This document shows positions 1 through 64,000 of a stretch of DNA of 64,000 nt, piece after piece. How positions within the stretch are numbered: the stretch's first letter is position 1; each line of letters opens with the position of its first letter. The stretch lies in NCBI GenBank assembly GCA_030272155.1, contig CP126191.1, positions 6,408,501 to 6,472,500 of the forward strand, given 5' to 3'. The position numbers and the translations under genes are program-made. The stretch is from Tetradesmus obliquus (taxonomy: Eukaryota > Chlorophyta > Chlorophyceae > Sphaeropleales > Scenedesmaceae). The notes beneath the pieces were generated by a model, which had not been told where the DNA came from, searched no databases, and worked only from the letters and a program-made list of their open reading frames with translations.

Positions 1-29
1 TGGTGCGCACACCTGGGGCTCAGATGTAG
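1..29 (+). CDS. 3' end of an upstream gene, tandem paralogue of the BTB/kelch gene (partial)
   Basis: Bases 1-23 match bases 2899-2921, near the 3' end of the neighbouring BTB/kelch gene, with a single mismatch, and in the same reading frame (VRTPGAQ). Here the frame ends after one more Met codon at a TAG (27-29), whereas the downstream copy continues for seven more residues. The window therefore most likely opens on the last codons of a tandem duplicate. Only about nine codons are visible, so family membership is inferred from this match alone. Confidence 0.5.
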
Positions 30-564
30 TCTGCTAGCTTAGCAGCTTGAAGCTGCCTGGTGGCTTGCAACCAGCTTGTTGCCACACGGCTGAAAAGCTG
101 TGAGTACTTAATATGCTGCATTGTGCTTTTCACGGTGTGTTCAAGTGCAACTCTGTATGCTGTCACAGCATCAAACGGCGTTTGCAGCACGCTGCTTGGG
201 TGACCCAAGCACATGATGCATGGTGGCTTAGACAACAGACTTGGAGCTGCCTGACATCTGATGATGGTGCTGCAAAAGTGTATACCGGCGAGCGATCACA
301 GAGTTGTCAGTTGTTTTGTGGCATCCATTGAAGAGCAAACGGCTTTCTTGCTGTCAAGTTCACATGGGTGTTACATGGTGAAGTTCGAAACCTATAACCC
401 CAATCGCTCACCAGACCGTATGACGAGGTTGCATGTGCGCTGCAAAGGTCGCACATGCAACCTCATCATACGGTCTGGTCTCATAGCTCGATCACCATCT
501 CATTCGTCGCCGATTGCAGACAGTCATCGGGGTGCCTGTTGACCTGCCGCAATCAGCACCTGGC
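30..564. other. Intergenic / 5' region with a long inverted repeat
   Basis: No supported gene lies between the end of the upstream paralogue and the first ATG of the BTB/kelch gene. Short ORFs here have no recognisable content. The stretch holds the 30-bp-arm hairpin at 410-479, annotated separately, and presumably the promoter and 5' UTR of the next gene. Confidence 0.5.
410..479 (-). repeat. 30-bp inverted repeat with 10-nt loop (hairpin)
   Basis: The left arm 410-439 and right arm 450-479 are reverse complements with one mismatch, around a 10-base loop (440-449). On a + transcript the mismatch is C-A. On a - transcript it becomes G-U, so the RNA hairpin would pair along all 30 positions. 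Such length and fidelity are unlikely by chance. It could be a small-RNA precursor, a recent foldback insertion or a MITE-like remnant. Confidence 0.85.
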
Positions 565-2943
565 ATGGCTTCGCCACCGCAAAAGAAGCAAAGAATGGAG
601 GTAGAACAGGAGCCTGCCTGGATTAAGCTTCAAGCTGACAGCTACGAGGCGGTCGTGCCTGTGGCATGCGTGATGCAGTACCCCAACGTTGACTGTTAAC
701 AGTCATCTAGCCATACTGGTGCAGCTGGAATTGGCACAGGGCTCGCCCGACCCTGCTGTGCGGCTGAATTGTGACGCAGACGAGGCCAGGGAAATAGTAG
801 CAGTGCTGAGGCAGTTGCGCGCAGTCTCGGATGGCATGTGCATTGGGGTATTAGGCAGGGCATCCAGCACTACTGCTGCGCAGCAGTCTGAAATGCAACA
901 GCAGCAACAGCATGCTGTTGCTGCTGTTGCATTTCAGACTTAGATGAGTGTCATACCAGACACCATTACAACTCACCTGTGGTTCATGCATCTTTCAGCA
1001 GACACAATCATCAATGCCTATATCTGATGCAGCACTTGACTGGCTCATCTATGGTCCAGCTCACCGCGGTGCATCTTAGCCCCCAGCTCCTGCTGCTGTC
1101 CCTGCCGCTTTGCAGGGCTCCTGCTATGAGCCCCCGCAGGACAACATGCGGCTTGTACGGTCGCTGCGCCACACGCTGGACTACATGGGCTTGCCCACGC
1201 CCCGCTTCCCCTGCAGCAGCTTCAATGAGGTGCTGCTGCTGCCAGCCTATGCACCAGACTGCGATGGTTGCACTGGTGACCAGGGCCTGCTGATGTACTC
1301 AGCCGCAACACACGGCTGGGCACCACTGCAGGACGACAGGGACCCGCGGCCAGACTATGTGCGCGCTGAAGGAATTGTGGCAAAACGGCGCTGGCTGGCG
1401 GCCGTGCTGCGCAGCAAGTACACCAGCGCGGGTGAGGCGGCAGCTGCAGGAGGACCTGGAAGCACCTGCACGACCTCATGCAGCAGCAGCTGTCGACTGC
1501 AGGTACCACATATGTCAAGCACTGCATGGCATGCAACCTTCTGTATCAGATGCACTGTATTGCAGATAATCTCACGCACTTCTGCATGGCGGAGAAGGCT
1601 GACTGGCATGCAGGTGCATCGCAGCGCAGAGAGGCTGGTGAGATATTACCGTCTCCTTAGTGCAGTATGCAGCAGTCGCATGTTGATGCAAGGTTCTCCT
1701 TAAGCTGCAAACGTGTCGGGACTTGGTCGTGGCTGCTGCAGGTGAGGACGTGGTGGTCATGCTGCCGCGCGACGGGGACGAGGAAAAGGAGCACGACCCC
1801 GTGCTGCTGCGGGCGTCACTCAAGAGCTCGTCAGATCTGCTGCCAACACCCCGGCACTTGCATTGCACAAATGCAGCACTTGCTGCGGCCAGCGGCAAGC
1901 TGTTCCTGCTAGGGGGCAGCTACGACTTTGAACCAGCCGCATACCTGTTTGAGCCCACAGCAATGGAGGTGTTTGAGCCGCACACAGCTGCCTGGTACAC
2001 TGCCAGCTCGCCACTGCCTGGCAGGTCCATTCTGGTGGGCCACACCCTGGTCAGCAACAGCTCAGAGGGGCTGCTGCTGGCACTGGGCGGTGAAGCAAAG
2101 GTGCAGGGCCATGCTGCGTCTGCTGACGTGTGGGACAGCGGCATGGTGGCAACGTACGACATCAGGGCAGGTGCGTGCCGCTGCAGCAGAGCGCCAAGAG
2201 GCCGGTCATGGACCTCTGGGTTGGTCCACCCTGCCTGGCACTTTTCCTCACTGCATACATAGCAATACATTGCACTGCAGTTACACTCAGGGGGGAGTGG
2301 GAACGTCAGGAAGGAGCCAGCTAAGATCAAAGAGGATTACTTTCATAGCTTTAGAACACAACTCCACAGTTTACACATACCGGCAAAGCTGTCTTTCAGA
2401 GTCGTGCAGAGATGGGCTAAGCAAAGTGAATTGCTGCTTGCAGGGACGTGGAGCAGGCATCCAAGCGGCCGCACGCTGCCAGCAGCAGACATGCCGCAGG
2501 GCACATCCATGGAAGCAGTAGCAGCAGATGAGCACACAATCATGCTGCTGCGGGCAGCACCGCGGGTGGCAGCGGAAGGTGTGCAGGATGATGATGATAA
2601 TCGAGGTTCTGATACAGAGCAGCCGCCGGGCCGCGTGGACCTGCTTGACCTACGCATGCTGCGCTGGCGGGAGGGTGCGCCGCTGCAGCGCGACTGCCTG
2701 CATGGAGTGGGGCTGGTGGAGTATGACGGGAAGCTGCTGGCACTGGGCGGCTGTGTGAATCCATGGCCACGAGCAAATACTGCTGCTGTCTATGAGCAGT
2801 CCGCCACAGACGTGGTGAGCTGCTACGACCTGCGCAGCGACAGCTGGTCGGAGCTGCCGGCGAGGCTGCCGCTGCAGCTGGGCTATGCCACCCCAGTGGT
2901 GGTGCGCACACCCGGGGCTCAGCTACTAGCTGAGTGTTTATAG
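565..2943 (+). CDS. BTB/kelch-repeat-like protein (possible frameshift near the N-terminus)
   Basis: The ATG at 565 opens a reading frame whose residues (LQADSY, then VMQYPN, SHLAIL and a later LR) recall the BTB/T1 fold of KCTD-like adaptors. The BTB-like text breaks between frames near 675-690. Downstream exons are about 1116-1431, 1742-2170 and 2444-2943; the last two join in phase. They contain kelch-type blade segments with a Gly-Gly doublet followed by a polar residue (LFLLGGSYD, LLALGGEA, LLALGGCVN), each followed by a segment ending in YDIR or YDLRSDSWSELP. BTB-kelch proteins usually serve as substrate adaptors of Cullin-3 ubiquitin ligases; that role is inference here. A small exon may lie at 1455-1502. 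The tail matches the window's first bases, so this is a tandem family. The 13-base discrepancy may be a pseudogene lesion, an assembly error or a missed splice. Confidence 0.6.
885..940. repeat. Perfect 56-bp spacerless palindrome
   Basis: Bases 885-912 are followed directly by their exact reverse complement at 913-940; there is no mismatch and no spacer. The arms include CAG/CAA triplets on one side and CTG/TTG on the other. It lies between the BTB-like part and the kelch part of the gene, probably in an intron or at an exon end. Perfect palindromes of this size can extrude cruciforms and are genetically unstable, so the copy is likely young. Confidence 0.9.
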
Positions 2944-3690
2944 CACGCCAGGCTGCCTGTGCGCAGTGTATGTAAGTTATCGCCGGCATGCTGGCAAGCA
3001 GCGGTGATGCAGTTCAAGTGCTGGTTTGTCCATATAGCTTCAACGTGGCGTGGGACAACGTTGTGCGCGCATGCAGTCACTACAAGCTGCACACGCTGCC
3101 ATAGTGTACATGAACGCATGCAAACGTGATCGGGCAAGTGAAACTGGCGCTGATTGGGTTCGGCCTCCTTTTTGTGCCAAAACTGACGCCAACACCTGCT
3201 ATGCCAGCTGGCTGGGGCGTGGTCTGCTGGTAGCTCTCGTATGGCCAGTTTGCACTGATGATGAAGCAGCGTGCAGCTGCACTCTGGCTAAAGGCTTGGC
3301 AACATCTCAAACATGCTTAGATTGGCATCGCATTGCTCTTGCAGTTGTCAAACCACTGTCGCATGGCTTCGGCAACTCTTCATGCAGTGTTTTGAAAGGC
3401 ACCGCAGCTGCATGCAGTGGATGCTTCTGCGAATATTGTTACTCGACCTGCCGCCCAGCTGCCAGCAGGCTTGTGTATGCTTGCCAAGCAAGCACAGTGA
3501 TCTTGCGCAACTCAAGCCCATGGCACACGCCACTCCCTGACAAGCGCTGTGTTTTCAGTCAAAGCACAACAGTCACAAACCGAGACTGCCAGTTGTATGA
3601 CAAGGCACAACAGTAAAATTGTCATGTTACAACCGCTCTTTGTGCAGTGTGGCCGTCCTCAGCACTACTAGTTGTTGACCCAGCTCACCG
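2944..3690. other. Convergent intergenic stretch
   Basis: This 750-bp stretch separates the stop of the BTB/kelch gene (+) from the stop of the ribulose-phosphate epimerase gene (-), so it should hold two 3' UTRs. A TTACA at about 3625 reads TGTAA on the - strand, the usual chlorophyte polyadenylation signal, placed suitably for the epimerase. An ORF on + (3050-3616) is rich in Cys, Trp and His with no domain-like text and was not called. Confidence 0.5.
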
Positions 3691-5230
3691 CTAGGCTGGC
3701 ACAGCTGCTGGCTGCCGGGCAGCTGCTGCGTATGCCTGCCGCATCTGCTGCATCACCTGCGCCGGCTCAGCTGCACCAAAGATTGCACTGCCAGCCACAA
3801 ACACGTTAGCGCCAGCCTCTGCTGCTGCCACTGCCGTCTCTGCAGTGATGCCGCCGTCCACCTCAATCAGCAGCTGCGGGAACTGCTGCCGCAGCACGGC
3901 GCACTTCTGCACCGCTTCAGCCATGAACATCTGGCCGCCAAAGCCGGGCTGCACCGTCAGCACCAGCACCTGGTGGGGTGCAGGGGGAGCAGGAAGGGGG
4001 GGGTGCAGCAAGGCAAAGTGCAGCACGTGTTCAACACAAGTTGTACACACCGGCAGTAAGCCCCCAATATGTGGGCAGCTGGGCACTTGTGGACAGTTCC
4101 CTGCGCAGCAAAGCAGCTGAAGAAGAATTCAACGAGCACTGGCTGCATGATGTGCAAAATGCAGAGTGGAACAGCAGCATACCAGCTGCATGCATGCAGT
4201 GCTGCATCATCCCGCATGCAGCAGCTGCTCAACTCACACCGCTGCTAGCTTAGCAGTGCCAGACCCCACAGCGCCCAGCCTCACCATGTCCAGCAGCCCC
4301 TGCTGCAGGTAGGGCAGCAGCAGCTCCGCGAGAGTGTCCGGCTTCAGCGCCACGCCAGCCTTCATGCCTGCAGCCCGCACCTGCTGCGCTGCCTCCACCA
4401 CAGCAGGGTGCGCCTGCGAGCTGCTGAGCTGCTGCGGGTCGACGATTGCTTCAAGGTGGAATGTGAACATGTCTGCGCCAGCCTTGGCGAAGTCCTGCAA
4501 GCAGCGGCACATGTGTGTGGCAGGGTAGATTAGGCTGTGCTTGCAATGCACACTGGCGGGCGGCTGGAGATCGAGGCAGGTGCGGTGTGTGCAATGCAGC
4601 CCTAAAGTTTGCCAATGGTTACATGCCAGGACGGCACCCTAAGCTCTCAATGTGCTGCCTAGCTGTCTGATAATCTGCAGCAAAGGGCTTTGACGCAGTC
4701 GGTGGGGTTCCGTCCCGGGGGTTCTGTTTGTGACCTGCCGTGCCCAGTGGGTGCTGCTGCTGCGGCTGCTGTACCTTGATCCACTGCTGCGGGTTGGTGA
4801 CCATCAGGTGGCAGTCGAAGAAGGCTTTGGAGTGCTTGCGCAGCGACTGCACCACCGGCGCTCCTATAGTGAGGTTTGGCACAAAGTGGCCGTCCTGCAG
4901 TGGGAAAGGCAGCGGTTTGTGATGCATCTTGCACCACACAGCAGCACGCCACACTACACATGGCACCTGAATGCAGACTAACTGCTTTGATGTTGCCAGC
5001 ATGGCTTGTTGCTTGAATTGTTGCCTGCTAAATCACGCAGAATGAAGCCCTGCGGTTACAGCTATGTATGCATTGCAGTTGGCTGCGGCAGCTTGCATGG
5101 CCTGAAGTTCACCTACCATCACATCGATGTGCAGCCAGTCAGCGCCAAGCTCCACAATTCTTTTACACTCATCAGCTAGAGTGGCAAAGTCTGCAGAAAG
5201 TATAGATGGTGATATGATGAGGCTGGACAT
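3691..5230 (-). CDS. RPE: Ribulose-phosphate 3-epimerase, cytosolic type
   Basis: The enzyme interconverts D-ribulose 5-phosphate and D-xylulose 5-phosphate in the pentose phosphate pathway. Four exons (5230-5117, 4894-4775, 4494-4285, 3969-3691) join in phase to 240 residues, the normal family length. Diagnostic text is all present: SPSILSADF at the start, HIDVMDGHFVPN (metal-binding His and catalytic Asp, split across the exon 1/2 junction), CHLMV (second metal His), VQPGFGGQ (phosphate loop) and EVDGGI (second catalytic Asp). The ATG is followed at once by the first strand, with no transit peptide, so this should be the cytosolic isoform; a plastid Calvin-cycle copy would be elsewhere. The last exon continues past the usual end with an Ala/Pro-rich tail. 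Confidence 0.96.
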
Positions 5231-6398
5231 TGTGGCTGCTTTGTGGGAACGCCTTGACGTGTACTGCTGCTGCTGCTGCTGCTGCACTAGATGGTCGTGA
5301 CACGGACGGCGAAGCAATAGAGAAAGTGCATCAAAAGCTGATGACGAGTTCGCGCTGTGCAAACTCGCATACAACAAGTTCTGCCGCGTGTCATGATGCC
5401 TTGTTTGTAACCGTTGTTTGAACATGGCGGTCTTCCACGCAGATGCAGCGCATCGCTGCGAGAAAATGCACAGCAGAGTTTAGATAAATGTTTGCGGAGA
5501 CGCGTGCTGCTATACACGCTGCAGCAAGCCTCGCAAAACAGGCAAGAAAACAACCCTACTCCCTGATCAGCAGTGCATCACTGCATCCTCGACAAGAGAT
5601 ACAAGCTGCACAGGGAGATCTCCCTGAACCAAATGCCTGCAGCAAAATCGAGTTACATTAAAGCCTGCTGCATGAACTTACAGGCCTGTATAATGCAGAC
5701 TAGCCCAGTGGGGTGGCAGAAAGGGCAGGCACCCGCAGCTGCCAGATGCCACCACCTTGCAGCCTGACCCCTCTGCACTCTGCTGTGCAGCACGTTGCTG
5801 AACGCCTAATGAACAAGCCAAGCCACCCAACGCCAGCTGCTACATGTATACAAGCTCAGCAGCTGCAGAATGCCGAAAACTGGAGGCGCACAGCAGAGGT
5901 AGCTGCACCTGGGTAGCTCTTCGGCTGGCTAGCACCCGCCGCCAGCCCACAGCAGGCGTGCTAATGCAGCTGGGTCACGGGCACTGCACCACACACAGTG
6001 CTGAGCTGTGCCTCCTGATGCGCTGCTGCTGCTGTGCTGCAAATGTGCAGCTGATAACAATAACCGCACATCCAGCAGCAAGTCCGACCAGAGTCTGCTC
6101 GCAACCCCTGGCCAGCAAACATGGTTCGGCCTATGCTCGAAGCTAACCACCACAGCGCAAGCCTGCATGCGACTCATACAGACCGCCAAACACCCACTGC
6201 ATGCGATTGACATCGACGCACGGTGCGCATGGCTCCACCTGGCAACTGCTGCTGCACATATGCAGCTCGATGCCTATGCCGTGGAGTGCGCATCGCAGCC
6301 CAGGCCTGCCTGCAGCTGTGACCACTTGAGCCAGTTGTAGCTGCTGCACAGTTGCGCCCAGCTGCTGACCTAGCTGACTGCTGCTGCTGCTGCCGGGG
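5231..6398. other. Intergenic: epimerase promoter and VPS4 3' UTR
   Basis: The two flanking genes point the same way (-), so the left part holds the epimerase promoter and 5' UTR, including a short GCT triplet run at about 5264-5285, and the right part the VPS4 3' UTR. I see no coding text on either strand; the ORFs here are short and rich in Cys, His and Trp. Confidence 0.5.
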
Positions 6399-10126
<3,728 letters not shown>

Positions 10127-13100
10127 ATGCACCTGTGGCTTCTAACCAGGCAGAGGCAAAGTAGCACTCCAACCATCAGTTTGCCATGGGTGGCTGTTGC
10201 TTCTGTTGACAAGTCTGCTGCTGCTGCTTATGTTGCCTGCAGCAAGCATGTCCCCTTGAAGAGCGTAGCTGCAGCATGGCCCGCAGCTGATCCTGCAGCT
10301 GCTGTGCAGGACAGCCGCAGCCGGCTGCAACAGACCGGCAATGCAGCCTACGATGCAGTGCAGCTGCAGCTGGAGGAGGTGCTGCAGCGGCAGCAGCAGT
10401 TGCTTCGAGAGCAAGCTGAGCTCGATCAGCCGCCACATGCAGAGGGTGAGGCAGCTGCAGCATCATCATGGCAGCAGCTCCACCACCACAGCAGCAGCAG
10501 CATCCAGTGCAGCGCCGAGGAGTTGCATGAACTGCTCATACAGGAGCAGCACGGCGACTGCTTGGCAAATGCATTGTCACAGCCGGGAGCTGCACAGCAC
10601 ACCAGTACCGTAGTGGGTGCACAGCCAACCGAAAGTGGGCAGTTTTGGCAGTTGCCGCAATGTCAGGTCGTGCAGTGCAGCGCAACACGCATGGGGCAGC
10701 TGAACAGCAGCACCCAGGTGGCAGATGCAGCAGCCTCTCTAGCGCCTACCTTGAACGGCAGCAGCGGCACCGGTACCGACAGCAGCAGCAGCAGCAGCAG
10801 CACCAGCAGGCCTGCTGGCAGCACCACCAGCACTGACGTCAGCAGCAGCAACACCGACAGCAGCAGCAGCAGCAGTAGAAAAGGCACCAGTTCTCAGCGG
10901 CAAAACAGCAAGCAGCACAACAAACATCCCGCAGCAGCACCACAGCCCGAGCCGCTGTATCGGCTGGTTGCTGCTGCCAAGCGGCGGCAGCACTTGAATT
11001 CAGCTGAGCTGCATCAGCTGCTTCTTCAGCTGCAGCCTTTGCTGCCCAGGCTAGCTCCGGAGCACTTGGCACATGCAGCCTGGGCAGCAGCTCAGCTGGC
11101 AGAGCAGCAGCCCCCTAGCCAGGCATGGCTGTCTGCCCTGCTTCAAGCAGCCAGCAGCTACTTCCCCAACAGCAGCAGCAGCAGCAGCCAAATGAAACCT
11201 GCATCCACAGCTACGCTGCTGCAGGCCCTAGTGAAGCTGCAGCAGCAGCCCAGCCAGGCGTGGCTGGCAGCATGCAGCAGCAGCATGCAGCTGGAGCAGT
11301 GGGCCTGCCCCAGGGCCCTGTCCACTGTGGCTGCCTGCCTGCCCCAGCTGGGCTACGCGCCGGACACCTGCTGGGCGCAGCGCTTCTTTGCAGCATCAGC
11401 AGCAGCGCTGCCGGCTTTTCCAGCTATCAGCCTGGCACGCATGCTGCATGGGGTGACCGCCTGGCGGCAGCTGTACCTGCAGCGGCAGCAGCAGCAGCAG
11501 CAGCAGGATGAGGTGGATGGCAGCAGCTTGCAGCTGACCCCACCCCAGTCCTGGCTGCTGCCAGTGCTGAGCAGCCTGAGCCAGGCCAGCAGCCAGCTGA
11601 AGCCAGCAGAGCTGGCCATGGTGCTGCAGGCACTACAGCGGCTGCAGCAGCAGCAGCAGCAGCAGCTGGTACTGCCTTCGGTAGGTCAGCAGCCGTCAAC
11701 ACAACTGCAGCAGGCAGGGCAGCAGCTGCTGCATTCGCTCATGGCTGCTGCTCTGCAGCAGCTGCCAGGGTTCCAAGCCAAGGACCTGACTGTTATGCTG
11801 TTTGCTGTCGCATCGCTGCATGGGCGGCAGCAGCAGCAGCATGACCAGCAACAGCAGCAGCAGCAGCAGCTGGTACAGCAGGGAGTCACCTGGCAGTGGC
11901 TGCTGCGCGTGTTGAAGAGCGTTGAGGTGAGGCATCACCTCAAGTTCACTGCCCTGCAACTCATGTGTATGGCGCCTTGTCCAGCCGCTCATCTTGTGGG
12001 TGTTGCATGGTGCTGCTTATCATCAGCGTCTGCTTGTGGCTGATCTGCTGTCTTTGAACCTCGCCCTCTTGACTGCTGTGCCTCACCGCACCGCTTACTC
12101 TGCACGCTGCCATGCTGTGCAGGCACGCCTGCCCCAGCTGGACCCAAGGGCTCAGGCCACATGCCTATCTGCAGCAGCAACCCTCATCAAGCCGCACCTG
12201 CAGCAACCCCAGCAGCATGCGCAGCAGGAGCAGCAGCAGCAGCCCGAGGACACCCAGCAGCCGCAGCAGCAGCAGCGTGGTGGAGTGCAGCAGCAAGCAG
12301 CAGCAGCGCAGCCCTCGAGGCCTGTGCCGCCGCTGCAGCGTTGGCTACAGCTGCAGCAGAGTATGGCTCAGTCGGAACCACCACCAGCAACCGCAGCAGC
12401 TGCAGCAGGGCTGCCAGGTAGTGCACCGCCACTGACACAGCCAGTCCCCGTCGACACCATCAGCAGTACTGCTGAGCGTGCAGCAGCTGCAGCTGACGTG
12501 GCCACCTACTGGCGGCAGTGGCTCAACAGCTTCTTCGCACACAGCAGCAGCCAGCTGCGCAGCTTCAGTGCTGAAGACTTGACCGTCACTGCCTGCAGCC
12601 TGGCCAGCAGCCAGCTGGTGCCTCCAGTGAGCTGGTACGAGCAGCTGCTGGGGGCGCTGCAGGCGCAGCTGCACTGCATGTCTGCCGGCCAGGTGTCTGG
12701 TGCGGCCTGGGCGCTGGCGCGCATGGCGCTGCTGCCTAGTCAGCATAACGTTGTGGTGTCACTGGTGCCTTCCGGCGCATGGATGCAGCGGCTGTACCTG
12801 CTGCCAGATGAGCAGCAGCAGCAGGAGGTGCCAGCAGCAGCAGCAGCAGGAGAGGCGGGGGTGTGCAGTTACACCTTGTGCAGCTGCAGTGCAGCAGAGC
12901 TGGTGCGTCTGATGTGGGCTGCTGGGGTGTGTGACTTCAACCCAGGCGACAGCTGGTGGGCAGCGGCTGAGCAGCAGCTGCAACAAGCTCTGCAGCCAAG
13001 CACCACCCACAATATCCTGCTGGATAGCACAAGCAGCAGCAGCAGCAGCAGGGTTTCCAGCAGTGTCAGCAGCAAGCAGCAGCTGCCGGCGTATCTCCTG

Positions 13101-15017
13101 GGCTCGCTGCTGCAGGCATATGCTGCCACACGCAGGCCTGTGCCTGCTGCCATGCAGCAGCTCATACAGTCGCCCCACATAACACAGCAGCTGCTGCAGC
13201 AGCCAGTGCTGCACACGGTGCGGCTGCTGCGCGGCTTGCGGCAGTCTGGCTGTGCTGTTGCGCAGGCTTGGCTGCAGCAGCTGGCGCTGGGGCTGCAGCC
13301 ACGGCTGGCTCAGCTAGGACCTGGGGAGCTGCCCCAGGTTCTGGGCTGCCTGGCTGATGCTGGCCTCAGCCTCAACATGCAGCAGCAGCAGCAGGCTGGT
13401 GTTGCGGATGTGCGTGATGCTACCACTGCTGCAGCTGTCAGAGAGTCTGCTGCTGCACTAGTAGGCACAAGCGACAGCCAGCAAAGCCGGAGACCACCTA
13501 CAGCAGCAGGGGCAGGTGTCAGTGCATTCAGCAGCAGCAGCTTCAGGGATGCCTGCCTGGCAGCTGGGCTGTTGCTGCTGCCGCAGCTGTCAGTGCGCGA
13601 GGCGAGCCTGCTGCTGTGGTCCTGTGCAAAGCTGCAGCTGAAGCCGCCAGCTGCCTGGCTGGAGGCAGTGCTGTGCCGCATGCAGGCGGGCTTTGTGTCT
13701 GCAGAGCTGCCGGAACTAGCCCTGGCCATCACTGCATGTGCCAAGCTCGGGTATGTGCCCTGCGCTGATTGGCTGGGCTGCTTCATGATGGCGACGCACC
13801 GCAAGGTAGCAGCAGCTGCCGCTGGGCCTGTGACCGGCAAGCTGGCACTGGCGCGGCTGGTGCTGCAGCTGCTGTGGGCGTTAGGAGGCCTCGAGGTGGG
13901 CCAGGTCAGCGCAAGGTGGATGAAGCAGCTGCTGCTGTCTGTGCATGCACAGCTGCCGCTTATAGGGCCTCGCTATGTGGCATCGCTGCTGCTGGCACTC
14001 TCGCGGCTGCACTGCAGGCCGAGTCCAGTGTACCTGCAGAGCTTGCTAGACAGGCTGGGCGAGCTGAACGGCTGTAGCACCGCAGACCTGCTGCAGCTGC
14101 TGCAAGCAGCAGCAGCGCTGCGCTGGCAGCCAAATAGGCGCTGGGTGGATGGATTCCTGGCTGCTGCGTATGGCAGGGGAGGGCAGGGGCTGGCTAGCAT
14201 GGGCCCGCAGCAGCTGGCTCAGCTGCACTGGTCGCTTGCTGTGCTGCGGGTGACACCCCCGGAGCGCTGGCGCATGGCTGCTGTGGCGGCTGTCACTGCG
14301 CAGCTGGGCAGCTTTGATGCGCAGTCGCTGGCGACAGTGGTGTGGGCTTGGGGCAGGCTGATGGTGCACCTGGTGCCCAAGCCGGCTGATGAGGGGCGTG
14401 GCCGGCAGGGCCAGGAGCAGCAGCAGCAGCAGCAACAGCAACAGCGCGTCTTGCAGCAGCAGGTGCGCTGGCGACTGCTGCAGCTGCGGCTGGCGCGGCA
14501 GCTGCAGTCGGCGGCGCCGCATAGCAGCAGAGGTCTCAGCCCAATCAGCAAGACCAGCAGTAGCAGCAGCGGCGTAGAGCTGTCGCCGCGGCGCAGGCGC
14601 GTCTTGGACAGGCGCGCTAAGGTTGCCGAGTCTGTGCTGGCAGCTGCCTGGGAACTGCGTGGCAGCTACAGCGCGTCTAGCCTCGTGTACCTGCTGGCGG
14701 GTGTGGCCAAGATGCGGCTGCAGCCAGGCCAGGCGTGGCTGCAGGGCATGGTGCTGCATGGCAGCAGCGAGCGGCTGTCTGTGCTGAATGGCTATCAGCT
14801 GCAGCAGCTGCTGTGGGCGCTTGCACGGCTAGGGTTTGTGGCGCCGGAGGGCTGGCTGGGCAGCGTTGCGGTGCTGCTGGAGGTGCAGGCGCAGCGGCGT
14901 GACAGCACGCGGCACAGCGCAGCTTGGGCGCTGGCGCGGTTGCAGCAGCTGGCTGCAGCGGCGGCTGTGGGCCAGCAGCAGCAGCAGCAGCAGGAGCTGC
15001 GGATTGAAATTGCTTGA
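10127..15017 (+). CDS. Octotricopeptide-repeat (OPR)-like organelle RNA-binding protein
   Basis: Two exons (10127-11926, 12123-15017) join in phase to 1,564 residues. The N-terminus (MHLWLLTRQRQSS, then Ser/Ala-rich with scattered basic and no acidic residues) looks like an organelle transit peptide. The body repeats a helical unit of roughly 38 residues of the form L-x-x-L-L-W-A-L-A-x-L ... P-P-x-x-W-L, for example LLWALARLGFVAPEGWL, LLLWSCAKLQLKPPAAWL and LAITACAKLGYVPCADWL; about a dozen such units can be picked out. This matches the OPR consensus of chlorophyte factors that stabilise, splice or translate individual chloroplast or mitochondrial mRNAs. Long Gln and Ser runs encoded by CAG/AGC triplets interrupt the first half. 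No RAP domain was seen at the C-terminus. The target RNA cannot be read from the sequence. Confidence 0.85.
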
Positions 15018-15659
15018 AGGCTTCATGTTGGGCCTGTTAAAGTTGACAGTTGGGGTGGGTTGGCAGGTTGATGGGTTGTATGTTTGCTTTTGATGTACAC
15101 ATGAGTCGTGCTCTGTGAAGTTGGTTATCATGCTTTGTGGTGGTGGGTATTTGGTGCATGGCAGCAGCAGCAGCATCAGTCTCCAGTTGGCTGTGTCGAC
15201 GTAGCCGGTGTGGCACATCGGTTGATGGTGTGATGCTGTCACATGAGGCCGGCCTCATAACAGGTGCATTTCGAGAACGGATCATGCCGTTGGCAGCCTG
15301 TTGCTTGCACCTGTACATTACAGCAGGTATGCTGGTTGTACAATATGCCTGTCTACTCATCTTGAGAACAGACTTTTTTTGGCGGTGGTGGTCGCCTGTT
15401 GGTTTGGCCGGTTGGCGTGGCGGCTTGCTGATGTTCTTGGCAGGTTGCGACGGTGCTGTTGCAGGTGCATTGCAATGGCCTTTGCTGAAGCACTGCTGCC
15501 AGCAGCAGCAGCTGCATCTATGCTTGGATGCACGCACACATACGGCAGTTGGCATAGCTAACAACCAATGTGATGTCCCTGCTATGCACACCGCATCTTC
15601 GAGATCATGGGAATGGAGAAGGTGTCACACCAGGCACGTTGTAGTGCCTAGGGTTTCGG
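15018..15659. other. 3' UTR and intergenic
   Basis: Downstream of the OPR stop. A 16-bp palindrome (ATGAGGCCGGCCTCAT, 15243-15258) is the only structure noted. ORFs on + have no domain-like text. Confidence 0.4.
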
Positions 15660-15815
15660 TCACTCTGCCTTTGCTGTGCCTCCGAATCTCATTGTTGAAG
15701 CGAATGCTGGTAAATCTGGTGTGGATATTTCGAGCTGGTTGAGCAGGGAATCCGCTTCACCGTCTTCCTCTAGCCTGACCACACGACCTTGTTTGAAATC
15801 GGGAGCGGCAGGCAT
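15660..15815 (-). CDS. Candidate small ORF, 51 residues, unknown function
   Basis: The ATG at 15815 opens MPAAPDFKQGRVVRLEEDGE and continues to a TGA at 15660. Composition is balanced, with acidic and hydrophobic residues alternating and few Cys/Trp, unlike antisense shadows in this genome. No family was recognised. It could instead be the first exon of a longer - gene, or the antisense of an upstream exon of the ankyrin gene, whose + frame through the same bases is also open but lacks an ATG. Confidence 0.35.
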   Translation of the reverse strand: MPAAPDFKQGRVVRLEEDGEADSLLNQLEISTPDLPAFASTMRFGGTAKAE

Positions 15816-15889
15816 CGCAGCGCCTGAGCACATCAGCATACATTTTAAACATATAAACAACGTCCGCTCAAGGGTTACAACGTTGCCTC

Positions 15890-17734
15890 AGCCGCTCTGC
15901 TGTGCCATCAACAAGGAGGCTTTGCTGTACTGCTTGGAACAGCTGCAGCAGCATGGTAGTACAGAGGCCAGGTAACACAGTCTAGCATAGCAGGCATCAT
16001 GACCACGTTTGCAACTTTGGAAGGTCCAATTCAACTTTGACTCACTTGCTGATGCTATCATGCAGTGCTCTTTGAGTGCATGCGCAAGCGGGACCTTTCT
16101 GCACTGAACGAAGCAATCGAAAGCGGAGCTGAGCTAGAAGCAGTATCAGCAGGCGTTACTCCTTTGTGAGTGTTTGGGAACCCAGACTTGACACTATGAG
16201 ACCAAGCAGCACCCACTGCCTGGCCAAACAGCAGCAGAGGCATCAGCAACTACTCAATGATTGGCTCGTGCGGTGTGCTGCTGAAGCACGCTGGACCTGT
16301 GCATGCAGCACAGCAGGTACATTCCTCCGTAGACTATGGCTATTGTCCTGCAAGCACTGACCGCATAACCCACCTCGAATCCGTTCATGCACTGCTCTCA
16401 GAATATGCGCCATACAAGCAGACTGGCCAGAGGGCGCAGAGGCACTCATTGCCAATGGAGCAGCAGTGGATGCACGCAGCGCAGCAGCAGACACGCCGCT
16501 GCTGTGGGCGGCCTTCAAGGGCCAGCTGGATGTGTGCCAGGCGCTCATAGGGGCAGGCGCTGACGTCAACGTGATGGGCGGCCTCGGCAACGGGCCGCTG
16601 CACCTGGCAGCATCTGCAGACCACTACGAAGTGAGTGCGGCTCACATGCAGCTCAACAGCGGCTGTTGACACCACAGCGTTGAGCTCAGCAGACGCAACT
16701 AACACATGTTACACCTGATGGGTGTGATGAGAATGCCTCTTAAGGTGGAATTCAGACACTGTTTTTCATGCCAATGCTGTGCCGCAGGTGGTGGCCCTGC
16801 TGCTGACAGCTGGCGCTGACACGCGCGTGAGCAACGACCTGCGCAACACGCCGCTGCAGCTGGCCAAGAGCAGCGAAGTGCGGGAGCTGCTGGCGCGCAT
16901 GGCAGGCAGCGGCCCTGAGGAGCGGGCCAGGCTGCAGCAGGAGCTGCGCCTGCAGCACGAGCGCAGCATCGCGCAGCGCGCCAGCGCGGCTGCTGACGAG
17001 CAGCAAGGGTGAGCGCATGGCATCCTGCAGCTTTCTTGTCAGCCTCATCTGACTGCTGGGCATCGAGGCATGCTGCATGGCCTGCATGCTTGCAACAGCT
17101 CTTGCCCGTCTGCTGTTTGGCGACTCACCATTGTACAGTTTGCTTGTTGGTGTGTGCAGGCAGCAGCTGGTTGAGGAGCGGCGCGCAGCAGTGGCCAGGC
17201 GGCGGCGTGAGGAGGACGAGGCGGAAGACATGGCCGAGGCAGCAGCAGCGGCGGCAGCAGCAGCAGCAGCTGAGGCAGCAGCCAGGGCAGAAGAGGAGCG
17301 GCGCGCAGCGGAGGAGGAGGCACGGAGACAACAGGTGCGCGGCGTGGTGCTTTGGCAGCAGGAGGTGCTGGAGTGAAAGGGCGATGGCAATGGCATGCTG
17401 CAGCAGCAGCAGTTGCAGCCGCAGTACAATGTGCCTGCATGGATGGAACTGTCTACATGCTCTGAGCCAGGGTAGAACTCACTGCTAGTATATTGTGATT
17501 GCTGATGCTGGGCCACGAACCTTGCTGCAAGGCTGCCTCTGTACGGCATGCAAGCCTGCCTAGGCGCTGTGGGCACCTCTCAGCATTGTGATCGATCATT
17601 AACATCATGATGATGTTCGTCTGATACTTGCCTCGCCTTTGTGTGCTGCTGCTTGCTGCTGCCAGGAGGAGGCTGCCAAGGCCGCCAAGCTAGCTGCAAA
17701 GAAGGCAAAAGCAGCCGCAGCCAAGAAGAAGTAA
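15890..17734 (+). CDS. Ankyrin-repeat protein with charged coiled-coil tail (5' end uncertain)
   Basis: Exons 16066-16165, 16402-16630, 16788-17008, 17160-17334 and 17666-17734 join in phase. They encode about three to four ankyrin repeats (GVTPLICAIQ, DTPLLWAAFKGQLDVCQALI, NGPLHLAASADHYEVVALLL, RNTPLQLAK) and then a helix rich in Arg, Glu and Ala (QQELRLQHERS to EEERRAAEEEARRQQ), closing with an Ala/Lys tail ending AKKK. The first exon with an ATG in frame starts at 16080. An upstream open segment ending at a donor at 15971 (INKEALLYCLEQLQQHGSTEA) joins in phase and probably belongs to the gene, so the true start may be further left. Ankyrin repeats bind protein partners; the partner is unknown. 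The family as a whole was not recognised. Confidence 0.75.
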
Positions 17735-18460
17735 CTCGTGCTGGTTGCAGCGACTGTTGTAACACAACACGCTACATTGTGCTGCAGTAGCACGTGACAA
17801 TCCAACCTTGTTGGTTGTATGTGCAGTCCAATGTTCTTCAACATGTATTGAATCGCTGGTTCTGCCATACATGCACTTTCCGATGCAAGCAGGACGTTTG
17901 CTGGTCTTTTGCGTACAGTGCTATGTGTGCACCAAGCGGGGTGGTGCAGTAATTTACTAACATACGCACTTACGAAACAGCATGCTGTGCAAATCGCCAG
18001 TCACGAGATCGCTTTCCATCAGCTTGTAGCATTGAAGGGACGCTTGGGTAGCTCAGGAGTCTCTTGACTCTACAAATTGGCTGGTGTGGGTAACAATATA
18101 ACCCTGCAGGAGGTAAATGTCGCACAGCGCGCCGCAACCCAGAGGGCTGCCCAAGGCATGTCCCACAGCATCACAGTTTGTCACCAGCACATGCCAGGTT
18201 CGAGCATGTTCGTTCTTGCTACGTACTGGAAGTCTTGCGCAGCGCAAAGCGACCACCGGACATGTGGGATGGGCTGTCTGCAGGGATTATAAACCAGCCC
18301 CAGAATGACAGGTGTCATTGTCACAGCGTGTTGTCACCCGGTGCGGGAGTTACTCGGCCAACTCAGTCCAGCCGCCTGGTCAACCACCCTCCCTGCAGTA
18401 TTAAACTCTCTACAGTTTGGGTTGCGGCATCTGCTCAAGACCCGTGAGCCAGGCAACACC
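17735..18460. other. Intergenic: ankyrin gene 3' UTR and carboxypeptidase promoter
   Basis: No coding text seen. A TGTAT/TGTAA-poor AT-richer stretch near 17935-17990 is the likely 3' UTR-promoter border. An ORF runs upstream in frame with the carboxypeptidase start from 18305 but lacks gene-like content before the signal peptide. Confidence 0.4.
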
Positions 18461-19499
18461 ATGCGTTCGCCGTTGCCAGGCTTGGTGGCATACGTTGCCT
18501 GTGCCTGCTGCCTTTCCGCAGTGACAGCACTCAGGACCGCTCCAGAGCAGTCACGCGAGTCGAACCTGCCATACCCAACACATGCCGGGTACCTGCCTGT
18601 GCAAAATGCCCTTGGCTCCGCCATGTATTACGCCTACTTTGAGGCCGAACACCCATATCCGAACAAGGAGACAGCACCGATAATCCTGTGGCTGCAGGTC
18701 AGCATACGCGGACGGCAAGGTTACTTGGTGATGCAGGACACCCTGGCCTGCTGGTCAGCCTGGCAACTGCAGCAGCAGCATCAGCATCATTGCCAGCAAC
18801 AGCCCTTTACCAACACATATATTCTGAGTTTGTAATTGGTATAATCCTGCTTGGTTGCATGGTTCTTGCAGGGTGGCCCTGGCTGCAGCAGCTTGTTTGG
18901 CCTGTTCTATCTGAATGGTCCCTTCCAGCTGCAAGTGGACATGACGCTGCGGGACAACCCTGGCAAGTGGAGCAGGCAGTATGGCATGCTGTTCTTGGAC
19001 CAGCCCATCGGCACTGGCTTCAGCATTGCAGGTGCGCGGCAGATGCAGACAGGCCGCTGGCAACTGCCCCAGAGCTGGTCACTGGTGCCGGGCATGCGGT
19101 GCCTGTATCCTGCAGGCTCATCAGACATGGTGTATTTCAAATGAAGCTTCAAGCTGATACTTACCAGCACTTGCGCAACACACATCTAGAATGATGGCGA
19201 GCCTGCGGTGGAGCCTGCAGCTGACCACCACAGATGCGCTGCGTAACAGCCTATCTAACAGCCTGCATAACAGGCTGCGTAGCCAACTATGTAAAAGGCT
19301 ACATAACATGTTGCAAGTGTTTCACCATACGTGCTGTGCTGCTTTGCCTTGGCAGGCGAGCAGGCCATCCCCAGGGAGGAGCTGTCACTGGCTGGCGACC
19401 TGTACCGGGCGCTGCAGGCCTTCTACACCAGCCACGCCCAGTACCAGGACAGGCCGCTGTTCATCACGGGAGAGGTGCGCCCGCAGCGGCAGCAGCAGC

Positions 19500-19532
<33 letters not shown>

Positions 19533-21797
19533 GCTGCATGCTGCAATGCTGTAGCTATGAAATGGCAGCTGGGCTGTTGCTGCCCTCCAGCAGTTGGCTT
19601 TGATACCATGCTGCCGTGTATGCAACGCCATGTGCTGCAACAGGAACTGGCAGGAGTATTTCAGCTCCGCTTGAGTGACCACCCAGCAGTGCTTACGCCT
19701 GGCTGCTCACCCTCTACCCAGCAGCCTCCTCATGCATACTCTTCCTGGTCTGCACCCTCTGCAGAGCTACGCTGGCAAGTATGTGCCCAGCATCTCGCAC
19801 TACATCGTGCAAGCACAGGCCATTGCGGACGGCACCGCGCACCTGCTGAAGAAGCCGCGCGCGCTGCCGGCAGACGTGGAGCCGCCTGTCTTCAAGCTGG
19901 GTGGTTCGGCTATTGGAAACGGCTTCACCGGTGCGCAGTAACATGGCAGCTGGAGTAGCAAATGCACATAAGCATACTAGCGATGGCTTGCAGGCACTGC
20001 AAAGCAGAGCAAGGCTGTAGTGCAACTCTGCAGCAACAGCAGGTCAGCCGGCAGTCTGTGTCTATGCCGGCTGTGGTGCGTCATTATCCCCCCGTGACTG
20101 GCTGTCCTGCTCACAGCCGTGCCTGTCGCAGAGACCTGGCACATGCCGGCTGTCGCTGCGATGCAACCTAGCTTTCCGCCCCTGTGTGCTGGCTGCATGT
20201 GACCCGCAGATGCTGTGGAGCAGACGCTGGTGCAGGCAGAGGTGGCCTACAACATGGGCCTGATCGACAGCCGCCAGCGGCAGCAGGCAGAGGCGATTCA
20301 GACAGACGTGGTTGAGCTGGTGCGCAACAAGCAGTGGACCGCAGCGCGCAAGCGCAGCGATGAGCTGCTAGCATTCATCACAAATGCGAGTGCCACACCA
20401 ACGCTGGAGGACATCCGGCGCGACAAGGGCTATGATGCTGAGGACAGGGTGGGCAGTTACCTCAACATGCCTGCGGTGAAGGCAAACATCAATGCACCCG
20501 AGTGAGTGCTGCAGTGACGCCAGGCCGGCTGAGCATGATTATGGCATGTGTGTGTAACACTTGGGGCCCGACAGCTTAACAGCGCCTGTCATTTGGCACA
20601 ACCAGCATGTTGCGGCCACCTCTGTTGCAGTGGTCTCTGTGCTCCGCCAGGCCCGCAGTCCTGCTTGATATCATCACTGCACTAATGCAAAGCAGTCTCA
20701 GTGTTGCCAGTGCAACACCCAACCCGTGCTCACACACTCCTGCTCACACTGCTCCGTTGCTGCAACACCTGCCTTCATACCCCTGCAGGGACATCGTGTA
20801 TGAGGCCTGCAGCAAGGTGGTGGACGGCATCATGGGCCATGACGTGATGAAGAGCGTGGCTAACCTCATACCTGACCTGCTGGAGCGCAGCCACGTGCTG
20901 CTGTACCAGGGCCAGTTTGACGCGGAGTGTGGCGTGGCCTCAAATGAGGCGTGGATCAGCAAGCTGGCGTGGTGAGCGGCGTATGACTGCATGTATGGCA
21001 TGCAGATCTGAACCCGATTGATCGTATCACAAACACAGCGTACATACGCTGAATACGGAATGATCAGCCGTGTCGCAAGATGCAAGCACTGCTTGCATGT
21101 CTGCCTGTGCATGTGCTGCATGTGCTGCACGTTGCAACAGGCTCAACCAGGATGCTTTGTGTGAATCATCTGCTGCTGCAATTTTGTGACAGCCGTGTCA
21201 TCAAGTACCATGCTTATCAGACGCGTGGTGCTGCTGCCTGTGTCTGTTTGTGCCTGGTGGTGGACTGTTTTGGCCAGGCCTGGCCACAGCGGCTTCAGCG
21301 AGACTGAGCGCTGGTTCTGGCGTGATGCCGAGTACGGCCAGGCAGTGCTGGGCTACATCAAGTCACACAAGAAGCTGACACACGTGGTCATCCGCAACGC
21401 TGGACACATGGTGCGTTTGTAACGCAGCAAGACCAACAGCAGGGATTACCGTGCGCCTGCAGGCAGGCAGCGGTTATGTCTAGTTTGCAGCCTGCATTGC
21501 TCTGCAGTGTTGCGCCCCTTGTCTGTTAGCATTGGCAGCAACTTTCCCGACACAAACACACTTCAGCATCGCGTCATACTTTGGAGTCGACGTAACCTGG
21601 TGCGCTTGCCACCTACTTGTGCTGCTGCTGCTTCTCTGCAGGTCCCGCATGACAGGCCAGTGGTATCCCAGAAGATGATTGAGACGTGGATCGAGTCCAC
21701 AAAGGCCGAGGGGGACAGCGACTTTGCGCCAGAGGCAGCACAGCAAGCGCAGCGGCATGTTGCAGCAGCGCAGCAGGCAGCTACTGCTGCAGTGTGA
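18461..21797 (+). CDS. Serine carboxypeptidase (peptidase family S10)
   Basis: Eight exons (18461-18697, 18872-19031, 19356-19474, 19765-19930, 20210-20501, 20789-20971, 21278-21410, 21642-21797) join in phase to 481 residues, normal for the family. The start was chosen at MRSPLPGLVAYVACACC, a clear signal peptide, so the enzyme enters the secretory route (vacuole or outside). Family marks: WLQGGPGCSS oxyanion-hole segment, LFLDQPIGTGFS, catalytic Ser173 in GESYAGKYVP (the Glu/Ser junction is an exon border), Asp369 in YQGQFD, and His429 in NAGHMVPHDRP. It should remove C-terminal residues from peptides at acidic pH. It resembles the CPVL/vitellogenic branch more than plant acyltransferases, by inference from the GQFD/NAGHM text. 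Confidence 0.95.
19488..19532. repeat. (CAG)n triplet run in carboxypeptidase intron
   Basis: CAG triplets broken once by a TAG at 19511-19513, directly after the donor of the exon ending at 19474. Intronic, so not translated. Confidence 0.85.
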
Positions 21798-23770
21798 GAG
21801 GCCCAGTGCATGCGGATGAGGTCAGTACTGCTGAGCCTGGGTGCGCCGTGATCGCACGGCAAGTGAAGAAGGCCATCTATGCACAGCACAATGATGGAGG
21901 CGTTGTCCAATGTAGCAGTTGCACATGACAATGCTGTATTTTGTTTGCACATGTGTGCACAGCAATGCTGTAGTGCTGTAGCGCTGACGAAGCACTTGCT
22001 GCACAGCCAGCATTATTGGCTTGCTGTCATCTTGAGCCACCAGGCATCGCCAATTCTTGGAACGGCCAACTGCTGTCTGGATCCAGCAGGCGTGCAGCTG
22101 CTTGCAGAAAACTTTGCCACATGGCGTTGCAGGCTGTCGGCCCTGCAGCAGGGTGTTGCTGTTATTATTGTGTGCAGTATGGCCACATGATGGGTGTGTG
22201 CCGTCAGCTGTTGCCATAATAATTTAAGATTCTTGAATACTAGCAGCTCACGTTTTGGCTGGTGAGCTGCCATGATGTATTCCAGTGCCGGCTTGCCATA
22301 ATAGCTTCCCCAATGCAGAGCACCCATATGTGCACTTATTCACTTGTAAGATGTTACAATACAATACAATACACTTTCGGGACTGAACCCGCCCCCAGGC
22401 ACTAGCCCAGCGAGCCGCTAATCCGCTCATGGGGGGTAGTAGTAATTGTACCCAGTTACAATCAGCACACTACCAGCCTGAGTGTACAACACTAGTGTAC
22501 AGTACTGTACTGCTTGCGTGCATCCGGTTGCAATCTTTGCATCAACCCTTCACAGCACTAGCTCACAACACAAGCGGCGCATCATGAGCGGCCCCACCAG
22601 CCTGCTACGTAGACAGCGCACCAGCTGCGTGAAGAAGGAGCAGGCATGCAACGCACCAGCTGCCTCTCACGCTGCAACCGCACCATCAAGTGCATGCTGC
22701 ACCTTGCCCTTACACACCGCCCTTCCACACATGCCCCAGCAGCGATGAACCTGTATGGCAACTGGCCCCTGTAAGAACGGCACTGCAGGGTCCGACCTGA
22801 CAAGTGCTCCAGGTGCATGCGTCACTGCCGTATAAACATGAGTGCCCATCAGCAAGCACTTGGCCACACACCCCAAGGAGAGGCTGGCAGGGGCCGACAC
22901 GCCTAAACGTAGTGCACACGTGCTGCACTGCGACATGCACAATGCTCGCCGGCATGCCGCAGCCAGTACGACGGTTCACATGCAGCACTTGTGCTGACGA
23001 GCATAAACAACAAGGATCCCACACACACGTGGGTTGCCGCAACCAGCGCGGCGCTGGTGACACATGCCCTGTTCGGCCGTTCTCCATGAAACTCGAGCAA
23101 TTCGACCACACAGCGCAACAGAACTTGACCTCTACAGACCTCATGATGCAGCCACCAAGCAACCTTACACATCAGCAGTCATGGCAGCAGCCACAGCAGC
23201 CAGGGCGCATTACTGCAGGTAACAAGCGTAGCGCAGCACGTCACACATATGGAGCGTGCCACATGAATACCATGGCTATGCCCTGATGCACTCAAGGTAC
23301 AGCATGTCCGGTAAGATAAAAGATAACATTCAACGGCAAAGCACGAAGCACCAAGCACCCCACGCGGTCATGTGCTGGTGCTGGCATGGCCTCACCAACA
23401 TGTAACACGTCACCCCTCTCATTCATAACGCCAGGCAGTTTCGGCGTAGAGCAAACACACCCGGTCTAAGTAGTTTTTGCAGCCCCAGGCTCGACATAAT
23501 AGGTACCTGTCCACAGAAAAGCTGCCAACGCAGCGTCAAAACCGTGCGTAGAGTGTGAGGTAACACTGAGACCCCCCAAACACAACCCTCCTACAACTGA
23601 CAAACACACAACCACAATGCCAGGCCATTAAATTCACGATACCCCAAAACAGCACAAACACCACACTGCTCAAGCGCCACACGCGCGCCCAGGCAAGCAG
23701 CTGTGCAGACAATGCTTGCAGCGGCCGCATGCGGCTCTGGCGCGCGCTGGCCATGTGCTGCAGCAGCAGC
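21798..23770. other. Gene-poor stretch between convergent genes
   Basis: About 2 kb between the carboxypeptidase stop (+) and the SWIB-protein stop (-). It holds a SINE-like insertion (22353-22462) and a 14-bp palindrome GTACAGTACTGTAC (22497-22510). ORFs on both strands are short and rich in Cys, His and Thr, with no recognisable domain. The right part (about 23300-23760) is A/C-rich on + and is probably the 3' UTR of the SWIB gene. Confidence 0.5.
22353..22462 (-). mobile_element. tRNA-derived SINE-like insertion with TATTG tail
   Basis: Read on the - strand, the body contains GGGTTCAGTCCC, a near match to the RNA polymerase III B box (GGTTCRANYCY, one mismatch), preceded by GCGGATTAGCGGCTCGCTGG, which resembles the D-arm/A-box side of a tRNA. 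The element then ends in three TATTG units. An 8-bp direct repeat GTTACAAT flanks it (22353-22360 and 22455-22462), consistent with a target-site duplication, although one copy overlaps the tail repeat. The tRNA-like part is too degenerate to be a functional tRNA gene. Confidence 0.65.
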
Positions 23771-26113
23771 TCACTTGGGGAAGTGCTTGCCGAAGAGCTT
23801 CTGCGCGCCAAAGGCCATGAAGCGCTTCTCACCCGTCAGCTTCTGCAGCGCATCGTCGGCAATGACGAAGCGCTTGTTCGAGGGGTCCTGCACATGCAAT
23901 TCGACAGACAAGATAGATTACGTGTTTACCATGTCTGGAATTCCATGCTGCCTGAGAGTAGTGCAGTACAGCTGGTGCATGTATTTGATTGTGCATGAAC
24001 CATCCACGCGCGCCACAGCTGAGTATGGCACCCATGCCCCAGACTACTCGGCCCCACAGCACTTGGCTCACAGTAAGCCGTAACCAAACCCCTTTTGCTA
24101 TTACAGCACTAGCTGCAGCCCGCACTCACGTAGAGGTCCTTCTCCTTGATGTACGCAAACAGCCACTTCATGAGCGTGCCGCGGCTCATCTCCGGCTGCC
24201 CCGTCACCGCAGCCAGCTCCTCAGAGATGCGCTGCGGCTTGGCAAAGCCCTTGAGCACCTTCTCGCCACCCTCGCTGCCTGCGGACTTGGCCCGCGGCTT
24301 CGGCTTGGGTTTGCTGGCGCTTGCGCCGCCGCTGCCGCTGCTGTTGCGCGCCTTCTTGGCTGGCTGCTGCTCTGCATCATCATCGTCGTCGTCGTCGCTG
24401 CCAGCAGCCATGATGGAGTCTGCGTGGACAGACAACCAGGAACAGGAACAATGCGATCGGCGGTGGTGACTGTAGCACTACCCACGAACGCTAACTGACC
24501 AGCAGATGCTCCTGCACTAACCACAGACCTGCCGGCCGTATTTGTGGAAGAGCATCAGGACGCTGCCCAGGGCGTGCATGTCCTGCGATGGGCACTGGCA
24601 GGCGCTGTTGCACCCTCAGCTTGCATGGCCACACATTCAGTCAGTACACACACAGGCGTCATTGTTGCTGCGCAACGCACCTCTGTTGAAGACGTGCTTC
24701 GAGATCTGCTTGTTCATGCTGAACATCGTCACTGGCGCCGTGAGGATGGTGCCCAGCTTCGCATCAGGGATGATGCTGCGCTTGTCCTTGGGGTCCTGCA
24801 AGCAACCAGCGCAGCAGAGCATCCACATATATAATGGAGGTGCAGCAACAAGCATAGCGCAGCTGCAAGCTTAGGGGCAGGGCAGCATATGCAGTTGGCC
24901 ACCGCCAGCAGCACAGCAGGTCGCGCTGCGCTTGCTACCCTGTGCCACTACCATTCTTGCTTCGCTCACCAGCAGAACATTGTTACACCAGTTGCTGGCA
25001 AGCCACTGCATGTCTCAACCCATGCTGACAAGACGGTGCATCTGCTGTCCTGCATCTGCTGCCGTGCGCAGCAGCCCTCAGCTTGCGCTGCAGCCCCTGA
25101 CCCCACCTGCAGGTTGTTTGCCTTGATGTAGTCCCAGATGGCCTTCACCACCTGCGTGCGTGGCATGCTCTCTGCACCCAGGAATGCCTGCATGGGCTCC
25201 GACAGCACACTGCCCAGGTGGCTGTTGTTGCGCCGCTTGCGTGGCCTGCTTGCAGGAGCGCGCGCGGGTCGGCAGCATGCAACAGGAGTGGACAAACAAG
25301 GCCCAGGCCAGCAATACCAGACAACAGGCTATTTACAGTGCAAACTCATGCAGTGAGCTCAGTGCTGGTTAAAAAACCTAGCGATTCTGCAAGTGCTGCG
25401 GCTGGCCACTTCCACAGCACAGCAGTTGCACATGTTCAGTTGCACATCTGCTGGTGGTGCAACTGCAGCTGTTACAAGAGCACGCAGCACTCACTTCTCC
25501 TCCTGCTCTTCCTGGTCCTCCTCCCCTTCTCCTTCCTGCTCATCTGCTTCACCATCGCCGTCTTGCCCCCCGTCCTGATCCTGCTGCTGCTTGGCAAGGA
25601 AAGCCATCACCTGCACAGCAATGTATGAAATTTCGCGCCAGCTTGGCAGCCGTTGACATCCTTGCACAGACTGCTAGTGTGTTGCCCGCATGCCTGCCAA
25701 TCCCAGTCCAGTGCCGTGCTACTGCTGCTGCACCCACCTCCTGCCGTATCAGCTGCTTCTTGTCCGCCAGCTTCACGCCCAGCTGCTCCTCCAGCTGCTT
25801 ACGCAGCATCTTTTCTGCAAATAGCCAATGATGTATACCTGTGAACAAGCTGGTGTCCTCACGGAGTCTGGAAGAGTGCAACGGCTTCCACACCTGTGAC
25901 TGTCGACAGGTCGCTCTCCTGTAGCATCTGCAGCAGCCTCTCCCGCAGTTCATCGTCTGTAACTTCTCTGGGAGCATTCTCTTCTTTAACTTCGGCATCC
26001 GTCTCCTGTTTGACCTCCTCTTGCTGCGTCACCTCCGCTGGCTCGGCTATCATATCTTGCTGCTGCTGCTGCTCCCCTTCAGCTGGCTGCTCGTGTTTGA
26101 CATCCGGCTCCAT
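23771..26113 (-). CDS. DEK_C plus tandem SWIB/MDM2-domain chromatin protein
   Basis: Eight exons (26113-25894, 25814-25738, 25610-25495, 25245-25107, 24795-24681, 24582-24529, 24419-24130, 23887-23771) join in phase to 375 residues. Order: acidic Gln/Glu-rich N-terminus; DEK C-terminal-like domain (about 55-100: ERLLQMLQESDLST, then LRKQLEEQLGVKLADKK); acidic stretch and a basic KPRKRRNN patch; SWIB domain 1 (about 150-225: SMPRTQVVKAIWDYIKANNLQ, DPKDKRSIIPD, FSMNKQISKHVF); Asp-run plus Lys-rich linker; SWIB domain 2 (about 290-372: SRGTLMKWLFAYIKEKDLY, DPSNKRFVIADD, FGKHFPK). The same layout exists in plant SWIB/BAF60b-domain nuclear proteins linked to chromatin remodelling and RNA polymerase I. 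The small 54-nt exon 6 is supported by phase rather than by domain content. Confidence 0.9.
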
Positions 26114-27997
26114 GTTTGTCAATTTGAAGTACTACAAGTCCACGAAGTCGAACAGCAACGAGGCAGGCACACACTATGCATTTGAGCAAAGCACCTCATT
26201 CTGTCATGCCAAAACATGAAACCACACGTAACAACCCTGGACGTGTCCAGCGCTTGCTCATGCACAACAAGTGGATCAGAAAGTTACAGTCAAAGCAACA
26301 TCAGACGCTTCTGCGCTTGTAAACAATAATCAATGTGCCTAAGCGCAACATGCCACCTGCATCCACAGCTGGCATCATAACAGCAAATTGTGGATATGGA
26401 GGCCATGTACATGTATGCCCACATGGCATGCCGTGCGGATCCAGCAGTGCGATGCAGTACTTGTAAACACTTATGCAGGGTATCATGCATGCTGCCCTCG
26501 CAGTTTGTCCCTTCTACTCTTACGTACACTTGACAAAGCAAACAGTCAACGCTGCTCTGCTGATCACAGAGGCCTTGCCAGCCTCTGCACCACGCCAAAA
26601 CAGCAGCTGCCGGGCTAGCAGAGATCACCAGCCTCGTGTGCCGTGATTAGGGCATACCCAACATGCGCAGTGTCGCTTAGCTTATGGCGCCCGATACCCG
26701 GCGAAGGCAAACCAAGGTCACAAACAAGCCGCCGCGCCCAAGCACGCAACGCAGCACTTCCAGCCAGGCACTGGCCATGGCAGCTGGGTTGAGAGTGGAA
26801 ATGGACCCAGCAGCACACCACAGCTGCATGCGTGCAGATGAAAGCTGCTCAGGCTGCGCTCAGGCAAGCGTTGCGCTCACATTCAAGCCACCTCGATGTG
26901 TCAACCTCCTACCAAACAACTGCAGTCCCAGCATGTGCATCGTATGTGCCGGGCATGCTCCTACCCCACACCTAACTGATACCATTGCTGCAAAAAAAAA
27001 ATGGTGCAAGTGTTGCCCCTCTGAGGCAACACGAGTCGCCCTGCCAACTGACACCACTGCAGCAGGCCACATGCGGAGCTACACAGCATGGGGAAGCGAC
27101 CATGCCACAGCGAGCGTGGTCGGAGCCACTGCTGTGTCAGGTGTGGCATGTGAACGGGCTGGTTGCGACATGTGGCATCTGCCGTAGTGTCACTGGTGAA
27201 TGTTGTGTTTGCGGACCATCCCAGTCTTATGTACATCCATTGCAAAGGTAACCCGTCCCCCGTGAACGCCCGGCACAGCCTGTGCACAAGGGACGCTCCC
27301 ACAGCCCATGCTCAACTCAAAAACAGCAGTGTGCACTCCTGAACGTAAGCTGGCTGCATGCCAAAAGCCGCTCAAGCGATGCCCATGCCCCGCAGCGCAA
27401 CCAGGTGTTGACGCTGCAACAGATCACCCACATAACCCTTTGTCAGGTAGCTCGCGCCCAAGCACGCCCAAGCACTATGAAACCACACTCACGTCGGCGG
27501 CGCCATGGCCGGACCCTACATGCTTGCAACAGCTGCATGCACAAGTACCGCAGAGCCCTGGCCACTGCTCGCACAGATGCTGAATCTCACCCTGCCCCTC
27601 CCTGCAAGTGCAGGGGGTGCAGGCAGGCACACTATTTACATGCAACCGCGGTATGCGTCGCAGCAAGGCATCAGCAGCAGACAGTGGCCCGCAGCAAGCA
27701 CGCCAACTGCCGCAGCGCATACTGACAACCAGATGCCGACGCACAACAAGCAGGCACGCAATGCACGCATGCAAACACATCGACAACGCCACATCCCTGC
27801 AGCAACATTATCTTTCTGAAACTGGAGCACTGCCTTAGCAGTACAAGCCAAAACAGCCTGCCAGGCAGGGTGACAACCTAGCCGCCCTAAGAGGGCAAGC
27901 CGCCTAAGAGAGCAAACACCTGATACACATAACACGCTGTACACCAAGAAACAACGTGGGTGTCAAGAGCTAGACGCTCTCAGACAGCGCTTGCAGT
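26114..27997. other. Gene-poor stretch between SWIB-protein promoter and PSMD10-like 3' end
   Basis: Nearly 1.9 kb with no supported gene. Flanking genes both point left, so the left end holds the SWIB-protein promoter and the right end the 3' UTR of the ankyrin gene. A run of ten A lies at about 26991-27001. ORFs on both strands are rich in Cys, His and Arg with no domain text; the base composition is less triplet-rich than the genes. Confidence 0.5.
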
Positions 27998-29404
27998 TCA
28001 GTGCTCCATAGCACCATTAGTGCCGTTGCTGACGCTGCCACTTGCGCGTGCTGCCTGCAGAGCTGCAGCAAGCTCGCCTGCAAGTGCCAGGGGTGTCTCG
28101 CCCTCCTTGTTGGCAGCCTGTGAAGCATGCAAAGCAGCAGCAGCAGCAACAGACGTCAGGGCCTGACATTTGTGCATTGTTCAGCCAGTGAAAGGGTGCG
28201 TGCGGCAGCACACGACAGCACTAGTCTGCCAAGCCAGCAAGGCAGCCGCACTGAGAACAGTGACACAGCTACAACGTTTCCCTACATAATTGTATGGTTT
28301 AGCTTTGGTACAGCTTTATCTGCATTGCCAATGCACACATTTGCTGCAGTGGTACGGGCGTACCTCCAGGTCTGCGCCCTTGCTAGCCAGGTAGACTGCG
28401 ATATTGGCCTCCTTGCAGGACACTGCCACCAGCAGCGGCGTGCTGCCAGTCTTGTCGTGGCTGTCCAGCCGTGCGTGGCCCTCCTCCACCAGCACCACAG
28501 CAGTGTCGTACTTGCCAGCGCTGGCTGCACGGTGCAGCGGCGTGCTGCCAGTCTTGTCCTTGGCGTTCACCTTGGCGCCTGCCTTGATCAAGAGCCGCAT
28601 TATGCTGACGATGCCTTTGCTGGCCTGCACAGTTACAGCAGCAGAAGCAGCAGGATTGCTATTAACAGTCCATTTGTGTGTGATCTGTTGGGGGCGCAGT
28701 TGCCGAGCCTAGCTGAAGGAATAGTTGATTTGCCGTGCAGTGCCCAGCAAAACAAAACTGAACTGCAACTGAACTGCCAGCAGCACAGCTGCAGCATGGT
28801 TTTGGCAGTCCTGCATGACAGTCCTGCATGAAGCATGCCCAAAGCCTTTCTGTGCTGCAGAAAGATGCTTGCTTCGCCTGCTGAAGGTACACTGACATAA
28901 TGTGATTATGTAATTCGCAGCAAATGAAGATCGCGAAGCCACTCACTGCATAGTGCAGCGCTGTTTGGCCCCTGCTGTTTGAAGTGTCAGGGCAGACGCC
29001 ATACGTCAGCAGTGCTGCCACGACCTTCTCCCGCCCCGAGCTCACTGCTGAATGCAGAGGGGTCCAGCCCTGCGAGGATTAGGCAAGCATATCAGCAAGG
29101 CAGCAGCTTGCAGGTAACCACCAAAGCAGTACTGGATGGTTGCATGCAAGCACACAAGCAGCCTGTAATCATGCAAGCGCCCATGAAGCCATCCTACCTC
29201 ATCGTCCTGCTTTTCTGCCACCTTGGTTGCTCCTGAGCCTGCCAGCAGGTCTAGCAGCTCCAGGTGGCCGTTTGCCGCTGCTGTGTGAAAAAGGGTCCGC
29301 CCGTCCTCATCCCGCCCCACAATCAAGCTAGAAAGCTCAGCAGGCGTCAGAGCCTTGAAGTAGGCTACATCCCCTTCACGCGCATGTCCTGCTGCCTCGA
29401 ACAT
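27998..29404 (-). CDS. PSMD10/gankyrin (Nas6)-like ankyrin protein
   Basis: Four exons (29404-29198, 29069-28947, 28624-28364, 28117-27998) join in phase to 236 residues, close to the 226 of animal PSMD10. About six ankyrin repeats fill the whole protein (DEDGRTLFHTAAANGHLELL, GWTPLHSAVSSGREKVVAAL, GQTALHYAASKGIVSIMRLL, KTGSTPLHRAASAGKYDTAV, KTGSTPLLVAVS, KEGETPLALAGE). PSMD10/Nas6 is a chaperone that helps assemble the 19S regulatory particle of the proteasome by binding Rpt3. The match rests on length, repeat number and pattern such as GWTPLHSAVSSGR against the animal GWSPLHIAASAGR; a generic ankyrin protein cannot be excluded. Repeats 4 and 5 share a 25-bp identical stretch. Confidence 0.75.
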
Positions 29405-30346
29405 GTTCGCTGCTGCAGCAGGTCAGCTTTCGACGCCTAGCTGGCGTGCTCGTTGAAAACTTTGCTGAAAAGCACTCTGTCGGCACCCACGTCAAGGAAA
29501 TCAAGCTTTTAGTGTAGCGTGAATTGGTAGGACACCACGATGTTCTGTAGTTTGTTAGGCAGGTAAACGAAAGCGAACAACGTTGCTTCCCGTGTGTGAG
29601 GCAGTCTGAGAAAGTGTTGTTACGGCTAATGGCCCGGTTCCTGGCTGCTACAGAATGACAAAGTTAGAGCAAACCACCGACGATTTGCAAACCTAGTTCG
29701 CTGCAGTGTCTTTCGTTGAGAACTTTAACCGCCAAGTACGTAATGCTAAAACGTTTTAATGGCTGTTACAGGTCTTTCGGGCGGCAGAGCTATGACTCGA
29801 AGCAGTGGTGGGCTCCTGTGGTGGGCTGCACCTTGCCTACCTGGCACACAAGGTGCAGGCGCGCAGTAGCGGCTTTGTCTGGCCAAAAGTGCCGACGGAA
29901 GCTGAATAGTGAGAAGTACGACTGTCCTGGAGCGCAAACACCTACAGGGAGAAACTGCACTTCCTGCTAGGTCAACGCCCAGGGTTGACCTACCACTGGC
30001 TGCTATAGCTGATTCACAGCCAGCTGGCACATCTCAGAATCCTGATGTGCGAAGGGCTGCAAAACACGCTGACAAGGCAGCAGCCGCATCATCAAACGGT
30101 GACCTTTACATCAACTGCTGGACCACAGCCTGCCAACACGCACCTCGCACGCTGCGGCTGGGTGGGGCCCCCAGGCCGGGCCTGGACGTACAATGACACA
30201 GTCGTGTAACACACAAACCGTGACACAGCACTGCATGCATGCATCTGGGGACATGCAGCAGAGCTCTGTTGGCATGATCAATCCCCAGACGAAAATGACT
30301 ACAGCACAGCATGCATGTGCGGGACAAGCCATAGCACTGCCCATCA
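29405..30346. other. Intergenic
   Basis: Between the start of the PSMD10-like gene and the stop of the YL1 gene, both on -. No coding text. A TTACA at about 30107 (TGTAA on -) may serve as the YL1 polyadenylation signal. The left 250 bp is AT-richer and is the likely promoter of the ankyrin gene. Confidence 0.45.
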
Positions 30347-32052
30347 TCAGCTGCCGCCGTGAACCATGCGAGAAACATTCAGCACCAGCGACGCCACTTC
30401 ATCTGGTACTGCAGGCTGCTGGTATGCTCCCTTGCTGCGCCCCTTGCTGGCAGCTGCAGCCTGGTGCTGCTGCACCTGCTGCTGCAGCAGCGCCAGCAGC
30501 TTCTCCTGCGCTGGCGGGAAGCCACCCAGCGCACCAGCAGCACCGCCCCCGCCTGCAGCAGCAGCTGCTGCTCCATCCAAGCCTAGCGCGTCTGCTGCGC
30601 CGTCTGCTGCTGCTGACCGCCTGCGCTTGTGTGCATCAGGCAGTGGCTGTCCCAGCCGCCTGCGCAGCTCCCTGAACGCGTCTGCCGAGGCGTAGTAGTG
30701 CCCAGTGAGGGGGTCCCGGTACTGCGCAGGCACGCCGGTGATGGCACACAGAGGCTTGGGCGGCGGCGGCCGCACACGCTGCGGCAGCAGCCACTTGGGC
30801 GGCTTCATGCCATAGCACTGCAGCGTTGTCAGCTCCTGCTTGACTAGTGTAGGCCCAGTGGGCTGCTGCGGCAGCGGCTGCAGCTCCTGCGGCTGCTGCT
30901 GTTGCTGTGCAGCTGCCTCAGCAGCTGCTGCTGTTTGCAGCTCATCAGGCGATGCAGCAGCTGCATCTGCAACTGCACCTGCTAATGGCTGTACAGCCGC
31001 AGGCTCTGCTGTTAGGGCAGGTGCCCCTGCTGCTGCTGCTGCTGCTGTTGCTGCTTGAGGGTCTGCATCCTCCATCAGCACATCACCACCGGGTTCTGCT
31101 ACTGCTTGACCTGCATCACCTGCAGCAGCAGGAGTGTTAACTGCTGCTGCTGCTGCTGCTTCAGGTTGATCTGCTGCATCTGCAGCTGCCTCAACCACTG
31201 CACCTGTTGCCGGTTGTGCCGCAGCACCAGCTTCCCCTGCTGCCGGTGCTGGTGCACTGATTGCACCATCAGCCGGGGTGGCTGCGCCTGCTTCTGCTGG
31301 CCCTACCCCGCCTGCTGCTACTTCTGCTGTAGCTTCTCCATGGCTTGCAGGTGCAGCTGCATCTGCAGCCGCCTGCTGCCCAGCTGCATGAGCTACACTG
31401 CCAGCAGCAGCAGCAGCAGCAGCATCCACACCAGCAGGCGCAGCAGCTGTTGCTGCTGAGTCCTCCATAACCACATCTCCTGCTGTGCTAGAGCCGGCCA
31501 GGCCGGTGCCAACAAGATCTGCAGCCGGTGCTGCTGCGGCAGCAGCGTCTGGCAGGCCATCAGCTGCTGCTGCTGGTGCTGCTGCTGCTACTGCTGCCAC
31601 TGAGCTGCCTCCCTCTCGCTGCTGCATGCTGGCCAGCTGGCCGGGCAATGTTGCTGCAGGCAGCAGCTCAGGCGGCAGCAGCACTTCAATGGCCCTGCTG
31701 CGCAGCTTGACCATAGGCCCGCCAAAGCGCTGCTTCTTGATGTTGGCCTTGCGCTTGGTCTCCTCTTCCTGCGCCAGCAGCTGCTTCAGCGAAGCCAGGT
31801 TCTCCAGCTCTGTGCGTGCTGCCTCTGCCAGCAGCTCCGCCTGCGACATCACCCTGTAGTCTGCCTGCTTCTGGGGCCGCCGGGTGGCCTTGGCCTGCTG
31901 CTCACGCTCTGTGCGCTCCTTGTGGGCTACCTCCATGCGCTCACGCGTGGACTTGCGCAGCGTAGGGGCCTCATAGGTGACCTCAAACAGCAGCGCCTGC
32001 GAGAGCTCGCCACCGGCTGCTGCTGCAGCCGCCTCAGAACCTGCTGGGCTGC

Positions 32053-32084
<32 letters not shown>

Positions 32085-32413
32085 GGCGCTGCCTTGGGTG
32101 CTGTAGGGGGTCGGGGAGGCTTGGCCCTGGCAGCAGCAGCACCAGGAGGCCTCAATGTCTTCTTCCTGGGCTCTCGCCGCAGCTCTGCCTCCTCATCATC
32201 GTCGTCTTCTGACTCTGATTCAAAGAAATCGGAGTCTGGCACGTCCTCCTCTTCCTTTTCTGATGCGTAATCAGCATCCCGCTCGTCCTCTGCAAAGAAC
32301 TCCTGCTGCCAGAACTCATTGTCTGCCTGCTCTTCCTCAGCTTCTATCTGAGCGCGCATGCGCTTGCCACGGGTGCTGCGCTGTGGCAGGGCCTTTTTCT
32401 CGTGCTCAGCCAT
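30347..32413 (-). CDS. VPS72: SWR1-complex subunit YL1 / VPS72 (SWC2)
   Basis: YL1 binds H2A.Z-H2B and helps the SWR1 remodeller place H2A.Z in nucleosomes. The gene is a single exon of 688 residues, about twice the usual length. The N-terminal YL1 region has RSTRGKRMRAQIEAEEEQ, a very acidic stretch (DSDFFESESEDDDDEE) and RREPRKKTLRPPG, then a basic region with SRAIEVLLPPEL. The C-terminal YL1_C motif is complete (CAITGVPAQYRDPLTGHYYAS, AFRELRRRLGQPLPD). The extra length is an Ala-rich, low-complexity middle (roughly residues 270-530) coded by GCA/GCT triplets, plus an Ala/Gly/Gln tail. An ORF extends 19 codons further upstream without an ATG, so the start at 32413 is secure. Confidence 0.95.
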
Positions 32414-32742
32414 GCTGCTGTTGTTGCCGAAATGCTTGCGTGCAGGAAGACAGTTCAAAAGGTCGATCAAGCAGGTGCAGCAGACTGTCTAAACAATGAC
32501 AAAGCAGTGATCCCGAATGCGCCAGCAGGTCGAGTATTTACACCCAGTCAGTTATGCTATGCCTTGCCTTGTGACCTGCTGTAACATAACATGCCTAGAG
32601 GGGTGATGGAAGTGCTGGGTTCCCAGCATGGACCCATCAATGATGGTCAAACAAGCCTGACAGTAGGATTGTTTGTTGTGCAGCGCCGTGCTCTGCATGC
32701 TGTGCAACTTGCAGTTGCTCCTGCCGCGAGTGTGTGGTGTTC
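32414..32742. promoter_or_regulatory. Divergent promoter of YL1 (-) and J-domain gene (+)
   Basis: Only 329 bp separate the two opposite start codons, so both promoters and 5' UTRs overlap or abut here. No known box was recognised. Confidence 0.6.
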
Positions 32743-34570
32743 ATGCTGGCTGCGCTGAGGGCGCTGACAGCCTCCCATCGCCTGACATGCGCAAGCCAGC
32801 TGCCCAACCAGGCACTGATTAGGGCATTTGCTGCTCAACCACAGCCACCATCACACTACGAGGTGCTGGGCCTGCAGCACAGCGCCACAGCAGAGGATAT
32901 CAAGAGTGCTTTCAGACGGGTAAGGAACAGCAGGACCCCAGAGTGCAATTGCATGCAGGCTGGTGTTTCGCTTTTACATAGCACGTATTTGTCACCTTTG
33001 CTTTGCTGTTTGCAGTTGCAGCAGCAGTCTGCCGCCTTCCATATGGCACAGTCACTCAGTGTGCAGCATCAGGTGCTGCTGTTTTTAAGAGGCAGGCACA
33101 ATACTTCCTGCAAGTCCTCGCCGTGCATTTGGGACACAATGCCCCCCACTGCTGCTGCCTTGCAGAGGGCCAAGGACTTACATCCAGACTTGAAGGCCAG
33201 CTTCAATGCAGCAGATGGCGAGGCTTTCTTGCGCCTTGTCGCTGCGTATGAAGTGCTTAGTGACCCTCAGCAGCGCCAGCTGTACGACATAGCCAGCAAT
33301 TCCAAGCTGCCAGGCGCTCTCAAGCGCGCTGCAGCAGCTGCAGCCGCGGCAGCAGATGGTGGTGGCGGCAGCAGCAGTGGCACAGAGGATGCCCCAGGTG
33401 GTGATGCAGGTGGGCTCATTCATGCTCTGGAAGCAGCTGCAAGCAAGGTGTTCCATGCATTTATAATGTCCGTATCTGCAGGGCCACAAGAGTGTTTCAT
33501 GTGCATGCGTCGGCTGCAAATGCTGCGGCATGCCTAGATAAGGTCTTATCTGCATTACTGCTGCTGCACTCGGTCTGCAGCCGAGCACAACAAGCGCTGA
33601 TAGCTGCAGCTGCTGGCACAGAAAGCGCTGTACATGTTTGCGCTGCGCAGACCCCTTTGCCTGGCGGTACGGCATGTCTGGCTGGGCCCGCGATGGCCCA
33701 AGCAGCGTGCCTGCGACCGCAGACAACAGCAGCAGGCTGCGCTGGTCTGTGATGCATGCGCTGGCCAAGCACCGCCATGAGCTGGAGCGGGACCTGCATG
33801 CTGCGCTGCTCAAGGCGTTCCTGGGGCCCAAGTAAGCGAGCATGCATGACCAGCAGCAGTGTAAAATAACAGCAGTGCTGGAGGATTGATAGTGCATCTG
33901 TTGCGTGTGCAAGTGGTCAGCAGCTCAAACCTGCCAGGCGTACAGTTTATCATGCAGCAGGGTAGCGCCATGCACAAAGGCGCAGCAGCAGCAGCAGCAG
34001 CAGCAGCAGCTACTATGCAGTGTTTGGTGCTAGCAGCCGTGAGCAACGCTGCACCGTTGCTGTGCCTGTTTATCTGGCGTTGCTGCAGGCTGCAGGTGCT
34101 GCCTGGGCAGCTGCCCGGCTCCTTTGAGGCTGATGAGCGGGGCCACCCCTCTCTCAGCAGCGACCTGCTGCACCTGGTGCATGGCAGGATGCTGCTGGGG
34201 GTGGTGAGGGTGCAGCAGCCGCTGCAGATTGCAGGTGGGACTCATCAGCTCTGTGCTGACTGCAGTCATAACTACATGGCCCATGTCCTGTTGCTTGTAG
34301 CTACAAGCCGTGCGGTGCTGCAGCAGGGTTGGTACAGTGTCTGGGCAGGCAAGTCCTGTGCTGATGTCTTTGTACTGTGTTTGTGATTTCAGGCAGGTCA
34401 CAGGCCATGTATTTAAACTTCTCGCTTCACGCTCACCACAGCTGCACTTCTATGTCCCGTGCATCATCCCAGGTGGAGCAGCGGAGACAGCAGCATTGCC
34501 AGGAGCAGCGCAGCAAGGCGAACAGGGCTCCCTGCCGCATGTCGCCCCAGCACTGCCTGCTGGCGTGGAC

Positions 34571-34612
<42 letters not shown>

Positions 34613-36667
34613 CATGCAGCTGAGCCAGCTCAGCAGCGCGCTGGCGTGCAGCAAGAGCACCGCCAGCATCTGGAGCTCCATTCTGCAGCAGCTGCACCTC
34701 TGCAGCGTTGGCCGTCAAGTGCTGAACCCTCGACTACAACAACAGCAGCAGCGCCAGCAGCGCCAGCTGCGGCTGCTAGCACTGCTGCAGCAGCAGCAGA
34801 CGTAGAAGCAGCAGCAGGCGACGATGTGGCTTTGAGTGAGGCTGAGTGGGAGGAGCTGCTGCGGAGAGAGCACCCGCTGCGTGGGTCTTACGAGTGGCAG
34901 CCGCCACAGCCGCTTCAGCTGCCTGCAGCAGCTGAGGTGGCAGGTGCTGCCAGCTCTGCAGCTCACAGCATGGGCCAGGCCGCTGGCACCGGCAGAAGTG
35001 GCCCAGCGGCAGCGGAGCAGGATGCTCTTGATGATGGGTGCCTTGGCGGCCGTGCAGCGAAGCAAGCGTGGGAGGCAGCCTGGCAGGAGCAGCATGCTGC
35101 TGACCAAGCTGGCTCAGCAGATGGCAGCAGCGGCGGCACTGACAGCGCAGGTGGCACGCACGCTGCATTGTGTTCCGACAAGGATGTGGCTGCTGGTGGG
35201 TCAGAGAAGCGGTCGGCAGCGGAGTCTGCTGGGCAGCTGAGGTGGCAGCAGGAGGATGGAGGCAGTAGACACTTGCAGCAGGAGCGGCAGCCCTTCATGG
35301 GCATGTACCAACAGCAGAAGCAGCAGCAGCAGCAAAAGGATAGCAATGGCGCAGCCGCTGAAACATGCGGTGAGCAAAGCCAGCAGCAGCAGCAGAGGCA
35401 GCAGCAGCAGCAGCAGCGATCAGCAGGGCCTGGCAGCCAACAGCACAGCAGCTGGCTGCGGCAGAAGCAGCAGCGCTTGATGCGCTGGCTGCGCAGCCCT
35501 ACAGCTGACTGGGCTGCTGCTGACTGGAGCTTTGATGATGGCAGCGAGGGTGTGCTGGTGCTGCAGCTGGTGATGGCGGATGGCAGGGTGGCAGCAGTGT
35601 CAGTGAGGGATGACACACAAGCTGCTAAGCCGACGAAGGTGAGGAGGCTGAGGCGCGTCCAGAGTCCAAGAACCACTGCATGCGGCAGGGGTTGGCTGCA
35701 GGAACCATGCTGCATGCTGCAGGCGCTGTGCCACGAAGCGTCAGTAGGTGCCAATACAGCTGGCACCAGCTTTGCTCCAGCTGTGCTTGAAGGTGCGCAG
35801 CCTTGCTTTTGCTGTGTAACATCGTCTTACAGCTGGCCCTGACAGTGCGACCACAAGTGGGGCTGCAGCAGGTGCAATGACATACGCCCAAATTGTGTTT
35901 AACGGTGCACATCTTTGTTATTACAAGTGGTAGAATGCCAACGCCAAGCACACATCGTGCTGTTCAACGGTGCTCATCTGCCCAAGGGTTTGCCTGTGGT
36001 GCTGCTGCCACAGGTGTACATAGGCGGCGTGTTTGCTGCGGCTGTGCTGGATGACATCGTGATGGAGCCGCTCACGGGGCGCCTGATGGGCGTGCTTTAC
36101 AAGTGAGGCCGGGCTGGCTGGGCAACAGGTCTGGGGAGTTTTCTGCAGCAATAAAGCAGCGGATGTGTTGCTCTGCTTTTGATTGCTGGTTAAGAGCAGC
36201 CAGAGTTGGTGTAGTGCTGAGCCGGCTGCAATGCACTTGCTATCAGCCACCTTTCCCTGGCATGTCCTCCATCCTGCCTTCTGCCACTGCCGCTGTGTGT
36301 GTGTGTGTGCAGGTACTACACCCCTGGCGTGCACCACGTGTACTTCTACCTGCCAGGCACGCAGGGCTCGCGCGTCATCGCACGCCTGCAGCGGCGCTGG
36401 ATGCCTCCCAGCAGCACGTGGCTGTTCCCGCCCCTCACAGACACGCATGACAGGGGCGGCTGGGTGGTGGAGTGGGAGGGGCACGAAGCACAGCACAAGT
36501 CTGGCTGGATGCACCCAGCAGTGTTCGTGCTGACCGCTGGCTGCTACAGCTATGATATGGAGGCGCGGCGGTTTGCAGAGCCGGGCATGAGTGCGCTGCA
36601 GGAGAGGGCTGAAGAGTGGGGCAGGCAGCTTGGTCAGGCACTGCAGTGGCTACGATCAAAGTGGTGA
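32743..36667 (+). CDS. Organelle-targeted J-domain (DnaJ-like) protein with long unique C-terminus
   Basis: The ATG at 32743 begins MLAALRALTASHRL and a following RAFAAQ, a typical mitochondrial or plastid presequence. A J domain follows (about 38-105: HYEVLGLQHSATAEDIKSAF, HPD at 65-67, YEVLSDPQQRQLYD). Exons 32743-32919, 33166-33409, 33651-33831 and 34089-34234 join in phase. Between 34391 and 35638 there is a long coding stretch with Ala, Gln and Ser runs and an ordered piece (LSEAEWEELLRREHPLRGSY), but its exact exon borders, possibly two exons in different frames, are unresolved. Conserved-looking C-terminal exons lie at about 35934-36104 and 36313-36667 (YIGGVFAAAVLDDIV, YYTPGVHHVYFYLPG, GWVVEWEGHEAQH). 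J proteins stimulate Hsp70 ATPase; the C-terminal part was not recognised and presumably binds clients or membranes. Confidence 0.8.
34572..34612. repeat. (CAG)n triplet run, probably coding poly-Ala
   Basis: About thirteen uninterrupted CAG/GCA units. In the frame used by the flanking coding stretch of the J-domain gene they give a run of thirteen Ala. A similar run at 33982-34010 lies in the preceding intron. Confidence 0.85.
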
Positions 36668-37045
36668 CAAGTCGCTTTCACTGCATAGCCATGTGAGTGA
36701 AGCGTGTCAGTTTCAGGACTCGGGTTTATCAATAGTCTTGGCTTCCTGATCTTACATAGGCACACAGGGCTCAGCACTGCTGCTGTGCTGCGGGTGCAGA
36801 GACCCAGGTTCAGGCACTGTGGTGTTTACCTGCTTTGTGCTTCGTGCCTGGCACTGCCAGCCTGTTTTCTGTTTTCTTGGTGTAGCTTGGGTCCCGTCGA
36901 ATGTTTATTCTTCACTTACCTATTTCTGCCTGCTACGCTCGCGAACAAACGGACTGTACAGGGACTTCGCGGGAAAACAGGCATCTACCTGCATCATCTG
37001 TCTTGTGCCCTACTCATGTATCAAGTGTAGACGTCACAGACATCA
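36668..37045. other. Intergenic
   Basis: Less than 400 bp between the J-domain stop and the coiled-coil gene start, both on +. It holds the 3' UTR of the first and promoter of the second. No coding text or known box seen. Confidence 0.45.
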
Positions 37046-40000
37046 ATGTCTAGACGCACTGCGGACTACCTGGTTGGTGAGTGTACCCTCTGGGGCATGG
37101 TCTTGCTGGGCTGGTGTCTCACATGCAGTGACATGCCCATGCATGCACCAGTACAAACACCTGAGCCTGTGCCGCTTACCTCGTGCCCAATGCAGGCAAC
37201 TGCTCCACTGATAACTCAGGCCTGGCTGCCGCAAAAGGCAGCAGCAGGCCATTGCAGCACCGTGGACACCATGTAGCTTCACTGCTGGCATTTCGGCAGC
37301 CTGAGACTCTGGCTCAGCAGCTGCTTGCACAGCAGGAGCACAACAACGAGCTGCAGGAGCAGCTGGTGAGTTCCAGCAGCCTCTCATGCATCTTAGCCTT
37401 GCCTCCGTGTGTCGAACGTCGCTCAAGCACCTGCTTGCTGCTTGCACTGCTGTGCCTGCAAGCGGTACGCAGCAGTAGCAAAAGGGCCCTAGTTCTTCAT
37501 ACACGCTGCGCTAAGGCGAAACTGCAAGTTGCAGTCTGGAAAGCAACGCGCTGATGGGCACCTAGTGCTGCTGTTCCATGCATATGTCTTGCAGAAGCTT
37601 GCCCTGACAGCTGCACGCCACAAGGAGGTTGAGCTCAGGCGCTGCAGGCAGGCACTGCTGGCAGCTGAGGGCCTCTTGCAGGAACGGCAGCAGCCACATG
37701 GCGTACAAATACAGTTTGCGGCTGAACAGGAATGCTACAGCAGCACAGCAGCAGGCGACAGCAGCAGCCAGAATACGCACCGTGAGCGGCAGCTGTCACC
37801 ACGCAGGGCGGCAGCAGCAGCGCTGAGCAGCACACAGCAAGCCTGCTTAATTGGCGCGCTCAAGGACCAAAATGCTGTCTTGAAAGCAACCGTCGGCCAG
37901 CTGGAGCAGCAATACACACAGCTGGCTCAGTCAGATGGCGCTGCCATTCAATTGGGGTCCCTGAAGCAGCAGCTGGTGCTGGTGCTGGGGCAGCTGCAGC
38001 AGCAGCAGCAGCTGGTGCAGCAGCTGGCCTGCAGGGCTGAGGACGCACAGCAGACAGCACAGGCAGCGGCAGCACAGGTTGAGCTGGCCAGTATGGCGTT
38101 GCGGGAGGTGCAAGGGCAGGCAGCAGCTGCTGTGCAGGGGAACATAGATGGTGAGTGTTGACACCACTTGCAGCTGATAGGCTATGCACCAATGCAAATT
38201 GCAGAGGCCAAGGACATTCATCACTGCTAGCATCTCAAACTTGGAGTTCCATGCCTACTGGCAGCCCACATATCATCAAATGCCAGTGGCACGCTCGATC
38301 ATCAGGGTCCCTGCTGAGGCTGCCTACAACTGCCTTGTGCAGGCAGTCAGCTGGGGCAGGACCTGCTGGACCTCGTTGCTGCCTTTGTGGGTCCAGCAGC
38401 AGCAGCAGCACCGGATGCATCAGGCCCCTGCACCTCCAGGGCGCTAGCAGCAGCACAAGACGCCCACCGCATGCTGCTGCAGCAGGCCCTGCTGCTTCGG
38501 GGCAGGCTACCTTCAGCACCAGGCTTTGCAGGCATAGCAGCTGCACGCGGCCGGCCTGGCAGTGCAGGCAGGTGCAGCAGCCCCAGCCGGCCTGGTAGGC
38601 CTGATAGTGCAGTTGAGCTGCTCATGTTCCTGCGGTCACATGTTGCACGGCTGCAGGCCACCCTAGACAGCTTGCCTGGAGCAGCAGCTGCATTCAGCCA
38701 GCAGTGGACGCAGGGAGCTGACAACAGCACTGGCGGCTGTGTTGCCGGTGCACGCGCGGCTTCAGCTGGTGCAGCGTGCAGTAGTGCTGCTGGTCATACA
38801 GCACAGCAGCACAGCCACAACAGCAGCAGCAGCCCAACAGCCCTGCGGGCAAGGCCTTGCAGTGCTCAAGCAGCGGGCAGCAGCAGCAGTGTGCTGAACA
38901 CGTTGCTGGTAGCTGGGCGGCTTGTGCGGCCTGCGTCTGCTGCACCTGCGTCAGCTCCCAGGACGCTGCACAGTGCTCAGAAGCCCCAGCAGCACCGCCA
39001 GCTGCCAGATCTTAGTCCCTATCTCAACTACCCTGCAAAGAGGCCAGCCAGTGGCAGGAGCAGTGAGGTGGCCGCGTTGCAGGGCGCAGTGCAGCAGCTG
39101 CAGGTGCTTCTGCAGGAGAAGCAGGAGCAGATGCAGCTGCAAGCAGAGGAGGCCCTGCAGATGCAGGAGTTTGCTCAGCAGGTACATCAGCAGCTTGAGG
39201 CAGCGCAGCAGCAGCTGGAAGAATCTCAGCAGGCAGCGGCAGCGGAGCACTACCGATTGCAGCAAGCTGTGCAGCAGCTGCAGCAGCATGCTGCCCAGCT
39301 CGAGCAGCAGCTGGCAGCAAAGCAGCAGGAGGTAACAGAGGCGAATGTGGCGACAGCTGGGGAGCATCAGCAGCTGCAAGCTCTGCTGCAGCAAGTGCAG
39401 CAGCACAATGCGGATGTTCATCTGCAGCTAGCAGTGTCACAAGCAGAGGCTGCAGCAGAGCAACAGCAACTCCAGGCAAAGGTGCAAGGCCTGCAGCAGC
39501 ACACTGCCAGCTTACAGCAGCAGCTTGAGGCTGCACAGCGAGAACGTGATAGCAGCCAACAAGCTGCTTTTGCTACGCAGCAGCTAGCCGAGCCAATGCT
39601 GGAGCAAGTGCAGCAGCTACAGCTGCAGCTGGCGGGCTATTCGGCCACTGAGCAGCAGACACAGCAACAATTGCAGCAACTTGGGCAAGCGTTGCTGCAG
39701 TGCGAGCAACAGCTGCACGAGCACTTTGCAGCTGCAGACAGCGCGGCCTCAGCCACAGCTGAGCTGGCGCGCTCTGTAGCGGCCTATGCAGTGCGGCTGT
39801 CAGCAACACCGGCTGACAGTAGTGATAGTGCAACGGCTAGCGAACTACGGGAGCTCGGTGCAGCTGTGGCAGCACTGCTGGCGGCAATGAGACAGGTAAG
39901 TTGCATGCACAATGCTGCTGAGTGCCGGCACCAGATTTAGTGTGCCTGCTTGAAACATTTCGGCAGGTAGCAGGTTACAAGACAGCGCATATAGGCTGTG

Positions 40001-41079
40001 TCGAGTGCAGGCATCAGTTGCATTGCTTCAATGCCATACGACAGCTGGGAGTGCGCTCGTGACTGGCTCTGAACCAGTCTGAGCTGCGCCGGGCTGGCGG
40101 ATTGCTGCACCTGCTCAAGCATTCAACGCGTGCATCCTGGATCAAGCGCGCATCTTGCAAATGGGCTGAAACACAGCAACGTGTCTGTGCGCCGCAGGTG
40201 CTGGTGCTGGGTGGTTCTGTTGAGGTGAGGGACTGCAGCGTTGAGGGTGCAGCACATGCAAGGGTGCGCCTGTGTGAGCACAGTGCTAGATTTGCCAGGT
40301 GCAGACACAGCAGTCCAAGCTGCGCAGGTGTGACATGAATGCCATCTCCAGTCCTGTGGCTGCTGACAGCCGCGCTGTGGCTGTGGCTGTTGCTGGCGTG
40401 CAGGGCAGCATGTCTGCCACCACGGAGCAGCTGGAGGAGCAGCTTGTGGAGAACACTGAGGCAGTGGAGGAGTGCATGGCAGCACTGCAGGTGGGTTGGC
40501 AGGCTGGCGGAGGTGTGGGTGCAGCTGAGGGGTGTTAGCTTGCAGCCCCGTGCCACAGCAAGTGCGGTGTATCCTGTACCCACACATGTATAGTTTGGCC
40601 CAGTGGCAGGCTGCACGTGGCTGCAGTGGTGTAATTGCGCTGTACGTGGGATGTACGCCTGCTGTACGACAGCCAATGATCAGAGTGGCCCTGTGCCACT
40701 GCCGCATCATCATGCTGCCGTCACATCATCAGAAGCGGTGGCATGATGTCAGATAGGTGCAGGTCCCTACGGCATGCCGCACCACAGCCGACCAGTTACA
40801 ATGTACTGTTGTGTGATGTTGTATGCTGTTGCATGATGCTGCGTGCTCTCGTACGTGCAGGAGGTGTGTGCAGTCAGCCGTCGGGCCTCAGCTGCAGGGC
40901 CTGCACTGCTGGTGCAGTTCAACCCGTATGCAAGGACCTCACTGGTGCCACACGTGACAGCGGCAGATGGCTCGGGGCATAGTGATGCTGATGCTGCAGC
41001 AGGCACATCACGCTTGAGTGGCGCAGCAGCAGACTCTGTTGATGGCTCGCGTGAGGCAGCAGTGGCCGTAAGCCTGTAA
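37046..41079 (+). CDS. Long coiled-coil protein of unknown function
   Basis: Seven exons (37046-37076, 37196-37365, 37595-38150, 38343-39895, 40198-40224, 40299-40490, 40861-41079) join in phase to 915 residues, from MSRRTADYLVG to AAVAVSL. Most of residues 60-260 and 480-780 is predicted by eye to be coiled coil: heptad-like Leu and Ala with Gln and Glu (QAEEALQMQEFAQQVHQQLE; QLEQQLAAKQQEVTEANVAT). A Ser/Pro/Arg-rich hinge lies between the two halves. Exon 5 is a 27-nt microexon. Low-complexity CAG content inflates coiled-coil appearance, so structural prediction is tentative. Such proteins are often Golgi, centrosome/basal-body or cytoskeletal tethers; nothing in the sequence chooses between them. 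No signal peptide or membrane segment. Confidence 0.75.
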
Positions 41080-43297
41080 AGCAGGGCTAACACACTGTGC
41101 ACATGCGACGCAAGCAAGATGGTTTTGGAGAGGTACTTACATGTGGGTCTTGGCACCTTCTTCATGGCTGACATTGATAACGCGACGAATTATATGCTGA
41201 GCACACAGTGCACTGTAAAGAAGCGGGTGATGTGCTGGTAGCTCTGTTGCATGGCGTCATGACACTCACTGTCATGCGCAGCAGCTTTCATGTGTGTGAT
41301 CGCACTGTGGGGCGGCCAGCTGCAGCTGTGTAATGCCTTGGCCAGCAGCGGCAGCAGCAGCCCAGTGCTTCGCACATGTTTTGTGGTTGCTAGTACGCCG
41401 TTCGTCACGGTGAACACATGTTATGGATGATTTGCCGCTGCTGGTTGCTGGTTTCTAATGCTTCAGTGAAACCGCTTGAGCTTGACGCTCAGGGCCGTCA
41501 GCCCATAACTTTGTAAACTTCACCTCTACCTGAGACAGTCACTGTCGCATAGGACGACTCCATCTTGGCCAAGAATAGTATCCATGGGTACTACCAACAG
41601 GTCCCGGACCTGGGGGCGGCCCCCAGCCTTGAATGTGCGGCTCAGCTGCATGTGTAGGCGGGGTACGTCTACTCAAATGGTACTGTTTAGTAACCTGGTG
41701 CAGCAGATGCAGCAACCTTGCCACAGTGTGTGGACACCTAGCCATGCGGACTACCGCCAAACATGACCGCCAAAGTGTGCAATTAGTGGAACTGCTTGAT
41801 TACACGCTCTGCCAACCTCGCATTCCTACGTGCAGACAATCCTGCACATCAGTCACAACCTGAGGCAAGTGATTGACAAGAGTAGACACAAATGCGGGTG
41901 CTTCGAAGGCATAGTGGGCTGAAGCCTGATCCTGAGCAAGCACAGGCTGCATACAGGACCAAAACAGCAACAGCGCCACCATGCGGCATAGGCGTTGGCA
42001 AAGGCACCCTGCCATGCCGCATGCGGCAGTGTAGCGTCCTGCTTTTGAACCGGATCACGAAGCCGTCCCAGGTGTGATGCTCTGGCAACCTGCCACCACT
42101 GGCTGCTCTTCTGTTTGACATGCGAACACAGTTCGTGTAACATCCAATCCAAGCACCTCCTGACACCAGCTGACATGCACACAGCACAAGCACAGGCCTC
42201 GGCACACAGCATTGCTGGGCCTGCAGCACCTGCTCAACACGACTTGCGGTACAGCTCCTGCAGTGATAGGACACAGCATGCGAGGAGCGTGCTAAAAGCA
42301 CTCGACCATGATATGGCCACCGCTCAGTTGAAAGCGCACAGACAAACATGTTGACACCCAAGCTAGCAGTAGGCGTACTCCCAGCAGCAGCATAGTTGCT
42401 ACATCACCATCAAGGAGTGCTGCTACAGCACTGCAGAGCAAGCTGTGTACAGGATGAACTTCTGCAGTGCCAGTGCATGCTACTGTTGTATCTGCTGTGC
42501 TGGCGGGCTGATGCTGTATGGCTGCAATCCTGCTGGCGACTGCCAGCCTGGCTGTGGCACTGCTATGCGGCCAGCTTGCAGCTGCTGACTGCGCTTGGGG
42601 CTGGGCTTTGGCCGGCTGAGGCCGTTTGTGCCAGCAAACAGCTGCACCACAGGCAATGCATAACACGCAGGGGTCAGTGCGCTAATGTAGAAGCACTGTC
42701 AAGCACATAGCTGCAGCCGGTCTGCTGGGTGTCACTGAGCATGCAGATTCTGTTGTGAACAGCAGAATTCACCACCCTTTCCAGCGCATCTCAGGTCCCA
42801 GGACTACAAATGCACGTACGACTGCTGGGTGTCTTTGCGCTGCTGACTAGACACTATCATGTGTGTTACCTTGCCGCGGCGGGTGCGTCGGTCATACTGG
42901 CCACATGCTTCTGGCAGCTCTGTCTGCTGCTGCTGCTGCTGCTGCTGCTGGCTCGCTGCTGCTGCATGGGTGACTGCTGCTGCCAGCTGTCGCTGTCGGC
43001 CTGCTGCTGCTGCCATTGACCTGCATAGGCTACTGATAAGGGTGGGTTGTTGCATATCTGCTGACAGCTTCTGCAGCTACAGAAGGCGCAGAGGGTGGGA
43101 GACAAACAACAGTGACACCGAGTGCTGCACGTTTGCAAATGCACCTTCAGCCAGCCAAGCAACACAGTCACCCGGCCAAGTGTACCCGCACAAACAAGGC
43201 AATTCCAGCAGATGTGAGGGAGGGCTATGGTAGAGCAGCTAGTTGCCAGTCAAGCATCCAACTCCTGTGCTTGTCATGACAACAGCTGTTCAACGTG
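41080..43297. other. Gene-poor stretch
   Basis: About 2.2 kb without a supported gene. TGTAA at about 41213 is a plausible polyadenylation signal for the coiled-coil gene. A (CTG)n run of nine units lies at 42924-42950. Many short ORFs on both strands have Cys/His/Trp-rich shadows only. Confidence 0.5.
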
Positions 43298-43513
43298 CTA
43301 AACACCAGGCTTGGCAGGAGCCTTGGGCGCCCAATGTCCCCCACCAGACATCCGATCGGTTTTTCTGCTGTCTCTACTTATAATGACAGCCTGCAACGTG
43401 AGGGCCAACCCTTGTTGAGACAGCTGGTTTTTGCTTGCTGCGTTCGTTCGGTGGTTATAGTGTTCAAACACGTTTAGATCGTCTATCTGATCATTGTTGA
43501 CGTTCGCTGACAT
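43298..43513 (-). CDS. Candidate small protein, 71 residues, unknown function
   Basis: The ATG at 43513 opens MSANVNNDQIDDLNVFEHYN and the frame runs to a TAG at 43298, ending MSGGGHWAPKAPAKPGV. Composition is that of a soluble protein, unlike the shadow ORFs nearby, and codons are less triplet-biased than in neighbours. No family was recognised. It is divergent from the heat-shock-factor gene with only 155 bp between starts. Part could be intronic (for example around 43386-43420). Confidence 0.4.
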   Translation of the reverse strand: MSANVNNDQIDDLNVFEHYNHRTNAASKNQLSQQGLALTLQAVIISRDSRKTDRMSGGGHWAPKAPAKPGV

Positions 43514-43668
43514 TCAGACAAGCGTGCACCGCTGTGCACGGTGCTACTCTGCAGCTGGAGCAGGAGCAGCAGCAGGCAGCAGCAGCTCAGCAGCCAAATA
43601 GCGACGCATCTGCCATCAGAGTTCTAAGGCAGGCTCTTTAGGGAGCTGCCAAGGGCGCGCTGGACTCC
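43514..43668. promoter_or_regulatory. Upstream region of the heat-shock-factor gene
   Basis: Short region between the candidate small ORF (-) and the heat-shock-factor ATG (+). It contains CAG-type triplets. No convincing nGAAnnTTCn array was found here. Confidence 0.35.
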
Positions 43669-46600
43669 ATGACTGGAGCTCGACGAGGGTCTGGCAGCGA
43701 GAGCAGCAGCAGCGCAAACCAGCCACCTCCTTTTCTCACGAAAACGTGAGTGCATGCAGCTTGCCAGCTGCCCGCGTGCGATGCTGTACTCAACAGCAGC
43801 AGCAGCACCTACTCACTGACGCCCGCCCTGTGTGACCCGCGCAGGTATGACCTTGTTGACGATGTCAGCACAGATGCCATAGTGTCCTGGTCTCCAGACG
43901 GCCGCAGGTACGTCCATGCAAGGCCACAAGTAGCTGCACCAGCGCATGTTGGTGTTGCGCCTGTTGCTCCCTGTGCGTCATGCAGATAGTTGGCTGACGT
44001 GTGCATCCCTCTGCCCTGCAGCTTCGTTGTATGGAAGCCTCCTGAGTTCAGCAGAGACCTGCTGCCGCGGCACTTCAAGCACAACAACTTCTCAAGCTTT
44101 GTGCGGCAGTTGAACACCTATGTGAGCCACCAGCAACAGCAGCTGTCACCTGGAATGCACTTAGAGGCTTGCAAGCACTGAACAGCTGCAATCACATCAG
44201 CTATTGGCAGCGCCGTGTTGCGCAGTGCTGCAGTTGGTCAGGAACCAGCCTGCGCCGAACACTTTGTCCTTGGCTAGCGGATGCCAGCGGTTGCTGACGG
44301 CACTTGGCAGCAGCGGCAGCAGCAGTTGTTTGCATGCACAGCAGCCATCAAAACGTCCCATCAGCAGCTCAGCCTGCATACGAGGTGTGAATAAAGGCTT
44401 CAGATTGCAGTAATGGCCGCGAACAGCCAGCATACCCTGGCAGTGTTTGCTGCTTGCTGCTGATGATGATCAGTATTTAGTTCTGTTACTTGCATGCTGT
44501 GCTTCCCTCCTGCAGGGCTTCCGCAAAGTAGACCCAGATCGCTGGGAGTTTGCGAATGACAACTTCATCAGGGGCCGGCGGGACCTGCTGAAGGACATTT
44601 ACAGGCGCAAGCCTACGCAGCAGGCAGGGCAGCAGCAGGCGCTCGCACCAGCAGGCCAGACAGCCATCGAGGTGAGCCCTGCCGATACCAACCACATCAT
44701 AGCCGCAGCTGCAGCGCCAGTGAATTGCCGCAGCCTTGTGTATATTGCTTGTTGTGCTCATGCTCTGCACACCTGACTCATTGTAGTTGAAAACTACGCT
44801 CAGCAGCACAGCGCCTGCTAGAAGGCTGCTCAGAGAGCTGATGCTGATTGCTGCTGCTGTTGCTGCTCTGCTGCTGCAGCTGGGGCACTATGGTGGCGTG
44901 CACGATGAGATTGAGTCGCTGAAGCGCGACAAGAACGTGCTGATGCTGGAGCTGGTGCGGCTGAGGCAGCAGCAGCAGGTGCGCACCGCGGCAGCAGCAG
45001 CAGGCAGAGAGCTATCCTCAGCGGCTGCTCAATCTGAGGGCGTTGCAGGCAAGGGCGGCAAGCCGGCTGACCTGGCAGCAACCTGTCAGCAACACCCTGG
45101 CACAGACTTGTGATGGGTGCTGTCTGCGCACATGTCTGAAGACCTGTGTGCCATGGTTTGGCTGCTGTGGGTGCTGCAGGCTGCAGACCAGCGCATGCGG
45201 GACATGCACGAGCGGCTGGAGAGCCAGGAGCAGCGGCAGAACACCATCGTGAACTTCCTGGCGCGCGTGGCGCAGAACCCGACTGTGCTGCAGCAGATGG
45301 TGTCGGTGGCGCAGAGCGCAGGCCTGCAGCGGCTCAGCAGCCAACGCGGAGGTGAGCCAGCAGCAGCGGAAGGGCTTGCAGACTAGTTGCGGCGCAGTGT
45401 GTATTTGTGGCCTGCGTTTTGCAGCTGTTGCTGAGGTAGAGAAGGTGGTACTGTTGCGTTCTGTGTGGCAGCTCAGCCAAGCATCCGCCATGCATACCTA
45501 CTGTTGGCCGGTGGAAGTAGGACAGTTTGCTCATGTGAGGCTTCATCCGTCTCCTGTGCGTGCCTGCAGGGCGCAAGAAGCGGCGCGGGCGCAGCGGCGA
45601 CGAGTCTGACGAGTCGGGCGCGGTGCCGCCGGAGCAGAACCACGCCCAGATCATCCAGTACCAGCCCGTCAACGCGGGTGAATACCCTGACGCCTTCCTG
45701 CGCAGCCTTGTGCAGAGCATGCCTGGCGGCGATGTGCCGGCTGACTTTGAGGCTGCCTTTCACAGCATGCAGTTGGGTCAGGTATGCCTGCATGTAGCGC
45801 CTGCAGCAGCAATCTGCCGTGTAGTGTCATGTCCATCCTCGCTGCTGCTAATCATGTGTATGCTCTGCAACTGCTGCGTGGCGCGCGCATCCCTGGGTGT
45901 TGTGTGGCTGCTTTTGCGCGCTCGTGCCTATCCTGTAGTGTTTGCTCGCACCACGTCGCAAGGCCTAGCAGACATTGAGGCAGCAGCAGCACTCCTGGCT
46001 TCCAGCCACATAGACCCTGCAGCAGCAGCAGCAGCAGCAGCAGCAGCTGGCCCCTCTGGCCGACTACAACAACTGCAACACCAGGTGACGACCAGCCTGA
46101 CGGTCGGTTGATTGCGGGACGCGCATGAGGTCGCAAATGGAGCATCAGCTTGCTACAACAATGGGAATACATGTTGTTGTTGTGCTTTTTTGCTGTAATC
46201 GTGCTAATTTCACAGGACACAACGTTGCAACGTATGCATCAGCAACTCTTTGCTAGATTTCATGCGCCCCTTTCTTGTGTCTCTTTGCAGCACGTTGAGG
46301 TGAAAGGCTAGCCTGCTTTCCAGCCCGTTCTCATGGTCTCACCGCCGCTGCATTGTGCTGTGTGCTGCAGGGTGGCGGTGCTGCTGAGCCCTCTGTGCTG
46401 ATCCACGAGCAGCCCAACACATCTTTTGGCGGTGGCATCCCGTCTGTGGGTAAGTCACCACAGCTGCCTGGCCGCCGTTGGGTGGCAGTAATGGCTCCCA
46501 CAGGGCCGCTCCTATTGCTTGTCATGTGCCGCCATTGGTGTGCTGGTGGTCGAGCAGTGCAAGAGGTAGTTGGGACTGTTTTGTTGCTGACAGCTGATGC

Positions 46601-47483
46601 ATGTGCCTTCTTTGCCTGCCATTGCATTGTTGCTGCAGGGCTGGACGGCATCACCCACCCAGGCATGTCAGCAGCAGAGGCGGCAGACTTCAGCGCAGCA
46701 GCAGACATTGCAGCAGCAGCAGCGTACGACGGCCTGGTAGCAGATCCGGCGGTAGCAGCAGCTGTAGCAGCAGGCCTGCCAAACATGCTGCTGTATGGCG
46801 ACCCGCTGCAGCAGCAGCAGGTACAGCAACAGCAGCAGCAGCAGCTGGACCCGGCAGCTGCAGCAGCAGCAGCTGTGCCTGCTGACCCTGGCAGGGATTA
46901 CAGGCAGACCACCACCATCACTGAGGTGCCGTGTATGGCCACGCCTGGGGCAGGCGGCAGCATGCAGCGCGTGCCCTCGCAGCAGCGGGTGCCCATGGCG
47001 GCTGGCGCCACCACTGTCATCACGCCAGGCGGCGCCACCACTACCACAATGCACGCTGCTAGCGCAGCTGCAGCAGCAGCAGCAGCTGGCGGCGTGCAGG
47101 TGCTGAGCCCGCTGGAGGTGAAAGTGGAGTCGCCGACTGCTGCTGCAGCGGCAGCAGCAGCAGCAGCTGGCGCTGGCATGCACCTGGGTGTGCAGCAGCA
47201 GCCCAAGGTGGACAGCCCGGAGGGTGACCTGGACATGGGGATGAATGACATCCTGTCAAACCTGGGCACCATGAACAGCACCGACCTGATGATGACAGAT
47301 GAGATGAACAAGGACGACCTGTGGGACATGCTGTTTGGGCAGCAGCAGGGCAGCGGGGCCATGCTGTCAGGGCACAGCTTTGGCGTGAACTCTGGTGACA
47401 TGGGTGCGCCTGATGTGACAGCGCTGGGCGCAGCAGAAGGCAGCCCTGCAGGCGCAGCTGTGTCCAGCCCGACCCTGCAGTGA
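43669..47483 (+). CDS. HSF1: Heat-shock transcription factor, class A type
   Basis: Exons 43669-43745, 43845-43907, 44022-44121, 44516-44671, 44880-44978, 45180-45351, 45570-45781, about 45970-46084, 46371-46449 and 46639-47483 give roughly 640 residues; only the acceptor of exon 8 is unresolved. The DNA-binding domain (about 19-115) is complete: [66 protein letters not shown]. Then the HR-A/B trimerisation coil ([20 protein letters not shown] and a second part [15 protein letters not shown]), class-A spaced, a basic KKRRGR signal near 225, and an AHA-type activator near the C-terminus (DDLWDMLFG). It binds heat-shock elements as a trimer and drives chaperone genes. Chlamydomonas has one such class-A-like factor, so this is likely the main regulator. 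Confidence 0.95.
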
Positions 47484-49062
47484 GGATGCATGCTGCTGGG
47501 GTGCTCTGTAAATGTGCACTTGGGGCGTGTCGGCAGGGGTGAGGCTGTGTGAGTGTGGCTGCTTTCGCAATGTGATGGGTCGCCTGGGTGTGCAAGCCAC
47601 TCAGCTTCCTGAAGCGGGCTCCTGACAGTTTGCTTTCGGCACGCAAAGCATATGTATCGTGCAACTGGTGCTTGTTCAGTGTGCACGTTGACGTTCCAGT
47701 GAGACGCCCTTGTACTTTCATGCTTGACGTTACATTCATGCTCGTGGATCTGTGGAGACTCTGCTAACAACGACTGAGTGGGTTTTAGGTGCGGCTATTA
47801 GTATGCAGGTAGCCTTTTGTGTTCAGCAGGCTAGAACCTGCTGGTTGTACCTACGTCATGTCAAGATTGGCCAGCCGCAGCTGTTGATTGACATGTTGGG
47901 CGGTCAATTGTTGCACTCTGGTGGTCTGCATGCTGCTGGCGTGCAGATGGACAGCTGGGGTGCCTGCAGCATGAGTCAGCATGCTGCGTGCAGGTTGATG
48001 CTTTGGGGTATTGACACCTATCCCGGTGTGCAGCTTTGAGAACTGATCATCATTTGTCTACAGCTTTGCTGTCCTGCCAAGCGAGGCCTCAAGTGCAGGA
48101 GAGATTGAATCAGTGCATATAGAGGGTCTGCTGCACTGGCAGGTACATCGCATCTGGTTCAGGGCGACTTGGTTTTCCTCGCCTCTGCTGAAGTTCTGTA
48201 TGAGTACTGTGGTGTGGCTGTTTCCACATCAAGCCGTGAAGACGAGGGCAGTTGCTGCAGGTCAGCAGGGCATTGCTACTGCGGTGGATTGTCTTTGGCG
48301 CGCAACAGCGTTGATGCTGAGCCATGCATGCCACCAGATCCAGCAGTCACGACTGCCAGTAAGCATGTGTCGTGCTGACTGAGCGCAGTTGATGTACTCC
48401 TTCAGGATTGCATGCTTGCAAAATATCTATTATACATAACTCACCCTTTATAACATCCACTGTAGTACAGTACTGCGCTGGTGGCATGTGCTGCGTTTGT
48501 TTGATCATCGTCAATTGGATGGGCGAGACGGATAGGCTACATGCCAGCAGTTCAGTGACTTGCTGCTATGCCAGTTGGTGATACCAAGTGTAACATGCCA
48601 ATGCCTGCATCAATGGCATTGCAGCCATTGCAGTACATTCTTGCCAGTGCGGCGCATTCACCACTTCGCCACACCATTGCAGCCTGCGCCTCAGCGTGAG
48701 GCGCGTGTGAAGGGTGCCAGCTGTGCGTGTTGTGGATGTAATCTCCTGCTTGGCTGGACATTTTTGCAGGCACGCTGTATGCGATCATGTGCCGGCCATT
48801 GAATACTGTGCCGGCTGTCGATTTCTTCTGCTCCGCTCTGATCGGGGCCTGCAGTGGGTGTGTAGCCTTGCGTCCCATTCAGTCAACCAGGGTTTGGCCG
48901 GTGCCTGAACTCCAATCTTATGCCACGATGTCGTTTGAAATAGTCTGAAAACGATAGGCACTAAGATTTTCAGACAATGTCTAGCCACGTAGCTCCGCCA
49001 TCGACTTGAAAACGCCTGACTTGGCAAGTTCATGTCGAGGAGGGACATGGGTGTAGCTTGCA
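47484..49062. other. Intergenic with possible exon-like relics
   Basis: A TGTAA at about 47507 is a good polyadenylation signal for the heat-shock-factor gene. Two short open pieces (48061-48141, GEIESVHIEGLLHW; and 48164-48380, VFLASAEVLYEYCGVAV) read like exons but I cannot join them into a gene; they may be relics or exons of an unseen gene. A 9-bp inverted repeat (48943-48951 / 48967-48975) sits about 90-120 bp upstream of the next ATG. Confidence 0.4.
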
Positions 49063-52000
49063 ATGGCGTATTCTGCACTTGTGTACTATGCTCTCACAAT
49101 TGTGTTTGTGAGCGCTTTGGCGAAGGGCGTGCACAGTCAGGTTGTCTCTGCCACAGCAGCAGCTGCCACATGGCAAACAGCAGCAGCACAGTATCTGCCC
49201 AGCACAGGGCACTTTGTCAAAGATGGCACCAATCCAGCAGCTGACTGCAGCAATGAAGAACTTTACCAGCTTGTCTTGGACAGCTTGGCATTGCCTACCT
49301 TGGCAATCAACTACACAGTGGCAGTAGGACTGCAAGCACAGGCCTCACAGGCACAGGCAGATACGCTCTTGTTCACTCTCGGTGGCTTTGCGGTGACAGT
49401 CAACAGGCCAGCAGGTATGCACACCTAGTATCACACGCTGTATTGTCACATGTAGACTGAGCTATGCAGCAGCTGATCACAGCGGCACTATCTCTGGTAC
49501 CCAAAGCAAAAGCACACTGCAGCACAATCCTCCCTCCTGTCCCTTTACTTAACTTCTTGCAGGATGGTTGCTCATATCTCGTTCAAATGGAAACTATGCA
49601 CAGTACACAGTAGCAGGCTTGTTAGGCGGCAACAGTGCTGCCAGCTTTCTGGTGTCAGTGGCTGTGGCAGGCGACAGCAGCAGACTCCGCCTGTGCCTCA
49701 ATACAACCTGCCCAACACCATCCAGTGTGAGCTGTACCACCATGCCACAGCTGTACAGCTAGACTCAAAATGTACTGGCCGCATGTGCTTGAAGTGTATT
49801 GCTTCACCTGCTGCCGAGCCAGGTTATGATTCAGCTGTTGGTATGTGTAGCAACAGAGCACTGTAACACCACGTTTCCTTCAAGCACATCTGGCAATGCT
49901 GGCACACTGCAGGTTGCTGGCTTTGATATCGTTGGTGAGGGCTGGGTGCGCCTGTCAGCTGCTGCGGATGGTGCGCTGGGGCTCAGCAGTTTTGCTCTTG
50001 GCAATAGAGCAGGGGCAGGCATGCCTTTCAGCGTGCACAGCATTTGGATGCTTCCCAATGCGGTGGCCATGGACAGACTTGCAGCAGACAGTGGGAACAC
50101 AAGCCTGGATGCTACTCTGACGGCAATGGCAATTGTACCCAGTCCGCCAGCTATAACGCTTGACCCCAGCACTGCTCTCGCTGGCCTGGTGGTGGATGTG
50201 CCAGTCAGGGTAGCAGTGAACGCAATCGCAGGCAGCAGCAACACCACAGCTCTGGGGTTGAAGCTACGCCTCACCTTCTTTGGTGCAAACCCAATGTAAG
50301 GCCAGGTCCAGTCCATGCCATGTATGCCACAAGTTGTGCCAACAGCAACAGGAGCCATGTCTATGGTGTGTGCAGCAGTAGCAGCGGTGTTCGACTGTGC
50401 TGATCACCTTTTGTGTGCCCTGCTGCCCTGCATCTGCTGCACTTTGTTTTCCCAGCAGCTGCAAGCAGAGCAACTGCGGTGATGTTGTGTCAGAGTTCCA
50501 GGCTGTTGGAGGGACTGTGCAAGGCGCAGCAACAGTACAGTACAGCAGAGCAGGCAGGTGAGTTGCTCGCATCTTGAGCAGACTGACCTCAACAGAGACT
50601 CCAACCAAACAGATTCGCCTTGTCTGCTGGCAGCGGGCACTCTCTGGCAAGCAGCACAAGCAGCGGTTTGCTGAGTGCAACACTGCTGACTTGGATATTA
50701 CATATGCCCTGGTGTGCTCTCCTTGGTGCGGCAGGTACATTGTGCGTGCGCAGGCGAGCGACATGATGTCTGGCTGGTCCACCCGGGACATTGAGCTGCT
50801 GGTGCGCAAGGCGGGAGACACACAGGCCAGGGCACCCTGTTGCAGGTGGGCACTGCGCAACAGGCGTGGCTCACTGGGTGTGGAATGGCAGACGCATTGC
50901 ATCACGGACGGCAACACACCACAGCATCACTGCAGCAGTGGACTTCCTGGAGGTTAAAACCCAGCAATGGGTGCTGCCTGTCGCTTGCTGCAGGACGACT
51001 GCCAACATTGTGGCCCTGCAGCTGGGGCGGCCCATAGATCCAAAGCGCTTCCGGCCTGCCTGGCTCAACGTGAGCGCCATGGCTGCCGGCTGGGACTGGG
51101 ACTACCTGCAGGGCCCCGAGGACCTGGAGGCCGAGCGACTGTTTGACTACGGCCTGCTGGCGCCAGTGGACACAGGTGCGCCGCCATCACCGGCTCTGCC
51201 GCCACAACAGCAGCAGCAGCATGTTCAGTGTTTCAGGCTGTTGCCACTGTAGCGGCTTGTAGTGGGATTTCGTGCATCCAGGAGCTGTTGCAACCTGCAA
51301 GAACCCATGGCGGGCCACTGTGCACCAACTCCGGCAGCAGCAGCAGCAGATGTATGGGCAGCCGCAGCCGTGCCTCAATTTAGTGGCCATTACTGCTGAT
51401 TTGCTGTTGTTGTCGCAGGTCCTTGGCGGCGCTTCACCTGTGCTGACAAGTACCTGGCTGGCCCAGGCTCACCGCAAGCATGGGGCACAGCCAGTGGCAA
51501 TGGCATTGGGGCTGCCACCAACCAGGGCAGGAACAAGAGGGTAGCAGTTGTGCCTGAGGGCTTCAGCTGGGCGACTACTGCTGCTGGCTGGGGCCCGCTG
51601 CCCTCATGTGTCACACACTGGTCCAGCTGGGTGGCATCAACCCCGTATGGCAGGGTGAGGCGGCTCGGCAGCAGAGCAGCTGCACTTTTTGTTGCCCTGG
51701 AGTGCGCTGGGTTTACTGCATCTCGCAGCTGGGCTGAGCTAGCCCAAGCTGATGCAATGAAGCAACAAAGCAGTCTGATGCATGTACTGACAGTGCGTTG
51801 CTGCTGCTTCATTTTGTGCTGCATCCAGGTGAACCCTGCCACTGGCGCTACCAGCTGCTCATTCACATGCACGCCTGAGGGAGTGCAGCAGCTGGTGACA
51901 CACACCGGCACGTACGATAGATGGGCGGAAGCTGTCATTGAGAATTCGTATGGCAGGCTGTCGCTGCTGCCAGACCCTGTGGTGCTGCCAACGCTGTACA

Positions 52001-55000
52001 TGCCACAAGGCGCAGCAGCCGGCCAGAATGCTTTTGCGTACAGCGAAACACCTGTCAGCGGGCACGTGCAGGCGCAGGGCTACGATATGTCGAGTGACTT
52101 CCATACTGTGCTGGTGAGTGCGCAGTTGTTGCTCATCCTGTGAATTATGAGATGCTGCTGCAATGACACCAGGCGTGGTGACAGACATGCGCACCTGGCA
52201 TAGGATCCTCTTGCTCTGTTTTGATTGCTTGTTGGGGCCACACCTTTCTCTGAAAGAGAGGCCAATTGCGACAGAAAACAGGATAGTCCTGTGCCCACAT
52301 ACACTGCTCTGTAAGGATCAAGTTGCGCACATGCTGACTGCAGGTGCTGTCACCCCTACCGCGGTTCATCAACACTGGGTTCACGGCATGGGCGAATGCA
52401 GGCGGCTCGCCGCTGATGTTTGTGATGCGCTGCAACCCCCAGCACTACTACCTGGTACGCCGCCGCGCACATCCAGCGCGACAGCTGCCACCAGCTTTTG
52501 CAGCTGCTGCTGTGGTGCTCAGCCATGCTTTTTTATTGGTGCGCAGCAGTCTGTCATGCAAGCCCAATTGCCAGCAGTGCTGGCAACCTCACATGGTGTC
52601 TACTCTTGTTTGAGCAATGCAGCCGCTGCTGTGCAGGTGCATGAGTTTGGCCACCGCGTCGGCATGGCACACGCCACTGCCTACAGGTTAAACGACAGCG
52701 CTGATGCCAAGGTGCGTGTAGCAAGTGCAGCAGCTCGCACGCATCAGCAATCCCCTGTTCTTCAGGCAGCTGCTTGCACACCTGCAAAAAGCTTGAACGC
52801 ACCACACAGGTATGTGCTGCACTACCACTGCTGCAGTGGCACCACCTCCTCCAGGTACCAATCACATTTATGCGCCCAACACCCGTGTCTGCCTGCTGTT
52901 GCATCATAATGATAATGTTATGATGAATCACATCACATTCTGGCTGGCCCGGGCGCTGTCGCGCTGCAGCCGCCCACCTCCCCGCTGGGTCCTGGCGTGA
53001 TGGAGGACACCTACTCCGACCGCCTGGACATGATGGCCTGCTGCAAGGGCGACTACAGCCTGCACAACCGCATTCTCAGCGGCTGGGTGCCGGCTCGTGA
53101 ACGAGTCACACTGTCACTGGCCGACCTCACACCTGCGGCACAACCAGCCAATGGAGCTGCTGCCACGCCGCGTGTGCGGCGTTACAGCTTGTGGCCGTTT
53201 GACAGGCCTGAGTCCAAGGGGCAGCTGAAGGGCGCGAGCCTGCGGCTGGAGGATGGCAAGGTGCTGGTGCTGGGCTTCAGGTGCGCAGGGCTTAATTGAG
53301 CCCTGGCATAGATTGCAACGATACTAACTGCAGAGCATAGACGCGATAATTGCATTGTGGATGGTCAGGTACTCGAAGGAAAATGCTGATCGTGTGAGCC
53401 ATGCAAATGCTGTTGGTTGTCCATAGGCTACTGGCAGTGCTTGGCTAGCATTGAGAGCAACGCCATGCTGCTGCTCTGGCTGCATGCTGTTCAGGTCCAC
53501 ACCCTTCTGGCAGGACGTGCGCATCAAGGCCAACGCCAGCAACCCCTACTCAGAGGAGCGCCCGCTGGCGCCGGAGCACATGCGCAGCAACGTGCAGGGC
53601 CTGTCAGTAGAGTACAGCAAGCGCTACCTGGACGCACCAGGTGGGCTGTAGGCAGAGCTGCCTCAGCCGCACAAGCAGTTACGGTTGCCAAGGACTGCAG
53701 CAGAGGTCATGGTTGTCTTGTAATGTGCCAGCACACCGTGCTGTTTACAAAAAAGGGGATTGCAACATCCATAGCAGCTTGCTGCGTGGGGCCCTGCTTC
53801 TCTTGTGTCAGATGTGCTATGATTGGGCACCACAGCACATGCACGAACATACAAGCAGCTTAATTGTTGCTGCGTGGCCAAACAGCATGCTTGCGTGCTG
53901 CTTCCTCTCCATGAGCTGCGTGTCCATGTGCCCGCTGTCACCAGGCAACATGGCATGGAGCATCAGGGGCCTGCTGGACTTCAACATGGCTTTTGCGCGC
54001 TTCCCTGACGCGCTGCCGCCCACACCCGGGGCCTACCCGCCCAACCCACCTGGTGCTGTGTTCACGCTGCTGCGTGAGGGAGATGCCTTCCTGGATGAGG
54101 AGCACAACCTGCTGCTGGCGGTGGAGAGGATCGCGCAGTGTGCAGAGCAGCCCCTGGTGAGCCGCGGCTCCTCATGCGTGTGTCTTGCTGGAGCACGTGG
54201 GAAAGCAAGGCCAAGTGCTGTTGGTGCAGAGGTGCTGTTGCGGCACCTCAGTCTGGCTGAGCATGTTGCTGTTGCTGAGCTCCGTAGTGATAATGCACAC
54301 TTTCACACTCTCTACTGTATGCTGCGGGCATTCTGCCGGCAGGTGCCAGTGTACAGCTACAGCGTGCCCAACTTCTACGGCTTCCGAGGCGAGAACCCCG
54401 GCGAGGAGGCCAGCAGGCGCGCCGATTATTCGGGCTACGCCGCGGGCATCAAGTGCTTGCAGCTGCGCGTGGTGACGGGCGTCATGGCATCGCCAGGCAC
54501 GCTGGACGCGCGCGTGCAGCTGCAGGGCCTGGACGAGCAGCAGCGCCTGGTGCTGGGCGGGGACCAGGTGAGATGTGCATGCCGTGCAGCAGTGCTGCTG
54601 CATGGCTGATTGCCCCGCCGGGCATGCTGCTGCGTTGCTTACAGGGCATGGGAGGCAGCTGAACGTCCAACACACTGCTACACACAGTAAACACAGCTCA
54701 TGCAACAAGCCTGTTGCAGCTCAAGTGCTCACAAGGCGGAATCTCTTGAGTGCCAAACATCCAACGTAAGGCTGGAAACAGCAGGTGTGAAACGGGCGAG
54801 TTTCCCTGCTGTCGCCCTGCACTGCAGTGTGGCTTCCCTGTTACCCCCAGTCTCCAGCTGGTGCTGCCAGATGGCGTTGAGGTCATCACCATCGTGTGGA
54901 GGGACAACCTGAACAGGACCGTTGCGCTGGACACCACGGCAGTGCAGCTGCCTCCCCTGGCTCCCCTGATGGAGGCATCCGTGGCCAACACGGAGCAGTG

Positions 55001-58000
55001 CAACTCAGGCTGTGACTGGAGCTACCATGTGAGCTGTGGGAGCAGCAGGGGCATGATATAATGCAGTTGCTTGGTCATGGTATTGGGCAATGGTCTGGTC
55101 ATGTGTGCTGCGTGAGATGCTGGGGCTGTCATGCTCCTGCGAAGGCATCCCCACTCCAACTTGTGGCGCAGACGGCAACTTCTGACTGTACAGCTGGTTT
55201 GTTGTCTGGTGCAGGTGAAGATTCTGGCAGCTGATGGTGCTCAGACGCAGATCGACATGTCCTTCAGCAGCGCGTCGCTCAGCGCGCTGCAGATGACTGC
55301 CACCTACTCCTACTACCTCAAGCGCAGCATACTGCAGGCCAGGGAGCTGCACAGCATCCCTGTGGTGCGGCAGCCGCCTCAGCGCACCACATCATCACAG
55401 GGCCAGCAGCTGCTGTCCCAGCCTGCAACACTGGATGCCCTGGCCCAGCAGGTGGGACCCATTACTGCTAGGAGCAACAGCTTTGACAGCGTTGCAGCAT
55501 TCCACATTCGACATCACAGCATCGCAGCCTAAGCGCAAAGCAACAACATGTCACTCGCTTTAATGCAATTGTGGCAATAGTATACAGACATGATACTGTC
55601 GTGTTTTAATGTGTACAAGTCAATGCTGCTTTGCTCGCCTGTGCGCTGCACTGCAGGTGTTTGGTGCCAATGTGATACCTGACAGCACGTGCAGCAAGCA
55701 GTGGTCGCTGTCCCTCAACCTTGACGTGCCTGCATCAGCCTTAGAGGCGCCCAGTGACAGCAGCACCAGACTCACGCAGCTGCTGAAGGTGTATGCTGGT
55801 GACGGCACTGCGCTGAGTGGCGCTGCTGCTCTGGGCTGGCCCACAGTGCACCTCAGAGTGTCACAGGCAGCTGCCACCCTGCTGGTGCAGTGGGGTGACG
55901 GCGCAGCCAACAGCAGGGAGCAAATGGTCAGACTGTCAGCTGGACACAACCATCTGGCCATCGTCCGAGACAAAGACAGGCTAGGTAGGAGAGCAGTAGC
56001 GGGCAGTGCAAGCAGGATGCAGCACAAACAGCAGTTGCACTCGCTGAGCTTGGCTGTGATGTTCAGTGCATAACCTGGATTAAGTTTTCTACATGTGCAC
56101 CTGCTTGCAGGGTTGTGGGTGAACAGCCAGGGCAGCTGGCTGCTGGACAACGTGTGGTGCGTGCCAAGCAGCCAGTACGCGAGCTACTGCAGCAGTGCAC
56201 GGCCCCCCACAGAGTCAACCTTTAGAGCACTCAGGTAACAGAAGGCGCAAGCTGCAAGCCTGAACGATGCATATGCTATCCGCTGTACTGTGTGTGTTGG
56301 GTTTGCCTGGGTAGCTGCTGCAAGATGCTCACCGCAGTTGTTGTCTGTTGTTCCTGGCCACCACTCCCCCGTGCTGCTCTCCGTAGGCTTGGCAGTGCAG
56401 CCAGCAGCAGTGGCATCAGCGTCACCTCTGCCAGGGCATACAACTACGCGCTGCCTCGCCTCAGCCTGGCAAAGGAATCGACCTGCGTGCAGGACAGCAG
56501 CTGCGGCCGCTTCCTGGTGGCAGGCTGGCCACTGCCAGCTGCAGCAGAGGTGCCGCCTGGCAGCATTGACAGACAGGGAGCAGTTCCGTCAGTTGCAAGC
56601 ACACCCATCAGGCTCAACAGCAACGCCTACTACCTGCTGGTGAGGGGGTGTGCTGGGTGGCTGTGCATCTGGCTCACAATTCTGAGCGTAGATAAAGAAA
56701 AGGGGTAGCGTGTGCAGGCATGCAAGCTTGCAGCACCATGCAGGCATGCACTACATGGTGCTGCAGCTGGTGCATGCATATCTGCTTGCACGTACAGAAG
56801 CGCGTTCTGTTGCGCCACCTCCTGTAGTGCATGCGGGAGTCTTTGAGTGCCCATCCTGTGTTGTGTGCTGCCTCCTGTGGCGACCCCGCCTGCTGTGCTG
56901 CAGGTGGGGCCCTGGAGCAACTGCTCAGCCAGGTGTGGCGGCGGCTGGGCCAGCCGGGAGGTGCGCTGCATGCGGGTGGGCGGCCGCGGCTCCCCGCCTG
57001 CACAGGTGCCGCTGGAGGAGTGCCCACTGGGTGAGTGGCGTGGAGATGTGCAGCGAGGTGTGGTCTGTCTTTATAGAGTACCACCAGATCTGCACCTTGC
57101 CCAGCCATGGCTGTAAACTCAGACGGTGTAAACTCAAATGGTGTAAGCTTCAGTTGATGATACAGGTAGCTGCAGGCACTGCCTGTGTCTCTGAAAGCCG
57201 TGTGACTGCTGCTGCTGCTACTGATTTCAAACTTTCACTGGCGCCATGCTTCACTGCGTTGCAGCCGAGGAGGTGCCTGTTGGCTCGAGGCAGTGCAACA
57301 CTGCGGCCTGCCCCTCGCAAGCCCTGCATGTGCTGGCCAGCGAGCACAGCAGCTGCGGCAGGGGCTGCACGGTGCTTGGCTCGGAGGCAGATGGCGGCCA
57401 GCTCGTGTGCATCAACTCCCTGGGGTGAGCCAGCTGCTGCCATCTGCATGCAGCCTGCAGTCAGAGGCGTTGTTGGCTGCGGGTCACACAACGCCAACTC
57501 CTGTACTATCAATGGCCTGTTGCATTACTGGCTGTCCAGGCTCTGTGGACTCAGGCGGCAACACGCCTCTTGCTAAAGACAAAACCACTGTCCTCCAAAT
57601 GCCTGGCATTGCTGTGGTAGCACTCCAAAGCACTCACGCGGCTGCACCCTTGTTAACCATGCATGCAGGCAAGTGCAACCTCTGGCCCAATGCTGCGAGT
57701 CCTGCAGCAGCAGCACAGACTGGACAAGCATCCAGTGGAGCAGCAGTGCCAGCTCACTGCCCCCATTCAGCAGTGCTAGCTTAGGTAGCGGCGTGCGGGC
57801 CTTGCAGCCAGCTGGCAAAGTGCCACGCAACGCATCACTGGCCACTGTGGTGATGCAGGGCGGTTTGTCCAATGTATGTCAGGCACGCGACAAGTGCAGT
57901 GACGGGGTGCGCTGGCAGCTGGGCGGGTGGTCTCCTTGCAGCACGTCATGTGGTGGTGGCTACAAGAGGAGGTCAGCTACGTGCGTCAGCGTCACAGGTG

Positions 58001-58103
58001 GGTGCGCACTGTGCGCTGCCATGGTGTGCTGCCACAGCATCAGTTATTATATGCATTTCCATTATGCCGTCACGCCTGTAGCTGAGCACATATGATTTGC
58101 TTG

Positions 58104-58136
<33 letters not shown>

Positions 58137-61100
58137 AGGGGACGCTGTGTCAGAGCAGCAGTGCATCAAGAGCCTGGGTGGTGTGCCAAGCGAGCTGCTG
58201 ACAGCAGAGTGCGCCAGCCGGCCGTGCCTCCTGCACACCTGGAAGGTGGGGTGCTGCCCGCTGCGGCAACGACATACAACACTCTTGCTGGGTTGTTATC
58301 ACCGCCCTACCTGCCATGGCTACCTTCCAATGCCTCAGCCAGCAGCTGCTGTTTCCTGTGCATGGTACACTGTTACGCTGTGAGCGGCAAACTCTGGGAT
58401 GTGCCTTTATTGCAATGCACCACTGCTGCTGTACCAGGTGTCTGCTTGGAGCACTTGTGGTGGCGATGCCAGCTTTGGCCATGCCAGCAGGTCCGTCCAC
58501 TGCGTCAGCAGCCATGGCACCAGCACATCCCCAGTAGATGAGTCACGCTGCAAGTCAGCGCCGCCCGCAAAGTCAGTCACCTGCTTGCAGCTCTCACAGT
58601 CGGCAATCTGCAGGCCCGGCTTTGTAGCCGACACAGCGTTTGCAGCACAGGACTGCGTTGGCCACGGCAGCTGCACCATGAACGGCTGCCAATGTGAGGC
58701 TGGCTGGCATGGGCAGTTCTGCGAGGTGCCCGACAGCTGTGCCGGCGTCATGACAAAGTCAGACAAGTGCTGTGCCAGCGGCGTGCTGGATGTGCAAGGC
58801 GCCTGCTGCGATTATGGGGCTGTGCTTGACAGCTGGGGAGCCTGCTGTGCAGCGGGGCGGGTGGACAAGTGCGGCAAGTGTGGCGGCAGCAGCTGGACGG
58901 TGGACATCACAGTGAGTGCTGCTGGCTAAATGTGGACATGATGACGATGATTGAGTTCTGCTGGCTGGCAGGGCGGCGGCATCTGGGCGCTCGAAACGTT
59001 AGACAGTGGCGCAGCGATGCATGCACTTTGTGTGCCTGTGTGCTGAGGCAGTCTCATGCAGTACGGAGCAGTATCTTCATGCCATGGCGGTGCTGTGCTT
59101 GGTGGGAGTTCTCTGCATTGCATCTGCTCAGTCTGAGAAAGTCGCTGCTGCTGCTTCTGCTGCTGCTGTGCAGGGGGCCTGTTGCAGCTCTGTGCTGGAT
59201 GCGCTTGGCACGTGTTGCCTGTCTGGCGCCGTTGACGAGTGTGGTGTCTGTGATGGTGACAGCACCAGCTGCAGCTTGCACCTGCGCCTGCTGATGCAGC
59301 TGCCGAACAACACAGACATCACCCCTGGAGCAGCTGCATCGAGCAGTTGGCGTGCAGGCTTGGTGACAATGCTGCAGTCAGCATACCAGCAAGTGCAGGC
59401 AGCAGCAGCCATGCAGCAGCAGTTGCAGGTGCTGCAAGTGTCCGCAAAGTGGGCTCTGACAGCCGCAGCAGCAAACCAGCTGCTGCCAAGCAGGCATTTG
59501 CTGTCAGTTGATGAGGTTGACCCCAGCACAGCAGCACCGCCAGAACACAGCAGCCTCTGCCCACGGCAGTCTGAGGATAACAGCTTATTCATTAGCAGCA
59601 GTATTTGCAGTTCAGAGAGCAGCGCAAGACAGCAAACAGCACCAGACAATGCAGCCGCTGCTGAACCTAGCAGTGCCAGACGCCTGCAGGCAGCAGCAGT
59701 GCTTGCAAGTGGTTGGCAAGCCGCTATCGTAGAAGTGTCAGTGGCGTTGCCCAGCAATGCTGGCAGCTCGTTTGGAACCAATGCTGGTGCTGAAGGCATG
59801 GGTGTGCTGCAGCTTGGCTATGCCCTAGTGTCCGAGCTGCTGCTGCAAACGGATCCAGGGCAGGCACCGGCTGGTGACGGCAGTGCAGAGCTGCAGCTGC
59901 AGGAGGTGCTGCTCGTGCAGCGGCTGGGTGTGTGTGGCAACGGGCTGTGCGAGGTTGGGGAGCGGGCATTGCTGAATGCTGCTGCTGAGGCGATCAAAGA
60001 GGCTGCTGCTCCATGTCCCCAGGTGAGATGCGGGGCGGGTGGGAGGCGGCTTGCCAGCACTAGCATCGCCAGCTCACACAGCATTGCAGGCCGGTGCGGC
60101 AACCATCATGAAAGCCTGGCCTTTGCCAGTCATCACAGGGTGTAACGGCAGCTGCAAGACAAGAGGATGGCATGACAAGAGAATGGCATCGATTGTACAG
60201 GCGCTGTCCCATGAAGATACACAGGCTGTATCAGCTTGTGCTGGCTCAACCTGTCAAGCTAACAGTGGTGTGCACTAAACCTCACCTGCAGGACTGCCCC
60301 TTGAGCTTCTCCATGTGCCCAGCACCCCTGGGGCCTGTGGGTGACAGGACAGCCGAGTGTGGCGGCAACGGCAGGTGCATCCGCAGCCAGCGCGTCTGCG
60401 ACTGCTTCACTGGGTGAGCTGAGCGCTGGCAAGCTGGCTGAAGCTTGCAGGCAGTGCAGCGTTGTCTGCTCGTAATACTACGATGACTTGAGACGAGATT
60501 TGTTCCCATGCCAGCATTAGACTGCTGCTCTGCCGCAACTAAGTGCGACACGTGTGTGCTGCACTTGCTGCAGGTATGGCGGGGACGCGTGTGAGCAGTG
60601 CCTTGCAGGCTTTTGGCCTCACAAGGGCCGCTGTGTGCCGCAATACATCAAGGTGACAAGCAAGCCGTTGTTGTCAGCAGCTCATGGCAGCGTCACAGCA
60701 CTGGAGCTGTGGCTGTTGCTGCAGCAATTTGCGTTGTAGCTGCAGCTTGTTTTGGCAGTGCGTCAGACTGGGTCCACTGGAAAGGCGCGGGGCAGAGGCT
60801 TGCTGCATGTTCAATTTGTGCGTAACGGTGTGCTGCTCTGGCTGTTGGCTGCACTCTGTGCTTGCAGGGCCGCAACATCTTTGACCCTCTCACCCTCGAG
60901 GGAGATGACAAATTTGCAGGTGCAGTGGAACTTAGGGCTGCTAGAAAGCTACTGGTCCCAGCGGCCTGCATGCTGCCTGCCTGCCAGTTTAACATGCTTA
61001 TGCATTCCACTAAACACAGCGCCATACACATTGCATACACCGCAATTGCTGTGGCCGCGCCACCGCACAATCAGAACTCCACACAGCAGCAATCCTTGCT

Positions 61101-64000
61101 CTGTCGTCCAAACTGGATGCCTGACATGCTGCCGGCTTGCTACCCTCCTGCAGGCCTCACCCTCCTAGTCATCGGCACTGTGGCTGGCGCAGCTGCCCTG
61201 GGCAGCTTGGTGTGGGTGCTGTGGCGCTGGCTGGCCCTGGGCCGCGTGCCAAAGCCAGTCGTGGCCCTGCGGCGGCTGGCGCGTGCCATGCGTGCTGCAA
61301 CAATCGACGGCGCTGCCGCAGCGCCTCCTGACACCAGCGTCAGCAAGAAGCACCTGCTGGATGTTGAGCTGGAGCTGACTGGCAAGCCCAGGCGCAGGAG
61401 CCATGCGGGAGGCATTGAGGACGCTGCAGCATGGAGCAAGGTGCGGATAAGCATTCGGCAGGGTGATGCAAAGCACGTGGCTGCTGCTTGGCCGGTGCCT
61501 GCCTGCTTGTGGCTTAACGACGACATCAACGGCTGCACAAAATCTGCCTGGCCGGGGCATCTATTGCAGTGGTTTGTTAGTAGCCAGGTGATACAAAACT
61601 CTACTGCAATACGGTGTTGCCGCTGCCACCGCTGCTGTGTTGTGGTGTGCGCAGCGCCCATCCTTGCGGCACCGCTACACACTCGGGGGCGCTGGGGCAG
61701 AGGCTGAGGGCGGTGATGGGGACCTGCTCAAGGCCATCAGGTGAGGCAGCACCTCTGCGCGACAACTGTCTTCAGCTCCCATGTCGCTTCCGGTTGAGCT
61801 GGCTGCTAGGCAGTCTCGAGACTGGATCTGTCTGCTGCTGTGGCTGTGGGGTTGCTTTCAATGTTCCCGACAGTGATGTGCATGCAGGGACAGCTCATCC
61901 ACCAAAACAGCCGTTGCCAGCGCCTGCATGCTGCTTGTCATGGCTATTCGTAGCTCATGATTGTGCTGCTACTTTCGTGGCTGCCGCCGCCTGTGCTACT
62001 GCCCTCAGGTCCAACATGCTTGAGGAGGCTGATGGACCTGAGCTGCCACCCTCCCCAACCAAAAACCGTTTATCCCAGATGCTGGGGCAGAGACGCACCA
62101 CTGCAGGTGGCAGCGTGTACAGCAGCCTTGGTGGAGGAGTGGAGCAGGCAGCACGGCCCTCGGCTGCTGGCGCGGTTGCTAAGCGGCTATCAGAGGTGTA
62201 CGGCAGCATCCAGCGAGGCGTGTCAGAAGCTGGCAGCGGCATTGCACGTGCGGTGTCCAGCAGTGTCAGCCGGCTGACGAGTGCGGGCAGCGGCTACGAG
62301 CGCATGCGGTTTGCGGATGATGAGGGCGATGGCCTGCTGCGTGGCAGCATGGCAGGCTCGGAGCTTGCAGGCCTTGATGAGGAGCTGGACTCCAGCCAGA
62401 TTACCCCTGAGTTTGGCAGGGCAGATGCTGAGCTGCCGCTGGCTGGTGCAGATGGCGTGGCAGCAGGCAGCGCAAGGGATGCGGGAGGGCTGGCTGCTGT
62501 TGATGATGCAGCACCACTGCTGGCTGGGGCAGGGCCTTCGTCAGACAGCGGGGCTGCAGCAGCAGCAGCAGCAGCGGCCTCGCCTCTGAGTTTGGGCATG
62601 CCAGGTATGCCACGGCTGGCACGCATCAAGACGCGCACAGACAGGCGCTCCAACAGCGGCGCAGGCGCAGCAGCAGCTGCCGCTGTAGCTGCAGTGGATG
62701 GCTGGCAGAGAGGTGGAGCAGCACAGGGCAGCAGCAGCGGGCTGTCCAGGCTTGGAGGAGCCGCCAACAGCAGCAGCGGCGGCAGTGGCGCTGCTGCAGC
62801 AGTCCATCCCGGCCAAGCAGCATCCTTTGCTGCAGGTGCTGCCTTGCGTCAGCCTGCCTCTGCTGATGCGGCAGGCATGCCACGAGTGCCTAGCTGGGTC
62901 ACGCGCGCAGACTACCAGGCAACACTTGCGTCAAGCAGCAGCCCCTTGGCCCCTGCACATGTGCTGGCGCAGGCCAGGGGCAGGCGCTCGCCCTCAGAGC
63001 CCGGGGCTAGGCCGCTGCAGCAGCGCAGCGAGGCAGGCCGCGTGCCGGAGTTTGTGGCAACGCCGCTGTCAGGCCATGACGCAACCAACAGGTGGGCAGC
63101 ACAATGCGTGACACACAGTTGTGACTGCATTGACATCATTTGCACACTTCAGGGCTATCCTTTGGCATGTGAAGTGCTGCGGACATGTACACCTTGCGCT
63201 GCTTCAGGCTTGATGCAGGCCAACGTGCAGATAGCACCTGCCACCATGGCAGACACAGATCATCAACAGATCCTAATACCATGTTGTGACTTGAGCAGAC
63301 AAGCGGTGTATATCTCTGCGCTGCAGGAACGCTGTTGAGCACTTTGGCCACCGCATGGAGCGCTGGTTCAGCCCCAGCAACCCCACCAGCATGGATGGCA
63401 GCTGGTCCAGGGACCCCAGCACACCTGGCGGCATGGCACCACTGGCAGCACTCTCCAGCGCAGCACTGCCAGAGGACGCTGCAGCAGAGGAACAGGCACA
63501 GCACGAGGCTGCAGCACCAGCAGCAGCAGCAGCAGCAGCATTTAACCCTTTTGCACCTGCTGGCTCTTCATCCGTCGCTGCAGCTGCAGCAGGTGCAGGT
63601 CCTGGTCAGGCTGTTGCTGGCCGAGCACCGTCCATGGTGCTACGCCTGCCAGTGAGCACGGCAGCAGCGTCAGGGCTGGGGCCCCGTGCTGGCAGCGGCA
63701 CAGGGCTGCTGCTGTCGCCAGGCAGCAGCCCCCGCATGCTGCCAGGCTCGTGGCAGAGCACAGGCGGCGGCAGCCATCATGTTCAAAGCAGTGCTGCTGC
63801 CTGGCAGGCTGCGCAGCGAGGGGTGGCTGCTGGCCACACAGCAGCAGCAGCAGCCTCCCAGCCAGGGACTCCTGGTGCCGTGCATGTCTCGCTGGAGCAC
63901 CTGCCGTCATTGCCGTCTGATCTAGGGATGTCGCGCCAGCACAGCGGCGTTGAGGGTTTGGGTGCTGAGCAGAGCAGCCAACTGCAGTTGCCAGCACAGC
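49063..64000 (+). CDS. Giant modular transmembrane M11 (gametolysin-type) metalloprotease with thrombospondin-1 repeats (3' end outside window)
   Basis: Thirty-two exons join with every junction in phase into over 2,820 codons still open at the edge. Order: signal peptide (MAYSALVYYALTIVFVSALA); beta-rich N-terminal region (about 30-520); M11 domain (about 520-790) with zinc site HEFGHRVGMAH (661-671) and MMACCKGDYSLHNRILSGWV as Met-turn segment; unrecognised ectodomain (about 790-1350); TSP1 repeats at about 1356 (WSNCSARCGGG), 1533 (WSPCSTSCGGG) and 1596 (WSTCGG); EGF-like module (GHGSCTMNGCQCEAGWHGQFC); paired CC-x-G-x-LD-x-x-G-x-CC modules with VDECGVCDGD; second EGF-like pair (CGGNGRC, YGGDACEQC); one transmembrane helix (about 2121-2145); Ser/Ala-rich cytosolic tail. 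Gametolysins digest algal cell-wall hydroxyproline glycoproteins; this one should act at the cell surface. A separate-gene explanation would need the splice phases to agree by chance. Confidence 0.88.
57109..57154. repeat. Three tandem 15-16-bp units in an intron
   Basis: Three imperfect units of the form GGTGTAAACTCAAAT follow one another inside the intron between the exons ending at 57030 and starting at 57265. The unit includes TGTAA. No function evident. Confidence 0.7.
58104..58137. repeat. (CTG)n run forming a splice acceptor tract
   Basis: About eleven CTG units run directly into the CAG acceptor of the exon starting at 58139 in the metalloprotease gene, replacing a conventional polypyrimidine tract. 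Confidence 0.85.

Follow-up and report, generated by a model that had tools for sequence, protein, structure and literature searches.

A spliced reading frame in Tetradesmus obliquus that joins a metzincin-like protease to a TSP1-EGF-CGVC membrane module

Does this locus of the green alga Tetradesmus obliquus encode, in one gene, a zinc protease coupled to TSP1 repeats in the manner of the ADAMTS enzymes of animals, and where would its parts have come from? The initial annotation of the window (the whole stretch of 64,000 bases analysed here) had proposed an independently arisen, ADAMTS-like, membrane-anchored TSP1 protease. The frame, the modules and the anchor stood up to analysis, but the M11 label given to the protease and the claim of an unrelated fold did not. 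The explanation that we consider probable as a whole is that a single T. obliquus gene arose by fusion of two green-algal gene families.

One frame of 32 exons

A Viterbi gene model, with its start fixed at ATG 49063 and its introns restricted to GT-AG, gave a single open spliced frame of 32 exons and 2,860 aa that ends at TAG 64128, a stop lying 128 bases beyond the window end and read from the genome sequence past it. The continuous 32-exon frame described earlier was thereby borne out. The real sequence scored 302.7, compared with at most 0.7 for 20 dinucleotide shuffles (first ATG of each) and 2.5 for the highest-scoring of the first six ATGs on the reverse strand, a margin that is partly circular because exons picked by hand from the same gene had seeded the codon table. 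All 31 introns are GT-AG by construction, and CAG acceptors, a scored preference, occur in 31 of 31. For exons 2 and 22 the longer in-frame acceptor was chosen manually as the start; the model without that step has 2,829 aa.

As judged from sequence comparison, homology confirms the frame independently of the coding score. Exon 8 is supported by P0014, and exons 17-18 by P0015 and P0016, all members of the protease family described below. The NCBI protein OEZ86_011660 (P0001, 1,233 aa), from the same locus, matches at 100% and also joins protease and TSP1 parts. It begins at residue 244 of the model, omits exons 4, 8, 18 and 19, has a shorter exon 17 and stops in intron 24. Cut at both ends and with four exons omitted, this record is without the signal peptide, the CGVCDGD motif and the membrane helix. 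The features of the encoded protein, in window coordinates, are as follows.

49063..64000 (on to TAG 64128), plus strand: gene model, 32 exons, 2,860 aa (Viterbi model; P0001 covers part)
49063..49137, plus strand: putative signal peptide MAYSALVYYALTIVFVSALAKGVHS, aa 1-25 (by eye; hydropathy)
49063..56232, plus strand: part assigned to a Pfam-less algal protease family, aa 1-1260, exons 1-18 (BLASTP to P0013-P0027; homology demonstrated for about aa 62-1249)
50240..50786, plus strand: PKD-like stretch, aa 282-350 (Pfam E 0.04, below cut-off)
52640..52672, plus strand: zinc site HEFGHRVGMAH, aa 643-653 (HExGHRLGFxH in 10 of 10 members of alignment A3)
53027..53044, plus strand: Met-turn-like DMMACC, aa 686-691 (M and CC invariant in 10 of 10 of A3)
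56396..56639, plus strand: exon 19, resembling the post-protease-domain segment of P0015 and P0016 (alignment with shuffles)
56640..56903, plus strand: intron 19, 264 bases, proposed junction of two ancestral genes
56904..57311, plus strand: TSP1 repeat 1, aa 1343-1400, split by intron 20 (PF19030)
57907..58227, plus strand: TSP1 repeat 2, aa 1518-1577, split by intron 22 (PF19030; limits by eye)
58234..58587, plus strand: TSP1 repeat 3, marginal, aa 1580-1633, split by intron 23 (place and limits by eye)
58648..58740, plus strand: EGF-like module 1, aa 1654-1684 (PF23106, E 7e-5, 23.3 bits against a cut-off of 24.3)
58756..59272, plus strand: cysteine repeats CC.SGVLD..G.CC.SG..D.CG.C.G with CGKCGG and CGVCDGD (59240-59260)
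59930..60297, plus strand: VCGNGLCEVGER...CPQDC motif, aa 1994-2026
60352..60637, plus strand: EGF-like module 2, aa 2045-2086 (PF00053, E 0.00097, under cut-off)
61159..61221, plus strand: transmembrane helix TLLVIGTVAGAAALGSLVWVL, aa 2111-2131 (hydropathy 2.06, the highest of the whole protein)
61222..64000, on to 64125, plus strand: low-complexity Ala/Ser/Gly-rich tail, aa 2132-2860

Several elements of the initial annotation recur here unchanged, among them the CGVCDGD motif and the single transmembrane helix, and the cytosolic tail, put at 680 residues or more, has 729 aa in the completed model. The proposed signal peptide looks like one, but was judged by eye and hydropathy only.

A protease family without a catalogued domain

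The protease part belongs to an algal family without a Pfam domain (P0001 and P0013-P0027 among the matches listed), with members in T. obliquus, Micractinium tetrahymenae, Micractinium sp. CCAP 211/92, Nannochloris, Chlorella vulgaris and eleven further records. In BLASTP, Micractinium ABPG75_011635 (P0015) was 36% identical over aa 378-1249, and Micractinium ABPG77_007169 (P0016) was 35% identical over aa 270-1247. P0014-P0027 are co-linear with the T. obliquus protein over approximately aa 62-1249, through the zinc site, at 25-43% identity, whereas those reaching the C terminus end in a membrane helix and tail of their own and, unlike the T. obliquus protein, have no TSP1. A C-terminal stretch with hydropathy of at least 1.6 occurs in 9 of 15 relatives; five others are fragments, and P0015 has only an Ala-rich predicted helix at its C terminus. 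The TSP1 motif WS.C[ST]..C was found in 0 of 15 of P0013-P0027, and Pfam TSP1 in 1 of 16 family proteins scanned, which was P0001 itself; a weak PKD match is present in 3 of 16. With P0014 as query, the protease gave six matches in the T. obliquus genome (104.66 Mb, 17 contigs), all at this locus on contig C1.

Judged by its motifs, the protease is metzincin-like. HExGHRLGFxH is present in 10 of the 15 proteins P0013-P0027, the remaining five being fragments that do not cover the zinc site, and the three His, the Glu, the Met and the following CC are kept in all ten members of A3. The zinc ligands, Glu and Met are also intact in the T. obliquus protein, in which the second Met of DMMACC follows the third His of the zinc site by 35 residues. 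This retention argues against an inactive remnant serving as an adhesion or receptor ectodomain, a reading that we regard as very unlikely, even though activity is purely predicted and module proteins without a protease look receptor-like.

Whether the protease is a true but distant M11 gametolysin that gained a TSP1 module, an origin compatible with fusion, is harder to judge, and we consider this possible but doubtful. The initial annotation had named the protease M11, which the Pfam search did not bear out: PF05548 gave no match within aa 381-1080 at E ≤ 1 and none in 16 family members at E ≤ 10, and its matches over cut-off in the T. obliquus genome lie only elsewhere, on C9, C7 and C5 (L001-L004). 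We therefore rejected M11 as a settled label. Like gametolysin and the other M11 enzymes (Chlamydomonas MMPs), the protein has HExxHxxGxxH with a downstream Met, a combination common to other metzincins as well, together with Y.D..M.C..GW, an occurrence in green algae and perhaps wall substrates; it differs from them in the missing PF05548 match, the membrane anchor and the TSP1 module. In favour of a distant M11 origin, hhalign of the family against a three-sequence T. obliquus M11 profile gave a probability of 82 (E 1.1e-5), with an alignment running through HExGHxxGxxH, Y.D, M.C and GW. Against each M11 sequence singly the values were 70, 34 and 55, and against reprolysin 14 over 20 columns, but the control pair of M11 and reprolysin itself scored 91, so the hhalign score does not discriminate between families.

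A model of a family relative had a poor catalytic fold, with pLDDT 31-41 over the zinc helix, and the best matches of this low-confidence catalytic part were reprolysins; the earlier view that the reprolysin fold of ADAMTS is unrelated to the algal protease was not borne out. The structural matches listed for the relative's model included no M11 structure, which excludes nothing. Foldseek with the first model gave 0 matches at E ≤ 0.001, and the second model, also poor in its catalytic part, matched beta-sandwich domains of many kinds. PDB sequence searches with alignments A1 and A3 returned no protease among the matches listed, NCBIfam on five family members returned just two sub-cut-off matches, both outside the protease part, and a prokaryote scan with two peptide patterns gave 51 pattern matches and no relative, which is weak evidence of absence.

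A membrane module shared among green algae

The second half of the protein follows a layout found in other green algae. Pfam matched TSP1_ADAMTS (PF19030) at E 5.2e-20 with three stretches at E ≤ 1, in agreement with the three repeats first described; two of them passed the cut-off individually in a six-frame search, in which the marginal third was absent as a separate match. The EGF-like modules found support in PF23106 and PF00053, although the best matches fell just under the curated Pfam cut-offs. Identity reached 38% both to Micractinium ABPG75_013895 (P0003) and to Apatococcus P0002 over approximately aa 1520-1784. The order TSP1-EGF-CGVC-CGNG-EGF-TM is common to Apatococcus P0002, Micractinium P0003, Prototheca P0007, P0008 and P0009, and the cysteine repeats align in the same five proteins, so CGVCDGD is part of the cysteine repeat of the algal module.

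What precedes the module varies. Micractinium ABPG75_013895, Apatococcus WJX84_004417 and Prototheca QBZ16_000663 share the TSP1-to-helix order of the T. obliquus protein, and algal membrane proteins of this kind have, unlike it, no such protease in front. The Prototheca protein has a NatC-subunit part before the module, which may be an annotation merger. A second T. obliquus module gene lies at C12:2966616-2960708 on the minus strand (L016-L019); from an assumed start, its 8 exons encode approximately 1,349 aa that include a membrane helix and a short tail but no protease. P0008 (1,838 aa) and P0009 (1,867 aa) carry an S8 subtilase ahead of the same module, suggesting that it is reusable. We tentatively propose, at somewhat less than even odds, that the module was joined more than once to different proteases in green algae, in the case of Tetradesmus to a metzincin of a new family and in that of another lineage to a subtilase. 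If so, tethered, TSP1-guided wall proteases would be a repeated invention outside animals. PMC8643629 and PMC11638089 describe Chlamydomonas wall proteases, both M11 enzymes and the S8 sporangin, as opening gamete and mother walls; P0008 and P0009 would combine the module with this other wall-lytic protease class. Knockouts of MMP1, MMP3 and MMP13 have a palmelloid phenotype in common (PMC11638089).

Other comparisons of the module were less informative. A PDB sequence search with the TSP1 and cysteine part found only reelin (E 0.0076) among the matches listed, and a tree of nine module sequences, with 1 of 6 inner branches starred and long branches, led nowhere. A tail motif that by eye seemed common to T. 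obliquus, Prototheca and Micractinium was rejected by shuffle tests: z values were -0.1 to 1.9 for the full-length T. obliquus tail compared with four others, with 17 to 168 of 300 shuffles reaching the score, and its last 300 residues against three others were equalled by 200 to 845 of 1000 shuffles. Tail similarity was significant only for P0003 against P0007 (0 of 300 shuffles).

The joint and its likely meaning

The halves are separate genes in M. tetrahymenae, in which the protease lies on a contig of 5,583,046 bases and the module on another of 8,844,789 bases. Exons 17-18 of the T. obliquus gene align with the last part of the Micractinium protease, exon 20 is TSP1, and exons 19 and 20 lie 264 bases apart. 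Exon 19 shows a modest likeness to the protease family. Against the following segment of P0015 and P0016, 25 and 23 of 2000 shuffles, respectively, reached its score; among eight other family members only P0021 came near (9 of 500 shuffles), the other seven giving 114-499 of 500. Against four pre-TSP1 segments of module proteins exon 19 showed no resemblance (840-1945 of 2000 shuffles).

We think it quite likely that both halves belong to a single gene with one transcript. It is unlikely that there are two adjoining genes, a soluble protease with its stop at 56238 in intron 18 and a TSP1-module gene whose ATG lies at 56325, although the best non-overlapping split scored 302.1, with the second gene uncharged, against 302.7 for one gene, and the halves are separate genes in Micractinium. 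Coding score alone cannot separate one gene from two abutting genes. The split would have to fit the 3' end of one gene and the promoter and 5' UTR of the next into just 87 bases. It would start the second gene ahead of the segment that modestly resembles the protease family, with an N terminus, MLTAVVVCCSWPPLPRAALRR, that by eye makes a poor signal peptide. The NCBI model OEZ86_011660 also splices across the joint, with exons other than those of our model. The algal poly(A) signal TGTAA, a short word that occurs in introns of the same gene too, gives a weak sign in the same direction: there is none between 53719 and 57112, and hence none in the 87-base gap, with three shortly downstream of the first TSP1 exon, in intron 20 (57112, 57127 and 57142), and one at 64479 after the stop. 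A plasmid search with 53000-57000 found nothing.

On the reading of a single gene, the new element appears to be the joint of protease and module in one frame. The initial annotation had proposed a search of other chlorophytes for the same domain order; the protein searches, each covering up to 8,000 candidates, showed the halves in separate genes, and no second species with this fusion was among the matches listed. Searches of the open-access literature, judged by titles and the starts of abstracts, found no report of this protease-TSP1 architecture among the papers listed.

ADAMTS enzymes carry a CGVC.GD cysteine motif, and the T. obliquus protein resembles them in that motif, in its three-His zinc site and in its TSP1 repeats (Pfam TSP1_ADAMTS). 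By sequence it is nevertheless an analogue of ADAMTS and not a member, since it departs from them in three membership features. A Pfam search of aa 1-2109, in four pieces at E ≤ 1, gave neither a disintegrin domain nor the spacer or cysteine-rich domain of ADAMTS. Its protease probably belongs to a family other than the M12B family of ADAMTS, although the low-confidence catalytic model of the relative matched reprolysins best. PMC4448532 places the Met-turn of ADAMTS 14-20 residues after the third His, compared with 35 here, and describes ADAMTS without EGF, transmembrane or cytoplasmic modules, whereas the T. obliquus protein has EGF-like modules, a membrane helix and a tail.

The fusion that we favour would have had as one partner a member of the metzincin-like family, mostly membrane-anchored, whose own helix and tail were lost at the joint. 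The other would have been the TSP1-EGF-CGVC-EGF-helix-tail module, found elsewhere alone or behind other N-terminal parts. The product would enter the secretory membrane, with an ectodomain that sets the HExxHxxGxxH zinc protease above three TSP1 repeats and the cysteine-rich modules. These may bind wall or matrix glycoproteins, so that cutting would stay confined to the surface of the cell itself, and the long tail may anchor or signal. A likely job would be local wall remodelling, in autospore release or mating.

If this is correct, the design of a zinc protease with TSP1 guidance arose outside animals through gene fusion, and both ancestral halves survive as separate genes in a living relative. 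With two separate Micractinium genes named as partners, the assembly of such enzymes would become a testable comparison. The analysis also exposes an uncatalogued, mostly membrane-anchored algal protease family, whose members are candidate wall-cutting enzymes of economically used algae.

Three further observations concern another protein, the joint itself and the surroundings of the locus. P0012, of 2,288 aa, combines a reprolysin-type zinc site with several TSP1 matches, an ADAMTS-like layout possibly outside animals. Read-through of the exon 19 donor (56640-56708) would add LVRGCAGWLCIWLTILSVDKEKG and then a stop, and a transcript retaining this intron would yield a protease that stops short of TSP1. 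Downstream genes on the minus strand (at approximately 1650-2740 and 4000-8000 of L005) resemble, by eye, 6-phosphogluconolactonase and kinesin.
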